Source: a virus
IMG/VR virus record: IMGVR_UViG_3300042879_006196
Coordinates: 186,001 to 250,000 of that record
DNA: 64,000 bases
Direction: 5' to 3' (one strand)
Position 1 is the stretch's first letter, and every line of letters begins with the position of its first letter. Below the pieces are notes generated by a model. That model was not told where the DNA came from and did no database searches. It saw nothing but the letters and a program-made list of their open reading frames with translations. Made by a program: the position numbers and the translations under genes. Shown here one piece after another: positions 1-64,000 of the stretch.

Positions 1-204
1 TCTACTATTTATAAACTCACCTACCCTAAAGGTTCTAACAATCCATATTCTAAGAATTTGGAATCTTCACAAAGAGTGGGGTTTATTGATTATGATGGAA
101 AATATGTTGGAATACAATTTTTTGAGACAGACTTTTTAATGGAAGTGGTCTTTGAAAAATCATTTGCAATCGAAGCAGACTTTAGAAAAATAGGATCTGC
201 TTAG
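1..204 (+). CDS. C-terminal fragment of an unidentified phage protein
   Basis: An open frame runs from the first base to a TAG at 202-204 and gives the last 67 residues of a protein that begins outside the window. The fragment starts STIYKLTYPKG and ends DFRKIGSA, with no recognisable motif. It lies 36 nt before the tail-hub-like gene on the same strand, so it probably belongs to the same late structural module. Function cannot be assigned from this piece. Confidence 0.6.
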   Translation, partial: STIYKLTYPKGSNNPYSKNLESSQRVGFIDYDGKYVGIQFFETDFLMEVVFEKSFAIEADFRKIGSA

Positions 205-222
205 GTGAGGACACAACAAGTG

Positions 223-228
223 TATAAA
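223..228 (+). promoter_or_regulatory. TATAAA element before the tail-hub-like gene
   Basis: TATAAA (preceded by G) lies 12 nt before the ATG at 241. Similar TATAAW hexamers lie 6-9 nt before five other start codons in this window. It resembles a -10 or T4-type late promoter element, but no -35 was identified and the spacing would give a very short leader. AT-rich chance occurrence cannot be excluded. Confidence 0.3.
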
Positions 229-240
229 ATAATAAAGTAA

Positions 241-3200
241 ATGGCAATTGGCACTTCTATTAATTTAAATACTCCAGAAAATTTTGAATTTCTCAACAAT
301 CTTGATACTAAACAACAATTAAAGATATTAGTTGAGTTGGGATATTTTGATATAAAATCTAGATCAAATTTTGCCGCAGGATATATTTCCGAAAATGTTA
401 ATAATCCTTATTTTCCTAATCCAGGAGGAAAACAAGGCGAATCTTTTGTAAAGAACACTGAACTTAAAAAGGTTAAATCACGAAAACTTAATGTTATTAC
501 AAATGGATTAATGCCTCCGCATGTAGAGATTTCTGGCGCTCCTTATTCTACGTTTGTTGAAGGAACTATTTTACCAGGAGAAACGCATCCTTTTTATGAT
601 TTAATTGTCGGTCCAACTCAGCCATTTCCTGCACCTATTATATCAGATGGTAACAACACTTCATTAGATTATTTATTTAGAAATCCTGAAATTTTAGATC
701 AATTTTTTAATGCAGTAAGTAATGTCACCACTCAAGCTTTTAATAAATTAGGAACGCCATTTGTTCCTGGAACAACAAAAACATCTTATGCAGTTAAGGC
801 AAAAAAAGATAACAAAAATATTGAAGCTTTGCCTACATATAATATATGGCAGGTAGATAATTTACCAGGAGCAGTAAATGGTAATAAACTCATAAACTTT
901 TCTTTTGAAAACTATTTAGGCTTCTTACCAAAAACAACTGTTGATACTAAAGATATACAACCTTATGCTCAAACATGGTCATTCACTGATACGGCACAAA
1001 TTCAAGTTTATGCTTCTAATTCACAGGTATCAATGACCAGAATATATCCAATGTTTTATGACTACACATGGAATAGCAAAGCAAAATATTTAATTTATAA
1101 CAATGCAACCTTGGATAAGCAACTTGAAGATGTTAGTGTTGGTTTTTCTACTACAATTAACAAGCCAGTAGGTTTTAGTATAAGATTTTCAAGTGTTGTG
1201 TTAAGCAATAATCCACCAACACAAGCTTCAACAAACGCTGCTGTTTTATCTGAATCTCGCTTGATTATTTCATGGGGGTATTTACCTAACTCCCCTATTA
1301 CTACACAAGCAGATTGTGATAATTTAGTTTCTAACGATAAGGTGTTTTTATATACTTTAGAAATTAGCCCAAATGATTCTCCAAGATTATTTTTTAACTT
1401 GTCAAATTTAAATATGCAAAATATAAATGCGGCAGCAAATTATAAATCCGTTGAATTAAATAATCTTAAACGAATTACATCTCCTAACAAAAACTCTGGA
1501 GACAAAACTCCAAATGATTATGAATTGTATGTTTTCTATTCTGGTCAATATTTGTATATTGGAAATGAAAAAGATCCTTCCTCATGGCAAGTGATTAAAA
1601 AACCAACAATTCCTTTGAGTAATGAACCAGGTAATGCTTTTGCAACAAAAACTTTCGAACACTATTTAGATGAAAAATCATACGTTAACATTCAGGCTCA
1701 ATACATGAATTTCACGTTTTGCTATGGTCCTCCACTTTTTGACCCCCATGACGATCAAAATATTCCAGCTCTGGGCGCAGATAAGCTTGCTAATACTTTA
1801 AACTTTGCTCAATTTAATACACCGTATGATAATAAATCATCAATACCAACAAAAGAACAAGTGCTTAAATCATTAAAAGAAAACACTGCGCTTACATTTG
1901 AAAACACAAACCCTAATCAACAAATTGGCGGAGCAACAGTTTATCATGATATTAGAACTGGTCCAGTTGAAAATTTATATGATGTTTTAATTGAGGATTT
2001 AAATAAAGATAGCACTAAAGGAACTTATGCCACAAAAATTACTTTTCCTAAAACTTTAGGTGGTGATGTATTTAATAAATACACTCCTTCAATAGATATT
2101 CCTGAGCCAGATATTTTAGAAAATTATGTTAAATATGATCTTACGACAAAAGACGGCGTGTCTAATATTTCACAAATCTTAACGGAAACTGTAAGCAATG
2201 TTTCTGTTACAAAAAGTTTAGAGCAAGGCACATCTAACTATGTAAAATCAACTTTAAGTATCACTTTTCAAAATTTAAACGAGTCTGAAGCTGGATTAAA
2301 AATTTTGCAGTTCATGAGACATAATGTATGTGTGCTTCGCGTGTCTGCTGGATATGATACTTTATACCCATACTTCGAAGGGATGGTTTTTAAGATTACT
2401 GCTAATGAAAGCCTAGATAAAACTGAAATTATTGTTGAAGCTCATGATTTGATTGATTCGCTTTTTGAAAGAGATAAAACATTAATTGTCTCCAAAGTGG
2501 CTATGCATTTTCCAGGTATGAGACTTAAAAAAATTATTAACTCTTTGGTTTATTTTTCGGAGCTCCACAATCACTTCAAATATGATCTAGGAGATGTAAC
2601 AAACGAAAACACAATTGCATATTACTTAGAAAATAACCCTGAAGCTGGTCTTCCGCGAATAGCTGATGCTCTTCCAATTCCAAACTTAGGAAAGTTTTTT
2701 GTCTCCCCTTACAGTGCTCAAAACACATATTTCAAAGTTTTGAAACAATGTCGTGATTTATTGATACAAGTAAATATTAACAAAGACGACAGAAAAAGAT
2801 TTGATGTCCCTGTGTACTATTGGTTTACAAGTGGTGTGGAAGGATTAAATAATCGGGGCAGATTTGGTATATCTACAGATGTCAATGGCATAGTTATGAG
2901 CTCACGAACTTTGCCCAAAGATAAAGACACATTTTTCTTGAGAAAAAAAAGCATCAAGCAAATTATGCTAGATGATGTTAATGAACTTCATGGTTATTTA
3001 TCAGCTGAAAACGCATTTACATCTTCTTCTAATGCAGATAACCTATTTTACAGAGGGTTATTTAGATTTTTAGACATTGATACAGAATTCCAACTTGTTC
3101 AAGAAGTATTTCCAAACGCTATTTCACCTTTCCAGACTATTGAAGATGCAAACCAATATATAGGTTATGAAAAAATAGTAATGTTCGATGATCCTGATAG

Positions 3201-3549
3201 CGATCCTGACACACAAACAACTATTGCTGGAATCCATTTGCCAGATAGAAAATTAGCTGAAAATTTTGTCAAAAAATGGATGAATGCCAACTATAACATT
3301 GTTTATGAATCCATTAATTTAAGTGCTTATGTTACAAAGCCTTTAAATGAATGGGGTTGGTTTACGGTTTGTATTGAAAATGAACTTCAAAAAAATCCTA
3401 AAGTAGAAGTAATTAATGATGTTAGTTTTGAATCCACAGAAATTCCTGAGCAATTTTTATATTCTAACATAACATATAAATTCAAACTAGACGAAAATTT
3501 AATTATTGCAGAAATAAATGGATCTAAAAGCCCGATTCAAAACATTTAA
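241..3549 (+). CDS. Tail hub / baseplate-like structural protein, 1102 aa
   Basis: Large, probably virion-associated protein. Residues about 645-770 read like the gpD/late-control-type tail hub: a segment with PYFEGMVFKITANESLD followed by EAHDLIDSLFERD and then MRLKKIINSLV, the usual pattern of a beta domain that defines a small perturbation, then a per-domain switch and an amphipathic helix. The N-terminal 600 residues are beta-rich and not recognised. There is no signal peptide or membrane segment. The ATG at 241 has no Shine-Dalgarno sequence but follows a TATAAA element. It stands first in a run of seven same-strand structural genes, which supports a role at the tail tip or baseplate. 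The hub assignment is inference from pattern; another baseplate role is possible. Confidence 0.5.
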   Translation: MAIGTSINLNTPENFEFLNNLDTKQQLKILVELGYFDIKSRSNFAAGYISENVNNPYFPNPGGKQGESFVKNTELKKVKSRKLNVITNGLMPPHVEISGAPYSTFVEGTILPGETHPFYDLIVGPTQPFPAPIISDGNNTSLDYLFRNPEILDQFFNAVSNVTTQAFNKLGTPFVPGTTKTSYAVKAKKDNKNIEALPTYNIWQVDNLPGAVNGNKLINFSFENYLGFLPKTTVDTKDIQPYAQTWSFTDTAQIQVYASNSQVSMTRIYPMFYDYTWNSKAKYLIYNNATLDKQLEDVSVGFSTTINKPVGFSIRFSSVVLSNNPPTQASTNAAVLSESRLIISWGYLPNSPITTQADCDNLVSNDKVFLYTLEISPNDSPRLFFNLSNLNMQNINAAANYKSVELNNLKRITSPNKNSGDKTPNDYELYVFYSGQYLYIGNEKDPSSWQVIKKPTIPLSNEPGNAFATKTFEHYLDEKSYVNIQAQYMNFTFCYGPPLFDPHDDQNIPALGADKLANTLNFAQFNTPYDNKSSIPTKEQVLKSLKENTALTFENTNPNQQIGGATVYHDIRTGPVENLYDVLIEDLNKDSTKGTYATKITFPKTLGGDVFNKYTPSIDIPEPDILENYVKYDLTTKDGVSNISQILTETVSNVSVTKSLEQGTSNYVKSTLSITFQNLNESEAGLKILQFMRHNVCVLRVSAGYDTLYPYFEGMVFKITANESLDKTEIIVEAHDLIDSLFERDKTLIVSKVAMHFPGMRLKKIINSLVYFSELHNHFKYDLGDVTNENTIAYYLENNPEAGLPRIADALPIPNLGKFFVSPYSAQNTYFKVLKQCRDLLIQVNINKDDRKRFDVPVYYWFTSGVEGLNNRGRFGISTDVNGIVMSSRTLPKDKDTFFLRKKSIKQIMLDDVNELHGYLSAENAFTSSSNADNLFYRGLFRFLDIDTEFQLVQEVFPNAISPFQTIEDANQYIGYEKIVMFDDPDSDPDTQTTIAGIHLPDRKLAENFVKKWMNANYNIVYESINLSAYVTKPLNEWGWFTVCIENELQKNPKVEVINDVSFESTEIPEQFLYSNITYKFKLDENLIIAEINGSKSPIQNI

Positions 3550-3552
3550 TTT

Positions 3553-3567
3553 CAAGGATTTGCCTTG
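3553..3567 (+). other. Short hairpin between structural genes
   Basis: CAAGG and CCTTG (5 bp stem) enclose a 5-nt loop in the 39-nt gap before the 72 aa gene. There is no U-tract, so it is not a typical terminator; it might be an RNA processing or stability element. Weak evidence. Confidence 0.2.
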
Positions 3568-3588
3568 TGAAAACACCAATAACTATAT

Positions 3589-3807
3589 ATGCGTTTTAGT
3601 AGTTTATCAGAAGCAATAAAATATCACACACAAGTTACAAGCAAAACTGATAACATTGCACCTTATGGTTCTCTTGCTGCTGAATTATCTCAAATTCCAG
3701 TGTTGAACACAAACTATATAACGCCACAATCTCCTAATGCAATTACCTATGGTGTTACAATCTGGGGCTTAGGTAAAATCACAGAAGTAAATAAACCAGA
3801 AGTATGA
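3589..3807 (+). CDS. Small unknown protein in the tail module, 72 aa
   Basis: Not recognised. A small soluble protein, MRFSSLSEAIKYHT at its start, with no Cys, no membrane segment and no obvious motif. It starts at ATG 3589 and its stop overlaps the ATG of the next gene by 4 nt (ATGA at 3804-3807), so its translation is probably coupled to the 1681 aa fibre protein. By position it may be a small baseplate component or assembly factor for the next protein; this is inference only. Confidence 0.5.
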   Translation: MRFSSLSEAIKYHTQVTSKTDNIAPYGSLAAELSQIPVLNTNYITPQSPNAITYGVTIWGLGKITEVNKPEV

Positions 3808-6800
3808 ATCAAACACCCATTTACCAATTAGGTTATTTCATTCCCAATATGACAATTGGGAATGATTTAGATTTAGATAAAAATCGTTTTACAACGATTG
3901 AAAATCAATTATATAATGTTTATAACATTTTCGGCAATGGTGTTTTAACCAAATTTGATGAAAATGGAAAGCAAATCCCCTCTTGGAATTTGTCCGCTGT
4001 TCCATCACAAAAAACAATTAGAGTAAGTGATGGAAAGGGACATGTAAATTATAAATATGCAGAAACTTCAGATTTTGTAGATGTGAATTTGATCTTACCA
4101 GGAAGTGCCACTTCTGGAACTTTTATTTATTATTTTTATGCAGTTCAAAATGTAAACACGCCTGTTGATAAATCAGTAAATTTTACTTTTTCGCTTACAC
4201 AAATTAATGACCCAACAAATTACATAGGCTTAGGCGCAGCTGAGTTAACTTTGAATACAGATGGATCATTTACACTTGTCGCTTATAATGATGTTGAACA
4301 TGGAAGACAAGAAATATCATTATTCAGTTCATTAACAGGTTTAGTAAAAAATCACAAGCACATTGGTGGTTTAAATAACCCATCGCCAATTGATTTATCT
4401 AAACATGTTACAGGATTTCTTTCAGCAGATAATATTGAAGGTTTAGATCTAAGCAGAGTTACCTCTGGAACATTAAGTGCAAATCGATTACCTGTAATAG
4501 ATCACAATACTTTAACAAACATTGGAACTTTAACACATGAACAAATTGATGCATTGTTAGCATCTTTGCAATATCCAGATCAAAATTATAGCTTATCTGA
4601 TTATGGAATTGTTAACAGGCTTCAGATTGTGTTAGCTCTGAAAAAACAATCTGGATTTTTTAACATTGATGGTGAGCAAATTAATTCAATATTTTATGTG
4701 CCATATGCTCAAATGGATAAATTTGTTGATTACACAAATACCACTGCATTGATAAACACAGAGTTGCACAGAGTGTATGGAACCACTGGGCTTGCAAGAC
4801 AATCAAATGTTATAAAAGTAGACACTACGCAGGATTTTAAAACAGCATTATTTTATGCAGAAGATTCAATACCCAACCCTACTGTTTCAAATATTGAAGT
4901 GACAGGCGTTACTACCACTCCTGTTGCTGGGACATTGAATATTCCATATGGTTTAACTGGCTCCGCAAACACAATCTATATTTCAAGTGCCCAAGATTCA
5001 TTTGTTTCTTCTTTCTCAACTACTGGTGTTTATAGAAACAGAAGAATAGATTTTGATTCTAACTTGAATTTGAATTCACCATTAGGATTGTGGTTTGATA
5101 ATGTCAAAAACTATTTATATATCGCTGATACATACAATCATAGAATAATTGTAACAGATAGTAATTTTTCTTCAGTGATTGCAAAAGTAGGCGCAAATAA
5201 TGCTTCTGGAGTTCCTGGAAGTGGAAATGGCGTTGGCTTCAATTACCCAAAAGGTGTATTTGGGCTAGGGAACACATTTTATGTTGCAGACTCAGGCAAT
5301 AATCAAATACAAAAATATTCATGGAGCGGAGGGGTTCCTGTTTATCAAAGAACTTATAAATATTCAGATAGTACAATTCTTGGATTAAACCAATCATTGA
5401 ATGATCCAAGAGGCTTAATTGCTACATCATTCAGAGGTAACAACTATCTTTTTGTTTCTGATTACAACAATCACAGAGTTTTATGTGGTATAGAAACAAA
5501 CAATAAGTATTCTGTTTATCAAATACTTGGAGGAAATAGTGGTGGATTTGGAATTTTTAATACTAGCTTAATCACATACAATGCGTCTTCTAGTGTCACT
5601 GGTATTGGTGCTTCATTTACTTTTAATTCATCTTTCAATGGAGTAATTAGATCTATTGGTGTTTCTTCTTCTGGAGCTGGATATAGCAACAATGATAGTT
5701 TTATACTTAAATACAATGGAAATCAAAATGGGCTTTTTAACGTTCTCACAGATGGTGCTGGTAGAATAACTACAGCTTTTGTTTCTTATGGAATAAACAC
5801 TGCAAATATTTTTGGTTTTGATCATCCACAAGGTTTAGCTATTAATGGTATTGGATCCAGATTGGACATGCTAATCACTGACACTGACAATAACAGAATA
5901 ATTAATTATAGAAGCGTTGTTGGTGTAGGCACTACTTCAGGGCAGTTTGTGTATAGTTATAATATTGGAACATCTGGCTCTCTTGGTATTTCATCACTAT
6001 CAATTTATATGCAAAGACCCGCTGGTGTATATGCACAGCAAGGGTTCAGCACAATTTTTGTTGCTGATAGCTTAAATAACAGGGTGCATAGTTTAGCAAC
6101 ATCTTTTGCAAATAATAGTATAGGCGGAATCACCACTTTTACTTTTGGCATTGGAGACACATCATTAACTAGCGGTGGCATTACTCTTACCAAGCCAATA
6201 TCTTATTTAGGCATTTCTACACCGTCTGTTGCTGGTTCTGCTACGGCAGGTTGGTTTGTAGGTGAACAAATTGCTCAGGGTACACAATTCCAATCGGACT
6301 CCATAGACAGATATTCATATGTAACTTTTTCCACTAAAACACTCACAATACAAGACACAATCGCCGTGTCAATTGCAACATTAAATGAGACAACTGAAAG
6401 AACTTTAGGACAAATAAGTTGTTATTTAATTTTCGCTGATAACTTTTCAGGTGGAACATTAATACCTTTTAGTTTGAGTAACAATACGAACAGAAACTCA
6501 ATTAAAATCTCAGAAAAGATATACACTATAAGGCTGAATGGATCTACAACCAGTCAGTTTTATGATTTTGCGGATTTGACATTATTCACTGAGCAACCAA
6601 ATCCTTCGATAATTGGTTTTGGGTTTAAGTGGTCTACATCAACAGGATGGACAAACAATGATAGTTATCAGCTTGGATGGTATTTGCCGCAGTTTAGCAC
6701 ACAACTTTTGCAGACAAATTATCCAAAAGTTTTAGCGTATAGACAAGCGAATGGTTTGCAAAATTCTATCTTTGCATTTAACGCAAACAGATACGCAGGC

Positions 6801-8849
6801 ACAGGAACATTTGTATTTAGGTTTGATTCTGGCGTGGCAGGTAATGCAACTTTTGATAATGTCATCTATTCATTTGCCACTCCATACTCACCAAAAGGAA
6901 CATCAAGTATACAATTTTATTACAGAGTTGATGATACACTAGATCAATTGAATTTAGATTCTTATACTTTGAATCCATTGTATCCTATCTCAGGTGGAAG
7001 TTATAACATTAATAAAACTGGGCGATATATTGACTTGGTGTTTATTCTTAATGCAGCAAGTGTGGATCAGCTTGCAGCCCCTGTAATTAGCAGTATAGCT
7101 TTGAATTATAGTGTTTATGGAAAAGCCACTGGAATTATTTACGATACCAATGTAAATAATGCACCACAAGGTTTGTATCCGAGATTGAAATGGACACAAG
7201 GTGAAAGTTCAAACATCAGCATAGTGCCAGTGCCAAATGATAACAATCAATCATATCAAATTGAGATAGAAGACACAGCTAACATTGGCAAATACATTTA
7301 TTTATCCACAAACAACCTAGAACTAACAGATTCTTCAGACACAACAGGATTCGTAGACATCAACAACAATCTTTACTTGTCGCCTTATCAAGCTTTCGCA
7401 GAACTAGATGCTGGTCTTTTGAATCCACAGCATTTCTATTCAAATGGACAATCTGGATATTTCATTGCTGACACTGACAATGATAGAGTTATTGAAGTGG
7501 ATTCAACTGGAGCGGCTACAAGAGCTATTCAAGGGAATATTAAGCTTCCAAGATGTGATCGCGCTTTTGCTATTTTAGGGGTTTTTTATAACACAAATAC
7601 ACGTCAGCTTTATGCCACTTTTAGCCAATATTTAATATTTGCTGCTGACTACTTACAATCTTTATCGGTTTCTATAAATGGTGTTTCTTATTCTTTAACA
7701 AATTCTGCTTATTTTGATCAAAATAATGTTGGACTGTTTTCTGTAAATTCTAATAATCAATCGGCAACATTCTATGTCACTGTTACTAGAACAATGGATG
7801 CTTTACTTACAGAGAATCCATATGATGCAAGATTTGAAATACAAAACCCTGCAACTAATCCTCCATTTTTGTTACCAACCACAGGCAGAAGTGATGGAAA
7901 TCAACCTGAAAATGAAACTTTAACTTACACCACTTCTCAGTTTGATGAGTTTACATCGAACAGCGCTCTTGGCTTAGGAACTATTCTAGACTACACATCT
8001 AATGTTGTAGTGAATGTAGTTGATCCAGTGACATTTGGTACAGCTACAGAAACATCAACAGAACTTTGGAGTTATTGGCAAGGCACAAATCAATTCCCTA
8101 ATTACTCAAACTTTTATTCTATACCAATACAAGTTTTTCCAATTTACTTTGATAACATATTTAAGCCTTTACATGTTGATTACACAGAAGCTGGTGCTTT
8201 AGTGATTTCTACCGTTGGAAACAATGCAATTAGAGCGTATAACGAAAACTTTGTTCTGGGATACAAGATTAGCCTTTCAAGTTTTACTTTTAACGAAAAA
8301 CTTGGAGGCTCCACTGTTGTATTAGATAGAGCCGCAGATGAAAGCGGAAATGTATTGCTTGTGGCACAACCAGGTATTTCCACAGACAACATCACTGGAA
8401 AAGCAATCATTTATAATCGAAATTCTGGTTCATTAGTGAATCAATATACTTTCAGTAATTTTGATGCTGTTAAAGCATACTCTGAAGATGATGGATATTT
8501 GATATTGCTTAATGATAGATTAGGCGGAATTAGATCTAAATTGGTAAAAGTTGGTCAAGATGGCTCTAATCAATATACATTAAGTAATGCATTTTCTAGA
8601 CCTGTCTCATTAGAAATAAAAGAAAATGGATATTATTATGTTACAGATTTAACTGGTCAATATGGAACTATTTTCTTTAGAACATTCGTTGCCGATGGTT
8701 CAGGAAATTCTACTGGCTCAAGTTCTTCGGGAGGTGGCGGTTCAACAGGTGGAGGAAACGCAGGTGGTGGAATTATCGGTGGCACAACAGGAGGAACATC
8801 AGGAGGCTCAACAGGCGGAGGCAACATTATAGGTGGTGGTGGTGGTTAA
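3804..8849 (+). CDS. Giant tail-fibre/baseplate protein with NHL beta-propeller, 1681 aa
   Basis: Residues 1-50 form an N-terminal module (TPIYQLGYFIPNMTIGNDLD then RFTTIENQLYNVYNIFGNG) that recurs at the start of the 3069 aa protein at 31034, suggesting a common attachment site on the virion. Around residue 182 is an HKHIGGLNNPSPIDLS motif, also shared, followed by fibre-type turns (VTSGTLSANRLP). Residues about 380-770 carry NHL-type propeller repeats, each with a signature such as LYIADTYNHRI, FYVADSGNNQI, FVSDYNNHRV, ITDTDNNRI and FVADSLNNRV; a further copy (FIADTDNDRVIEVD) is near residue 1210. The C-terminal 50 residues are Gly/Ser-rich and end in a GGT codon run. No enzyme motif was seen. 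Likely role: host-surface recognition or tail-tip decoration. Confidence 0.65.
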   Translation: MNQTPIYQLGYFIPNMTIGNDLDLDKNRFTTIENQLYNVYNIFGNGVLTKFDENGKQIPSWNLSAVPSQKTIRVSDGKGHVNYKYAETSDFVDVNLILPGSATSGTFIYYFYAVQNVNTPVDKSVNFTFSLTQINDPTNYIGLGAAELTLNTDGSFTLVAYNDVEHGRQEISLFSSLTGLVKNHKHIGGLNNPSPIDLSKHVTGFLSADNIEGLDLSRVTSGTLSANRLPVIDHNTLTNIGTLTHEQIDALLASLQYPDQNYSLSDYGIVNRLQIVLALKKQSGFFNIDGEQINSIFYVPYAQMDKFVDYTNTTALINTELHRVYGTTGLARQSNVIKVDTTQDFKTALFYAEDSIPNPTVSNIEVTGVTTTPVAGTLNIPYGLTGSANTIYISSAQDSFVSSFSTTGVYRNRRIDFDSNLNLNSPLGLWFDNVKNYLYIADTYNHRIIVTDSNFSSVIAKVGANNASGVPGSGNGVGFNYPKGVFGLGNTFYVADSGNNQIQKYSWSGGVPVYQRTYKYSDSTILGLNQSLNDPRGLIATSFRGNNYLFVSDYNNHRVLCGIETNNKYSVYQILGGNSGGFGIFNTSLITYNASSSVTGIGASFTFNSSFNGVIRSIGVSSSGAGYSNNDSFILKYNGNQNGLFNVLTDGAGRITTAFVSYGINTANIFGFDHPQGLAINGIGSRLDMLITDTDNNRIINYRSVVGVGTTSGQFVYSYNIGTSGSLGISSLSIYMQRPAGVYAQQGFSTIFVADSLNNRVHSLATSFANNSIGGITTFTFGIGDTSLTSGGITLTKPISYLGISTPSVAGSATAGWFVGEQIAQGTQFQSDSIDRYSYVTFSTKTLTIQDTIAVSIATLNETTERTLGQISCYLIFADNFSGGTLIPFSLSNNTNRNSIKISEKIYTIRLNGSTTSQFYDFADLTLFTEQPNPSIIGFGFKWSTSTGWTNNDSYQLGWYLPQFSTQLLQTNYPKVLAYRQANGLQNSIFAFNANRYAGTGTFVFRFDSGVAGNATFDNVIYSFATPYSPKGTSSIQFYYRVDDTLDQLNLDSYTLNPLYPISGGSYNINKTGRYIDLVFILNAASVDQLAAPVISSIALNYSVYGKATGIIYDTNVNNAPQGLYPRLKWTQGESSNISIVPVPNDNNQSYQIEIEDTANIGKYIYLSTNNLELTDSSDTTGFVDINNNLYLSPYQAFAELDAGLLNPQHFYSNGQSGYFIADTDNDRVIEVDSTGAATRAIQGNIKLPRCDRAFAILGVFYNTNTRQLYATFSQYLIFAADYLQSLSVSINGVSYSLTNSAYFDQNNVGLFSVNSNNQSATFYVTVTRTMDALLTENPYDARFEIQNPATNPPFLLPTTGRSDGNQPENETLTYTTSQFDEFTSNSALGLGTILDYTSNVVVNVVDPVTFGTATETSTELWSYWQGTNQFPNYSNFYSIPIQVFPIYFDNIFKPLHVDYTEAGALVISTVGNNAIRAYNENFVLGYKISLSSFTFNEKLGGSTVVLDRAADESGNVLLVAQPGISTDNITGKAIIYNRNSGSLVNQYTFSNFDAVKAYSEDDGYLILLNDRLGGIRSKLVKVGQDGSNQYTLSNAFSRPVSLEIKENGYYYVTDLTGQYGTIFFRTFVADGSGNSTGSSSSGGGGSTGGGNAGGGIIGGTTGGTSGGSTGGGNIIGGGGG

Positions 8850-10695
8850 TTTCATTTATCCAAAAAAAAATAATGTTTTTAAAGCCTCGCAATATTCAAC
8901 CCAATCAGTGTTTAATGATTTGCCGAAGTATTCAATATCCGTATATGATGATGCAAATTTCATTTACAAAAGACAATCACAAAATGGAAATCAAATCCTT
9001 TCTAACATAATCTCAGATGATTTATTCCCTGATGATTCTAATCAAGAATCAAAAACAAGATACTTAACAGGCAGAGGCACAAATTCTAAAATATTTTATC
9101 TTAAAGTGCTTGTAAATAAACCTGTGCCACAAGACACTCCTGGAAACTATTCAACTATTTTTTATTTAGCTAAAACACAAATATTTGGCGCGGTTTCTAC
9201 AGTATATTATTCATTAAGATGTATTGAAAAGAATCAAAACTACACTGCTTACACATCAGTGATAACAATTAAAAAATCAGATTTTATTTCTCAATTTGAT
9301 GGAAAAATATTTCTTAATCTTGTTGGTGATTATGATGTTTCTGTAAAATTTCCAATTGATTTACAAATTAATAATTCAGCTTCTACTTCAATAAGCCAAA
9401 TAAGTAGTGCAACACCTCAAACTTTAAGCTCCACTACAAATAATTCAGCATATTTTCAGACATACCCAGTGAGCTTTTCTTACTACGAATATTCTGATAG
9501 TCAAGATTTTAATTTTACTTACACAAACTTAGTGCTTACAAATAGTTTATTTTCCACTGCTAACACAATAATTAATTCAAATGTAAGCACAGGTATCTCA
9601 CTTAGGTTTACTTTTTCAGGCGTATATAATATTTCTGACTTTAGTTATTTTGGCTTGACCATTCAAAATACCGATCCATCTTATAATCCCAACGTTGACA
9701 CAATCTTCAAAATTGTTTTTAGAACAGTGGAAGACGAAGTGATAAGTGTAGAAGATTGCTCTATCTTGAATAATCTTAATTCTGGATATTACAATGTAGT
9801 GTTCAAACTCAAAAATATAGACACAAATCTTAATAATCTAAATTACATGCTGATACAAATAATAAGCACAAGAACATTAACACAAAACTACAGTATTACA
9901 TATATCAATTTTATGACAGCTATCACTGCTGGTGCTTTTTCTGTAAAATCGCTGCAAAACAATACACAAGAGGAAAATTTTACTAAAGATCCATTCGATA
10001 AAATACAATATATTGATAATTTAAAAAATCAAGAATTAATTAAAAGCACTGCTTTATTTACCACTGTCGAAAGCTTAATTGAAATAGGGGATGAAGTAGT
10101 TTATGAAATAACAACACAATCTGGAAAAATTTATTTACCAGAAAATGCTATGATATTTACTAGCAATGATTTTTTACCAGCATATTCTTTGGAGCAAGAC
10201 GTTTTAATTTTAGAAAATGATTCTTTCATGCCTATCACTTCAATAAAAATAATGCCTCCAAGAAAAGTGAAAATGATAGATATTTATGAGAATGCTGATT
10301 ATATTTTGAATGGATTTTATGTTAAGAACCCACTGTTTATAAAAAGTTTTCAAAGAATTTTTCTTGAAAGAATTGAAACTAGAAAACAAAATAAAAGTTT
10401 TTCAATAAATGATGAAAAATACTTTTTATTAGAATCAGAAGATTTTCAATATTTTTCAAATGAAATTGTTTTGAAAAAAGGCAATCATATAATTGAGTTT
10501 TCTCCTTCGACAATTTATGCATCGATTTTAATTAGTGGTAATTCTGAAATTGTTGTTCAATCAAAAATTAAACAAAAAGTAGTGGGACAAAATCAAAAAT
10601 TGCAATTAGATATAGATAATAAAAATTTTTTAATATATCTAAAAAGTAATAGCACAATAACTATACACAAACTAATATGTAAACATGAGAGTTAA
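8833..10695 (+). CDS. Fibre-module protein with decayed Hint-like region, 620 aa
   Basis: The frame opens on a run of GTG codons (8833, 8836, 8839, 8842) inside the Gly-run end of the upstream gene, overlapping it by up to 17 nt. No ATG occurs for hundreds of codons, so translation needs a GTG start or a frameshift from the upstream gene. The protein is beta-rich and looks like a tandem paralogue of the next protein. Residues about 414-501 (EIGDEVVYEITTQSGKIYLP through PPRKVKMIDIYENADYILNG) align by eye with the Hint domain of that protein but lack the leading Cys and the conserved His, so the domain looks catalytically dead. It ends with an 11-nt overlap into the next gene. Structural role inferred from context. 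Confidence 0.5.
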   Translation: MVVVVNFIYPKKNNVFKASQYSTQSVFNDLPKYSISVYDDANFIYKRQSQNGNQILSNIISDDLFPDDSNQESKTRYLTGRGTNSKIFYLKVLVNKPVPQDTPGNYSTIFYLAKTQIFGAVSTVYYSLRCIEKNQNYTAYTSVITIKKSDFISQFDGKIFLNLVGDYDVSVKFPIDLQINNSASTSISQISSATPQTLSSTTNNSAYFQTYPVSFSYYEYSDSQDFNFTYTNLVLTNSLFSTANTIINSNVSTGISLRFTFSGVYNISDFSYFGLTIQNTDPSYNPNVDTIFKIVFRTVEDEVISVEDCSILNNLNSGYYNVVFKLKNIDTNLNNLNYMLIQIISTRTLTQNYSITYINFMTAITAGAFSVKSLQNNTQEENFTKDPFDKIQYIDNLKNQELIKSTALFTTVESLIEIGDEVVYEITTQSGKIYLPENAMIFTSNDFLPAYSLEQDVLILENDSFMPITSIKIMPPRKVKMIDIYENADYILNGFYVKNPLFIKSFQRIFLERIETRKQNKSFSINDEKYFLLESEDFQYFSNEIVLKKGNHIIEFSPSTIYASILISGNSEIVVQSKIKQKVVGQNQKLQLDIDNKNFLIYLKSNSTITIHKLICKHES

Positions 10696-13600
10696 TTTTC
10701 AAGCAAACAAAAATGATGTCAATCTTCTGATTAATGATCAGATTGTGTGTTCGTTTGTTAATTCAAAAATTTTATCAGAAAATACCATTCAATCTGGTGA
10801 AATATCAATCACTTTTGATGTGTCTCAAAATATTATTAATTTCAATTTAGAAAGCAAAAATTTTGAAATTTTATCAATGAAATTTGATTCAATTAAACTT
10901 TTAAAATCAAACAGATACTATTGTGATTTTGGAAATTCTTTAATAGAAATAGATTGTGAAAAAGCTACTTTAATAGCCAATACAAATCTTGTGATAGGTT
11001 TTTCTGGATTTCATAAATTTTCTTACGAAGTAAAAGAGTCATTTTATACATCTAGCTACAGACAACTTTCAGCATCAAGCGATTTAGTTTACAGTAAAGA
11101 AGCCCCTAGTTTTTCAATTACATTTTATAGAGATTTTCAAAACAACAACTTTAGCACTTTGTTTGACTCTTATAAAGACATTCAAATATTGTCGCTTGCT
11201 AATGCAAACTCCACAGAACAACCAAATAGCGCAGTAATTTATGTCAAAATTATATCTTCGAAAATAGATACTTATCCTGCAGTTTCTTTTCCTTTAACAC
11301 CTCAACAGGCAAGCCCAGTTTACACTCTTGCTGTATATTCTGAATATTACACTAATAAAAATAATAAACGTGTTGTACCTATCTATAAACTTTATAACAC
11401 AAACGAAGGAAGTGTATATTTAGCTGAATTTACATTAGAAAATTCTAATTACATTAATTTATTTGATGGAACCAGGCAATTTTTTGTTGAAGTTACAAAG
11501 TTCATTTACAATGGTTATTTGAATGTGAAAACAGAAATTAACGGAGGAACTCAAACAACTTCACCACAATCTAGCATCACTTCTAGTTCATCTACATTAT
11601 CTAGTATTCCATCTCAAAATTGTTGTTTTCAGTTTTACACTGGCTCATTGCCATACTATACCGCAAACTGGAGCAATACAACCTACACTTATGATATAGG
11701 TCGTTTATTGTGTGATTTTTCAATTCCAGAAACAACCACTTATCAAAGCACAAGTTTTGCCACGTCTTCAAACACACTTTTCTATAATGGATCTAATTTT
11801 ATAGGCATCAATGCTAAATATGATTTTTCCAATTTTTCATATAAAAATTATGAATGGATTTCATTATTTTTTGTCTCTTTAGATGATTTAACTAACGCCA
11901 CTATTAATAAAAATCTTTACTATTTAGAGGTACTATATTATTATGTGGAAATAAATCAACCAGATAAATTTGTTTTTTGTATGGACGACGCAAATATAAT
12001 CAATTTTGGGTCAAACTATGGATTACAAGCTTTCTTTGATTTCAATAAATATCTCAGAAAAAATGCAGCTAGTCCAGTTACTTTAAAAACAATTGAAATA
12101 CAATTGCAAAAATCAACTAATGTATTTCCGAATGAGTTTAGGTTATATGATTTTAAGCTATTTACAATTTATTGTGGTGGTCTGCCTAAAAAATATGATA
12201 TTGCTGTTAATGCGTTTGATAAAAATAGCTTAGATGAATTAGAAGCTTTAATCACCAATAGTCCTGCAGATAACAATTTAAATTCTTCTGGGCTTACGCC
12301 TTTCACAAGAAATTTTAATAATGCAACTAATGCTTCATTTACGGCATCAAGCGGACTATGGAAAAACTTAACAGACGGAATTTCTAGAAATTACACATTT
12401 GAATATTGGGTACTCAACAATATTACAGATAACAAAATTTATCAAAACACTTACACAATTGGAGTAAATGCTGATTATATGCTAAGTGCATATTTTTCTT
12501 TGCAATCAGATTCTTCTAGTAGTTCATCTAGTAGCTCATGTGTAGTTTATGGAACAAAAATACACACATCAATAAATGAAACTATTAATGTTGAAAACTT
12601 GAAAGTTGGAGATTACGTATTAGGACTAAATGGTTCAAATAATTTTACAAAATATAAAATTACAAAAATTTCAGAATCTCACTCTGAGCAAATTTATAAA
12701 TTATCTTTTTCTAATAATACATTAGAGTGTTCTGAATCACATTGCGTATTTAGCCCATTAGATTCTGGTTTTAAACAATCGCTTGAACTTAACACAAACA
12801 AAATTTTAAAATGCATTGATAAAAATCATAAAATTGATACAATTGAAATTTTGCCACCTAAAAAAGTAGTGAAACTAGAATTACAAAACAATGGTTGTTA
12901 TTTTGCAAATGGTGTGTTATCTCATTCACAAGATAAACATCCAGATTTTGTTGCTTTTGCTAAAAATCAATATAGAGCGATGAGCAATACTTATGTTGAA
13001 TTTTTGAAATATGGAGATACAACCTGGATCCCACCAAGTGGAATTAATTATTTGAAAATTGAATGTATAGGTGCAGGAGGCTTTTCAAGTTCTACAGCTG
13101 GAGGCGATGGTGGAGACTACTCCATGATTGAGTTTAATAATATATTCCCTGAATTTCCTACATTTGCATCAATTACATTTACAATAGGAGAAAATCCTTA
13201 TGCAATTCCAACATCCTTTATAGCTACATGGGACATAGGTTCTGGTCTTAATCAGTTTTGGGTAGCAGCAAGTTCAGGAGGTGGTATTGGAGGAGATACT
13301 GGCTACTATGGAAGTCCGCCCAATTTAATGTCTTTAGCAAATGGCAAAAGACATTTTGGAGGAAAAGGGGCAACTTTAGATTCTGGCACAGGCTTAGGTG
13401 GGGGTGGCGCAGCTGGCAAAAATGGAAATGGTGAAAGCGGGGGAGATTCTGTTAACTTTAATACTTGGTGGGGTGGTGCTTCAGGGGGAGGAGCATCAAC
13501 TCAAACACAAAGACTTCCTGGAAATCCAGGTGTGGAATACACCGCAAATGCTGGAAAATATGCTGGAGAACAAGCAGGATCTGGTGGAGGCGGAGCAGGT

Positions 13601-14530
13601 CTAATTCAAGGATTATCTTATGGAGGACTTTATGGAGGGGGGCAAGGTAGTTATCCACCATCTGGAATTCCAACGCTAAGCTCATACGGGATCATAATCA
13701 TTACATATAGAATTGGAAGTGAATCTAGTAGCTCTTCATCAACTAAGTCTTCAACTAGCAGTTCAAGCACGTCTGGCTCTACAGGGTCTTCAACTTTTTC
13801 TACACCAAGTAGCTCATCTACAAGTGGCTCATCTACAAGTGGATCATCTACAAGCGGTTCATCTACAAGCGGTTCATCTACAAGCGGTTCATCCACAAGT
13901 AGTTCGCCTCCAAGTAGTTCTTCCAGCTCAAGCTCCGCAACCACGTCTAGTTCTAGTTCAAGTGAGACATCGGTTACATCCCCTAGCACACCTCCAAGCT
14001 CAACCACTAGTTCAGATACTGGATCTTCCACTACTTCAAGTGCAACCAGTAGCATAACAGATTCTGGTTCTGGTTCAATGCCGCCTCCATCTATTCTTGC
14101 ATTAAAATCTGAAAATCAAGTAATGTTTAGTGCTTCAAATAATTATCAAACGCTTTGGAAATATTTAATTTCAAGTGTTTGGAAAAAACCTTTACTTTTT
14201 TCAACCGCAAGCCTTGATTCATTTAATGGCTATGTGTTTGATAATGAATCAAAAATAATGTTCAAATTTATAATTGATATTGAAAGTTATACTGACATTA
14301 TAAACTTTGTTATTATATCTGAAAAAGACAACTTTAATATTGAAAATCAAAATTTCACAACAAAAGATACAATCTCAACAAACAACAAAAATGTAAAAAT
14401 TATATGTTGCCCAAAAAATCCAGAAATTATATTTACACTTCACTCAGAAGAGCCAAACACAATCTATGGTTTTTTTGCCTTGGATGATTCAGAATTAGAT
14501 TCATTCATACTAAATCTTCAAGGTAATTGA
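10685..14530 (+). CDS. Tail-fibre protein with internal Hint domain and glycine-rich adhesin-like region, 1281 aa
   Basis: Residues 1-610 are beta-rich and resemble the preceding 620 aa protein. A short poly-Ser run leads to a Hint domain at about 619-748: Cys619 starts CVVYGTKIHTS, followed by NLKVGDYVLGLNG, the block-B-like LECSESHCVF with His686, and the end NGCYFANGVLSHS. Residues about 765-1010 form a glycine-rich domain that opens TTWIPPSGINYLKIECIGAG, like the glycine-rich tip domains of phage adhesins. Residues about 1015-1135 are a Ser/Thr-rich linker with tandem TSGSS units, followed by a 145-residue C-terminal domain. Likely a receptor-binding fibre that may be autoprocessed at Cys619. 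The usual C-terminal Asn of inteins is Ser748 here, so complete splicing is doubtful. Confidence 0.65.
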   Translation: MRVNFQANKNDVNLLINDQIVCSFVNSKILSENTIQSGEISITFDVSQNIINFNLESKNFEILSMKFDSIKLLKSNRYYCDFGNSLIEIDCEKATLIANTNLVIGFSGFHKFSYEVKESFYTSSYRQLSASSDLVYSKEAPSFSITFYRDFQNNNFSTLFDSYKDIQILSLANANSTEQPNSAVIYVKIISSKIDTYPAVSFPLTPQQASPVYTLAVYSEYYTNKNNKRVVPIYKLYNTNEGSVYLAEFTLENSNYINLFDGTRQFFVEVTKFIYNGYLNVKTEINGGTQTTSPQSSITSSSSTLSSIPSQNCCFQFYTGSLPYYTANWSNTTYTYDIGRLLCDFSIPETTTYQSTSFATSSNTLFYNGSNFIGINAKYDFSNFSYKNYEWISLFFVSLDDLTNATINKNLYYLEVLYYYVEINQPDKFVFCMDDANIINFGSNYGLQAFFDFNKYLRKNAASPVTLKTIEIQLQKSTNVFPNEFRLYDFKLFTIYCGGLPKKYDIAVNAFDKNSLDELEALITNSPADNNLNSSGLTPFTRNFNNATNASFTASSGLWKNLTDGISRNYTFEYWVLNNITDNKIYQNTYTIGVNADYMLSAYFSLQSDSSSSSSSSSCVVYGTKIHTSINETINVENLKVGDYVLGLNGSNNFTKYKITKISESHSEQIYKLSFSNNTLECSESHCVFSPLDSGFKQSLELNTNKILKCIDKNHKIDTIEILPPKKVVKLELQNNGCYFANGVLSHSQDKHPDFVAFAKNQYRAMSNTYVEFLKYGDTTWIPPSGINYLKIECIGAGGFSSSTAGGDGGDYSMIEFNNIFPEFPTFASITFTIGENPYAIPTSFIATWDIGSGLNQFWVAASSGGGIGGDTGYYGSPPNLMSLANGKRHFGGKGATLDSGTGLGGGGAAGKNGNGESGGDSVNFNTWWGGASGGGASTQTQRLPGNPGVEYTANAGKYAGEQAGSGGGGAGLIQGLSYGGLYGGGQGSYPPSGIPTLSSYGIIIITYRIGSESSSSSSTKSSTSSSSTSGSTGSSTFSTPSSSSTSGSSTSGSSTSGSSTSGSSTSGSSTSSSPPSSSSSSSSATTSSSSSSETSVTSPSTPPSSTTSSDTGSSTTSSATSSITDSGSGSMPPPSILALKSENQVMFSASNNYQTLWKYLISSVWKKPLLFSTASLDSFNGYVFDNESKIMFKFIIDIESYTDIINFVIISEKDNFNIENQNFTTKDTISTNNKNVKIICCPKNPEIIFTLHSEEPNTIYGFFALDDSELDSFILNLQGN
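12539..12928 (+). other. Hint (intein/hedgehog-like) domain coding segment
   Basis: This segment encodes about 130 residues, the size of a Hint domain without a homing endonuclease. Visible family features are a leading Cys619 after poly-Ser, a TKIHT strand, an LKVGDYV motif, His686 in a block-B-like context and a final GVLSHS resembling the intein C-terminal block with Asn replaced by Ser. Such features allow N-S acyl shift and thioester cleavage in bacterial intein-like and hedgehog domains; whether it is active here cannot be seen. Confidence 0.6.
13820..13909 (+). repeat. 15-nt tandem repeats encoding TSGSS
   Basis: Six successive 15-nt units, the first reading ACAAGTGGCTCATCT, with later units differing at wobble positions and the last diverging. 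They encode a flexible Ser/Thr/Gly linker between the glycine-rich domain and the C-terminal domain of the fibre protein. Coding repeat, not a regulatory iteron. Confidence 0.75.
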
Positions 14531-14558
14531 TTGAGCAACTAGGAATATTTTTATATCA

Positions 14559-17500
14559 ATGTCGTGGAATTTGCAAATTGTCCCAAAAGGACTCCTATTA
14601 AGTAGATATATTAAAAACGTTATTTTGTTAAATCCAAATAATGTTAAAAATGTCGAGAACAATCCATTGATTCTTGATCAATATCAAACTTATAATGCGG
14701 CAAATAACACAGCAAATATTGTTTTTCAGCTCGCAGTTTATAACACAAATCCACAAAATCAAGCTAGTGAGCCGACAATCACTTCTATAAATTTCATTCA
14801 AATCTCTAACGATCCTTTGTTTAATGAAGTTTATTACTTAATTCCAGCTAAGTTTTCACAAGCCTATAATCTGCAAACTGATTATGAAGTAGACTTAAGC
14901 GCTTACTCATTTACACAAACTGCGTTGCCTGCTTCCCAATCAGTAACTTTCACTGAAAGCAGTGGCACAGGAAATATTTCGATTAAAAACTGGGCTCTTT
15001 CAGGCTCTTCTGGCGCTAAAAAAGTATACTTCAGCATAAATGCCAATTTAAGTGATGGCACAAATGCCACATATCCAGAGGGGCTTGATGTGTATGATGA
15101 AATCATTGTATGTTCAAGTTTTATTTCGTCCCCTGGAGTTCCACAAACTTTAGCTAAATCTAAACAAAATTATTCATCTTCTCCATTATATTTTGAAGCA
15201 GACGTGGCAAGCAATTCTGGAATTAATCAAATTGATGATTATGGAGTTGCATCTTATTTTTGGGATGGATTAATTCTCAAAACCACTGATAATGTTTATA
15301 GAAATAATTATTCACAAGAAAATATTCAATTGTTTAATTCTATTTCGCCAAAAGCATCAAATTTAAATCAAGAAAAACTTCCAGTGGTTTTTTCTACTAC
15401 TTTAACAACAACTAATTGGTCATCTTCTGCATATAAAAAATATATAACAGCAAATGCTTTTACTTTGACAGCTTCTGATAATGTTTATTTCTTTGAATGT
15501 TATGTTAACAATTACTCTAACACATTAAATTATGTTAGTGGGAAGAGTTTTTTTTATGAATTTAATGTTGTAAACAGCACAGGCTCCACTAAGTATTTGA
15601 GACAGCAATTGGTTTTTGATGAACAGTTTAACACATTGGTGATCTATATTTCAATTGATGATACAACATGGTCTAGTGATTCAAGCTATGTCCCTTCTGC
15701 ATTATATAAAACGATCACAATCACAAACCCAGATGTAATTGGTCAAATTACACAATCTGGAAGCTTCATTACATTTATTGAACTTTTAGATTCTGCAAAT
15801 AAAATCTTACAATCTAAAATCATATTCAAGCCTCAAAATTCCACTGATAGTTTTGTGGTATCAGAAACACTTTTCACTTCTAATACTTTTAATTTAGCAA
15901 ATGCCTACGGTGAATTCAGATTCTTTTTACAGAACTCAACATACACTACCGTTCTTGAATCAGTGCAATATGGATTATGCCAGGGGGCAATTTCGGCTGC
16001 AGTAATGCCTAATGATAAAATCATTACAGATTATAGTAGTAAAGTAGAAAATTCGATTTACAATTTCAATGACTCTGCAAAACTTAATACTTGGTTTACA
16101 ATTTCTAACTCTCCAGCCTCAGGTGTTGTTAATACGACAACATCTACTGTGCAGCTTTTTAATAATCAAGAAAATGATGGAATAAATAATTTATCTGCTA
16201 TTGAAATACAATCTTCAGTGCCAACTTTTTCAGTGGATTCCACGCTGATTTCTCGCTTTAGAGTTTCAAGTGCCAATTCTGCTGTATTAAAAACTGCTTA
16301 TTCGTTTGATAGCAATTTAAATTATGAAAATTTTGTTTTTAATGATTTACTCCAAACCTCTAGTGGAGTATATTTACCGCAAAACAACGCATTATATGAA
16401 TACACCACTTCTCTAAGCTGGACTGGATCAAGCAGATTTGATTTAAATGTTTTTAATGTTGGTCTTGGGCAAACTTGTTCAATTACCACAACAAAAACTA
16501 ACAACTTATTTTTCTATTCTCAATCAAACAATAGTGGAACATTAACACCACCAACAATCATTAAAACTGTATCAAATATTTCTAGTACAAATATTTTTAA
16601 TGCTTGGATTAGTACAAATGGCATTTCCACAGCTTTCATTGTTCAAAGTTCTTTATCTGTCAAAAATAAAGGGTTAGTTCCTATTACAATCACTTCATCG
16701 GCAGGATTAAGTACAATTTTACCTGGTCAACCTTTTGTAAATTCAATTTCTACTAATTCTTTGCAACCAACACAAATTATTGTATCTGCTCCTTCAAGTT
16801 CTATATCTAATAGTCTAAATTTCTTATACGATTTTGGCAAGATTGGGACAATCACTGATTTAAGTTTAAAAATTCAGATTGCAACACCACCTGAGTGTCC
16901 ATCTACTTTACCATCCTTCCAATACTCAGTGGAGGTTTCGGACGATTTTATCAATTGGACTTTTGTTTCATCACTCACTGCCACTGATACTTTTTATCCA
17001 TCAACAGGCGATTTGCTGTTGAGTTTTAGTGATATTGATCAAGAAAATGTTAGATATGCAAGAGTGAGATTGTATTATAATATTGCTGTAACTTTTGATC
17101 CAAGAACAATCTATAGATATTCAAGTTTGCAAGGGACAATCTCTTCCTCTTCTTCAATTACAAATACTGGAAAACTCATCTTTGGATTTACTGATACTAG
17201 TGCTAAAAATTCATCTTTAAATCAACTTTACAATCAGCCAACATATTTGAGAAAATATGTGACAAATTCAAGTGTTGTAAATGGAATAATTTTTGATTTC
17301 TCAGAATATTCAACAACAATCGGTGGACCAGTTTATTTAAGTTTACTCACTGAAACTGAAGAAAAAAGATTTTACACAATCGCTAACAATTTCTCATTAA
17401 GCACAGACTATACATTCTCATTTAGTGTGCAGAGGACAAATTCTGATAATGCTTTTCATTTGAAACCATTTTTTACTCTAAGTGGGGGAAATCTAAATGA

Positions 17501-20500
17501 ACTATCATTAAGTCTTGATGATATTCTCACAGAACCTTTAGATACACAATCTCTTACTTTTGGATTTTATCCATTTATATCTTTGATTGGTAATGGCAAC
17601 GCCACTGTATCTTACTCCGTGTTTAGAGGCACTTATAATCATGGGCTAAGTTACCAAAAAGATAAAACATATTTTTCATTGTTATCAAGTGAAAACCCTG
17701 ACTATACTTCTCAGTATGGAAAAAATGTTATTGCTCAAAATACATACGGAATTACCACTTCAGCATTTCCGCAGATAGACACATACTTTTCTAATAACTC
17801 TATAAAGCAATTTAAATACGAAAATGTTACTTTTACAGTTAAAGCAGCATCAACTAGTCCAGTAGGTCTGTATGGACAAACTTATATAGACGGCATATAT
17901 TTAGATTTTTGTGATTATGTTTTGGTTGCTGGTCAAGTTGATAAAACAACAAATGGTGTATATCAAGTTCAAAGCCAAAGATGGGTTAAACAATCTGCAT
18001 TGCCTTCAGGTAGTAATTTATCTGAGCCTACAGTGTTAGTAAGCCAGGGAAATATTTTTGAAAATACACTTTGGATGCTAGATAAAACCTCATCTGAATG
18101 GATTAGCAATGTGATTAGTTGCCCAGTCGTAATTGAGGACAATAATCTTCTTTTCACAGGAGTATCATCTTCTTATAAATATCCACAATATATTAAACTT
18201 GCATGTTCAGTAAATGGAATTGCCAGCCAAAGCACCAGCAACCAAGTACAGATAAAATTGGCGAATTCTCCCACAGAAATTATTCAGGAAACTGATCAGA
18301 TTACACAATGGGTTGGATTATTGCAAAATGGACAACTTTACAATATTCAAGAAAAAAGCAATTCTAATAACACTGTATTTATGAATTTTGGAATTTCAAG
18401 TTCTCAAATTTCAGGAATTACAACAAATAGTTTTCCAGCAGTTTACAATATTTTAACAAGTTATGCTGGTAATTTTGCACCAGCAATATCAAATAATTCA
18501 GATTTTGTTCTTCCAGCTTACGGTTCTGAATATAGAATTTTCAAAAATGCTAGTTTAATTTATCAGCTATTTTCAACCTATGATTCGGTGAGTTTGAGTT
18601 CTTTGTCCACTGCAGTTGTAAACTCTTCAGTGTATGCACTTAATTTTGCAAATCTTAAATCACCACAATCTGGTTATAGTACAGATATATTCATTGATAA
18701 TGTTGCACCAACTATAGGAATTGTTTCTGTTTTAAATGATCAAACAAAATCTGTAACTCTTGGTGTATCCACTGCATTAGACGCTGGGTCTGGTTTATAT
18801 ATAGCAAGAATTGTTCAAAGAAATCCATCCAATGAATTAATATATGGATCTTGGTTTGGTTTTAATACAAACAGTTTTTATGGCTTATCAACCTTTACTG
18901 CATATCCTTCATATGTATCGAATGTAAATGGAATTTCCACTGGAGAACCTCTTTCAGGTTATTATAGATATAGCTTGCAAGTGGCAGACTCTGTAGGAAA
19001 TGTAGCACAAACAAATCAAGTAGAAAGTTTTTATTATGAATCTGCTCTTGTTGACACACAAGGTCCAGGATGTTCTGTTCAGTTTGTCAACTCACAAACA
19101 TTTGAACCGATTTCAATTTCTTCATCTACAATCTTAACTGCTCAGATGTTTGCAACAGACACATTATCTCAGGTCAAAGCTTTTAGATATAGAATTCTAC
19201 CTGATGGAGAATTCGGCAATTGGATTGACTATAATGAATATGCTAACATTTATCTTCCTGAAAATATTTTAGACGGCACACTATCTGTCCAATTTCAGTT
19301 TAAAGATTTTGGCAATAATGTGTTGTATTCAAATTCTACAATCATAAATGATCAAGTTTATGTTTATTCATGGAACATTGTATCAAAACTTATAAACAAT
19401 ACTCTTTTCACTGTCACTGAAGTTACGAAATACAATAATAACTCAGTTCTTTTGATTGGTGCATCTAAGCAAAATGCTGCTACACTTTTTGTGTGGGACA
19501 ACAACAAACTGATTGAATTACAATATTCTGGCTTTACAGGATGTAAAGCTGTTACCGCATTGATAAAAGTGGGAACACAAGTTTTAATTGGAACTGACAA
19601 TGGTTCTATATTCACATACAGAAATGGTGTGGTGGCAGGTCCATTCGCTACTTTGAGTTGGGGCGATACACCTTTGCCAATTTCTAAATTTGAAATTCAC
19701 TCTTACCCAGAAGACAACACAAGTTTTGTTTACGCAACAACATTAAATATTCCAAGAATTTTTAGAACTCCAACTGATAGCTTGAGATCTACTTCTTGGG
19801 AAGTAATTCAACCACCATTTATTTCTCTGGAGAAAATTAATGTATTGAATTCGGGGCTTTGGTCAGGTACACAAATTTCATACACAATCTCATCAAGTTA
19901 TATACCAGCCACATTATCACCAAACTATAGTTATGGTATTTCAAGTGTTATTGTTGCCAGCTCTGGTTCTAATTTACCAAGTGCGCCTACAATTACTGTT
20001 GGTGGACCCATTACAAACCTTGGATTACAGCCAGTAATGCAAGGAAGTATTGGTCAAATTATTTTAATTGCAAGTGGTCAAGGGTATTCGTCTGGAGCCA
20101 CAGTAACAATTGCATCACCAGCAACAGGAGGATCATCAGTACAAGCCACTGGTGTTGCAGTAACAAATTCACTTGGTCAGATTGTGTCGATAGTTTTGAC
20201 TGCTGCAGGCTATGGATATACTGCACAGTACCCAGCTGTAACAATCACAGGAAATTCTGGAAATGGAAGCCAAGCTACCGCTACAGCAATAACACAATTT
20301 GATTCGATTTATTCTGTTACTGTCACTTCAACAGGTATTGCTACAACATCTAACATTACACTGACTACATCAGGTGGCGCGGTTTTAATTCCTACATTCT
20401 TGTATAGAGTGCCATCTATTACATTGACAAGCCCAGGCTTTGGTTATACATCAAGCCCAATTGTTTCAATTAATGGTTTAACAACCTTAGCAAGTTCAGT

Positions 20501-23500
20501 GGCACAATATGGTTCAATACAATCTATCACAGTGAGTGAGCCAGATGTAGAATTTCCAATCACTCTTTCTCCTAGTATATCTTTTATTGGTGGAGCATCC
20601 ACTTCGTTTACCGCTAGTTTATCAACCACATCAATTTCTTTTTCTACAGGTTCGACCGATAGTTTCTTAGGATTTGTATTAAGCTCAGCAAGTATCACAA
20701 CAAGTTCTGTTGGTTTTGGGACTATTCCTCAGATTGTGTTTACAGGAACTGGAACTACAAATATTTTCTTACCACAGCTAGAATATGTTTTATCTGATGA
20801 CATTCTTTTATATACAAAATCTGGTTCAATTTATGATATTAAATCTTTTGATAATAAACTTTTTGTTTCAAGTTCATCAGGCGATATTGTAGAAATTGGT
20901 TATTCAAGCGGAATATTCAGCGCAGAGAGACATAAACTTAATGTCAATAGCAATACTTTTTCTAATATTATTCCTGTTAATTTGGCAAAATATAATGATG
21001 GTATAAGCACTAATCTTTATTTTAGCACAAAAGAAGAGCCTTATATTGGAAAGTTAACAAAAAATCTAAACAGTTTTATTTTTGATTCTTATCGTGATAA
21101 CATTTTACTTTTCAAACCTTTTAATTTTGATATTCTTTCAAACTGGCAACTTAAGAAAATTATCAATGATAATGGTTTTGCAAACGTTTCTTATGGAGAT
21201 TCAAACAATAGTTCTGTTGACATCACAACATTTAATGCTCAAGCTTTTTATGAAACTACAAAAGAGAACACATGGTTCAACAGATGTATTACTAATAATG
21301 ACTATTTAGTGTTGTTTGATTTCCAGGCAGTTATTGGAACACAATCTTTTGAAATTTCAACTTTTAATTCTACACTTAAAGTAGCATTTACAGTTTTAAA
21401 TAACACTCTACAGATTGCTTTTGGAAACAATAACTATTCTACTATTGAAATTGATCTTTCATCTAATTACAATATTTATTTTGCAAAGAGTTCACAAAAT
21501 TTATACATTTACAATGATTCTAACTTAATTTACAGTGAAATAGGATTTTTTGTAACCGTGAGTGCACAACCAGTTATTAAGTTTGGTTACATATTCGAAC
21601 CACAAACTGTTTCAGCCAATGGTGACACTCTGTACATATTTGGTTTACCTTCTAATGCTGAATCTTCACAATTTATTTGGAGACAAATTAAATTCTCATT
21701 TAATAGCAGCACTAATGTATTACCAACTGATTATTATAGTTTAAGTTTACCTTATGTAATGGCTAATTCTAGCTCTGTAAGAGCACTTAGAAATATAAAC
21801 AATAGTTTGTTTGCCGCAACAAAATCAATTTTAGATAGAAGAAGTACAACAAATCTTCCAGATGTTGGCACTAAAGTTTTTAGATTAGATAATGATTACT
21901 GGAGTGATGTTACAGGTAACTTTGATACATATACAGCAAGTGTAAGCACCTCTTATGTAATAACTTCACCAAACGACATTAACGCTTTAGACAATTCGTA
22001 TTTTGTTACAGGTTTGGTTAAATCAATTCCAACAAGACAAGCAGCAAACACAATTATTCTTGGTCTTACATCGAACACAATTTATGAAGAACAAAATGGT
22101 CTTATATTAACAATTATTTACCCATATAATATTGAACCTTCAGGCAAATTCTTGTTTATTTCAAGCACAAATAGTAATGTAACAGTTCCTTCTTCTGTCT
22201 TCTTTAGTTCAAGCGATCAAGTTCAAACTGTTGCTGTGGGAATTGGATCTACATCAGTAAACTCAAATGTCACCTTAACTGTAACTGATGGTGATATTTC
22301 CCAATCTGTTACAGCTAATATTTTGCCAATTGGAATTTCTACTCTTGGATTCAATACAAATCTTTTTGTTGGATATTCTCAAGATTCTGTAATTGCAAAT
22401 ATAAGATTGACATCAGTTCCTAAAACAAACAGAACAATTTTATTATCTAGCAATAATAGTTCAGTGCTGGCAGCACCAACAAATGGAATTGCTACAATTA
22501 CAGCGGGTAATATTGGAATCTTTACTTCATTCTCAGTTGGCACAGCTGTAGCATCTAACACTAGCGTGACTATTGCTGCGTCTTACAGATCAACATTTGG
22601 GATAGCTACAGTTGTTGCATCTCCATTTGTTTTGTCATTAGGCGTAAATACAAATACTTTTGTTGGCAATGAATCCACAAGAAAAGTATTTGTAACATCC
22701 AGCGTTCAAAAATCCCCAATTGGCGTATTAACAGTGAATTACACCTCAAGTAGTAGTGCTATATTAAGTATACAGCCATCCGCTGTAATATCTCCAGCTT
22801 CTTTCAGCACAACTACTCAATTAACAATTGGAAATGCTGTCACTACCAACACTCAAGTCAATTTGACAGGAAGATTTACTGGATCAATTTCCACTGGAAT
22901 TTCTACTGCCACTCCGTTTGTTGTGACTACAGCGACCACTGACTTATCAAGTCCAGTTTTAGGTTTACAAACTTCTAACGTTACATTTACAATTAATACT
23001 ACACCTCTTACTAATGTGTCGGTTAGAAACATTGTGAGTTCACCTTCTTTTGTTAATATGGTGTTCCCTACATTCTCAACAGTCCTTGCTGGTACTTTAT
23101 CTACCACTTTTGCAATATCTACTACAATTCAAACATCAGCAGGATTAGCTATTACAATCAAAGGTGCGCCATTTGGATTCAACACTTCTCCAACTCAAGG
23201 TTTAATACTTTCTTCTGACGTTTGGAAGATTACAGGGTTTTCTATTTCCCCAACTTCAATTGTTGGAAATGGGCTTTTCGCAAATGGCATAGGTCAATCA
23301 TATATTCTAAATGTTTCACTTAATATTGGTTTGCAAACAACAATTCTTATTACATCAAGTACAGGCTTTGTTAGCACAAGAAACATTAATTTCTTGACCA
23401 CAAGCACAGGCTCAGCATCATCTATTGGATATGCCACTGGATTTTCTACTTCTGCAATAACAAACGTAACTATAACAGCCACTGGTCCTAATTCTATATC

Positions 23501-26500
23501 TAGTTCAGTAAGTGGCTTGTTCTTAAATCCACTGTTAATTTCAAGTTTTTCGACAGCTTATGTATGGAATGACATTGCAACATTGTCTCCTAATTATACT
23601 ATAGGAGGTCTAGGGGCAACAGTGATTGGCACTGTTGTGCTTAATTCTTATGTAGCCACAGGTGTTCAAACTATTCTTGTAAGAGCAAGCAATGTAACCA
23701 CTCCTATAAGAATTTATGGTCAATCTTCTTCATCGGAAATTATAGGCTTAGCAACAGTATATACAGGTAGCAACACTACAAGTATTAATTTTGGGGCAAA
23801 TTTTGTTTCTGTAAATACATCAGAGCCAATTACAGCTAGAATAATTTCTTCTGGTAGTGGTGTAGCAACAACGCCTATCAATGTTTACACCTATCCATCT
23901 TACAGTGCAATTTTCTATCCTGTTTACAGTGGTCGAGAAAACTATTTTGCACTTTCTGTTGGAACAAGTTTGCCAGTGAGCATTGGTTTTGCTGTAACTT
24001 TTAATAGTGGAGCTGGAATTGCTATAACAGCCACTCTTTTTGCGCAACAAAATCAAGTGTTGGCAAGCGTAAATCTTGGAACATTTAACACAGATAAGGT
24101 AATTTTAGCAGAAGTTGTGGCTTTAGGCTCAATGCAAACCTATTATGTGACAGGATATGCAAAAACAGGGGACGTTTTTGGTATGGGCTACAATTACTAC
24201 GGGGAACTTTCATATAATTATCCTGTTTTAGGTCCAACAAATGGTTCGGCAGATAAGATTGCAATGAATCTTGGAAACATTGTTAAAACTGTATCAGGCT
24301 ATCATCATAATTTAGCTCTTGATTCATATGGATATGTTTATGGTATTGGTTATAATGCATATAATCAAATAGATTCTACTGGTATATCCACAAATGCTTT
24401 CAAACTCATCAACACAAATAACACATATGTCAGAGACATTTTTGCTCAAGGTAACTCTTCTTACTTTATAACTGCCGATAACAAACTATATGGTTTTGGA
24501 GAAAATAATTCATATAGTTTGGGTACTTCAGGGTTTGCAAGCACAAGTGCTCCTTATCTTATAGCTTCTAATGTTGTTTTAGCTAGTATTATTTATGATA
24601 GAGGTGCTTACGTAACCTATGACAACAGGCAAGGAATACAATCAGTGTATGAGTTTGGTAATGGAGCAGCTGGAATAACAAGTAAGCCCATCACTACATT
24701 GACAGATCAAGGCGTAACAATTCCCATTAGTAATTTGAGAATTTCAAATATTGATAATGGTCAGTATCATACAGTGGCGTGTGGCATATGGTCAAATCAA
24801 ACTTTAGGTTTTTCTTCTAGTGGTGTTTTTGCTTGGGGAAGCAATGCATATTATCAAATAGGAACTTCTATTTCTATTGGCTATATAACAGTGCCTAATA
24901 TTCTTCATAGATTTACCCAAGGAGGGGTTGATCATGTTACACAATCTAATAACATTTACGCTGTTGATAGATTATCTGGTGTTGTTGAAAGTTATATACC
25001 TCAGGATCAATACTTTGTAGGCTCTGTAACAATGAATACTCAAGGAATTGGATATACAGCAGGAGCAACTGTAACGTTTTCTGCTCCTCCTGTAACCCCA
25101 TCTTCCGTTACAGCAACAGGTTACGCAGTCACTAACGCGATTGGAATTGTTTCATCAGTCCTAATTACTAATCAAGGAGCAGGTTATAATCTTGGAGCAG
25201 CTGTTACGTTTTCTCCTCCACCAGCAGGAATAAATACTCGAAATGCTACTGGTACTGTTATTGTAAGCGCCAATAAAGTGGATTCAATTGTTATCACTGA
25301 TTCTGGTAATGGTTATACTGAAGCCCCAACAGTATTTATTTCACCAATAGCTGGTGGCTCAGGAGCGGCAGGAATTTCTTCAATGGCGTATAGCCAAATC
25401 ACACAAATTATCGTCAGCAATTCTGGTTTTGGTTATACAAACGCTCCAACAATAACAATTTCGTCTGTTGTGGGTTCAGGTGCAACAGCCACAGCAAATA
25501 TCGAAACTATTGCTGAGCCAATTAACATTATTTATCAAGTTGGAGTCAGCGTGACTTCGAACGCTACTGGATTTGGTTTAGCTCAAACATCTATCGCTGC
25601 TCCTTTATATGTAACAATACCTCAAGTATTACAGCGTATTTCTAAAAACTCTCAACATTTTGTTTGGACTATGCAATCTGGTTTAGTTTATGTCTCAGGC
25701 GGATCAGTGGGTCCGATACCTCTTACACAGTTAACAACCACATTTACACAATCTGTTAGGCTGTTTGCACAAAATGAACCTCTCTCTACAAATGAACTTT
25801 ATAGTTATGTGTGGTCAGCTGGCTCAAACATAACAATTTCACTATTTGCTGGGGAAATTGTTCAAACTCTGAGTCAAGTTCCTGTAAAAATCAGTAGCCA
25901 AAACCAATGGGGTCCAACTAGTAACAATGAGTGGGGCTGGGCTTTAACACTCAAAACTGATGGTTCAATCGATTTCTTTAGACAACACCCAACGATTGTT
26001 CCTAAGTATGTTCAGAATTATCTACAAAATATTTATGGAAATACTTTTGTTGATGTTTGTGCTACAAGCTATTTCAAGCCTACTAGACTTTATGGTGATT
26101 CAAACTATGCACCTGTAGCTCTTTCTTATTCAGGAGGCAACGTATTTGTTATAAGAACTCAAGGCGTAAGCAGTTACAATGTTTACCTTTCTAAGGCATC
26201 ATCTGTTGCCCCTGTCCTAATTGATTCTGGCTATTTAAGTTATGAATATGCTAGTTTAAGAACTTATGCAAACTTCGCTGTGGCATACGCTGATGGTACA
26301 ATTGAGCTTTATGTCCAAACATCTTTTGGGTTTGGTCATAGCCTTCTCACTTCTTGGAATCCAGATGGATCTCAGATTTCTATTTTAAAGAGTTTAATTA
26401 ATGCAACCACTGATACGATTGTAAATGTTACATCTTCAAGTTCAAATTTTGTGTATCTTTATGTTGGAACGCAAAATAGATTACTAAATTGTTATTATGC

Positions 26501-26975
26501 ATGGAATACCAGCTTCTCGGCTTTAGGCTCTTCTGCTTCACCAACATTATTGAATTCTGTAACAATAAGTTCAGTGTATGGATATGTAAAATATATTGAA
26601 TCATTTGTTGATGGCGTAATAATTGCTGCAACATCAAATAATTATCTGTTAGTCATGGGTGCAACGAATTTAGTTGTTTTTGGCGCAACACTTGTCCCTG
26701 GTGAGATCACATCTATTACGTCAAGTTATCCTGAATACGGAGTAGCTCCATCTGGTAAACCAACTATTTTTGTTACAACTACATATAATGTTTATGCATA
26801 TGAAATTAATATCACGCCAAACTATGAAATAGGTTTGAATTATTATAACATCACTGGAGACTATCAGCTTATGACTCAGAATGGATTCCAAACTGGATCT
26901 CCAGTTACAAATATCATAAACACATCAACAAATGATACATTCACGCTTTTATTGCGCGAACCAACAAGTTCTTAA
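14559..26975 (+). CDS. Giant modular tail-fibre/adhesin-like protein, 4138 aa
   Basis: The largest gene here. By eye, its modules in order are: beta-rich N-terminus (1-740); a discoidin-like stretch (about 750-840, SVEVSDDFINWTF); a fibre module DYVLVAGQVDKTTNGVYQV (about 1117-1190) found in other proteins here; Ig-like modules near 1380 and 1495; GYG-type beta repeats (about 1795-1915, ASGQGYSSGATVTI, AAGYGYTAQYPAVTI); a LamG-like region (about 2180-2340); several roughly 100-residue Ig-like repeats (about 2500-3190); RCC1-like propeller blades (about 3206-3430, VFGMGYNYYGEL, VYGIGYNAYNQI, LYGFGENNSYSLG, VFAWGSNAYYQIG); and a second GYG repeat block (about 3484-3650). There is no catalytic motif and no signal peptide. 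ATG 14559 lacks a Shine-Dalgarno sequence. Likely a long fibre or tail decoration; the exact role is unknown. Confidence 0.6.
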   Translation: MSWNLQIVPKGLLLSRYIKNVILLNPNNVKNVENNPLILDQYQTYNAANNTANIVFQLAVYNTNPQNQASEPTITSINFIQISNDPLFNEVYYLIPAKFSQAYNLQTDYEVDLSAYSFTQTALPASQSVTFTESSGTGNISIKNWALSGSSGAKKVYFSINANLSDGTNATYPEGLDVYDEIIVCSSFISSPGVPQTLAKSKQNYSSSPLYFEADVASNSGINQIDDYGVASYFWDGLILKTTDNVYRNNYSQENIQLFNSISPKASNLNQEKLPVVFSTTLTTTNWSSSAYKKYITANAFTLTASDNVYFFECYVNNYSNTLNYVSGKSFFYEFNVVNSTGSTKYLRQQLVFDEQFNTLVIYISIDDTTWSSDSSYVPSALYKTITITNPDVIGQITQSGSFITFIELLDSANKILQSKIIFKPQNSTDSFVVSETLFTSNTFNLANAYGEFRFFLQNSTYTTVLESVQYGLCQGAISAAVMPNDKIITDYSSKVENSIYNFNDSAKLNTWFTISNSPASGVVNTTTSTVQLFNNQENDGINNLSAIEIQSSVPTFSVDSTLISRFRVSSANSAVLKTAYSFDSNLNYENFVFNDLLQTSSGVYLPQNNALYEYTTSLSWTGSSRFDLNVFNVGLGQTCSITTTKTNNLFFYSQSNNSGTLTPPTIIKTVSNISSTNIFNAWISTNGISTAFIVQSSLSVKNKGLVPITITSSAGLSTILPGQPFVNSISTNSLQPTQIIVSAPSSSISNSLNFLYDFGKIGTITDLSLKIQIATPPECPSTLPSFQYSVEVSDDFINWTFVSSLTATDTFYPSTGDLLLSFSDIDQENVRYARVRLYYNIAVTFDPRTIYRYSSLQGTISSSSSITNTGKLIFGFTDTSAKNSSLNQLYNQPTYLRKYVTNSSVVNGIIFDFSEYSTTIGGPVYLSLLTETEEKRFYTIANNFSLSTDYTFSFSVQRTNSDNAFHLKPFFTLSGGNLNELSLSLDDILTEPLDTQSLTFGFYPFISLIGNGNATVSYSVFRGTYNHGLSYQKDKTYFSLLSSENPDYTSQYGKNVIAQNTYGITTSAFPQIDTYFSNNSIKQFKYENVTFTVKAASTSPVGLYGQTYIDGIYLDFCDYVLVAGQVDKTTNGVYQVQSQRWVKQSALPSGSNLSEPTVLVSQGNIFENTLWMLDKTSSEWISNVISCPVVIEDNNLLFTGVSSSYKYPQYIKLACSVNGIASQSTSNQVQIKLANSPTEIIQETDQITQWVGLLQNGQLYNIQEKSNSNNTVFMNFGISSSQISGITTNSFPAVYNILTSYAGNFAPAISNNSDFVLPAYGSEYRIFKNASLIYQLFSTYDSVSLSSLSTAVVNSSVYALNFANLKSPQSGYSTDIFIDNVAPTIGIVSVLNDQTKSVTLGVSTALDAGSGLYIARIVQRNPSNELIYGSWFGFNTNSFYGLSTFTAYPSYVSNVNGISTGEPLSGYYRYSLQVADSVGNVAQTNQVESFYYESALVDTQGPGCSVQFVNSQTFEPISISSSTILTAQMFATDTLSQVKAFRYRILPDGEFGNWIDYNEYANIYLPENILDGTLSVQFQFKDFGNNVLYSNSTIINDQVYVYSWNIVSKLINNTLFTVTEVTKYNNNSVLLIGASKQNAATLFVWDNNKLIELQYSGFTGCKAVTALIKVGTQVLIGTDNGSIFTYRNGVVAGPFATLSWGDTPLPISKFEIHSYPEDNTSFVYATTLNIPRIFRTPTDSLRSTSWEVIQPPFISLEKINVLNSGLWSGTQISYTISSSYIPATLSPNYSYGISSVIVASSGSNLPSAPTITVGGPITNLGLQPVMQGSIGQIILIASGQGYSSGATVTIASPATGGSSVQATGVAVTNSLGQIVSIVLTAAGYGYTAQYPAVTITGNSGNGSQATATAITQFDSIYSVTVTSTGIATTSNITLTTSGGAVLIPTFLYRVPSITLTSPGFGYTSSPIVSINGLTTLASSVAQYGSIQSITVSEPDVEFPITLSPSISFIGGASTSFTASLSTTSISFSTGSTDSFLGFVLSSASITTSSVGFGTIPQIVFTGTGTTNIFLPQLEYVLSDDILLYTKSGSIYDIKSFDNKLFVSSSSGDIVEIGYSSGIFSAERHKLNVNSNTFSNIIPVNLAKYNDGISTNLYFSTKEEPYIGKLTKNLNSFIFDSYRDNILLFKPFNFDILSNWQLKKIINDNGFANVSYGDSNNSSVDITTFNAQAFYETTKENTWFNRCITNNDYLVLFDFQAVIGTQSFEISTFNSTLKVAFTVLNNTLQIAFGNNNYSTIEIDLSSNYNIYFAKSSQNLYIYNDSNLIYSEIGFFVTVSAQPVIKFGYIFEPQTVSANGDTLYIFGLPSNAESSQFIWRQIKFSFNSSTNVLPTDYYSLSLPYVMANSSSVRALRNINNSLFAATKSILDRRSTTNLPDVGTKVFRLDNDYWSDVTGNFDTYTASVSTSYVITSPNDINALDNSYFVTGLVKSIPTRQAANTIILGLTSNTIYEEQNGLILTIIYPYNIEPSGKFLFISSTNSNVTVPSSVFFSSSDQVQTVAVGIGSTSVNSNVTLTVTDGDISQSVTANILPIGISTLGFNTNLFVGYSQDSVIANIRLTSVPKTNRTILLSSNNSSVLAAPTNGIATITAGNIGIFTSFSVGTAVASNTSVTIAASYRSTFGIATVVASPFVLSLGVNTNTFVGNESTRKVFVTSSVQKSPIGVLTVNYTSSSSAILSIQPSAVISPASFSTTTQLTIGNAVTTNTQVNLTGRFTGSISTGISTATPFVVTTATTDLSSPVLGLQTSNVTFTINTTPLTNVSVRNIVSSPSFVNMVFPTFSTVLAGTLSTTFAISTTIQTSAGLAITIKGAPFGFNTSPTQGLILSSDVWKITGFSISPTSIVGNGLFANGIGQSYILNVSLNIGLQTTILITSSTGFVSTRNINFLTTSTGSASSIGYATGFSTSAITNVTITATGPNSISSSVSGLFLNPLLISSFSTAYVWNDIATLSPNYTIGGLGATVIGTVVLNSYVATGVQTILVRASNVTTPIRIYGQSSSSEIIGLATVYTGSNTTSINFGANFVSVNTSEPITARIISSGSGVATTPINVYTYPSYSAIFYPVYSGRENYFALSVGTSLPVSIGFAVTFNSGAGIAITATLFAQQNQVLASVNLGTFNTDKVILAEVVALGSMQTYYVTGYAKTGDVFGMGYNYYGELSYNYPVLGPTNGSADKIAMNLGNIVKTVSGYHHNLALDSYGYVYGIGYNAYNQIDSTGISTNAFKLINTNNTYVRDIFAQGNSSYFITADNKLYGFGENNSYSLGTSGFASTSAPYLIASNVVLASIIYDRGAYVTYDNRQGIQSVYEFGNGAAGITSKPITTLTDQGVTIPISNLRISNIDNGQYHTVACGIWSNQTLGFSSSGVFAWGSNAYYQIGTSISIGYITVPNILHRFTQGGVDHVTQSNNIYAVDRLSGVVESYIPQDQYFVGSVTMNTQGIGYTAGATVTFSAPPVTPSSVTATGYAVTNAIGIVSSVLITNQGAGYNLGAAVTFSPPPAGINTRNATGTVIVSANKVDSIVITDSGNGYTEAPTVFISPIAGGSGAAGISSMAYSQITQIIVSNSGFGYTNAPTITISSVVGSGATATANIETIAEPINIIYQVGVSVTSNATGFGLAQTSIAAPLYVTIPQVLQRISKNSQHFVWTMQSGLVYVSGGSVGPIPLTQLTTTFTQSVRLFAQNEPLSTNELYSYVWSAGSNITISLFAGEIVQTLSQVPVKISSQNQWGPTSNNEWGWALTLKTDGSIDFFRQHPTIVPKYVQNYLQNIYGNTFVDVCATSYFKPTRLYGDSNYAPVALSYSGGNVFVIRTQGVSSYNVYLSKASSVAPVLIDSGYLSYEYASLRTYANFAVAYADGTIELYVQTSFGFGHSLLTSWNPDGSQISILKSLINATTDTIVNVTSSSSNFVYLYVGTQNRLLNCYYAWNTSFSALGSSASPTLLNSVTISSVYGYVKYIESFVDGVIIAATSNNYLLVMGATNLVVFGATLVPGEITSITSSYPEYGVAPSGKPTIFVTTTYNVYAYEINITPNYEIGLNYYNITGDYQLMTQNGFQTGSPVTNIINTSTNDTFTLLLREPTSS

Positions 26976-26997
26976 TCTAGGCAAAACCAGTTTAGAT
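26975..26997 (+). other. Imperfect hairpin between giant structural genes
   Basis: ATCTA and TAGAT arms enclose an inner GG/CC pair with a CAAAA loop and an asymmetric bulge, in the 39-nt gap after the 4138 aa gene. No U-tract follows. It may be a weak RNA structure without function. Confidence 0.2.
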
Positions 26998-27014
26998 CAA
27001 GAAAAATAGAATGA

Positions 27015-30000
27015 ATGTTCACCGCAGTTGCCTCAAATACAAGTTTAACAATTTATTTTCCAGCTACAATCACTGGTGTAAATACAAATCTGATTTATGT
27101 ATTTGATAATAATGTTTTTAGATCAATTTCATCGTATGGAATTGCTTCATCTCAAGTAAATTTTACTTTAAATAAATCTGTAACAGTGGGCGGAACTACC
27201 AAAATAAATCTTTATAGGGGTGGAATAAGTTCAGCAACAGGTTTGTTTACCACATCAGTGATATTTGCCACAAATTCAACAATATATGTTGATAATAATG
27301 AGCCATCATTAATTGAAATGATTGAACAAGGCAATTATAATTTTACCAGTTATGTTTATTCTAATTTTATCACTGGTATTTCTACAGAAGCTAATTTTCC
27401 ATCTGCTAACCTCACTTTGAAAAGACAACCACCGTCTGGTAAAATAACAATTAATGAGGGATATTTAGGGAGCATGAAAGTGCACAGATTTGCCGCATTA
27501 TCTTCAACAATATTTACAGTGAATGAAGCCAGTTTTTTTTATGCACCTAAAAACTTTGCGTTTGATTATAATGTTTTTGGAAATCAAACTTTATATTCAA
27601 TAACTTTAAGTTTTGCTCCAGCTAATGCTTTTGCAACAAATTCGAAAGGATATTTCACATTAAATGAAGATTATTTTGATTCACCTTCGCAAGTTGCGCT
27701 AGGAATTACAACAATTGTTGATTTAACAGGAATAACACAATCTGCTGTTAGATTTACTTTCACTGATCCAGTAGTGCTTTCTGAAGGAAAATATTGGTTT
27801 GTTTTCAAGCCCACTCCAAGTGCGAGTTTTGGCTCTGGAAATCAAATGCAATTAAAACAATCTGTAGCTGACAATTTATATACTACCACTTTCTTAGATT
27901 CAGATGATGGTGTTGTTTTTACTTCCACAGAATACAACGGTGTTGGTTTTACTGTTATTACAGAACGAGGAATTGTTTTGCCATCTGAAGACGCAATTTA
28001 TAATCAGTTGAATCAACCTCAAGCAGAAGAAGTGATTTATGGAGATGAGTCAAATTTAAATGTTTATGTATCTTTAGCAGTTCCGACATCTGCACACTCA
28101 ATAAAGAAAAATTTATTAGATGATTCACAGGTGTATGCAATCGAAACTCTCATTGACTCTTTAGGTCAAAATCAATACGAAGTGGTTGGAGTAAATTCAT
28201 CATATTATTCAATGATTGCAAATGCTTTGACACCAAACATTGTAAGATATGATTTTTACTCTCCTCAAAATATTTATCAAATTAACTTGAATAGCTTGGG
28301 GGATTATTACGCTAAAGGAAATCAAGGAACAGTGTTAGTGTCAGCTTCTGACTTTATTGGTTTGTCAACAATTGAAATTTCCACTTCTCCAAATTTTCCA
28401 TCTAGTGGTACCACTTCAATCACACTATCTGGCAATCCGCAGTTATATTTAGAAAATTTAGATTTTGATTTTGGTGATTTAGGCAAACAATTTGTAGCAG
28501 TGCAATACGAAACAGGTAATCCTATTCGAGCAATTTTTGCAGTGGCAATCAATGGGGTATTTAATTATCTTTTAATTTCTGATTCTGATCTTTATACATA
28601 TGATCAAACTACTATAACAAATGTCTACACCCTTTCTAATTCAATCTTTACCACATATTGTGTTGGAACAGAGGGCATTTTATTGGCAGACACAAATGGT
28701 GTAATTTATAATTTCAATAATAATGCCATCACAACCATTGGTAATGTTGCTAATATTCCTACAGCTTCATCTACGCAAACTACAAACTCATATATTGGTG
28801 TTTCTACTTTGTTAGACACATCTTCAGCGCAAAGTAGAAAAAGAATCTATAAACTTAATAACAATACATTATCTCACTTGTCGTGGTCTACACAAATTCC
28901 AGAACCTGAAATTACATTTATTTATTCCACATCATTTGGATTAATTATTGGTGCTTTTGAACAAAACAGATCTGTTGGTAAAATATACATTTACTACAAT
29001 TCTATCCTCACGCTCCAGTATCAAACTTATCTCAGACCTGATGTTGCTTTCTTTTCAACTACAACAAATAAACTTTATGTAGCGTTTGCTGGTTCTCAAA
29101 TTTTATATGCTTCTTACAGCTCAAATAAACTTGGTAATTTTGAAGATTCAGGTGTTCCAGTTTCAGGAACAGTTGCAAAACAACTTACTGCAACTAAAGA
29201 CTCTGGATATATTTCAGTGATAACAGATTTTTCAGCTTATATTTTCAATGAAACTAATTACACAGCTTCTCAGATTACTTCACCAGGTTACTCATCTGAT
29301 GACCAGAGGGGATTGTTAGTTAGCGTAGAAAATCAAAATCTTAACCTTTCTTATTATAAATCAAGCTACAAAACACAATCTTTTAGCAATGTACAATTTG
29401 ATCCTCTTTTAAATGGATATACATCAGCATTTGTTTACAACGCAAATGGATATATAGTTTTTGATACAATCTCAACTAGTTACACCACTGATTTCTTTTT
29501 GCAGTATCCTAATAATTCTTCCATTCAATACATAAAATTTGATGGGCAAAATTTAAGTTTAGACAATAACACATTTACTCAAACCTTTGAGCCATCTATT
29601 CCAAGACAATTCTCATTTGAAATAGTTGGATTAGCTGTAACAGGCATTGGAACAATTGCGCTCTACAATGGGCTTAATTCTTCCTCTCCTGTGGTGGGGC
29701 TATCAAGCTTTGTTGCACCAAAAACAATAAACTGGTATTACAGAACAGGCGCAGAATATGATGTTTATGGTTTTGCAGATGGTTCTTTAAGAGAAGCAAA
29801 TACTACAGATTTGTCTTCAAACCAATTTAAAGTATATGCTCGATTTTCTGATGTTTTTGGTAACAGAAGTGGTGCTTCCCAGCTTGCCACTGATATTATT
29901 TATAATCAAATTCAACAACAAGCAAACAATCAAGCATTGCCTTCAGGCAAAATATTAGAAATCAATCCTGCAACTACCATGAATGGTGTTACACAATTTG

Positions 30001-31034
30001 TCCCACAATCGGGGACAAATAATTTCATTTATTCAGGTTCAAGAATTGTTAGATCCACTGGAGTATTTGAATCAGATCCTTATTATGCATCTGACGTAGT
30101 TGCGTGGGGTCAATTGCAATTATTAGCAATTATTCCAGGAGTAGCAAGCAGTGGTGAGCATGGCACTTCTGTCACTCTATATGTTAAAACAGGCACAACA
30201 CTATCTAATCTTCAATCAAACTTGTATACCAACTCATACACGGTAAGCACAATTAATAATGGCAACGATTATAGCGCCTCTGTTACATCAATATTAGCAA
30301 ACATTTCAAGTTTGTCAGGTAGATGGATACAATTTAAAATAGAACTTGTTTCTGCATCTGCCAATGTTACACCAGAAGTGAGAAGTGCACTTCTTACCTA
30401 TACTGGTGCTGGAAAATCTGTATTTGTAACTAAAACATATAACACAGCCACACAATCTACTATAAATCCAACACCTAAAATAAGGCGCGGTATTTTAACA
30501 GCTAACTTTGTAACTAATGGAGGCGAATTGGTATTTGGGTATACAACAGATCCAAATGATGGCAATCCTGCAAATTACACAGTTATCACACCCAACCAAA
30601 TTTTCACATTGCCTTCACCATCTTCGACAATTAAATTCGGTGTCATCCTAAAAACTGCCACTGATAACCCAGCTTTCTTAGATGAATTTGCTGTTCAGCT
30701 TGACCTTGGTCCTAATGATGTTTATTTTATGCCACCGCAGGCTTCATTTGAAATTGCACAATATCTGGATCCTGTAACAGGTATTGCAGTGACGAAAACA
30801 TATCAATTTGTTAATAAAACTATTGGAATTGTATCAAGTTACAACTGGAGTTTTGGAACATCTTCATTTACAATCATCAATGGAACAATTTCCACAATAT
30901 ATAATGCACAAAATCCAATAATTGGTTTTGCTAATTCAGGACCATTCACTGTAGGTTTATTTGTTACAGGTTGGGTAGAAAATAATATCGTCTTCAATTC
31001 AGAACTTTACACTAAATCATTCATAGCAACATAA
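27015..31034 (+). CDS. Large beta-rich tail protein with C-terminal PKD-like domain, 1339 aa
   Basis: Continues the fibre cluster. Most of the protein is beta-rich with repeated propeller-like strands, for example LLADTNGVIYNFNNNAITT and LYVAFAGSQILYASY. The last 100 residues look PKD-like: KTYQFVNKTIGIVSSYNWSF followed by NPIIGFANSGPFTVGLFV, the usual alternation of a WxFG strand and a final FTV-x-L-x-V strand. The ATG at 27015 is used; an ATG at 27011 is out of frame. The stop shares one base with the next ATG (TAATG). No enzyme motif or membrane segment. Probably part of the same fibre or baseplate assembly as its neighbours; a function beyond structure cannot be given. Confidence 0.55.
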   Translation: MFTAVASNTSLTIYFPATITGVNTNLIYVFDNNVFRSISSYGIASSQVNFTLNKSVTVGGTTKINLYRGGISSATGLFTTSVIFATNSTIYVDNNEPSLIEMIEQGNYNFTSYVYSNFITGISTEANFPSANLTLKRQPPSGKITINEGYLGSMKVHRFAALSSTIFTVNEASFFYAPKNFAFDYNVFGNQTLYSITLSFAPANAFATNSKGYFTLNEDYFDSPSQVALGITTIVDLTGITQSAVRFTFTDPVVLSEGKYWFVFKPTPSASFGSGNQMQLKQSVADNLYTTTFLDSDDGVVFTSTEYNGVGFTVITERGIVLPSEDAIYNQLNQPQAEEVIYGDESNLNVYVSLAVPTSAHSIKKNLLDDSQVYAIETLIDSLGQNQYEVVGVNSSYYSMIANALTPNIVRYDFYSPQNIYQINLNSLGDYYAKGNQGTVLVSASDFIGLSTIEISTSPNFPSSGTTSITLSGNPQLYLENLDFDFGDLGKQFVAVQYETGNPIRAIFAVAINGVFNYLLISDSDLYTYDQTTITNVYTLSNSIFTTYCVGTEGILLADTNGVIYNFNNNAITTIGNVANIPTASSTQTTNSYIGVSTLLDTSSAQSRKRIYKLNNNTLSHLSWSTQIPEPEITFIYSTSFGLIIGAFEQNRSVGKIYIYYNSILTLQYQTYLRPDVAFFSTTTNKLYVAFAGSQILYASYSSNKLGNFEDSGVPVSGTVAKQLTATKDSGYISVITDFSAYIFNETNYTASQITSPGYSSDDQRGLLVSVENQNLNLSYYKSSYKTQSFSNVQFDPLLNGYTSAFVYNANGYIVFDTISTSYTTDFFLQYPNNSSIQYIKFDGQNLSLDNNTFTQTFEPSIPRQFSFEIVGLAVTGIGTIALYNGLNSSSPVVGLSSFVAPKTINWYYRTGAEYDVYGFADGSLREANTTDLSSNQFKVYARFSDVFGNRSGASQLATDIIYNQIQQQANNQALPSGKILEINPATTMNGVTQFVPQSGTNNFIYSGSRIVRSTGVFESDPYYASDVVAWGQLQLLAIIPGVASSGEHGTSVTLYVKTGTTLSNLQSNLYTNSYTVSTINNGNDYSASVTSILANISSLSGRWIQFKIELVSASANVTPEVRSALLTYTGAGKSVFVTKTYNTATQSTINPTPKIRRGILTANFVTNGGELVFGYTTDPNDGNPANYTVITPNQIFTLPSPSSTIKFGVILKTATDNPAFLDEFAVQLDLGPNDVYFMPPQASFEIAQYLDPVTGIAVTKTYQFVNKTIGIVSSYNWSFGTSSFTIINGTISTIYNAQNPIIGFANSGPFTVGLFVTGWVENNIVFNSELYTKSFIAT

Positions 31035-34000
31035 TGTCAAAACGAACACCGATCTATAACTATTTATACCTTGAGAGTGGTGATGTCATATATCCAGGTT
31101 ATGACAAAGACAATCAATTTACATCTGAAAATCAAATTTTTGGAATGTACAGTTATTTAGGTCAGGGAATTATTTCTGGTTGGACAATTCATTGGATGGG
31201 CTGTTTATCTGATGCTTATGTTTTGCAACAAAGACAAGCTCTTATAGATGCATATCGCACTGATCGTTTTTCATATTTGGCTTTACAATATCAATCTCTT
31301 AATTATCCAGTAACAGAAGCTGATTGGAAACAATGCATAGTGGTGAAGCCTGGATTAGGCATCGTTGATGTATTTCATGCTGCCACTGAATATCCCACCT
31401 TTTTCAGATTCACAGAAGTAAATCATTACTACGTTTGGGCTCAAAAAAATGTTTGCACAAACACTGAATATCTTTGTGAAATTGTAGCCCCTGAATATCC
31501 AGATGAAGATTATGATTTAGCTAATCAAGCTATCTATATAGGAGAGGTTTTTACAGGAGTAGTGAATTCTAGTGTAGCCGTAACACAAATTACATATTCT
31601 GAAAGAAGAAGAGAATTAAAAAATGCTCAAGGGGATATACAAAGAATTTTAAATCAAGCTTTGATCAACCATGTGCATTCTGGGGAAGGTGATAACCCAA
31701 GCAAAATTAATTTGAGTACAAATGTAACAATTATAGTTCCTATAATAGAAAACAGCAATACTTTCACTTTTACTTTGCCTTCTGGGTTTAACTCAAATAA
31801 TTATGCAACTCCACAAGTGTATTTGAATAGTAATCTGTTAATGTCTAGCCAGTATCAAATTTCTGGTTCAATAATTTATTTGCAAAATAGTGTGCCAATT
31901 ACTTCATCTCTTCAGATTGTGTATCAGCTTGCTCCAGGTCCAAATATTTACATAACAAGTTCTTTAACCCCTCCATTACAAAATATCACTTTAAGTTTCG
32001 AAAAAATATATTATCTTACAGATGGTACAACAACTACTGCCAGTGATGGTACTCAAGTTTTTAATGTTTGGAACTGGAATGATAATAATTATAGCGAAAT
32101 CAAAGTATATCTTTCTACTGAGGCGTTAGATGTTCAAACTTATAGCATCTATCAATTAAAAGGAGTGGATAATAGTGGCGGAAGACTTAAATTTATTGGA
32201 CCCATATTACCTTCAATTTTGAATTATGGAGAAACTGATGTTGTAGTTAAATTTACTGTACCAAGCTTTGAAGTTACTGGGAAGCTTTCTGCGTCAAGAA
32301 TTGCTTCAATAAATGCAAGTAGCTTTACAAGAGGCACACTTTCTAATGCTAGAATATCACGATTAGATCACTTAGGTCTATATAGATTAGACGAAAGAGC
32401 AACAGTAATACCAACAAAAAAATTATTAGATTCTGGTGATCACATTCATTTTTATCCTGAAATAGAAAGTGTAATTCAACATTCTGATTACATTTTAAAT
32501 ACAACAACTACAAGGTATGTAAAAGAAACCTCAGCAGATTCTACCACTTCTCCAAAAACAATTATATCTACCCCCAATGGATTATTTGCATCAAAAAGAT
32601 CTACGCTTGATTTTTCAACAATTGTAAAACTTCCTTGGAATACAGACAATGGTGTAGCAGATGAATTTTCAGAAAACTACTTTGGTAATTTTAATACATA
32701 TCAATTACCAGGCACAACTACTGAAAATTTAAATCCAAAAGCTTTTTGGATTTTGTGCAAGAACAAAAATCAGTTTAAAAATGTTTTATATCTCTCCACT
32801 AATTTTGGAATAACATATTCTAAAATAACCATACCTTTTACTAGTTCAGGATCAATAGTAACAATAAATGATTTTATCTTTACAGTAAATGTATTTCAGT
32901 TCACTGTAGGTGAAGTAATTCTCACACCAAAGCTTGATGTAAATTATATTTATTATATTGCGGCAACAGATGGTTTGTATTCAGCAACAATTTTAAGAAG
33001 CCAAAATAAATTGAAACCAGTTTGGGATAATCCAACAAAAAACACAACAAATGCTTCTACAGGTTCTATAAATAAAATTTCAGAGGCTGTAAATGTTGGC
33101 ACTATCACTACGACATATGATTCAGGTCTTACTGAAAGGAATTATCAAAATTACAGAGCTTTATATGCCGCTTGTGATTCTGGATTGTTTGTGTATCAAT
33201 CTGGAACAGGACTTAAATTTACAACAAACTCAACAGCATATAATTCTGACAATTCAACATTTTATTTTTCTAAATGGCTTGGTGTAGAAGATTCATCTAA
33301 TCAGATTTTTGCAGTGGCGTGGGCTGACAGTTATGGCTTATACTTCTCAAATTCTGGACAAAAAATTACAACTACATCTTCTAGCGGTAGCTCAAGAACT
33401 GTTACAATTACTTTTTATGAGCCTCTTACTTTAAGCAGAACTTCTACAACCACTGTAAGTTGTGCTTCTACCGAAAACATTGATATTACAGAGGCTATCA
33501 CTTCTATTGATGGATATAGTCTAGTAAATTCTGCTTTAGTTTTGCTTAAAAATCAAACAGATCCGAGCCAGAATGGAGTGTATATATGGTCATCAACTTC
33601 AGAGCTTCTTTATAAACAATCTAGTTTTAATACAAAAGTTTATGTTACCAATGGCACACAATCTCAAACAGAATGGATACAACTTGAATCTGATCCAGAA
33701 AATTTAAATGCAATTAATTATGCTTTATGGTTTGCAAATATTCTTTCTTTAGAAAGTAATGATCAGATTGTGTCAATTGCAAATGATAAATCTGGCGGAC
33801 CAAATAGTAATACAACAGAAACAAGATATTATCAATCCTTTTTTGTTGCAACAACTAAATATATCTATAGGGTATTGAATTACAATACTCCGAACATTTA
33901 TCCAACTATTTCACAAATCAACTGGGATTACGAAAATAATGGGCTTATTACCAATATTCAACATTACAGTGTCGAAGATCCAGAAAACGGTCAACTTGTA

Positions 34001-37000
34001 GTGTTTACTGAAAATGGAATTTTTAAATCAAAATCAAGTGCTTTTGAATATGGACCATTGGACTCATCAGGCAATTTGGTTTTACCAAATAATTCTTACG
34101 AAAGATTTATTAACAATGTAACAGCACCCCAAGCAGATAATGCATCAGTGTACGATGCTTATACCTTGGAAGAGTATGTAGGTAAAATCACATCAGTAAG
34201 TATTGCCACTTCAATTGTCACCGTTCCTGATGGCACTTACACGAATCAGCGCGTTTATGCCAATAATACACAAGGCTCTGGGTTGACTGTAGATCTTACA
34301 ATTAAATCAAATGTTATTACAAGTCTAGAGATCAATAGGGGTGGAGTAAATTATGGTGAAGATCTGCCTAATCCATATGTGGTAATTGGTGAACAGAAGA
34401 TTTTCTTACAAAATGCAGTGACACAAGGATACTTTACATGTAATTATGATTCTCAATATTTTGTTTACAGCAAATCTGATGGAATAAATCCTTCTTCTTT
34501 ATTATATGAAGTTAACTACACAAATTTTTATGTGGAGCCTTGGAATAATTTTCCATTAGTTACAGCTAAAATTAACAATACACCTACAAATAATACTTTC
34601 GGATATAATGCAGAAACTGGTGAGATTGTGTTTGTGGATTCGTTGCCTAAATCTTTGAAAGATTCTGTCACCGTTTCTTTGACAAATAAAGGACAATACA
34701 TTTCCAATACTGGTGATACTCCTCACGGTGAAGTATTTAACATAAGCATTGCTGACTCAGTGCCTTCTGCAAGTATATCATCCACTTACTATTCTTCGTC
34801 TGGTTCTAATATTCTGCCTTTAAAAAACATCAACAATACTAGATGGAACTCGGAAATCACATCCCTAAAAGTTACAGGATTGAGACCTGCAACTAATAGT
34901 TCAACTTTGCAATCTTACACTGAGATTTTACAAGTTAGTGTAGACACCACTGCTGGGCTCATTGTTTACATAAAGTCTAAACCGACAACACTGCCTCTCA
35001 CTGTAAACTCAAATGTTTTTATTGTTAGACCTTATGATAATGTTCTTGGAATTGAAGATAAAATTTTTCTTTCAAAATCAAACCTCACATATCACATGGA
35101 TTCTGTTAGTCATGCAAATGTTTACACATTGTCTAATGCTCTCACAAATATTAATCCAGATTTGTATGATTATCCAATTGTGCCAAATGAAACTTTATCA
35201 GGTGTAGATAGAGGGTTAAAAAATACTATTGCTCTGAAAAGTTTGTCAGAATTTGATCCAACAGCTACATTTGTTGGATATACATTTGGTGTTGACCCTA
35301 GCTCTTCAGATGTAGCAGCTTCTCCATCTACAATAAATTTAATCCTTAATTTTTCTTATGGAAATAACCCAACGTTTGCCACTAACAAAGGAATTTGGCA
35401 ATACTTTAGAGCCTCTAAATCTTGGGTTAAACTTGACTCTGTTGGAGATTCTAATGTAATTAATTTTGCTGATAAAACTCTTACAAATTCCTCGAATATA
35501 AGCTTTACATATGCAGGAACTGATCAAGGGCTTTTTTACCAACAAGACGGTGTATATACACTTGATCCTTTATTTACTGAACCAAATTTGAGTGTAAGCA
35601 TGGGATCATGGTATACTTCAGCAAAGAACACAACTAAAAGATTTGAAGCTTATGGAAAAGACAATAGCATGTCTTTTGTTTTGAGAACCACAAAAACCCA
35701 AGAGCAAACAACTACCTTACAAAGTGATTATTTTGAAGGTCATACTATTTATGATCTTTATTACAATACTTTTTACAGATATGATGATAAGGGAAATAGA
35801 ACTGAACATCCTGCAATTTATTTAGCAACGGATTACAGTGTTTGGGCTTTTACCACTGACGCCGCTCCAGGGTCACCTCCACCTTCAAGCAGAGGTGCAA
35901 ATCACACTTTACTTGTAGGTCGCGAAATGTTCGGCAATAATATTCTTAGAAACATAAATAGATTGAATCCAAGTGCGCTTGGTATACCTGTTAAAGTTTA
36001 CAAAATTTTAGAAGTTCCTTCAGGTGGGAGATCAACTTGGCTTGCTGTGGCAACATCAAATGGTGTGTATGTTGTTATAAACTGGAGACAATGTGATGTT
36101 GGTGATCCAAACGGTTTAACTTTTTATCCGCAAAACAAATTCAGTTCAAATGAAACAGTTGGACACTCGTGTTTTGTTATAATTCCAAAATCTACTGATA
36201 CTTCTAATTCCACATATTTTGTTGGCACTGAAGTGGGTGTTTTTAAATCTGTATCAAAATGCGGAGATTGGTCAAGAGTTTCAAAGTTTGATAATCAGGA
36301 TTTGTCAGTAAGCGATTTAAAATATTTCAACGATTCAAGCGGAAACGGTATACTTGTTGCTGCCACGAACTTAGGGCTTTGGGTTTCCAATGATGATGGT
36401 GACACATGGTCAACAGTAGAAGATTATAATGATCCACAAGTGCAAATAGAAACAAGTGCGACATATGGCTCTCCTTTAAGCGATTTGCCAATTCAAACAT
36501 TTACGCCTGTTTCTGACGGCTATGTATCAAAGGCTTTTGCATACTTTAATCCAGGAGATTTAACTGGTATAACAACATTAAAAGCTTACATTTCTAACGG
36601 AACAGCTACAACACAATCTTCATCATCAATAGAATTGAATTCAAGCAGTTATCCAGGCATGTATGGATTTGCATTTTCAAATGTGTCATGTATATCAACC
36701 ATGTCTTATAGTCTAGGAATAGTAACAGATAATGCCACTTACGCTTCACAAGTAACATGGGGATTATCTAATTTGAATAATCCATACACACAAGGATCAG
36801 CATCTACATCTGGTGGCACATTATTAAATAAAGACTTTTTCTTTAGAATAAATTTAACTACCCCTGCTACACCCACTGAAGTAATAGAACCAGTGGGATT
36901 CTATAACACATCTTATTCAATAGGTTTTGCGTCAGGAACATATTTGGGGGCTTCAATTTCAAGTACAGGATATCTTTATTCAAATGTTGGTATTTTGTGC

Positions 37001-40000
37001 AATGTTGTATTTGACACTTCTAAATCTTTTGAAATCAATGATACAGCTATTGTCACACAATCTGGAGTATCCACTTCTTATGTAAGAACTGCAGTAATTA
37101 ATGCCTTAGTGCCAACTGGAATAAACTCTGACACTTTATATACACGCTTGTCGAATGGTTTTGGCACTAGCAAATTGCTTACAGCAATATATGGATTTAA
37201 CAATAAAATCAATGATTTATTGTTTTATTCAACAGCAAATGCTTCTTCATCTTCAAGTTGTTTAACTTCCTCATCAGTATCATTTGAAGGTTACTCAAAT
37301 AACTCAAGTTTGATTTCTGAATCTATTAGTTATGTTTCAAATACTGGAAGATTATCTAAATTGTATGATGCTATGCTTTTTAATGCTCGATTACAATTCC
37401 CAGCTATTGTTTCTGGATTCTATAAAAATAATTTAAGCCAAATTGATACTAACTTTATAAATTTACAATCTGTAAAGGAGCAGTACAAGAGTGATTTTGA
37501 TTTGTATTTAAGTTTAAATCTTAGTTTATTATCATTCACCACTTATAATGTTTACTATGGAGATAACACTAATAATTTTGTTTGGGTGGAAGATAATTAT
37601 AGTTACAGCATTGTGGTTCTTTCGGATGGCTCATGCACAACAAATTTCACTTTCGATTCGACGAATGGAACTTGCACAGTAACATCTTTGCTTACACCTT
37701 TATACTTGTTGCTAAGCAAAGACTGGGATTTTGATGTAAGTATTTCAGATTTGTCCGATGATATAAATATTTGGTCAAGCTCAACTAATGCTTTAGATTT
37801 AGTAACAAATCAATATGCACTCAGTTTTAAGCCTTTAATAATTGTAACCACTGATGGAAATGATGATTCTCAAGCTACTCCTGAATCTGTTAATGCATCA
37901 CTTAAAGTGGCTTATTCTGGAACAGGTACGCAAGTTTTAGTAATTGAGCCAACACAATCTGGAAATGAAAATTACCTCAGAAAGATGATAGAGCAGACAA
38001 ACTCTAAAGTTTTTAAATATCTATCTTATCCTGAAGATGAATTAAAAAATGTTCTTTTTGAAGAAGACAGCCTAAATTTACTTTCATCTTATTGGGAAAG
38101 AAAATATGATTTTGATGAACCTAAATTCATAAGTTATATTTACACATCATTTGTTGAGCCTGGTAATTCATCAGCAAATGTAATGTTCAGATGGTCTGCA
38201 GATCGTGTAGAGTTTAGTAATTACATTAGCTTAATTAACAATTCAAGATATAATTTGAATCAAAAAGTTTTAGCAATAGAATATTTAATAGATATGGTGG
38301 AAGATTATAGTTCTAACACCAGAATTCTTCCATATGTGAAACAACTTTATCATGTAAGTGTAATCCCTGCAACACAAACTTACCTTACATATCCTCAAGA
38401 TATATCTGGGCAACTTTTTGAAACATTAGCTCTTGGTTCTTTCACAAATAGTGCTTTAGTGGACATCACACCAATTGTAGGAAGAACAGAATCTGCTGAC
38501 ACTTCTTATTACGAGCAAGTGCAGCTTAACAGAAACGGTGCATTACCAAACAGGCAAACTTCTTACAGAATTACTCCAGCATTTAGTGTTACAGGTTTAA
38601 AACTAATTCCTGTGACCAATGAAGAGAATAATTCTAGCTACTATATAGTTGATAACAATTCCACGTTGTACACTTGGACAAATAATGATAAATTCTATTT
38701 GTATTCTGACGGAAATCCTATAAGCCCCACTGCCTATTCTACAGTGCCAGAAAGTGGAATATTATTGATTACAAATATTTACACAATTGTGAATGGAGTT
38801 TACTTATATGAATCATTTACTGCACAAATTGATTACGTTGAGTCAAGAGAGACAATTATTGGCGAGCCAACAATAACATACGATTACAAAACATACTATT
38901 TAAGCAATGGCAGAATTCCCACTGATGCAAAAGTGGTTGTTTTAGTAAACCAAGAGATTTATAAAGGTATTTACACAGTTAGTGCATATGATGGAACTAT
39001 TACTTTTGCAAGTATAAGAGAAACATCAGATTATGTGACAGTATTTATTCAATTTTCAAATCAATTTAGGGCTGGCTTACAGATTGAAAGTTATTCAGCT
39101 GATAATTTAACTTTGCAAAGTTTCAATTTCACATACACAAGTGTGCCTAATCTCAATACATATTTAGACTCATTCTATTATGCAAAGCCTTTCCTTTCTG
39201 GATCACCTACATTGTCGCCATTGTCTCCGAACATAGATAGCACTTTGTCTCTTACTTACAGCTATCAAGACGAAAGTAATGCGCCAGAAAATGGATCTAC
39301 TATACAATGGTGGCGGCAAAGAACAGGCATTGAATATGTAACGTTCAATACTGCTGCAAACTTAAGTGTAACTGGAGCTTTAGTGGGCATAAATACATTT
39401 ACTGTTAAATCACTTTATAATCAATCTGAAAATCCATTTATTCTTTCTGTTACTACAAATTCGAATGGCATCACAACTAATGTAGTGAGGGTTGTTATTT
39501 CTGATAGAGGGTCAGGATTTATTGGCACTGGGACAAATCTGCAAGCTTCTGTATCAGTGCCTTTATCAACTAATCCAGTAACGTTTGCGACAATCAATAA
39601 TTTGGGCTTGGCAATAACAGCTTACACTTTGAAAGCACCTTATACACCTGGTTACGCAACCACTGATAACTTCGTGAGAATAAACCCAAATTCTCCAACA
39701 GGCTATGCATCCACAACTTTTGGATATTCATCATCTGTGGTCTTATATTCTTATCCGAACTACGATGGAAGATTGTTTGAGCAAACTAATGATGTTGCTG
39801 GTCGTGTAATTTTTGATGGTAGAGATGTGGTTTATGCAACTGTAACACCAAGCAATGGAGTTTCAGAAGGTTCAACATATCAATCAAATCCAATTACAAT
39901 AAATCCATTTTACACACCTGTTCTTTCCAGCTTGACTATTGTTGGATCAATTTCTAGCTATAATGGAGTTAGTACTAACTTGAATGTTTTTGCAAATACT

Positions 40001-40243
40001 CCTCAAACTCCACTATATAATTTCAATTATGCAATAAGCCCATTCAATCAATACGTGGTAATTAATTGGTTTAAACTTGTTGAGACTGGAGTGAAAAATA
40101 TATCTTCATCAACTACCCTTTCGAGTAATTTGATAAATGCTTCTGATCAAATATATTACACAGCATACCCTGCGGTAATTCAGTCCAACGGAACTTATGG
40201 GTTCGGTAATACAGTTAATTCAGAGATTTACACAGTGATATAG
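31034..40243 (+). CDS. Giant tail-fibre/baseplate protein with propeller repeats and vWA-like segment, 3069 aa
   Basis: Residues 1-60 match the N-terminal module of the 1681 aa protein (TPIYNYLYLESGDVIYPGYD, then FTSENQIFGMYSYLGQG). A second shared motif, HVHSGEGDNPSKINLS, lies near residue 212, and a fibre turn region (LSASRIASINASSFTRGTLS) near 417. Residues about 510-1800 contain beta-propeller strands, including a BNR/Asp-box-type copy (LWVSNDDGDTWS, near 1785) and a fibre module VLLKNQTDPSQNGVYIW near 835. At about 2260-2330 is a vWA-like end (KPLIIVTTDGNDDS then TQVLVIEP), but no clear DxSxS metal site. The remainder is beta-rich. It probably anchors to the same site as the 1681 aa protein and presents recognition domains. 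Confidence 0.6.
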   Translation: MSKRTPIYNYLYLESGDVIYPGYDKDNQFTSENQIFGMYSYLGQGIISGWTIHWMGCLSDAYVLQQRQALIDAYRTDRFSYLALQYQSLNYPVTEADWKQCIVVKPGLGIVDVFHAATEYPTFFRFTEVNHYYVWAQKNVCTNTEYLCEIVAPEYPDEDYDLANQAIYIGEVFTGVVNSSVAVTQITYSERRRELKNAQGDIQRILNQALINHVHSGEGDNPSKINLSTNVTIIVPIIENSNTFTFTLPSGFNSNNYATPQVYLNSNLLMSSQYQISGSIIYLQNSVPITSSLQIVYQLAPGPNIYITSSLTPPLQNITLSFEKIYYLTDGTTTTASDGTQVFNVWNWNDNNYSEIKVYLSTEALDVQTYSIYQLKGVDNSGGRLKFIGPILPSILNYGETDVVVKFTVPSFEVTGKLSASRIASINASSFTRGTLSNARISRLDHLGLYRLDERATVIPTKKLLDSGDHIHFYPEIESVIQHSDYILNTTTTRYVKETSADSTTSPKTIISTPNGLFASKRSTLDFSTIVKLPWNTDNGVADEFSENYFGNFNTYQLPGTTTENLNPKAFWILCKNKNQFKNVLYLSTNFGITYSKITIPFTSSGSIVTINDFIFTVNVFQFTVGEVILTPKLDVNYIYYIAATDGLYSATILRSQNKLKPVWDNPTKNTTNASTGSINKISEAVNVGTITTTYDSGLTERNYQNYRALYAACDSGLFVYQSGTGLKFTTNSTAYNSDNSTFYFSKWLGVEDSSNQIFAVAWADSYGLYFSNSGQKITTTSSSGSSRTVTITFYEPLTLSRTSTTTVSCASTENIDITEAITSIDGYSLVNSALVLLKNQTDPSQNGVYIWSSTSELLYKQSSFNTKVYVTNGTQSQTEWIQLESDPENLNAINYALWFANILSLESNDQIVSIANDKSGGPNSNTTETRYYQSFFVATTKYIYRVLNYNTPNIYPTISQINWDYENNGLITNIQHYSVEDPENGQLVVFTENGIFKSKSSAFEYGPLDSSGNLVLPNNSYERFINNVTAPQADNASVYDAYTLEEYVGKITSVSIATSIVTVPDGTYTNQRVYANNTQGSGLTVDLTIKSNVITSLEINRGGVNYGEDLPNPYVVIGEQKIFLQNAVTQGYFTCNYDSQYFVYSKSDGINPSSLLYEVNYTNFYVEPWNNFPLVTAKINNTPTNNTFGYNAETGEIVFVDSLPKSLKDSVTVSLTNKGQYISNTGDTPHGEVFNISIADSVPSASISSTYYSSSGSNILPLKNINNTRWNSEITSLKVTGLRPATNSSTLQSYTEILQVSVDTTAGLIVYIKSKPTTLPLTVNSNVFIVRPYDNVLGIEDKIFLSKSNLTYHMDSVSHANVYTLSNALTNINPDLYDYPIVPNETLSGVDRGLKNTIALKSLSEFDPTATFVGYTFGVDPSSSDVAASPSTINLILNFSYGNNPTFATNKGIWQYFRASKSWVKLDSVGDSNVINFADKTLTNSSNISFTYAGTDQGLFYQQDGVYTLDPLFTEPNLSVSMGSWYTSAKNTTKRFEAYGKDNSMSFVLRTTKTQEQTTTLQSDYFEGHTIYDLYYNTFYRYDDKGNRTEHPAIYLATDYSVWAFTTDAAPGSPPPSSRGANHTLLVGREMFGNNILRNINRLNPSALGIPVKVYKILEVPSGGRSTWLAVATSNGVYVVINWRQCDVGDPNGLTFYPQNKFSSNETVGHSCFVIIPKSTDTSNSTYFVGTEVGVFKSVSKCGDWSRVSKFDNQDLSVSDLKYFNDSSGNGILVAATNLGLWVSNDDGDTWSTVEDYNDPQVQIETSATYGSPLSDLPIQTFTPVSDGYVSKAFAYFNPGDLTGITTLKAYISNGTATTQSSSSIELNSSSYPGMYGFAFSNVSCISTMSYSLGIVTDNATYASQVTWGLSNLNNPYTQGSASTSGGTLLNKDFFFRINLTTPATPTEVIEPVGFYNTSYSIGFASGTYLGASISSTGYLYSNVGILCNVVFDTSKSFEINDTAIVTQSGVSTSYVRTAVINALVPTGINSDTLYTRLSNGFGTSKLLTAIYGFNNKINDLLFYSTANASSSSSCLTSSSVSFEGYSNNSSLISESISYVSNTGRLSKLYDAMLFNARLQFPAIVSGFYKNNLSQIDTNFINLQSVKEQYKSDFDLYLSLNLSLLSFTTYNVYYGDNTNNFVWVEDNYSYSIVVLSDGSCTTNFTFDSTNGTCTVTSLLTPLYLLLSKDWDFDVSISDLSDDINIWSSSTNALDLVTNQYALSFKPLIIVTTDGNDDSQATPESVNASLKVAYSGTGTQVLVIEPTQSGNENYLRKMIEQTNSKVFKYLSYPEDELKNVLFEEDSLNLLSSYWERKYDFDEPKFISYIYTSFVEPGNSSANVMFRWSADRVEFSNYISLINNSRYNLNQKVLAIEYLIDMVEDYSSNTRILPYVKQLYHVSVIPATQTYLTYPQDISGQLFETLALGSFTNSALVDITPIVGRTESADTSYYEQVQLNRNGALPNRQTSYRITPAFSVTGLKLIPVTNEENNSSYYIVDNNSTLYTWTNNDKFYLYSDGNPISPTAYSTVPESGILLITNIYTIVNGVYLYESFTAQIDYVESRETIIGEPTITYDYKTYYLSNGRIPTDAKVVVLVNQEIYKGIYTVSAYDGTITFASIRETSDYVTVFIQFSNQFRAGLQIESYSADNLTLQSFNFTYTSVPNLNTYLDSFYYAKPFLSGSPTLSPLSPNIDSTLSLTYSYQDESNAPENGSTIQWWRQRTGIEYVTFNTAANLSVTGALVGINTFTVKSLYNQSENPFILSVTTNSNGITTNVVRVVISDRGSGFIGTGTNLQASVSVPLSTNPVTFATINNLGLAITAYTLKAPYTPGYATTDNFVRINPNSPTGYASTTFGYSSSVVLYSYPNYDGRLFEQTNDVAGRVIFDGRDVVYATVTPSNGVSEGSTYQSNPITINPFYTPVLSSLTIVGSISSYNGVSTNLNVFANTPQTPLYNFNYAISPFNQYVVINWFKLVETGVKNISSSTTLSSNLINASDQIYYTAYPAVIQSNGTYGFGNTVNSEIYTVI

Positions 40244-40275
40244 GTTGTAAAGCTTTTTTTTCATAAAATTTAATT

Positions 40276-41202
40276 ATGTCTAATCCAATTAAATTCATTC
40301 CAGATTTAAGAGATAAAATTTTAAATCAAGTTTCTATTCTGAATGAGCAACAGAATTGGGGGCTATCTTTTATTGAAGCTTCTTATGCTTGGCAACATTC
40401 AAAAGGAGAAGATGTAAAGGTGGCAATAATAGACACAGGATGGTTTCCTCACAAAGATTTACAAGTGAATTTTTTAGATGGGTATGATGCCACTGGCAAT
40501 AATGATTTTATGGATCATGGCTCATATCATGGCACACATGTGGCTGGAATAGTTGGTGCTAATTGTGGGCAAAATATTGGCGTAATGGGTGTTGCGCCAA
40601 GCTGTAAACTTATTCCCATAAAGGCACTTGATGATGATGGCACTGGTTCATTTGATTTCATTGCAAACGCTTTACAAATCGCACACGACTTAGATGTAGA
40701 TATAATCAATATGTCTCTTGGAACAGAATCCGATTATGGTCAAAGCAAAGTACATTCATTGATAAAAGATATAACAGCAAAGGGCAAGATTGTGGTTTGT
40801 GCTAGTGGGAATGATGGAGAAGATGTAAACTTTCCAGCAAAATATGATGAATCAATTGCTGTGGCAGCTGTTGAAAATGATGGAAAATTGGCTCGTTTTT
40901 CTTCGAGAGGTCCTGAGCTTGATGTTGCGGCACCTGGTGTAAAAATTTATTCTACTTGGGGAAACAATCAATATGTGAATCTTGATGGCACATCTATGGC
41001 TTGTCCAACTATTTCTGGAATAATTGCATTGATAATTTCTTGGTATAAAAAAAATCCAGACCCAAATTTTCAAATAAATTTCACGAACATGATCAAACTT
41101 ATGTATGATTTAGGTGGACCAGAAGGTGACCATATTGTACAACAAGGATCGTATAATATTGGAGTGCCTAAATTACAAAATTTTAATCCTTGGAAAAATT
41201 AA
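40276..41202 (+). CDS. Subtilisin-family (S8) serine protease, 308 aa
   Basis: A complete S8 protease domain with the full catalytic set: Asp53 in VAIIDTGWFPH, His85 in HGTHVAG, oxyanion Asn179 in VVCASGND and Ser240 in GTSMACP. There is no signal peptide and no evident propeptide; only about 45 residues precede the catalytic core, so it is probably cytoplasmic or virion-associated rather than secreted. It begins 32 nt after the 3069 aa fibre gene and just before an HtrA-like protease. Possible jobs are maturation of fibre or other virion proteins, or degradation of host proteins; the sequence does not decide between them. The ATG at 40276 lacks a Shine-Dalgarno sequence. Confidence 0.9.
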   Translation: MSNPIKFIPDLRDKILNQVSILNEQQNWGLSFIEASYAWQHSKGEDVKVAIIDTGWFPHKDLQVNFLDGYDATGNNDFMDHGSYHGTHVAGIVGANCGQNIGVMGVAPSCKLIPIKALDDDGTGSFDFIANALQIAHDLDVDIINMSLGTESDYGQSKVHSLIKDITAKGKIVVCASGNDGEDVNFPAKYDESIAVAAVENDGKLARFSSRGPELDVAAPGVKIYSTWGNNQYVNLDGTSMACPTISGIIALIISWYKKNPDPNFQINFTNMIKLMYDLGGPEGDHIVQQGSYNIGVPKLQNFNPWKN

Positions 41203-41204
41203 CA

Positions 41205-41825
41205 ATGTCAGAAAAAGTAACAGATAGAATACAAGAAGTGATTGCACAATCTGTGCCTGCCTCATGCACTATATTTGTAAAAACAAGAAAACAATCTTGG
41301 TCAGGAAGCGGCTTTCACATAGGAAATGGCTATGTTGTTACTGCTTCACATGTTGCACCTGAAGAATTAATGTCCAGTGGAGACGTAAAAGTAACTTTTG
41401 ATGGTTCATTATTATTGGATTGTTCAGTTTTCAAATCAGATCCTAATATAGACGCGGCTATTTTAAAAATTGAATCAGATTGGTCAAATATTCCTTCTGT
41501 AGTTTTAGCAAACTCAGACGCTGTTGAATTGGGTGAAACTGTTGCAGTTATAGGCGCGCCAGAAATGTTTCATGACACAGTAACGGTTGGAAGAGTAAGC
41601 AATACAGATCAATCACTAGGAGATGCCGCCCCATCTCCAGCTTGGAATAATATAATGTTTGTTGATGCAAAAATCATACAAGGAGTAAGCGGCGGAATGT
41701 GCGTTGGCACAGATGGTCTTGTAATTGGTTCAGTAATTGGAGTCACAGGGATGCTTGCAGAATATGGTGTAGGTGAGAATGTTATTTGTCCTTCCAATAA
41801 AATAATTAATCTTTTGAAAAGTTAA
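41205..41825 (+). CDS. HtrA/trypsin-like serine protease, 206 aa
   Basis: A chymotrypsin-fold protease resembling the protease domain of HtrA/DegP without PDZ domains. The triad is visible: His49 in VVTASHV, Asp83 in NIDAAILKIE, and Ser162 in QGVSGGM; GSGFHIGNGY precedes the His, as in the family. No signal peptide is seen, so it probably acts inside the cell or in the virion. I chose the ATG at 41205, 2 nt after the subtilisin stop, over an in-frame TTG at 41190. It follows the S8 protease and precedes dnaJ, suggesting a proteostasis group. Substrates are unknown. Confidence 0.85.
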   Translation: MSEKVTDRIQEVIAQSVPASCTIFVKTRKQSWSGSGFHIGNGYVVTASHVAPEELMSSGDVKVTFDGSLLLDCSVFKSDPNIDAAILKIESDWSNIPSVVLANSDAVELGETVAVIGAPEMFHDTVTVGRVSNTDQSLGDAAPSPAWNNIMFVDAKIIQGVSGGMCVGTDGLVIGSVIGVTGMLAEYGVGENVICPSNKIINLLKS

Positions 41826-41829
41826 TTAG

Positions 41830-41835
41830 TATAAT
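41830..41835 (+). promoter_or_regulatory. TATAAT element before dnaJ
   Basis: TATAAT (preceded by G) lies 6 nt before the dnaJ ATG, immediately after the HtrA-like stop codon. If it is a -10 element the transcript would be nearly leaderless. Part of a recurring TATAAW pattern in this window. Confidence 0.35.
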
Positions 41836-41841
41836 ATCTAT

Positions 41842-42798
41842 ATGGATTATTATTCAATACTTGAATTAGATAGAACGGCGTCTCCCGAAGATATCAAAAA
41901 ATCTTACAGAAAACTAGCAAAACAATATCATCCAGATGTAAACCCCAACGATCCAATATCTGAGGAAAAATTTAAACAAGTAAGTGAAGCATATGAAGTT
42001 CTTTCAGATGAACAAAAAAAACACAACTATGATACTTATGGTAATGTAAATGGTGGGGGTTTTACTGATTTTGGTTTCAATATCAATTTTGATCCTGGTT
42101 CAATATTTGAAGAATTTTTTGGACCCAGGAGGCAACCTGAAAGAAATACTGATCTGCAAATTGAATTGCAATTACAATTAAAGGATTTTGTTAAAGGCTG
42201 CGTTCATACTGTCAAAATCAATAAAAGAAAAAAATGCCTTGATTGTGACGGATTAGGGGGATTTGATTTCAATGCATGCCCTGACTGCAATGGCTCTGGC
42301 ATGATTCAACATTCCAGTTTTAACCATATGTTTTTTGTTCAAACATCTCCTTGTGGCAGATGTAGTGCCAAGGGCAAAATTCCACAAAGACAATGTGATA
42401 AATGTAACGTTACTGGATTCATTAATTACGTTTCAGAAATTAATATCAATATTCCTGAAAATTGTCCAATATTTGCTACTTTACAACTTCAAGGTCAAGG
42501 TAATCAAGAAAAAAATAATTTACCTCCTGGAAATTTGTTTGTAAGACTTGTTCCAGTCTCAAACGGCTTTGAAGTAGATCATGAGGGCAACGTTAAGTTG
42601 ATCAAAGAAATTAATTTGCAAAATTGGGTAAATAACGAAGAAATTTCAATTGATAGATTTGGAATAGAAGCATTCAAATTTTCATTGTATAATTTAAGTA
42701 GCTCTGATAGTCAAATCAAATTTGATGGGATGGGCGCAAAGAATGCAAATAACAGCCGCCAAGGTGACTTTATAGTAGCATTCAGAATAACTAAATAA
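41842..42798 (+). CDS. dnaJ: DnaJ (Hsp40) co-chaperone, 318 aa
   Basis: Full DnaJ architecture: J-domain at residues 1-70 with HPD at 30-32 ([12 protein letters not shown]), a short Gly/Phe region, and a zinc domain at about 130-200 with four Cys motifs ([36 protein letters not shown]), followed by the C-terminal substrate-binding region. It is somewhat shorter than the usual 370-380 residues. The protein would stimulate the ATPase of DnaK; a phage DnaK is encoded at 45062, with three genes in between. No grpE is seen. Probably helps fold long fibre proteins or supports replication, as host DnaJ does for some phages; the target is unknown. Confidence 0.92.
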
Positions 42799-42802
42799 GG
42801 AG
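42797..42802 (+). promoter_or_regulatory. Strong Shine-Dalgarno AAGGAG
   Basis: AAGGAG ends 10 nt before the ATG at 42813. It is one of the few clear Shine-Dalgarno sequences here and suggests high translation of the small acidic protein that follows. It overlaps the dnaJ stop region. Confidence 0.75.
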
Positions 42803-42812
42803 AAATAAAAAT

Positions 42813-43010
42813 ATGGCAATGATTAAACAAGGAAAATCAGGAAAAATCAAACAAGTAATTGTTGACGATGTTGAGCATACACCTGCTCCAGACTTACAGT
42901 GGTCTGATGTTGTTATCAAAGACGTTCTTGATGTTCCAACTAGAACAGAACACGTATTGGATGTTGACCTAGACGAAACTGACGGCGATGAAATTGCAGT
43001 AAGAGTTTAA
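42813..43010 (+). CDS. Small acidic unknown protein, strongly expressed by its signals, 65 aa
   Basis: Not recognised. The N-terminal 17 residues are Lys-rich (KQGKSGKIKQ) and the rest acidic, with many Asp/Glu, Val and Pro (DVLDVPTRTEH, DVDLDETDGDE). No Cys, no membrane segment. It has the best ribosome binding site in the window (AAGGAG, 10-nt spacing) and ends 3 nt before a strong intrinsic terminator, so it is likely made in quantity. Its position right after dnaJ may suggest a role with the chaperones or a DNA-mimic or inhibitor type, but this is speculation. Confidence 0.65.
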   Translation: MAMIKQGKSGKIKQVIVDDVEHTPAPDLQWSDVVIKDVLDVPTRTEHVLDVDLDETDGDEIAVRV

Positions 43011-43013
43011 ACT

Positions 43014-43041
43014 AAGATCCCAGCAATCTGGGATCTTTTTT
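43014..43041 (+). terminator. Intrinsic terminator after the small acidic gene
   Basis: A perfect 10-bp stem (AAGATCCCAG with CTGGGATCTT) with a 4-nt CAAT loop is followed by a run of T. It is the clearest Rho-independent terminator in the window and closes the subtilisin-HtrA-dnaJ-acidic protein group. It overlaps an in-frame TTG of the next gene, which argues against that TTG as a start. Confidence 0.9.
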
Positions 43042-43063
43042 GTATTTATTTCGTAAATTATTT

Positions 43064-44707
43064 GTGCTGCAAATTAATTTAAATAATGATTATGCCAGTG
43101 TTTCTGGAGAGTATGATAAAAAAACTATTGATCTCATCAATGAAACCTGCTCATATAAAGTGCCAGATGCCGAGTGGTCTGCTAAATTCCAAAATGGCAC
43201 TTGGAATGGCAAAATTAGCTTGTTTAGTAGGCGAACCATGTCTTTTCCAGCTGGAATATTTAACATCGTTTTAAAAGCTTTGAAAGACAATAATATTAAA
43301 TTTGTCTTCAACGATTGTAGACCAAAACCTAAAATACAAAAGTTAGCACAAGTTGATTTAGGTGAACATTCTTTCAGAGATTATCAACAGGAAGCAATAA
43401 AAAAAATCAAAGAAAAAACTCGTGGCATTCTGGCTATGTGCACTGGTGCTGGAAAAACAAAATCTTCTTGTGGTATCATTTCAGAGCTATCGGTTTACCC
43501 AGTTATTTTTGTGGTGCCTTCTGTATCTTTGTTGAAACAAACAGTTTCAGAATTCAAAAGTTCTTTAAAGCCTTTGGATCCTAATTTCAAAATTGGTGAG
43601 ATAGGTGGAGGCAAATGCGACATAGCTCACCACGGTGTAAATGTCGCAACTTATCAAACTCTTTTAACTGCTTTTGATAAAAAATATTCAGAGCAGAGCA
43701 AAAAAGTTGTTGATGTAGTAATTGATAATACGACATTGCCAGGTCTTGAAAAACAATTGAAAATTCTCAAAGTAGATTTAGAAAACTCACCAGTGAAAAA
43801 AACTAAAAGTATTGAGAAAAAAATTAAAGATTTACAAAACAAAATTTCTGCAAAACTTAAGTTTTTTGATAATAAAAAACAATTAAGAGATCTTGTAGGA
43901 AATTGTCAACTTTTAATTATTGATGAAACACATATTGCCGCTTCTGTTATTGAATGTATATCCCTTAAAGCTTCTAATGCTTATTACAAATGTGGACTTT
44001 CAGGAACTCCAAGGCGGTTAGATAACCAAGACGTAAGAATGTTTGGTAGCACTGGTCCTATTATTCATAAAGTTACTTCTTCAGATTTAATAAAAAGGGG
44101 GTTTTTGACCAAACCTTACATTTACATTGTTGATTTAGATTTTATAGACAAATCTGCTCCCTCTCATCCTGAAACTTACAAGAAAGCCATAGTTAATAAT
44201 GTTCAAAGAAATGAACTAATTCGAGATTTTGCTATAGAAATGAAAGCAGAAGGCAGACCAACTTTAATTTTAGTGGAAAGACTTGAGCATGGAAAAATTT
44301 TAGAAGAAATGATCGAAGATTGTGTCTTTGTTCCTGGCGGAGATGGCTCAGATGATAAAGAAATTCCTGATAAAGAACTAGATTATCGTCGCTATCAATT
44401 AAATAGACTTGAAAACAATGAGATTATAATGGCTGCCACTTCTTGGGCATACACTGGTATTGATGCCCCTAAGATAAGCTGTATTATTCTTGCATGTTCA
44501 ATCTCTTCTCCTAACACAATTACTCAACAAATTGGAAGAGGATTAAGAAATGCTCCAGGCAAAAAAGATTGTGTCATCATTGACTTCAAACATAAAGAAA
44601 AATCTTTAAGGCAACATCATTTTTCAAAAATGAAAGTTTATAATTCTGAAGAAGAATTTGTTGTAAAAATTTTGAAGTATAATAGTAACAAAGGAACTTA
44701 TGTTTAA
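43064..44707 (+). CDS. UvsW-like DExH helicase, 547 aa
   Basis: Superfamily-2 helicase of the phage T4 UvsW type. The N-terminal 85 residues carry the UvsW-like pattern WSAKFQNGTWNGKISLF, followed by RDYQQEAI, Walker A CTGAGKT at 126-132, DETH at 287-290, SGTPRR at 313-318 and motif VI QQIGRGLRNAPGKK. A charged coiled segment (about 226-270) is inserted between motifs Ia and II. UvsW unwinds branched DNA and R-loops during recombination-dependent replication; the same job is inferred. The start chosen is GTG 43064. A TTG at 43040 lies in the terminator of the previous gene and is less likely. The last 8 nt overlap the next gene. Confidence 0.85.
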   Translation: MLQINLNNDYASVSGEYDKKTIDLINETCSYKVPDAEWSAKFQNGTWNGKISLFSRRTMSFPAGIFNIVLKALKDNNIKFVFNDCRPKPKIQKLAQVDLGEHSFRDYQQEAIKKIKEKTRGILAMCTGAGKTKSSCGIISELSVYPVIFVVPSVSLLKQTVSEFKSSLKPLDPNFKIGEIGGGKCDIAHHGVNVATYQTLLTAFDKKYSEQSKKVVDVVIDNTTLPGLEKQLKILKVDLENSPVKKTKSIEKKIKDLQNKISAKLKFFDNKKQLRDLVGNCQLLIIDETHIAASVIECISLKASNAYYKCGLSGTPRRLDNQDVRMFGSTGPIIHKVTSSDLIKRGFLTKPYIYIVDLDFIDKSAPSHPETYKKAIVNNVQRNELIRDFAIEMKAEGRPTLILVERLEHGKILEEMIEDCVFVPGGDGSDDKEIPDKELDYRRYQLNRLENNEIIMAATSWAYTGIDAPKISCIILACSISSPNTITQQIGRGLRNAPGKKDCVIIDFKHKEKSLRQHHFSKMKVYNSEEEFVVKILKYNSNKGTYV

Positions 44708-45053
44708 ATCTGTAGTTTTTGGTATGCCTTCAAAATGCCCTAATCGGAATTGTCACGCAATTTTTTATAAAGACTGTCATAAAGGCTGGCTTCCAAAATC
44801 TGAGTTAGAGATTTTTGCTATCATGAGATGTTCAGCTTGTCGTGACACATTTGCTATTGCTCAAATGATTCACATGGTGCATGAATACAAACAAAATCTT
44901 CCAGAAAGAGAAGTGGTTAAAAATCAAATTACAATATTTACCGAAAAAGATCAAGAAACTTTTAGAAAAGAATTATTTTCTGATGATAACCCTCTTTGGA
45001 ATTTGTATGATGGTTATTTCCCAGGTGCTTTAGATTTACCTGAAGATGTATAA
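44700..45053 (+). CDS. Small zinc-binding-type unknown protein, 117 aa
   Basis: Contains CPNRNC and CSAC Cys pairs (about residues 13-18 and 49-52) that could bind one zinc ion as a ribbon; a His/Cys cluster (CHKGW) lies between. The C-terminal half is acidic (DDNPLWNLYDGYFPGALDLP). It starts with an 8-nt overlap (ATGTTTAA) inside the helicase gene, so translation is probably coupled. The family is not recognised. A nucleic-acid or helicase partner role is plausible from position. Confidence 0.55.
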   Translation: MFKSVVFGMPSKCPNRNCHAIFYKDCHKGWLPKSELEIFAIMRCSACRDTFAIAQMIHMVHEYKQNLPEREVVKNQITIFTEKDQETFRKELFSDDNPLWNLYDGYFPGALDLPEDV

Positions 45054-45054
45054 T
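45049..45054 (+). promoter_or_regulatory. TATAAT element before dnaK
   Basis: TATAAT lies 7 nt before the dnaK ATG and overlaps the stop codon of the upstream zinc protein. It matches the TATAAW pattern found before other genes here. Possible short-leader promoter, unproven. Confidence 0.35.
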
Positions 45055-45061
45055 AATAAAT

Positions 45062-46687
45062 ATGGGAATATTTATTGGCTGTGATTTAGGCACAACAAAT
45101 TCTGTTGTTTGCTTTAAAAATTCAAAAAATGAATTTGAATTTGTTAAAGATGAATCAGGAAACAAACTTATTCCATCTGTAGTTTGCTATGCTGATGAGC
45201 TATATGTTGGTAGAGAAGCGGTTGAAAATGAAGAAAATTTTCCTGAAAAAACTATAAGATCTTCTAAAAGATTTATTGGTAATAATAATTCTGATTATGA
45301 CGCAACAGAAGTTGCCAAGCATATCTTAGAGTATTTAAAAAGCATAACAGAATCTCACTCAAAAGAAGCAATTGAAGGCTTAGTAATCACTGTGCCAGCT
45401 TATTTTAATCAAAATCAAAGATTAGAAACTAAAAAAGCTGCTGAACTAGCTGGTTTTAAAGTCTTAAGAATTATTAATGAGCCTACCGCTGCCGCCTTAG
45501 CATACGGGGAAGACACTAACTTAAATGAACTTGTTCTTGTGTACGATTTGGGAGGTGGCACTTTCGATGTAACACTGTTACAGTTATCTGATGATAAAGT
45601 TTATCAGGTGTTAGCGACTTCAGGAAATACAAAACTTGGAGGAGATGATTTTGATAATTTGTTAGTAAATTACATTATTGGCGAGATACCACATCATTTC
45701 AATGAATTTAAAGATTTTCAAGTTAGGCTTAAAAAATTTGCCGAAGAAATAAAAATACAATTAAATTATAAATCTAAGGTGAGCAAAACTTTAAAATATT
45801 GTGGATTATTACATGGTAAACTTTATCATCACAAAGTAGAAATATTAAAAGAAGATTATGAAAAAATGATTCATCCTCTATTACTCAAAACAAAATCTCA
45901 TGTTTTGACAGCTTTAAACGATGCAGACAAAAAAATATCTAATTTGTCTAAAATTATTTTAGTTGGTGGCTCAACAAAATCAAAAATTGTTAGAGAATTT
46001 GTTGAAAAAGAATTTAACACAAAAGTCTTTTATGAAATTGACCCAGATTTAACTGTGAGCGCTGGAGCTGCAAATTTAGCTCACTCTATCGCCGTTAAAA
46101 ACGCTGACAGTGCCATTCTTGTAGATGTCACTCCACTATCACTTGGAATTGAAACTAAAGGGGGATTGTTGAATAAAATTATTCCTAGAAATACGAATGT
46201 ACCAGTAAGTGCTGCGCAAGACTTTATAACAGCAGAAGATAACCAAGAATCTGTGAATATCAAAATTTATCAAGGTGAAAGACCTCTTGCCAAAGATAAT
46301 GAGTTTCTTGGTGAGTTTGTGTTAAGTGGATTTGAAAAACGACCAAAAGGGCAAACAAAAATTGTTGTTAAGTTTGATATTGATGCATCGGGTTTAATTA
46401 CTGTCACTGCTTTTGATAAAATTTCAGGCTTACAGTCTGAAGTCACGTTAAAATCCTTGACTTCAGAAAAAACAAATGAGTTGCTTGATAATATTGAAGC
46501 AAGCTTACATGATGACAAAAAAATACTAGAAAAAATTGAATTAGAAGAATTAAGACAAGAAGCAAAAACTCTTATGCTAACACAAAGTATATTAAATAAA
46601 GATGAAGATTTAGAATCCACTTATGATGCTGTAAAAGATAATCTTGTTGCCCTAAAAGTTTTCATACAATCGTTAAACAATGCATAA
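45062..46687 (+). CDS. dnaK: DnaK (Hsp70) chaperone, short form, 541 aa
   Basis: ATP-dependent chaperone. Nucleotide-binding motifs are present: GCDLGTTNS, SSKRFIG, NEPTAAALAYG, YDLGGGTFDVTLL, LVGGSTKSKIV and SAGAANLAHS. The linker and start of the substrate domain are clear (ILVDVTPLSLGIET). It is about 100 residues shorter than E. coli DnaK: subdomain IIB (near 200-280) is reduced and the lid at the C-terminus is short (about 75 residues). It would work with the phage DnaJ at 41842 and perhaps the J-protein at 55014; no grpE is seen, so host GrpE may be used. The last 8 nt overlap rnhB. Confidence 0.93.
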   Translation: MGIFIGCDLGTTNSVVCFKNSKNEFEFVKDESGNKLIPSVVCYADELYVGREAVENEENFPEKTIRSSKRFIGNNNSDYDATEVAKHILEYLKSITESHSKEAIEGLVITVPAYFNQNQRLETKKAAELAGFKVLRIINEPTAAALAYGEDTNLNELVLVYDLGGGTFDVTLLQLSDDKVYQVLATSGNTKLGGDDFDNLLVNYIIGEIPHHFNEFKDFQVRLKKFAEEIKIQLNYKSKVSKTLKYCGLLHGKLYHHKVEILKEDYEKMIHPLLLKTKSHVLTALNDADKKISNLSKIILVGGSTKSKIVREFVEKEFNTKVFYEIDPDLTVSAGAANLAHSIAVKNADSAILVDVTPLSLGIETKGGLLNKIIPRNTNVPVSAAQDFITAEDNQESVNIKIYQGERPLAKDNEFLGEFVLSGFEKRPKGQTKIVVKFDIDASGLITVTAFDKISGLQSEVTLKSLTSEKTNELLDNIEASLHDDKKILEKIELEELRQEAKTLMLTQSILNKDEDLESTYDAVKDNLVALKVFIQSLNNA

Positions 46688-47309
46688 AGAATTCGATGAT
46701 AATTTAAGAGCTAAATATGGTTTAAATTTAGTTGGTATTGATGAAGCTGGTCGAGGCGCTTGGGCAGGTCCCTTAGTTGCGGCTGCAGTTTGCCTACCTA
46801 ATGATTTTGTCCTAGAAGGTCTTACTGATTCTAAAAAGTTGTCAGAAAAAAAACGCATTGAGTATTTTGAGATAATTAAAAATAATGCATTAGCTTATTC
46901 TATTCAAGAAATAAGCCCAGAACAAATTGACAAAAATGGTCTGACATGGGCAAACATACAAGCTATGGAATTGGCTGGGCAAACCGTCAAAAATACTCTA
47001 ACAAAGGTGGACATTTATGTTATTGACGAATCACCTTGTAAAAGTTTTAGCCCACTGGTAATGATGCCCAAAGCTGATAGCACATCTATGAGTGTTGCAG
47101 CTGCGTCTGTGTTAGCAAAAGTATACAGAGACGAAATGATGTATGCGTTTGCTAACCAATATCCTGAATATTGTTTTCAGCAAAACAAGGGTTATATTGA
47201 CAAAAATCATGTTGATATTGTCAATAAATTTGGAGTGATTGCTGGCTTGTATAGAGAATCATATAAAGTAAAAGGGTTTAATAAACCCACTCAACTAAAA
47301 CTCGTATAA
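46680..47309 (+). CDS. rnhB: Ribonuclease HII, 209 aa
   Basis: Cleaves RNA in RNA-DNA hybrids, including single ribonucleotides in DNA. Active-site residues are Asp21-Glu22 in GIDEAGRGAWAG, Asp116 in YVIDESP and Asp133 in KADSTSMSVAAAS; LTDSKKLS and ASVLAKVYRD are the other family blocks. The usual GGD before the fourth residue is KAD here. Length fits the family. The start (ATGCATAA) overlaps the dnaK stop by 8 nt. Likely removes primers or ribonucleotides during phage DNA synthesis, alongside the UvsW-like helicase. Confidence 0.92.
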   Translation: MHKEFDDNLRAKYGLNLVGIDEAGRGAWAGPLVAAAVCLPNDFVLEGLTDSKKLSEKKRIEYFEIIKNNALAYSIQEISPEQIDKNGLTWANIQAMELAGQTVKNTLTKVDIYVIDESPCKSFSPLVMMPKADSTSMSVAAASVLAKVYRDEMMYAFANQYPEYCFQQNKGYIDKNHVDIVNKFGVIAGLYRESYKVKGFNKPTQLKLV

Positions 47310-47310
47310 A
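47305..47310 (+). promoter_or_regulatory. TATAAA element before the MerC-like gene
   Basis: TATAAA, preceded by G, lies 8 nt before the ATG at 47319 and overlaps the rnhB stop. Same pattern as before dnaJ and dnaK; function not shown. Confidence 0.3.
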
Positions 47311-47318
47311 AAGTAAGT

Positions 47319-47720
47319 ATGAAGAACTTTTTTAAAAAAAATACTGATCAGATTGGCTCCACTCTTTCATTAGTTTGTTTGATTCATTGTTTATTTTTGC
47401 CTATTTTAATTGCCACAGTGCCTTTTGTTTCTTTTATGTCTTTTATGCAATCTTTTTGGGCTGAAGCTTTGATGATTATTTTTGCCATACTAAATGCAAT
47501 TTTAGCTGTTACATCAGGGTTTAAACAACACAAAAACTATATTGTGGTTTCTTTTTTTGTTTCTGGTGCATTGTTTCTTATTTTAAGTTTTATAGTTCAT
47601 AAGTATTTGCATTTTGCAGATTACTTTACACCGATTGGCGCTTTTATTTTAGGTGCTGGTCACTTCTTCAACAAACGGATGTGCAAAACATGTTCAACCT
47701 GTAATACTATCAATGAATAA
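47319..47720 (+). CDS. MerC-like four-helix membrane protein, 133 aa
   Basis: Integral membrane protein with about four hydrophobic segments (near 14-32, 44-64, 73-92 and 99-115). The first carries SLVCLIHCLFLPIL (Cys20, His23, Cys24), the signature position of the MerC family of mercuric/metal transport proteins. The C-terminus adds a Cys cluster CKTCSTC (Cys122, 125, 128) that could bind metal. MerC-type proteins move metal ions across the inner membrane; in a phage the role is unclear. The stop overlaps the next gene by 8 nt (ATGAATAA). Likely host-derived cargo. Confidence 0.6.
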   Translation: MKNFFKKNTDQIGSTLSLVCLIHCLFLPILIATVPFVSFMSFMQSFWAEALMIIFAILNAILAVTSGFKQHKNYIVVSFFVSGALFLILSFIVHKYLHFADYFTPIGAFILGAGHFFNKRMCKTCSTCNTINE

Positions 47721-48168
47721 AACCACAGAACTTTTTGAATTGCTGCCTTGCGAAATGAATCAGATTGTGTTAGAGAACCAAAATGATTACATCGTAGGAA
47801 TATTAGCCGAAGAAAAAGAAGTGGGAATAATTTTAAGTGGATATGATGGGAGCATTCTTACTTTTGTTGATAGTGGTTGTGCTGATCATGCTCATATCAA
47901 TACTGTTCATCAGTTGTTAATTAAATTCAAACAAAGTTGCGGTTTCAAGTTGAGTAGGTCTATAATTGAAGCAAAATATGGCGACGTAATTTATTGCAGA
48001 CTTCATTGGAAGAATGAAAAAGGAGATATTTATAATGTATGCAGCATTGGAGATGCATTAATTCTACACAGTCTAACAGGATGTGATTTGTTTATTTCAA
48101 AAAATGTCTTTGATCAATTTGAGCCATTTGATTCTCAGGGATATTTTCATTCTTTTGAAGATTTTTAA
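47713..48168 (+). CDS. DUF151/bifunctional nuclease-like protein, 151 aa
   Basis: Resembles the DUF151 (bifunctional nuclease, BFN) family: CEMNQIVLENQNDYIVGI at the start, then HQLLIKFKQSCGFKLSRSII, GDVIYCRLHW and the SIGDALILHSLTGCDLFISK block that corresponds to the usual RPSDALALA motif. Members have been described as DNases/RNases or as small-molecule binding proteins; the activity here is not shown. The chosen ATG (47713) overlaps the MerC-like gene by 8 nt; an upstream GTG at 47653 would give a longer but unlikely product. The gene converges with the minus-strand operon, their stops overlapping by 4 nt. Confidence 0.55.
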   Translation: MNKTTELFELLPCEMNQIVLENQNDYIVGILAEEKEVGIILSGYDGSILTFVDSGCADHAHINTVHQLLIKFKQSCGFKLSRSIIEAKYGDVIYCRLHWKNEKGDIYNVCSIGDALILHSLTGCDLFISKNVFDQFEPFDSQGYFHSFEDF

Positions 48169-49217
48169 ATTCCTACATAAGCATGAACTTCAAAGGTTAC
48201 TTTCATATCACCCTCTGAAAAACTATTATTAGTCTGAGTTATTACAGCCTTATTGATTGCAAATGGTGCAGGAATTACTGTTTGTAACACTGAGTTTGCA
48301 GTGAAATAAATGTTAAAATTATCTTGGACATATCTCAGTACACCAGTGGGCTGCAAAGTAACATTTCCTCTTTGTATTAATTCGCTTGTGCTTGCTGTCG
48401 GGATGTCGTTATATTTCCAGTTTATTATGCTTCCTGTTTCATTGTCTATTGAAATAGACGCAGTTCCACTAGCTGTAATTTCAATTCCACCAACAGATAA
48501 GAATGGAAATTGCCAACCTGAATAAGAAGCAATATCTGCATCACTTGTTGGATTCCAAATTCCTCCATGAAGCCCGTCGTAAGGCACTGAGTTAAAGGGC
48601 GGATAATAAGGGTAAACACCTAAGAAATTTTTTTGTGAAGTTTTTATATCTATTGTTATTGTGCATTTTTCAACAAAATATGCAAAACCGCCAAAATCAA
48701 CACAAAAATCATAATTAGAAGCATCTCTAGAAGCATAATTCAAACCAGTTTCTTCAATGAAACTTTGAGCTGTTGCTCCGTAATTAATTTTGTAAACATT
48801 AGTTGCATTATTGGGGTCTCCATCTGACAACAGAGTAAAATCCACGCTTGAACCATCAACACCAATATTTATAACAATTTTAGATAGTAAAGGCAGAAAA
48901 TTATTTGGTAAATTATTTGTATATTGAAAAGCAACTAAATCATTCAATAACTTTAATGCATCACTCATTGTTTGCCCTTGTTCTGGAACTAAAATAGGCG
49001 CGTTTAAAGTAATATTTTCTGTTACTTGTTTTATATCCAAAACTCTAGTTAAAGGCGTTCCTTGCATATAAAATTTAGCATTAGTAGGCATTGAATTATT
49101 ATCGTTTAATGTTTTAATAATATATGGATACTTACCAGTATTATCTTGACCGCCATTAGGTGATGTCCTAACTGTGACAAACTTATATACACCATAAAAG
49201 TTATTATTGAGCGGCAT
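48165..49217 (-). CDS. Tail-tube-like structural protein, 350 aa
   Basis: Last gene of the minus-strand group. It shares layout with the next upstream gene: an N-terminal segment (KFYMQGTPLTRVLDIKQVTE), a middle with YFVEKCTITIDIKTSQKNF, and a second beta domain with ISIDNETGSIINWKY and LIQRGNVTLQPTG. Such doubled beta domains are typical of phage tail-tube proteins, and the neighbouring 313 aa protein looks alike. A tube, tail-terminator or sheath-associated role is possible. No enzyme motif and no membrane segment. The function is inferred from pattern and context. Confidence 0.4.
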   Translation of the reverse strand: MPLNNNFYGVYKFVTVRTSPNGGQDNTGKYPYIIKTLNDNNSMPTNAKFYMQGTPLTRVLDIKQVTENITLNAPILVPEQGQTMSDALKLLNDLVAFQYTNNLPNNFLPLLSKIVINIGVDGSSVDFTLLSDGDPNNATNVYKINYGATAQSFIEETGLNYASRDASNYDFCVDFGGFAYFVEKCTITIDIKTSQKNFLGVYPYYPPFNSVPYDGLHGGIWNPTSDADIASYSGWQFPFLSVGGIEITASGTASISIDNETGSIINWKYNDIPTASTSELIQRGNVTLQPTGVLRYVQDNFNIYFTANSVLQTVIPAPFAINKAVITQTNNSFSEGDMKVTFEVHAYVGI

Positions 49218-49249
49218 AATTATAATTTACAATTAATTGTTGTAAAAGC

Positions 49250-50191
49250 CTATGTAATTGTAAATAGGAAGTTCTCATTCAATGGTGTGGATGGAGACAT
49301 TCTGAAGAATCCTTCGGTAGTTCTTTCAATGATATCTGGAGTTAAATTTTGCACAGAAATTTTTAACAATGAATCAGGAATTAAGAATGATATTGGTCCT
49401 ATTGTGCCAGTTAAATTGAATTCATTAAAAAAACCACCCAAAGAATATCCGAAAATATCAAATGCCGAAGTTATATGCTCTACGATTTTGAAAGATACTC
49501 CCACTGATTTTACGCCAGTAGAAAAAGGTCTGTCATACCTATCTGCTTGCGCACAGTACATCAAGAAAAATTTTTGATCTACTTCTTTTTCTATAGTAAA
49601 TGAGAACTCAATTAAGTTTTCAAGTTGCGAACCATTTCTTTCAAAAAAACAATCGTACCAATCTACATTTCTATATAAGTTTGTGTCATCAGCAGGTATT
49701 GTGAGCGGATTTAAATTTGCAACATCAGTTTGACCCTTGATGCTTATACTTACATTTACTGGTCCATTTTTTTTTGCTGTAATTGTTGTTTTTTCAACAA
49801 CACATGTGTCAAAAACAAGTGAATTCGTACTATATACATAAGGATCACTTTCTGCTGTTAATGCGGCGTTATAAGGTAACAAAAAAGTGGTTAGTGTAAC
49901 CAATGAATTATAATTTTGTCCAGAATTTAATAAGTCAATTATTCCAGACTGTAAAGCGTTAGACTCATTTATTCTCAAAGGAAAAGAAATGTTGCCATCA
50001 ATAATTTTTTTACTTATACTAGCCACTGCTTTGCCAGGTCCACCTTGCATGTATGAGCTATCTAAGCTTATTTTCTGATTCATTTGAACAGAATAATCTT
50101 GTGTTTTGATTGGGTAAGATCCATTTACAATTACAGGTGGTGATAAAACACCTGATAAAATAACTGATCTATCAAAATAGGTGGATGACAT
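49250..50191 (-). CDS. Putative tail tube protein, 313 aa
   Basis: A beta-rich protein with the pattern seen in predicted phage tail-tube proteins: VEKTTITAKKNGPVNVSISI in the first half and ENLIEFSFTIEKEVDQKFFL in the second, two copies of a hydrophobic-strand sandwich. A YMQGGPG segment near residue 47 aligns with FYMQGTP in the 350 aa protein, suggesting the two are related. It begins 20 nt inside the upstream gene, so expression is probably coupled. No catalytic motif. Tail tube is the best guess, not proven. Confidence 0.45.
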   Translation of the reverse strand: MSSTYFDRSVILSGVLSPPVIVNGSYPIKTQDYSVQMNQKISLDSSYMQGGPGKAVASISKKIIDGNISFPLRINESNALQSGIIDLLNSGQNYNSLVTLTTFLLPYNAALTAESDPYVYSTNSLVFDTCVVEKTTITAKKNGPVNVSISIKGQTDVANLNPLTIPADDTNLYRNVDWYDCFFERNGSQLENLIEFSFTIEKEVDQKFFLMYCAQADRYDRPFSTGVKSVGVSFKIVEHITSAFDIFGYSLGGFFNEFNLTGTIGPISFLIPDSLLKISVQNLTPDIIERTTEGFFRMSPSTPLNENFLFTIT

Positions 50192-50738
50192 CGTTTATCA
50201 AATTCTGAATCTTATCAGCATACTTAAAATCACCATTATTATCAGCTATGTTAGCTATTCTTACCCAATTTTTAACATAAGCTGTGGCTGGTTTATTATT
50301 CATTTTTGCAAGCATAGCAAATCCACTTCTGATTGCTGTCTCTAATGATTGAGGATCAGTGATTTCTTCAATGCTTACACCTTCTGGTAATCTTTCCCAT
50401 TTAGTTTTTCGGGTCCTGTTATACTCTTCTTGTTGCAAAGTGTCTTGTTCAGTTGGATCACTTGACTCTGGAGAATCTTTTCTTTTTCCTTTTTTCCCTT
50501 CGCTCAATTCATCTTCAGGACCACCATACATTACCCATAAATCGTGTGCTAATTCTTCGGGATTTGTTCCAAAGTTGTTTTGTAAAAATGTTTTAAAATC
50601 AACATCCGCAAGTATTTTCCCCAAAGAATCTAGTGGTGAGTAAATAATTTTAAATGAAGGCGCAGGAGGTGCTTCAGGAGCAGGGGCTCCACCCATTGGC
50701 ATTACACCAAGATCCTGAGATAATTTTATATTTTTCAT
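50172..50738 (-). CDS. Unknown protein with Pro/Ala-rich start, 188 aa
   Basis: Not recognised. The N-terminus is rich in Pro/Ala/Gly (GGAPAPEAPPAP); the middle is charged and probably disordered (SEGKKGKRKDSPESSDPTEQ); the C-terminal 70 residues look helical and end in DFKYADKIQNLINDVIHLF. A similar ADKL helix occurs in the 183 aa protein at 59211. The ATG overlaps the stop of the preceding gene by 4 nt. The position between structural genes suggests an assembly factor or chaperone for the tail; this is inference. Confidence 0.45.
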   Translation of the reverse strand: MKNIKLSQDLGVMPMGGAPAPEAPPAPSFKIIYSPLDSLGKILADVDFKTFLQNNFGTNPEELAHDLWVMYGGPEDELSEGKKGKRKDSPESSDPTEQDTLQQEEYNRTRKTKWERLPEGVSIEEITDPQSLETAIRSGFAMLAKMNNKPATAYVKNWVRIANIADNNGDFKYADKIQNLINDVIHLF

Positions 50739-51145
50739 TTCACATTAAAATCTGATCTGTGTTGTGGATTTCCTTCTGCTCTCATAACATCGGTGGGATG
50801 ATAAAATGGATAGGTGTCAGAAAAAACATCTCCATCAAATTTTTTTTCTGTCATTTTGTTTAAAAAATCACCAATCTCATCTGTATTTCTAATCTCAAAA
50901 GGCTTTTGTTCACCTTCGCTTTCTGAAAAATCTTGAAATATTTTTGGCAAAGTTGCTTGAGATTCTCTATACATTCCTTTACTTAAATCATTAATTTTTG
51001 ATAAAACTAAAGAAGTAACATTTCCTGCAAGTCTAGTATTAGAAATTTCGTTTTTTACATCTGCAACAATCAAAGATTTTTCTCTGAGTGAGAGATTATT
51101 TAGTGTAACAGATTCAACAATATCTAAAATTTGGTTTTCATGCAT
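50735..51145 (-). CDS. Unknown protein, 136 aa
   Basis: Not recognised. Mainly helical in its first 90 residues (VTLNNLSLREKSLIVADVKN), then a charged, probably flexible tail ending PQHRSDFNVK. No Cys, no membrane segment. It overlaps the next gene by 4 nt (ATGA) and follows the 387 aa structural gene by 24 nt, so it is part of the same operon. Candidate small virion or assembly protein. Confidence 0.45.
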   Translation of the reverse strand: MHENQILDIVESVTLNNLSLREKSLIVADVKNEISNTRLAGNVTSLVLSKINDLSKGMYRESQATLPKIFQDFSESEGEQKPFEIRNTDEIGDFLNKMTEKKFDGDVFSDTYPFYHPTDVMRAEGNPQHRSDFNVK

Positions 51146-51169
51146 ATTTAATTTTTAGTAAAATTGCAT

Positions 51170-52333
51170 TTAATAACCTTCTTTTATTTGATAACTTACA
51201 TTAACATTATATAGGATTGAGTTAGGAAACCAATTAGACACACCAATACCTAAAATAAATGTATCAGATTTTTTAGATGAATCTGAGATTGTGTTTAATT
51301 GAAGAATTAAACTTGAATTATCATAATTATCTTTGAAGAGAGGTGTGTATTTAGTTGGGTCGTTTTGAATTGGGTTTGTAAACTTTGTCAATTTTAACGC
51401 CTTTGTAAATGAATCACTTGTATACCCATATTCAAAAGGCACATAGTAAACGGCTGTGTTATACGTAAGTGAGTTTGAATTATCTAAATTTATTTTTATA
51501 TTAAACGTTTGTCCTGGAAAATTATTTACAATGTTTCCTCTTGATAATATTACGCTGTTTGTGATTGCTTGAATCACATACACCCCAGAATATGTATCGT
51601 CGTAATTAACATTGTTTATTAATATTGTTTTGCCTTTTGATGGGATAATTCCATTAAAACTACTTATAGAAATATTTGTGCCATTGAATCCAGATGCATT
51701 GATAGTAAAATAATAATCAATATCATTAAAAAAAACATTGTTTGGTAATTCATACCATCTAAAATTATTTGGAATCGTCGCTCCTATTGATTGTGGCACT
51801 GCCAAAAAGTATTTTGAATGCGTGTTATCTTCAAAACTTACGTATACAAAATTTTGCACTCCAGATGATGGTAGTGTGTAATTTAAGCTAGTTCCAAAGT
51901 AACTTGTCGTTAGCCCAGTTGGAAATGTTGAAGTTTTTGTATAGATATTGCCAGGATCATTAAAATTTTTAATATATTTGTCTCCAGCAATAAACGTGTC
52001 AGCATATATAGTTTGACCAGCACCTAGCTCATAGCTTTTTATTTTACAAAGCTCAACAATTGTTGGTTTGCTCAAGTTTGCAGATAAACCCTTAAAATTA
52101 TATTCATTCAGATCAAAATTTGAAAAAGAAAAATTATTGCTAGATGAGTTGCTTATTAAATTACCATATTTTTCAAAACTAACACCAATGGTTTTGGCTG
52201 TAAAATTTACAGTGGTAAAATACATTGGGTCAGAGGTGCTTATTCCTTCACGTTGCGTAGAATAAAAAATTAAATTATCATCTTGATAAGATGAGTTTGT
52301 GTTTGCATTTTTAAGAAGAATTCCATACGACAT
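51170..52333 (-). CDS. Beta-rich structural protein, 387 aa
   Basis: A beta-rich protein with a fibre-type module KTILINNVNYDDTYSGVYVIQ near residues 231-252, similar to the module found in the giant fibre proteins at 14559 and 31034 and in the next upstream gene. No signal peptide, no catalytic motif. Its ATG directly follows the TAA of the 425 aa gene with no gap. The pair probably forms a structural unit of the tail or baseplate. Exact role unknown. Confidence 0.45.
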   Translation of the reverse strand: MSYGILLKNANTNSSYQDDNLIFYSTQREGISTSDPMYFTTVNFTAKTIGVSFEKYGNLISNSSSNNFSFSNFDLNEYNFKGLSANLSKPTIVELCKIKSYELGAGQTIYADTFIAGDKYIKNFNDPGNIYTKTSTFPTGLTTSYFGTSLNYTLPSSGVQNFVYVSFEDNTHSKYFLAVPQSIGATIPNNFRWYELPNNVFFNDIDYYFTINASGFNGTNISISSFNGIIPSKGKTILINNVNYDDTYSGVYVIQAITNSVILSRGNIVNNFPGQTFNIKINLDNSNSLTYNTAVYYVPFEYGYTSDSFTKALKLTKFTNPIQNDPTKYTPLFKDNYDNSSLILQLNTISDSSKKSDTFILGIGVSNWFPNSILYNVNVSYQIKEGY

Positions 52334-53611
52334 TTATTGTATCACCGCTTGATCTTGCACTGCAAGCATGTTAGTATTATATGAAAGACTCAAAGATAAC
52401 CCCTCTACTACATTTTCAGTCCACGTAGGAGGTTTTATTGCCATACTGAAAATATCTGAATTTCTCAAATAATTATTGTTAACTAATCTGGTATAAATGG
52501 TTACGCCAAGAACAGTATCTGAAGCCGCTCCTACTTGTCTAGCCCACAAAGATGGTGTATTTGTTACTGAGCTAATGTTCAACGTTAAAAAATTAAAAAA
52601 TACAGACGAATATAAATAATTTGATGACGTTACTGTTGCAGGGTTAACATACCAAATGACGTTTGATGATAAAGTTGTTAAATCATATCCCACTTCAAAG
52701 AATTGATGTATAAAAACATAATCTGGATATATTGGCTGTATATAAACAAAGCCATTAACAATTTTAGTGATCAAATATAGTCCTGATGTTTTCCCCCCTA
52801 AAGATCCTGCGCCATCTGTTAAGACGTTTACTGCTACTACTTGATTTAGCTCTAAACTAACACTCGAAAATAAACTTGCATTTAATTTATTTTCAGAAAG
52901 TTCACTACTTAGTGTGATGCCATAATCTGCAGAGGTTAGTTTTAAATTTGCAGTTTGAGACACCCAAAAATATCCACTTGTGTTATACAATCCGTAAAAT
53001 GAATCCCCGTATTGGTCACTGACTTTAACTCTTGTAAAAATATATGATTGGTTTTGAGTTAACAATGAATTTACGCTTGCTGTGTCGCTTGAATCATCAT
53101 ATACTGTTAAATTTATACCAGTTATAGTTGTAACTCTGTATATTTTATTTTCTGAGTTAGTGGTTTGATTTTTTAGCAAAATTAAATCATTTAAATTTAA
53201 TGTGTTTGACAATACAGAAGTATAACTGGCAATTTGATAATAGTTACTGCCTATTGCAGTAAGTGTTACGTTCGTACTTTTATCTGTAGCTGAAACCAAA
53301 GGAAAAAAACATACTGTTGGGCTATTATAATTTAAAAACCTATAATCAAAGCCTCTGTCAAACCCATTCAAAGAATAATATGTGGAATTTCTGATAGAAG
53401 AAACATTTTTGTCATCAAATGACATCGAAAGTTCTAATGCATTTTGATTAGTTATAGTGAACAGAAATTGTTTATTCTGAAGATTCATGTATGTGTTATT
53501 ATCGCCATTATCAGAAATAGATAATAGCGATAATTTCGGCTCAATGACCGCATTATTTGCCACTTGATATAATCTCACATCTTGTGGCAAAGGTATATCG
53601 TTGTAGTTCAT
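52334..53611 (-). CDS. Beta-rich structural protein with fibre-type module, 425 aa
   Basis: Contains LNDLILLKNQTTNSENKIYR, the same QTxxxxNG-Y-type module seen in the giant fibre proteins on the other strand, followed by YGLYNTSGYFWVSQ. The rest is beta-rich, without a known enzyme domain. Its ATG overlaps the stop of the PIN-PhoH gene by 4 nt (ATGA). It is probably a virion protein; an exact place in the tail cannot be given. Confidence 0.45.
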   Translation of the reverse strand: MNYNDIPLPQDVRLYQVANNAVIEPKLSLLSISDNGDNNTYMNLQNKQFLFTITNQNALELSMSFDDKNVSSIRNSTYYSLNGFDRGFDYRFLNYNSPTVCFFPLVSATDKSTNVTLTAIGSNYYQIASYTSVLSNTLNLNDLILLKNQTTNSENKIYRVTTITGINLTVYDDSSDTASVNSLLTQNQSYIFTRVKVSDQYGDSFYGLYNTSGYFWVSQTANLKLTSADYGITLSSELSENKLNASLFSSVSLELNQVVAVNVLTDGAGSLGGKTSGLYLITKIVNGFVYIQPIYPDYVFIHQFFEVGYDLTTLSSNVIWYVNPATVTSSNYLYSSVFFNFLTLNISSVTNTPSLWARQVGAASDTVLGVTIYTRLVNNNYLRNSDIFSMAIKPPTWTENVVEGLSLSLSYNTNMLAVQDQAVIQ

Positions 53612-54966
53612 TTTCTTAATTTAAAAATGCTTGAAGCTGCAGCTGACAAAATAGATCTTTCCACTTTGTTCATTGTAATTGCTGCGGCAACTTCATGAGT
53701 TTTACTACCATTGATTGCATGAGCTAATCCACAAGAATTTTTATCAAGATACGGATTTTCTATTTGTGACATATCTCCTAATAATATAACTTTAGAATTT
53801 TTCCCACATCTTTCAACAACCATTCTTGCTTCTTTAGGGCTTACATTTTCTGCTTCATCTAAGATGATAAAACTATTTGGAATAGATCTTCCTTGAATAA
53901 AAGCCATTGCCTCCACTTCTATGATTCCTTCTTCAACCATATCTTCAAAGCTATTTCCTCCAAATTTTCCATCATACCCTTTAAAAGCTGTTAACTGTAC
54001 AATGTTGTCTTTGATTGGACCCAGCCAAGCACTTACTTTTTCTAATTTAGAACCTGGCAAAAATCCAATTTCTTTGCCACCTACGGCAACCATTGGTTTC
54101 ATAACAATTATTCTATCATATTGTCCAAGATTTACTTTTTCTAGCCCCACTGCAATAGCCATTAAAGTTTTTCCGCTACCTGCTGGTCCACTTAAGCACA
54201 CAAGAGGTATATTATCATTTGCCAACGCCTCAAGAGCAAATCTTTGCTCCATGTTCTTTGCAGTAATTCCCATGTAAGATTCTTTTTTCTTTTTGTCATC
54301 CATGAACTTAATTTCTCTTTCGTAAAACCAAGCTAACACAGACTGATTTCCAAATCTAAAACAAATAAATTCATTAGGATTTAAATTTTCTAATTGATCT
54401 TGGCAGACTAAATTTGAAATTTTGCATTCTTCTCTTTTTGACAAATATTCCCAATCTGACAATTCATTTATAGAAACAATTCTATAACCCTCAAAAAAGT
54501 TTTTCTCTGATAACAAATCACTTTTGTAATTTTCAGCAACGCAACCCCAAGATATCGCCCTTACTCTTAATCCAGTGTCTTTGGAAACCACTACTACTTT
54601 TCTTTTTGGATTTGCGGCTTTTAATGAAATTGCCGAGTCAATAATTGCATTATCAGAGTTCACTCTAGTAATAGATGGTTTTTCATTTCTCATTAAAGGT
54701 GCTTCATTGTTATAAATAAAAAGTTTGCCACCTTTTTCATTTATCACCACTCCTTTAGTCATTTGTTGAATATCATATTGATCTAAATTTCTAAAAACTT
54801 CTCTAGCCGCCCATCCTGCGGTTTCTTTTCTTGTTTTAATTTCATCTAAATCATCAATGCAAGCCAGAGGAATGTAAATATCATTTTCTTCAAATTTGTA
54901 AATACAATCTGGATCGTGCAATAATACGCATGTGTCAATTACGAAGATGTGTTTGGGTTTTGCCAT
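53608..54966 (-). CDS. PIN-PhoH fusion (PhoH2-type) ATPase/RNase, 452 aa
   Basis: The N-terminal PIN nuclease domain (about 1-145) has Asp11 in FVIDTCVLLHDP, acidic residues at 38-42 (DDLDE), Asp110 and Asp130. The C-terminal PhoH ATPase domain (about 240-450) has Walker A GPAGSGKT (260-267), KPMVAVGGKEIGFLPG and Walker B FIILDEAE, with GDMSQIENPYLD after it. PhoH2 proteins couple RNA unwinding to RNA cleavage; phages often carry PhoH family genes. Start is ATG 54966 with a Shine-Dalgarno AGAAGG at 54975-54980. Likely acts on RNA in the cytoplasm during infection. Confidence 0.88.
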   Translation of the reverse strand: MAKPKHIFVIDTCVLLHDPDCIYKFEENDIYIPLACIDDLDEIKTRKETAGWAAREVFRNLDQYDIQQMTKGVVINEKGGKLFIYNNEAPLMRNEKPSITRVNSDNAIIDSAISLKAANPKRKVVVVSKDTGLRVRAISWGCVAENYKSDLLSEKNFFEGYRIVSINELSDWEYLSKREECKISNLVCQDQLENLNPNEFICFRFGNQSVLAWFYEREIKFMDDKKKKESYMGITAKNMEQRFALEALANDNIPLVCLSGPAGSGKTLMAIAVGLEKVNLGQYDRIIVMKPMVAVGGKEIGFLPGSKLEKVSAWLGPIKDNIVQLTAFKGYDGKFGGNSFEDMVEEGIIEVEAMAFIQGRSIPNSFIILDEAENVSPKEARMVVERCGKNSKVILLGDMSQIENPYLDKNSCGLAHAINGSKTHEVAAAITMNKVERSILSAAASSIFKLRK

Positions 54967-54974
54967 ATTTTTTA

Positions 54975-54980
54975 CCTTCT
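54975..54980 (-). promoter_or_regulatory. Shine-Dalgarno AGAAGG before PIN-PhoH
   Basis: On the minus strand AGAAGG lies 8 nt before the ATG at 54966. It supports that start and shows that Shine-Dalgarno signals are used by some genes here. AAATTATAAC precedes it. Confidence 0.55.
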
Positions 54981-55013
54981 GTTATAATTTGAGAAATGAG
55001 TGCTAACCCTCCT

Positions 55014-55859
55014 TTAAAGTTTATCAAGGAAATCAGCTGCATTTTCATCGAATTTTGTTGAAAATAACTTTAAATTTTGCAAGTATTCCAATACTTTTCT
55101 GTCTTTATCGATAGCTTCATTAACTTTTTTTGTTTTTAAAACATTATTATTTTTTGAGACAAAAGTATCATTCAATATAGACTGTATATCACTTTTGATG
55201 TTTTCTTTGTTCTCAAAGTACTTAGAAATGTCAGACGCTCTTGAAGATTCGATTAATATTTTATCATTAAATGTAAGCATAATTGAATTATCATAAGCTA
55301 CATTGGTGGTTGCCAAAGTCTTTGAAGGAACAAATAAACACACTAAAACAGAAAGTGAATCATCAGAGTACAGGTTGTGTGAAAGCTCTGCGAGTTCTTC
55401 TGACAAATTTATAACGTTCAAACATAATTCTAAGTTTGTGTCAAGTATTTTGAAGATCCATTCATAAACATCTTCTGAAGTTGTTGGTTTGTATAAGGGC
55501 TTTAAGTTCAAATCCGTTTTCCAGTCAGAAATTAAATCAAAAAGTTGGTTTCCTAGTTTAGAAGCTAGAGAATTTTTATCAAACCAATTAAAATTATTAT
55601 CATTAATACCTAAAGAGACATTGGTTTCTTTTGAGTTATCTTCAATCAGTTTTTGTTTGCTTTTCATTAAAAACTTAAAGTCTTCATCTTTTCCGCCATA
55701 GTCTGGATGATATTTACGAGCTAATTTTCTGAAGTTTGCTTCCACCAACTTACACAATTCTTGTTTATTTACATTGTCATTTTTAATTGGAATGTCATTT
55801 TTTTCTATCTCCAAAAAATCTAAATATAGTTGATTATCAATGTAAAATTTTTCAATCAT
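55014..55859 (-). CDS. Second J-domain protein, 281 aa
   Basis: A J-domain lies at residues about 10-72, with HPD at 51-53 (RKLARKYHPDYGG) and the helix FLMKSKQKLIE. It lacks the Gly/Phe region and zinc domain of DnaJ. The remaining 200 residues are helical and unrecognised (WIFKILDTNLELCLNVINLS and a Lys-rich end). Class-C-type J-proteins direct Hsp70 to special substrates or sites; here it would recruit DnaK to something specific. Its ATG overlaps the upstream stop by 8 nt (ATGATTGA). In the minus-strand group with structural genes. Confidence 0.75.
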   Translation of the reverse strand: MIEKFYIDNQLYLDFLEIEKNDIPIKNDNVNKQELCKLVEANFRKLARKYHPDYGGKDEDFKFLMKSKQKLIEDNSKETNVSLGINDNNFNWFDKNSLASKLGNQLFDLISDWKTDLNLKPLYKPTTSEDVYEWIFKILDTNLELCLNVINLSEELAELSHNLYSDDSLSVLVCLFVPSKTLATTNVAYDNSIMLTFNDKILIESSRASDISKYFENKENIKSDIQSILNDTFVSKNNNVLKTKKVNEAIDKDRKVLEYLQNLKLFSTKFDENAADFLDKL

Positions 55860-56430
55860 CTATAAATTGTACAGTTAAGCTTGAAAAATCTATAGTTAAT
55901 TTAGTTTCATTCAAATCGAAGTAATTGAATTTATTTTTAATTAAGGTTTTTGACATTTTTTCAGCAAGATGAGGGTTTTTAAAATTCTTGAAAGATAATG
56001 ATCTCAATTTTTTGTTGTCTAATTTATCTTCATTTTTTGTTAAAAGTAAATATTTAAAAAGATTGTTTTCAAAATCTCTAAAATCATTTTTAAATGAAAT
56101 CATTTCATTCAAAGAGAATTGATCATACAAATTGAATATAAATTCTTCAATTTTAATTTTTTTCTTTAAACCCAAGCATTGAAGCTGTATTTTTGAAAAA
56201 AAATCAATAGGTTCGCCATAAATTTGATGAAGAATTTCATTTTCAATCAGAAAAACACGAACTGGTTTATTTTTGATAAATTCAACCACCAATAAATCGC
56301 CCGATTTTACTTCATTTATAATCAAAGATAAAGGAGGTAAATTATTTGTAAATATAGTTTCTATCACTGTTGAAAAAGGATAGCTAATTTTCTTATAAGT
56401 TTTATTAATCAAACATTTGAATTCATGCAC
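55852..56430 (-). CDS. Unknown helical protein, 192 aa
   Basis: Not recognised. The start codon is GTG (MHEFKCLINKTYKK), inside an 8-nt overlap with the previous gene (GTGCATGA). The sequence is Lys/Phe/Leu-rich and mostly helical (FFSKIQLQCLGLKKKIKIEE). No membrane segment or metal motif. Member of the minus-strand operon upstream of the J-protein and PhoH; possible baseplate-hub or assembly role is only a guess from size and position. Confidence 0.4.
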   Translation of the reverse strand: MHEFKCLINKTYKKISYPFSTVIETIFTNNLPPLSLIINEVKSGDLLVVEFIKNKPVRVFLIENEILHQIYGEPIDFFSKIQLQCLGLKKKIKIEEFIFNLYDQFSLNEMISFKNDFRDFENNLFKYLLLTKNEDKLDNKKLRSLSFKNFKNPHLAEKMSKTLIKNKFNYFDLNETKLTIDFSSLTVQFIDD

Positions 56431-56959
56431 TGATAATATTATTCACTATGTTATCGTCATATTCATTCAAGTACGAACTAGATTTACTCCATTTATACTT
56501 CCAAACTTGATTTAATTTATGACAAATTACTTTTGTTGTAATACATGACATATCATCTAAATGTGCAGCATTTGATTTCAAGAAATTTTTTCTTTCAATG
56601 CTCCTCAGATTTAAGTTGAAAAGTTTTTTGAACTTGTTTGGAAGATAATCAAAAAAGTCATCATTTTTATCAAAACACAATCTGCACAAATCAAACACAA
56701 TCTCATATTCTATGTCTTCTAAAAAAGAATCTAAAAAATTTTCTTCAATTATTTCAAAGTATTTTTTATCCATTTCAACAAAATGAAATTCATCCTTTGT
56801 TAAAAAATTTTTCACTTTAGACAATTTCAATCTAGTGTTTTTTTTAATAATAAATCTGGGTATACCAAAAAGATTTTTTTGTTTTGCTACACATGAAGCA
56901 ATGAAATTTTCTGCTTCATGTTCATTCAATTCCTCTAAAATAACATTTAATTTATTCAA
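56423..56959 (-). CDS. Unknown protein, 178 aa (TTG start)
   Basis: Not recognised. Begins at TTG 56959 within a 4-nt overlap (TTGA); the next Met is over 60 codons in, so TTG is the sensible start. Rich in Lys, Phe and Glu. FVEMDKKYFEIIEENFLDSF is a helical segment and FDLCRLCFDKNDDFFDY carries a Cys-x2-Cys pair. It is linked to neighbouring small genes by short overlaps. No function can be given. Confidence 0.4.
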   Translation of the reverse strand: MNKLNVILEELNEHEAENFIASCVAKQKNLFGIPRFIIKKNTRLKLSKVKNFLTKDEFHFVEMDKKYFEIIEENFLDSFLEDIEYEIVFDLCRLCFDKNDDFFDYLPNKFKKLFNLNLRSIERKNFLKSNAAHLDDMSCITTKVICHKLNQVWKYKWSKSSSYLNEYDDNIVNNIISA

Positions 56960-57189
56960 TTTATTTTTAATTCATCCACTGCTTGTTGAACGAATGGTGT
57001 TACCAAGCCATAATCGTCGTGAATTCGCACATGATTTAGCCTTCCGTGTTTTTCTTTTAAAATTTCTATCACTCTGTTGATAAAAAAAGTTAACTGTCTT
57101 GCCGAAGGAAACTCTTCTTTTATTGAAAGGTATTTCCTTTGGATAAGTTTTGATGCTATATATCTTATCAACTTTTCTTCAAAATTCAT
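56956..57189 (-). CDS. Small basic unknown protein, 77 aa
   Basis: Not recognised. Starts at ATG 57189 (MNFEEKLIRYIASK), overlapping the stop of the upstream gene by 4 nt (ATGA); a TTG further upstream would give 83 residues but is less likely. Basic and helical, RKYLSIKEEFPSARQLTFFI and then ILKEKHGRLNHVRIHDDYG. It could bind nucleic acid, but no known fold is visible. Confidence 0.4.
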   Translation of the reverse strand: MNFEEKLIRYIASKLIQRKYLSIKEEFPSARQLTFFINRVIEILKEKHGRLNHVRIHDDYGLVTPFVQQAVDELKIN

Positions 57190-57377
57190 TTTACCATTCT
57201 TACCCAAGCTACATTTTGAGATGGGACATTTAATAAGGTGATTTTAAAATTCGCATCTTCAAAGATTGTGTGGTGATCTTTTGTGATCATTAAAAAACCT
57301 TTGATTGATGGCAGCATTTTGTTTGGATTGTAAATTTCAATAATCCATTCACCGTATCCTCTATTTAAAGGTATCAT
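57186..57377 (-). CDS. Small unknown protein, 63 aa
   Basis: Not recognised. ATG 57377 (MIPLNRGYGEWIIEIYNPNK) is chosen; an in-frame GTG at 57389 would add four residues. Mostly beta-like with a Met-Lys-Gly segment. First gene of the minus-strand group, next to the divergent gap that also serves the ClpX-like gene. No function can be given. Confidence 0.4.
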   Translation of the reverse strand: MIPLNRGYGEWIIEIYNPNKMLPSIKGFLMITKDHHTIFEDANFKITLLNVPSQNVAWVRMVK

Positions 57378-57389
57378 TTCGTTTCCCAC

Positions 57390-57451
57390 AAATTAATATT
57401 TAAGCTAATAAAAGTTTAATGCCTTGCGTATATTGAAATAAGAAACAAATT
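57390..57451. promoter_or_regulatory. Divergent intergenic region between the minus-strand operon and clpX-like
   Basis: A 62-nt AT-rich gap separates the first minus-strand gene from the plus-strand ClpX-like gene. It is the only place for promoters of both groups. TATATTGAAATAAG precedes the ClpX-like ATG, and AT-rich hexamers occur on both strands. No -35 or operator was identified with confidence. Confidence 0.4.
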
Positions 57452-58891
57452 ATGAGAAAAAAAGACTCTAAAACTGAAAATTGTACTATTTGTGCAGCTC
57501 CTGTAGATCCATCCAACGCATTTGTGTTTTATTTTAACAATCAAGAACACTTTTTCTGTGAATCTCATGAAAGACCATTCAAAATGGGCATTGATATTGG
57601 TCAAATAGAAATGAACTCAAAGTTTATATCTTTTATCTCTGATTTACCAGACCCTACCCCTAAAAATGAATTAAAATCTGCATTAAGGCAATTCATTCCT
57701 ATGACAAAAATGCAAGATCCAGAATTCAAGGAAAAAGAAAATTTTATATTATCTACAAAAATTTCTAGCCCCAAACAACTGTTCGATGAAATAGGTAAAA
57801 CAGTAATTGGTCAAGATGAGGCTAGAAAAACTATTTCAGTTTCTGTAATCAACCATTTACAATTGCTAAACCAAGATGTGGAGCAAGTTACACAATCTGA
57901 CAAGCATCATGTTTTAATGCTTGGCAAGTCAGGTTCAGGTAAAACTTTAATTGCAAATACTGTTGCAAATCTTTTCAATTTACCATTTGCCGTAGGAGAT
58001 GCTACAAATTACTCCCCTACTGGTTTTCAAGGATCTGATGCAGAGTCTATCATACATGATCTTTTGTTTAAAGCAGATATGAATTTTGATTTAGCCGAGA
58101 GAGGGATTGCATTTATTGATGAAATTGACAAAATTTGTAGTTCAAATAAATCTTCTGGAAGGTATGAATCTTTTATTGGATCAACACAATCCACTCTATT
58201 GAAACTAGTAGAAGGCAAAACTATTAAAGTACCAAGCACAGTCTTGGGTGATGGACCTGGAGCGCCATATGACTGCAGCTCGGAAAGAGTGTTGTTCTTC
58301 TTAGGTGGCGCCTTTAATGGCTTATCAGAAATTCTTGCCAAAAAGATGGGAATGAAAGAAAGGTCTGTTGGATTTATCAAAACACATGATGAAAAAAGTA
58401 AAGATATTGATGAAGCAATGAAGTCATATGAAATTTTTTCACAAGCTTCGCGTGAGGATATGGTAGAGTCTTTAATTGAATTTGGAATGCTTTCCGAACT
58501 AGTAGGAAGAATTCCATCGATAGTTGCTCTTAAGCCCTTGAGCAAAGAAGATTTAACAAAAGTTTTAGTTGAGTCCACTGTATCTCCGTTAGAAAAACAA
58601 AAGTATATTTTTGAAAAATCTGGTTATAAATTGGAATTCACTGAAGAATTCATCAAAGCAACTGTAGAAAAATCTTACAAATCAGCTGTTGGCACCAGGG
58701 CTCTTGATTCATATGTCAAAAAAGCTGTTAGCGCCGCTAGTTTTGATTTATTGTCTTTGATTAATGTGTCTGGGTCAAAAGGCACAGTACTTATCACAGA
58801 TGAGTGTTTAACAAACCCTGCCGCTTATCAAACTAGTAAAATTCTTGTTGCCAGCAGTCCTGTGTCTTTTCAAAATTCATTAACCATCTAA
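57452..58891 (+). CDS. ClpX-like AAA+ unfoldase with atypical zinc finger, 479 aa
   Basis: AAA+ protein closely following ClpX. N-terminal zinc-type site: Cys11-x2-Cys14 and Cys36-x2-His39, a C3H version of the ClpX C4 finger. Walker A GKSGSGKT (158-165), pore loop GFQG (191-194, ClpX has GYVG), Walker B AFIDEID (220-226), Arg-finger block LVGRIP and sensor-2 GTRALDS. ERSVGF at 303-308 lines up with the IGF loop by which ClpX docks on ClpP; the RKH pore loop is absent. So it may work with host ClpP, but its substrate choice is probably changed. No phage clpP is seen here. First gene of a plus-strand group; ATG 57452. Confidence 0.88.
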   Translation: MRKKDSKTENCTICAAPVDPSNAFVFYFNNQEHFFCESHERPFKMGIDIGQIEMNSKFISFISDLPDPTPKNELKSALRQFIPMTKMQDPEFKEKENFILSTKISSPKQLFDEIGKTVIGQDEARKTISVSVINHLQLLNQDVEQVTQSDKHHVLMLGKSGSGKTLIANTVANLFNLPFAVGDATNYSPTGFQGSDAESIIHDLLFKADMNFDLAERGIAFIDEIDKICSSNKSSGRYESFIGSTQSTLLKLVEGKTIKVPSTVLGDGPGAPYDCSSERVLFFLGGAFNGLSEILAKKMGMKERSVGFIKTHDEKSKDIDEAMKSYEIFSQASREDMVESLIEFGMLSELVGRIPSIVALKPLSKEDLTKVLVESTVSPLEKQKYIFEKSGYKLEFTEEFIKATVEKSYKSAVGTRALDSYVKKAVSAASFDLLSLINVSGSKGTVLITDECLTNPAAYQTSKILVASSPVSFQNSLTI

Positions 58892-58912
58892 AAGGATGTT
58901 GAGTTTATTGAC

Positions 58913-58918
58913 TATAAT
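58913..58918 (+). promoter_or_regulatory. TATAAT element before the 93 aa gene
   Basis: TATAAT lies 9 nt before the ATG at 58928, in the 36-nt gap after the ClpX-like gene, with TTGAC directly upstream. The TTGAC is too close for a standard -35/-10 pair. Part of the TATAAW series. Confidence 0.35.
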
Positions 58919-58927
58919 ATATAATTA

Positions 58928-59209
58928 ATGGGCGGTATTTTCAAAAAATCACAAACTGACAGTGGTCAACCTGAAACAATAAACATAGGAACTGGTAATT
59001 TTCCATTACCGCCTATGACCAAAAAAGATATTTTGCTTTTCACAAGTAGAGCACCTGACATCGAGCAAATAGAGATATTTGCGCAAAGAATTAAAGAAAA
59101 CAATCCAAATGCTAGTTCAGATCAGCTTGCTGCAATGCTTGAAGAAAAAATAAAACAAGTTTATGGAAAATTTATAGATGATTGGAGTAAAAAATTTAAT
59201 TTAAAATAA
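58928..59209 (+). CDS. Small unknown protein, 93 aa
   Basis: Not recognised. N-terminal part is Gly/Pro-rich (GNFPLPPMTKKD); the remainder is helical (IEQIEIFAQRIKENNPNASS then QLAAMLEEKIKQVYGKF). Soluble, without Cys. One nucleotide separates it from the next gene, so the two are probably translated together. Possible role in virion assembly is only inferred. Confidence 0.45.
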   Translation: MGGIFKKSQTDSGQPETINIGTGNFPLPPMTKKDILLFTSRAPDIEQIEIFAQRIKENNPNASSDQLAAMLEEKIKQVYGKFIDDWSKKFNLK

Positions 59210-59210
59210 A

Positions 59211-59762
59211 ATGATAAACCAAGCAAATAATTTTTTTTCAGAAATAGAGTATTATGAATCACGAGGCAATTATGTACTTGCTGACAAACTCACAAAAAGT
59301 TTTTTAAAAATTGCTTATCAGGCTAATATTTCCGATATTGGAAAAGATTACTCCGAAGCTTTTGCAGATAAGTTTTCTTTAGATGTTATTTATCATTATG
59401 CGAGCCTTATTCCAGAATGTTTAGAAGTATTAAAATCTGATCCAAATTTGCTTCCATTTTTAGCCAAAGATTACAAAGATTTAATTTACGAAAAAACACA
59501 ATCTGGAAAAGATGTTGATTCTGCTGCTTATGAAGCTGCAGAAGAAATGGAAACATCTTATGAACAAAGAATGAACTTAGATCAATTTATTAAAGGAGAT
59601 AAAGATTTAGCATATGATTGTATAGAAAAAATATCTAAAATCTTTGGGCAAGAATCTAAAGAGTCTAAAAATTTGGATCCAGCAAATCCAGCTAATTCAA
59701 AAAATTCAACAAAAGTTACAACTCCTCCTTCAAGAGCTGTGCCTCCGATACCAGCTAAGTAA
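59211..59762 (+). CDS. Unknown helical protein, 183 aa
   Basis: Not recognised. The N-terminal helix reads EYYESRGNYVLADKLTKSFL, similar in type to DFKYADKIQNLINDVIHLF of the 188 aa protein at 50172; this may be a shared short interaction motif. The middle is acidic and helical, and the C-terminal 35 residues are Asn/Pro/Ser-rich (NPANSKNSTKVTTPPSRA), probably flexible. No enzyme motif. Could be a scaffold or head/tail-associated protein; unproven. Confidence 0.45.
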   Translation: MINQANNFFSEIEYYESRGNYVLADKLTKSFLKIAYQANISDIGKDYSEAFADKFSLDVIYHYASLIPECLEVLKSDPNLLPFLAKDYKDLIYEKTQSGKDVDSAAYEAAEEMETSYEQRMNLDQFIKGDKDLAYDCIEKISKIFGQESKESKNLDPANPANSKNSTKVTTPPSRAVPPIPAK

Positions 59763-59769
59763 TTTTTTG

Positions 59770-59775
59770 TATAAT
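59770..59775 (+). promoter_or_regulatory. TATAAT element before the macro-domain-like gene
   Basis: TATAAT, preceded by G, lies 7 nt before the GTG at 59783, in a 20-nt gap after the previous stop. Same arrangement as before dnaJ and dnaK. Confidence 0.35.
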
Positions 59776-59782
59776 TTAGATT

Positions 59783-60499
59783 GTGTCATTAAAATGCCCA
59801 TTTTATAATCAAGCTTGTATACTTAAGCCCCAAGCAAATCTTCCTGAGTTTAAAGCTGAGCATGACTGCAAATCCCATATACAAGCTTGTTCGTTTTTTA
59901 TTAAAGAAAAAATCAAACAAATAAAAGTAGACACTAAAATTAAAATTATTATTAAACAAGTAAATAATGTTTATCTTGTGCAAGCTGATGGGTTAGTGTA
60001 TCCAAACAATAATTTATTACATATTGATGATCCTCTTTTAAATAAGATGACCTTAAATCAAGCTCAGGCAAAATGCGATAATATTATCAAAAATCCTGTT
60101 AAAATGGGATATCCTTATAGTTTCCCTGTTCCCTCTAATTGGAAAATCAAACAAAAACATTTTATTAATGCTGTCATAGCTGGCGCTTCTAGACTTGTTA
60201 ACGAAGCTGATGTTGCAAGTGCAATGAAGAAAACAATTTTATATGCAGATGAAATCGGCTTACAATCATTATTGTTTATGCCTTGTGATAATGGCACTCA
60301 CGATATTTCCTTGACAAGTTTGTCACAACTGTCCTCAATCTTCACAATTTGTCAAAAACATGATTTCAAAAATTTAAAAACTATTTTTATTTGCATGGCT
60401 GACGAGGAATCGGAGCAGGCTTTCATAGAATATTATAATAGGATCTTCGGGAGCAAAAATGAGCCAGGAAATGAAATCAACGTTGCAATCAATTCTTAA
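59783..60499 (+). CDS. Macro-domain-like protein with N-terminal Cys cluster, 238 aa
   Basis: GTG start. Residues 1-40 hold four Cys (5, 12, 29, 36) that could bind a metal. From about residue 60 on, the pattern resembles a macro domain: VQADGLVYPNNNLL (compare the family's DAIVNAAN) and then SAMKKTILYADEIGLQSLLFMP and GTHDISLTSLSQLSSIF, as in the helix-strand-Pro-Gly-x-G part, ending with FICMADEESEQAFIEYY. Macro domains bind or hydrolyse ADP-ribose derivatives, and phage proteins of this kind can counter ADP-ribose-based defences. This is by-eye recognition only; key Asn residues are shifted (NNN at 75-77). It overlaps the next gene by 41 nt. Confidence 0.45.
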   Translation: MSLKCPFYNQACILKPQANLPEFKAEHDCKSHIQACSFFIKEKIKQIKVDTKIKIIIKQVNNVYLVQADGLVYPNNNLLHIDDPLLNKMTLNQAQAKCDNIIKNPVKMGYPYSFPVPSNWKIKQKHFINAVIAGASRLVNEADVASAMKKTILYADEIGLQSLLFMPCDNGTHDISLTSLSQLSSIFTICQKHDFKNLKTIFICMADEESEQAFIEYYNRIFGSKNEPGNEINVAINS

Positions 60500-60737
60500 C
60501 TCAATTGAAAAGCCTGCATTTTTAAAACATCACAATAAAATAGAATTAGTTAATGAATTATTTTTGAGCCAGGGTTATACCACTCAAAACTATTTAGACA
60601 AAAGCAAAGAAGCTGGCTGCTATATAGAAGAAAAAGACATTAATAATGATATGAAAATATGTGAAATTAAAAATTGCGACTTACAACTCCTGAAACAATC
60701 TCAACAAAAACTTACAAAGGCAATGGCACTACTCTAA
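60459..60737 (+). CDS. Small unknown protein, 92 aa
   Basis: Not recognised. Starts at ATG 60459 (MSQEMKSTLQSILNSIEKPA) within the last 41 nt of the macro-domain-like gene. Soluble and mostly helical, with two Cys close together (CEIKNC). Its stop shares one base with the next ATG (TAATG), so translation is likely coupled. Function unknown. Confidence 0.4.
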   Translation: MSQEMKSTLQSILNSIEKPAFLKHHNKIELVNELFLSQGYTTQNYLDKSKEAGCYIEEKDINNDMKICEIKNCDLQLLKQSQQKLTKAMALL

Positions 60738-61318
60738 TGGAAGAAAGAAACTACGATTTTTCAACTTTATCAGAAAGAATTTCTGCACAAACTCAAGCAT
60801 ACGTTGAGTTTTCTAATGCTCTCGTTAAAATTATTGAGCAAACTGCTGCCATTAGGGACACTAACAATCACTTACTAGATGATTACAAAAATTTAAATGA
60901 AAAATTTCAAAAACTACTAGTTGATTTTAACACTTTTTCATTCCAAGCTAATTCAAGTTTTCAAGATCTTGACAGAGATTTAGTTGTCATTAAAACAAGT
61001 TTAGAAGATTATGAAAAACAATTGAAGGAACTCATTGAAGAAATGAATGAGCGCAACACCACTTTGTTTGATATGATTGAAGAACTTACAAAGCATTCAG
61101 AGCAAGTAAAAGAACACATAAGTTCTGATAACAATGGAGTAAAGAAAGCATTGGAAGATCTATCTGTGAGAGTGGAAAACCAGAATGTATTAATTGCTGA
61201 ATTTAAAAAATCAATTGATAAATTCAAAATGTTTTTCTGGACAGTGGGTGTTTTTCTTTCTATAATAGGCGCACTATCTCAGTTTGGAATTATTTCCATT
61301 ACTTGGTTTAAAAAATAA
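60737..61318 (+). CDS. Coiled-coil protein with C-terminal membrane anchor, 193 aa
   Basis: Residues about 5-160 form long heptad-rich helices (KTSLEDYEKQLKELIEEMNE, VKKALEDLSVRVENQNVLIA). Residues about 167-188 are hydrophobic (MFFWTVGVFLSIIGAL), then a short basic tail (FKK). The topology is tail-anchored with most of the protein on one side of the membrane. It could be a spanin-like or sensor/adaptor protein or an inner-membrane assembly factor; no lysis genes are seen nearby. ATG 60737 was chosen in place of an upstream TTG at 60674. It converges with the minus-strand zinc protein with no gap. Confidence 0.5.
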   Translation: MEERNYDFSTLSERISAQTQAYVEFSNALVKIIEQTAAIRDTNNHLLDDYKNLNEKFQKLLVDFNTFSFQANSSFQDLDRDLVVIKTSLEDYEKQLKELIEEMNERNTTLFDMIEELTKHSEQVKEHISSDNNGVKKALEDLSVRVENQNVLIAEFKKSIDKFKMFFWTVGVFLSIIGALSQFGIISITWFKK

Positions 61319-61564
61319 TCACCCTAGTTTTTTGAAAAATTCTTCAACATTTGCTTCTTTCAATGGTTGAATAAATTTTTTGAAATTTTCTTCACAAAGT
61401 GGGCAAAACCATTCTTTCACAAACAAGGGTCTGTGATTGTAGCAGAAATATTGTTTACAACCATCACATACACAATAAGTTCTTAATGGAAGCCCATTGT
61501 TGCATAATGCACAGGTTTTTTGACCATTATTGTAATCTCCATATTGTCTTTCTTGATCAAACAC
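61319..61564 (-). CDS. Small treble-clef/RING-like zinc protein, 81 aa
   Basis: Cys/His-rich: Cys18-x2-Cys21, Cys31/33/36, Cys41, His44 and Cys54-x2-Cys57 (CVCDGCKQYFCYNH, then WFCPLC). Two zinc sites in a RING/B-box-like or treble-clef layout are possible. The C-terminal 20 residues are acidic and helical. The start is GTG 61564. Single minus-strand gene between two plus-strand groups. Possible roles are a regulator, adaptor or protein-binding module; the family is not recognised. Confidence 0.55.
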   Translation of the reverse strand: MFDQERQYGDYNNGQKTCALCNNGLPLRTYCVCDGCKQYFCYNHRPLFVKEWFCPLCEENFKKFIQPLKEANVEEFFKKLG

Positions 61565-61578
61565 TTTAAATATTTCAA

Positions 61579-61595
61579 CAAGTGGAATCCGCTTG
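61579..61595. promoter_or_regulatory. Perfect-arm hairpin/inverted repeat in a divergent gap
   Basis: CAAGTGG and CCGCTTG pair over 7 bp (one G-U) around an AAT loop in the 53-nt gap between the minus-strand zinc protein and the plus-strand fibre gene. In a divergent region it is more likely an operator or regulatory hairpin than a terminator. There is no U-tract. Confidence 0.35.
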
Positions 61596-61617
61596 CCTTC
61601 AAGAATTATAAATTATA

Positions 61618-62499
61618 ATGTCACTTATTTTCAGAGATCGTGTAAGACAAAAAGCAAACCCTTCAGGTACAGGATCTGTAACTTTAGGAGCTTCAGTAGC
61701 AACATATAAACAATTTGTTAATGCTGACCTAAATAATGATAGTTTCCCTTATGCAATTGTAAATACATCTCAATTTGAAGTGGGAATTGGCAATTACATA
61801 ACGCCTCTTGCTTCTGGAACTACTTATGGTGTATTAAATAGAAACTTAGTGTTATCTAATTCAAACAATGACACAAGCTTTATAGCCTTTAATGGAAGCT
61901 CCGCTGATGTAATTATAACGAATGCTGCTGAGCTTTCCGTGTTAGTTTCCTCTCAGCCTGCCCCAGCTACATTTAAGCTCATAAAATGGACTGGGGCTCA
62001 ATATGAGCTGATTGATCCAATTGAGAATTTTACATCTCTTGGCACATCAATTGATTCATCAGTGATGTTTTTTAATGCTACAAACACAAATTTTCAAGCT
62101 GATCCAAAATTTCAATACTATCAAGGGAATGTTCCTGAATTATATTTAGATGGAGTGTTTCAAGCTACTGCAAAAGCTTTCAAAATTCCGCATCCGACAA
62201 AGCCAAAAGTTCATCTTCAACATGGTTGTTTAGAAGGACCTGAATATGGGATTTATCTTCGAGGCACAGCATCAATAAATTACAAAACTTCTATAATTTT
62301 GCCCGATTATTTTACAGCACTAACACAATCTGACTCTTACACTGTTAGTGTATCAAGTAATTCCTTTATACCAGTGAAACACAAGAAAGAAAAAAATAAA
62401 GTGGTTTTTAGTTTATTATTTCCTACAATCAAGCCAATAGAAATAGATTTCTTAATCATAGATAAAAGAACAGACATTGATTTCAAATTGGAGGTTTAA
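61618..62499 (+). CDS. Tail-fibre-type structural protein, 293 aa
   Basis: The C-terminal third carries a domain common to phage fibres: FKIPHPTKPKVHLQHGCLEG then GIYLRGTASINYKTSIILPD (residues about 187-230), where the HP-x-K-x3-L-x-H-x2-x-E-G-P pattern and the G-x-Y-x-R-G turn are conserved. The N-terminal part is beta-rich (ITPLASGTTYGVLNRNLVLS). ATG 61618 overlaps TATAATG, without a Shine-Dalgarno sequence. First of a new plus-strand fibre group that continues beyond the window. Likely a baseplate or short-fibre protein. Confidence 0.7.
   Translation: MSLIFRDRVRQKANPSGTGSVTLGASVATYKQFVNADLNNDSFPYAIVNTSQFEVGIGNYITPLASGTTYGVLNRNLVLSNSNNDTSFIAFNGSSADVIITNAAELSVLVSSQPAPATFKLIKWTGAQYELIDPIENFTSLGTSIDSSVMFFNATNTNFQADPKFQYYQGNVPELYLDGVFQATAKAFKIPHPTKPKVHLQHGCLEGPEYGIYLRGTASINYKTSIILPDYFTALTQSDSYTVSVSSNSFIPVKHKKEKNKVVFSLLFPTIKPIEIDFLIIDKRTDIDFKLEV
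62490..62494 (+). promoter_or_regulatory. Shine-Dalgarno GGAGG
   Basis: GGAGG ends 4 nt before the ATG at 62499, within the end of the previous gene. It supports the 93 aa start and independent translation. Confidence 0.6.
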
Positions 62500-62780
62500 T
62501 GTTTGGCGATTTAACTTTTGCAGGTGGCACATTTGCAGATATATTTGTAATATCTGGACAAATTGAATACTCTTATCGCAAAGGTCGCACTGCCGTTATT
62601 GCTGTTATTCCTGAAAATGGTAGCGTGGTCACAGGTGTTAGTGCTAAATTCATTCGCTCTAAAGTTGAGGCAATTTTACCTGAAGAAGGAACAATAACAA
62701 CTAATGTAATTGTGAGAAAATTAAGAACAAAAGTAGAAAAAACTAAAACTGTAAACACAAACCCTCAACCAGGTTTGTAG
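62499..62780 (+). CDS. Small structural protein with internal duplication, 93 aa
   Basis: Contains two similar strands-turn-strand units: RTAVIAVIPENGSVVTGVSA and VEAILPEEGTITTNVIVRKL, so it looks like a small beta protein made of a duplicated unit. Basic. The GGAGG site and TAATG junction support the start. It sits between two fibre-type genes and is likely a minor virion protein. Confidence 0.5.
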   Translation: MFGDLTFAGGTFADIFVISGQIEYSYRKGRTAVIAVIPENGSVVTGVSAKFIRSKVEAILPEEGTITTNVIVRKLRTKVEKTKTVNTNPQPGL

Positions 62781-62803
62781 CTCCAAAACTTTAATATTAT
62801 AAC

Positions 62804-63160
62804 GTGGCTAATTTATTTTATCGAAACACTAATGCTAAAATTTCTTTTGAAGTTCTTGATGCTAATAATAATTTAGTTGGCTTATCTACTTCAAGAGAGG
62901 TATATTGGTATATTTTAACACCTGACAATCAGATTGTGTCAAATGATACAGATATTACCAGTTCTACATTTGCTAATGGCACACCAGTTTACTCTGCCAC
63001 ACCAGTAGTTCAAGAAGAAGAACCAGGCATTTATTACATTAATTATGTGTTGGCAAAGGTAGGTGAGTATAAATATAAATTTCAGGTGATTGACAATCCT
63101 ACATCAACAAATGTAGCTATTTCTGGAAATATAAAAGTAATAACTGACGGAATATTTTAA
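62804..63160 (+). CDS. Ig-like small structural protein, 118 aa
   Basis: Starts at GTG 62804 (MANLFYRNTNAKISFEVLD). Beta-sandwich pattern with EPGIYYINYVLAKVGEYKYK followed by FQVIDNPTSTNVAISGNIKV, typical of Ig/fibronectin-like phage tail modules. No signal peptide or membrane segment. The stop and next ATG share one base (TAATG). Likely a tail or fibre accessory protein. Confidence 0.55.
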   Translation: MANLFYRNTNAKISFEVLDANNNLVGLSTSREVYWYILTPDNQIVSNDTDITSSTFANGTPVYSATPVVQEEEPGIYYINYVLAKVGEYKYKFQVIDNPTSTNVAISGNIKVITDGIF

Positions 63161-64000
63161 TGGCAAATACTAATAAAAATATATTGATTACTCCTGGTAT
63201 TGGTGGAATTTTATCTTCCTCAATATCACAAATCGATTTTATTTGGTATGAGTCTGGGATAGGCACAAATATTTTTGCTCCGAATATCAATGATCTACGT
63301 TCAACTATATACACTTGGGAACAAAATTCCGAGCCTGTGCTTTTGATTGGTGGTATAGGAACACTAAATAATCAACGAAAATTTGTTGGACCATATCAAG
63401 ATTTTGTTGGCAGTTTCACTGGTATATCAAGTTTTCCTAACATACAATTTTTTCCTTTGTCTGGAAAAATTGTAGGAAACACAATTTCAGTGAGTGGTGT
63501 ATCCACTTTAGCTGGTATATATTTATCAGGTCCTTTATATGATATAAACAACAGAAGTGGATCGTTTGGACAAATATTGTCATCTACCGCATCAGGTGTA
63601 GCCTGGACAAGCATTAGCTATACTGGAATTATTACTGCTATAGGTGGCATCACAAATAGATTAGCGAAATTTTTAGACGAAGATTCTTTAGGAAATAGTT
63701 CAATTATTGATAATGGTACACAAGTTATTTTTGGAGTGGGCGTATCAGTTTTAGGCTTCTCCACTTCTCTTGGGTTTTTTGGACCAGGTACTAATCTTAC
63801 TAATCTGAATGCATCTAATCTTTTCTTTGGCACAGTGCCTAGTTCAGTGGTATCAGGTTCTTATTCAGGCATAACATCTGTCGGAAATCTTTCCAACTTG
63901 TTTGTTACTGGTCTCAGTACATCTCTAGCTTATTTTGGTTTTGGTTCAAATCTTACTAATCTAAATGCATCTAATTTATTCTCTGGAACAGTGCCTAGTT
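63160..64000 (+). CDS. N-terminal part of a repetitive tail fibre
   Basis: ATG 63160 (MANTNKNILITPGIG) opens a frame that continues to the window end. It contains fibre repeats LTNLNASNLFFGTVPSS and LTNLNASNLFSGTVPS, a motif widespread in long trimeric phage fibres, with GSFGQILSSTASGVAWTSIS before it. The repeat period is 156 nt (52 residues). The C-terminus, where the tip or a chaperone would be, lies outside the window. Confidence 0.75.
   Translation, partial: MANTNKNILITPGIGGILSSSISQIDFIWYESGIGTNIFAPNINDLRSTIYTWEQNSEPVLLIGGIGTLNNQRKFVGPYQDFVGSFTGISSFPNIQFFPLSGKIVGNTISVSGVSTLAGIYLSGPLYDINNRSGSFGQILSSTASGVAWTSISYTGIITAIGGITNRLAKFLDEDSLGNSSIIDNGTQVIFGVGVSVLGFSTSLGFFGPGTNLTNLNASNLFFGTVPSSVVSGSYSGITSVGNLSNLFVTGLSTSLAYFGFGSNLTNLNASNLFSGTVPS
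63793..64000 (+). repeat. 156-nt coding repeats in the tail fibre
   Basis: The stretch beginning AATCTTACTAATCTGAATGC at 63793 recurs with few changes at 63949, a period of 156 nt. Both encode the LTNLNASNLF-GTVPS fibre motif. The second copy is cut by the window end, so more copies may follow. Confidence 0.7.

Follow-up and report, generated by a model that had tools for sequence, protein, structure and literature searches.

An internal intein-like Hint domain in a putative phage fibre protein may be limited to the N-terminal half of splicing chemistry

The window is a 64,000-nucleotide stretch (positions 186001-250000) of the 347 kb virus record IMGVR_UViG_3300042879_006196. It includes a 1281-aa open reading frame (ORF) that comprises, from N- to C-terminus, a beta-rich domain, a poly-Ser linker, a Hint domain, a glycine-rich domain, a Ser-rich linker and a C-terminal domain (Table 1). 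The Hint domain is internal, with 533 residues coming after its end. Few recognisable structural families are found in the surrounding gene cluster, and a tblastn search of phages with the whole protein returned zero matches. Gene context, the Gly- and Ser-rich composition and a few weak matches to structural proteins suggest that the 1281-aa protein has a role in a fibre.

Table 1. Positions of the Hint protein, its parts and related genes. Positions are those of the window unless a contig is named.
Feature	Position	Strand	Remarks
620-aa ORF, probable paralogue	8833..10695	+	weakly related N-terminal part and degenerate Hint
Degenerate Hint, residues about 412-499	10066..10329	+	BLASTP, hhalign, low-confidence AlphaFold2 model
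1281-aa ORF	10685..14530	+	uninterrupted
Nine-serine linker, S610-S618	12512..12538	+	ends at predicted scissile bond Ser618-Cys619
Hint domain, residues 619-748	12539..12928	+	AlphaFold2 model; Foldseek to BIL2 6y75; tblastn to the relative's copies
Cys619, predicted N-S acyl-shift nucleophile	12539..12541	+	first Hint residue; kept in orthologue (Cys1351)
Block B motif CSESHC, residues 682-687	12728..12745	+	6/6 identical in orthologue
Block G motif LSHSQ, residues 745-749	12917..12931	+	5/5 identical in orthologue
Glycine-rich domain, residues 777-989	13013..13651	+	Pfam PF21722 Gly_rich_2, E 6e-4, below gathering score
C-terminal domain, residues 1140-1281	14102..14527	+	partly conserved in orthologue, 29% identity
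1971-aa orthologue, fibre-like	L020:2397-8312 of IMGVR_UViG_3300042691_050360		three tandem Hint copies
Third Hint protein, 317 aa, outside the window	G000:C1 about 263873-264826 (L030:5874-6827)		PT-HINT E 2e-15

A first-pass annotation had placed a Hint domain at 12539-12928, which corresponds exactly to residues 619-748, and the landmarks that it listed (Cys619, LKVGDYV, His686 within CSESH at 682-686, and a GVLSHS end) are all read in the translation at those places. The family match is weak by sequence alone and strong by structure. Pfam Intein_splicing was matched with an E-value of 0.004, under the curated cut-off, Hint_2 with 0.12 and NCBIfam TIGR01445 (intein_Nterm) with 0.013; the NCBIfam scan gave no match to TIGR01443 (intein_Cterm). 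By phmmer, the domain matched the sequence of the bacterial-intein-like (BIL) domain BIL2 crystal structure with an E-value of about 4e-4. The top phmmer match, the surface anchored protein 4mkm, was rejected, its best domain having an i-Evalue of 0.56 and missing both ends of the Hint. An AlphaFold2 model, built from a four-sequence alignment of the window Hint and three homologous copies from a related virus, has a pLDDT of 91.7 and a pTM of 0.87. Its best PDB match by Foldseek is BIL2 of Tetrahymena thermophila BUBL1 (6y75, E 6e-11, TM 0.85-0.87), followed by the Clostridium thermocellum BIL 2lwy (E 5e-9); the gp41-1 intein 6riz (E 7e-8) and hedgehog 1at0 (E 5e-6, TM 0.78) are also matched. 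NrdJ-1, gp41-1 and DnaB inteins rank just behind the BILs. A comparison of a predicted structure with Hint folds, which the annotation had proposed as a check, has thus returned a Hint, and we regard the fold of residues 619-748 as established as far as prediction reaches.

The model has the horseshoe-shaped all-beta fold of the HINT superfamily, and the domain possesses the N-terminal nucleophile (Cys619) and the block B [T/S]xxH motif of that superfamily, of which the modelled domain is a member. Block B reads Ser683-x-x-His686 where Thr-x-x-His is expected. In block G, the penultimate His747 is kept, Ser748 takes the place of the terminal Asn, as the annotation had claimed (L745-S746-H747-S748-Q749), and Gln749 is the +1 residue. 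The block F Asp position is occupied by Lys in the window Hint and by Gly in the orthologue. Class 1 inteins are characterized by a C-terminal His-Asn, a +1 Cys, Ser or Thr, and a conserved insertion site, with flanks that make up a single domain once the intein is excised. Here the end is His747-Ser748, the +1 residue is Gln in both viruses, and the insertion site does not fit that description since the Hint has the poly-Ser linker on one side and a Gly-rich region, which is variable, on the other, and the flanks differ in the orthologue. Type A BILs keep the C-terminal His-Asn (PMC4031507), unlike the His-Ser of the window Hint. Type B BILs have no similarity to intein block G and cleave without coupled splicing (PMC4031507), and the NGVLSHS end of the window Hint resembles block G, with its His and without its Asn. 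BIL domains in general sit in hypervariable regions of non-conserved proteins (PMC7765530). The window Hint has such a location, because the region between the N- and C-terminal domains is wholly different in the orthologue whereas the flanking genes are 67% and 60% identical. The hedgehog (Hog) domain shares the fold and performs the N-S shift only; in contrast, the window protein has no recognised sterol-recognition region, its Hint being followed by the Gly-rich domain, and carries Lys at the block F Asp position. A Pfam scan of the 1281-aa ORF found neither a hedgehog family nor a toxin family of the kind that accompanies PT-HINT in polymorphic toxins. Judged by its residues, the window Hint is predicted to work most like a B-type BIL or a hedgehog Hint, yet block G is retained.

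Scans of IMG/VR viral contigs used as queries the 1281-aa protein, the Hint by itself, the orthologue and neighbouring proteins. The sole relative found is IMGVR_UViG_3300042691_050360 (166.5 kb), in which gene order is identical; the scan of genome contigs gave no relatives. Between the window and this relative, the higher of the two flanking-gene identities belongs to an NHL-repeat protein and the lower to a 4138-aa protein, over the compared part. The Hint protein and its orthologue share 42% identity over the N-terminal 606 residues and less over the C-terminal domain, and their middle regions are entirely different. The residue that precedes the scissile bond is Ser in the window protein versus Phe in the orthologue, which counts against cleavage at this bond. 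The orthologue harbors its three Hint copies at a spacing of exactly 477 nt, and the window Hint matches the three by tblastn with E-values of 6e-34, 3e-17 and 4e-6. Copy 1 has Cys1351, CSESHC and LSHSQ, the same as the window Hint. In copy 2, a Ser stands roughly where Cys would be, SESH has become SENY, and LSHCD is found in place of LSHSQ. In copy 3, an N-terminal nucleophile is not clearly recognisable, SKAC replaces SESH, and the end is LVHNN. Within the array, Cys and SxxH together are confined to copy 1 and the C-terminal His-Asn to copy 3.

The window Hint and copy 1 are 41% identical. All catalytic positions, Ser748 included, are identical between the two (5/5), which would occur with a probability of 0.011 under random placement of 41% identity. 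The three longest identical runs are CSESHC in block B, NNGCY in block F and LSHSQ in block G. Runs as long as these are not rare in themselves (for the two longest, P 0.14); the argument is therefore about where they lie, in one sequence pair only. Because copy 1 keeps the same Ser, Ser748 would not be a product of random decay. Copies 2 and 3 have lost Cys and SxxH and copy 1 has kept them; thus, the N-side chemistry looks selected where the Hint adjoins the N-terminal part. Cys, His and Gly are conserved for structural reasons in many proteins, and conservation here is that of one orthologue.

The adjoining 620-aa ORF contains a degenerate Hint that corresponds to the last two-thirds of the window Hint (BLASTP E 1e-4; hhalign probability 88%, E 3e-6). 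This domain is without the Cys strand, the block B His and the block G His, and its end reads NGFYVKN-P. Its AlphaFold2 model is of low confidence (pLDDT 54); the better-predicted part has its strands ordered as in a Hint, and inteins are among its matches with an rmsd of about 2.5 over about 90 residues, which is supportive only. The two ORFs show weak relatedness over their N-terminal halves (E 2e-4, probability 44%) and no detectable relation between their C-terminal domains. The two ORFs are probably paralogues, one with an intact Hint and the other with a decayed one. The degenerate Hint is kept in the relative's orthologue of this ORF too. Judging from these genes, Hints seem to persist here without their catalytic residues, which is an argument against catalysis. 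The Hint of the 1281-aa protein could likewise have been retained as a structural or spacer module of the fibre, its catalysis gone. With dead copies conserved next door and in the relative's array, and with the block F Asp and the terminal Asn missing from the window copy itself, this is a serious alternative. We nevertheless consider it somewhat unlikely, since both viruses have kept Cys, SxxH and the penultimate His in the Hint that sits beside the N-terminal part, whereas the degenerate copies have lost them, and these motifs are the most conserved stretches of the Hint pair.

In class 1 inteins, an N-S shift is followed by transesterification to the +1 residue, Asn cyclisation and an acyl shift; hedgehog proteins perform the first step only (PMC7664689, PMC4031507). 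We propose, at a probability of about 0.5, that residues 619-748 form a bacterial-intein-like Hint that does only the N-terminal half of this reaction. Cys619, aided by Ser683 and His686, would attack the Ser618-Cys619 peptide bond to give a thioester. With Ser748 where Asn stood, no cyclisation would take place, leaving the thioester to react with water, with a thiol, or with an amine of a virion protein nearby. The N-terminal 618 residues would then be cut from a fragment that holds the Hint and the Gly-rich region (residues 619-1281), or be handed to another protein. As the N-terminal part is present in the relative too, it is probably the part used in assembly. Catalysis, the resolution step, its timing and the role of the Hint in the fibre are inferred. 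In favour of this reading are the intact N-side motif together with a match to intein_Nterm and none to intein_Cterm, the flexible nine-serine linker that ends at the predicted cut, and the recurrence of linker-Cys-Hint layouts in unrelated phage proteins. The changes from Thr to Ser in block B and from Asp to Lys in block F mean that the chemistry could be slow or absent. Splicing by a known route is not expected from these residues, and the annotation's view that hedgehog- or BIL-like cleavage or ligation at the N-terminal side is likelier than clean splicing agrees with the kept N-side residues and the lost Asn. The probable outcome is thus that a portion of a viral fibre is set free or joined on, and not that the Hint excises itself.

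The domain might also splice or cleave at both ends in a non-canonical way, for example through cyclisation of Gln749, and so join or separate its flanks. Such a route fits the SHSQ sequence that is identical in the orthologue; there is also a report of a phiCbK gene whose intein ends in Gly-Gln (PMC3556154), and a +1 nucleophile is dispensable for splicing by type A BILs (PMC4031507). We judge it very unlikely. Gln749 lies one residue past the normal position, so that His747 is not penultimate to it, and its +1 residue would be Asp750, which is not a nucleophile used by inteins. The lack of an intein_Cterm match also speaks against this route, as does the position of the Hint between linkers and not inside a conserved domain that would need rejoining.

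BIL2, the closest structural match, does not perform ordinary intein splicing but moves its N-flank onto a lysine as an isopeptide (PMC8616854). Its structures (6y75, 6tmm) and that of the 2lwy BIL share their fold with the window Hint (TM 0.84-0.87) and keep the block B His. The window Hint might accordingly serve mainly as a covalent coupler that places the N-terminal part on a lysine of another fibre subunit and cross-links the appendage, the absence of a terminal Asn leaving the thioester to wait for its acceptor. As a principal function this seems unlikely to us. BIL2 has a C-terminal Asn (it was crystallised as C1A-N143A) where the window Hint has Ser748, so the match concerns the fold and not an identical active site. 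Identity is about 20%, and BIL2 and 2lwy are hosted by polyubiquitin or a bacterial protein, as opposed to a phage structural protein. If the Hint is active in N-terminal cleavage or transfer, fibre maturation would include an autoprocessing step that relies on the chemistry of inteins or hedgehog proteins, where S74-type cleavage by an intramolecular chaperone is the better-known route, and a virion might gain a covalent cross-link. The triple array of the orthologue, with its distributed catalytic residues, would be a natural experiment on the change of a Hint from splicing to cleavage or ligation.

The annotation had considered a Hint in a fibre cluster unusual, a view that the following precedents do not support. 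At marginal E-values, tblastn with the window Hint reaches, in Erwinia jumbo phages, a virion structural protein of 478 aa. Its collagen-like repeats are succeeded by a C-terminal Hint that shows Cys, THEHP and His-Asn-Thr; about 10 more residues complete the protein. Matches to this protein occur in 61 phage records, and in 54 of these at least 80% of its length is covered. The records are mainly of Erwinia, Dickeya (AD1) and Yersinia phages; Alcaligenes phages and Salmonella Sen-NF also contribute. C-terminal Hints on collagen-like tail or virion proteins are found in Erwinia SNUABM_7, Alexandra, Y3 and Yoloswag, Dickeya AD1, Yersinia fHe-Yen9-02, Alcaligenes Afa-NA1 and NCTB; the host phages are mostly large. 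Three Hint genes lie in the fibre cluster of NCTB, where they bear an intein-domain annotation; they encode a tail protein, a Hint that stands alone and has apparently lost its block B His, and a 1303-aa protein. The Erwinia-type and window Hint families are related by profile-profile comparison (E 2e-6), and the Erwinia group starts with a C[VI][VI][YF]G[ST] type of sequence, as does the window Hint. The Erwinia-type Hints have Thr-x-x-His, a terminal His-Asn, a +1 Thr, Val, Met or Ala and only about 10 further residues, whereas the window Hint is internal, ends in His-Ser and has a long C-terminal extension. Matches of the Hint query in phage recombinase, helicase, terminase and reductase genes were set aside, as they are not close relatives. 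Inteins are common in these genes.

In Dickeya JA29 and its relatives, the homologue of the 478-aa protein (L010:2489-3463) ends with ITARNPK just before the Hint boundary, the next gene lying 10 bp downstream, which suggests that the Hint-less product is the working form in Erwinia-type phages. A scan of IMG/VR with the Erwinia-type Hint revealed more fibre-like proteins in which Cys directly follows a Gly/Ser/Pro linker, with layouts such as (GPGGS)n-SN-Cys...HND...(GS)n and PPSGGG-GC...LTHNLKM-stop. Fibre-like proteins at L055-L057, L058 and L059 carry the Hint between Gly/Ser/Pro-rich linkers or at the C-terminus. Their linkers stand right before Cys as in the window protein, and their Hints keep TPEHP and the terminal His-Asn and are 28-29% identical to the Erwinia-type query. 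Among the viral fold matches are also proteins of uncultured phages whose names refer to fibronectin, collagen and PASTA domains. The phiCbK and CBB papers report inteins or Hints in terminase and reductase, not in fibres, and a jumbo-phage review mentions the S74 autopeptidase and no Hint in fibres; no description of Hint domains in phage fibre-like proteins was found in a literature search of limited open-access coverage. A Hint in fibre-like phage proteins is thus a recurring architecture, annotated yet apparently without a description, already present at the C-terminus of collagen-like tail proteins in more than 50 sequenced phage records, and the internal His-Ser Hint is a variant of it. 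It is conceivable, if rather doubtful, that linker-embedded Hints in phage fibre clusters are cassettes for release or coupling timed to assembly; the first copy of an array would cleave at its N-terminal side, the last would cleave through Asn, dead copies would be structural partners, and the window protein, with its single Hint, would represent the N-only type.

Inspection also suggests that the virus encodes two proteases, one subtilisin-like and the other trypsin-like, together with DnaJ, DnaK and a GroEL-like chaperonin (40276-42798, 45062-46687 and L030:8231-9850); the proteases that adjoin the structural cluster could also process fibres. A Ruminococcus phage protein (L031:4491-5789) has PT-HINT and, after it, an EndoU nuclease domain, which is the arrangement of a polymorphic toxin carried by a phage genome. 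Finally, the 317-aa protein encoded outside the window has a Hint with Ser1, TFNH and a VHN end followed by Val, which looks like an insertion in a beta domain. The segment N-terminal to this Hint bears a weak similarity to phage tail tubular protein A.
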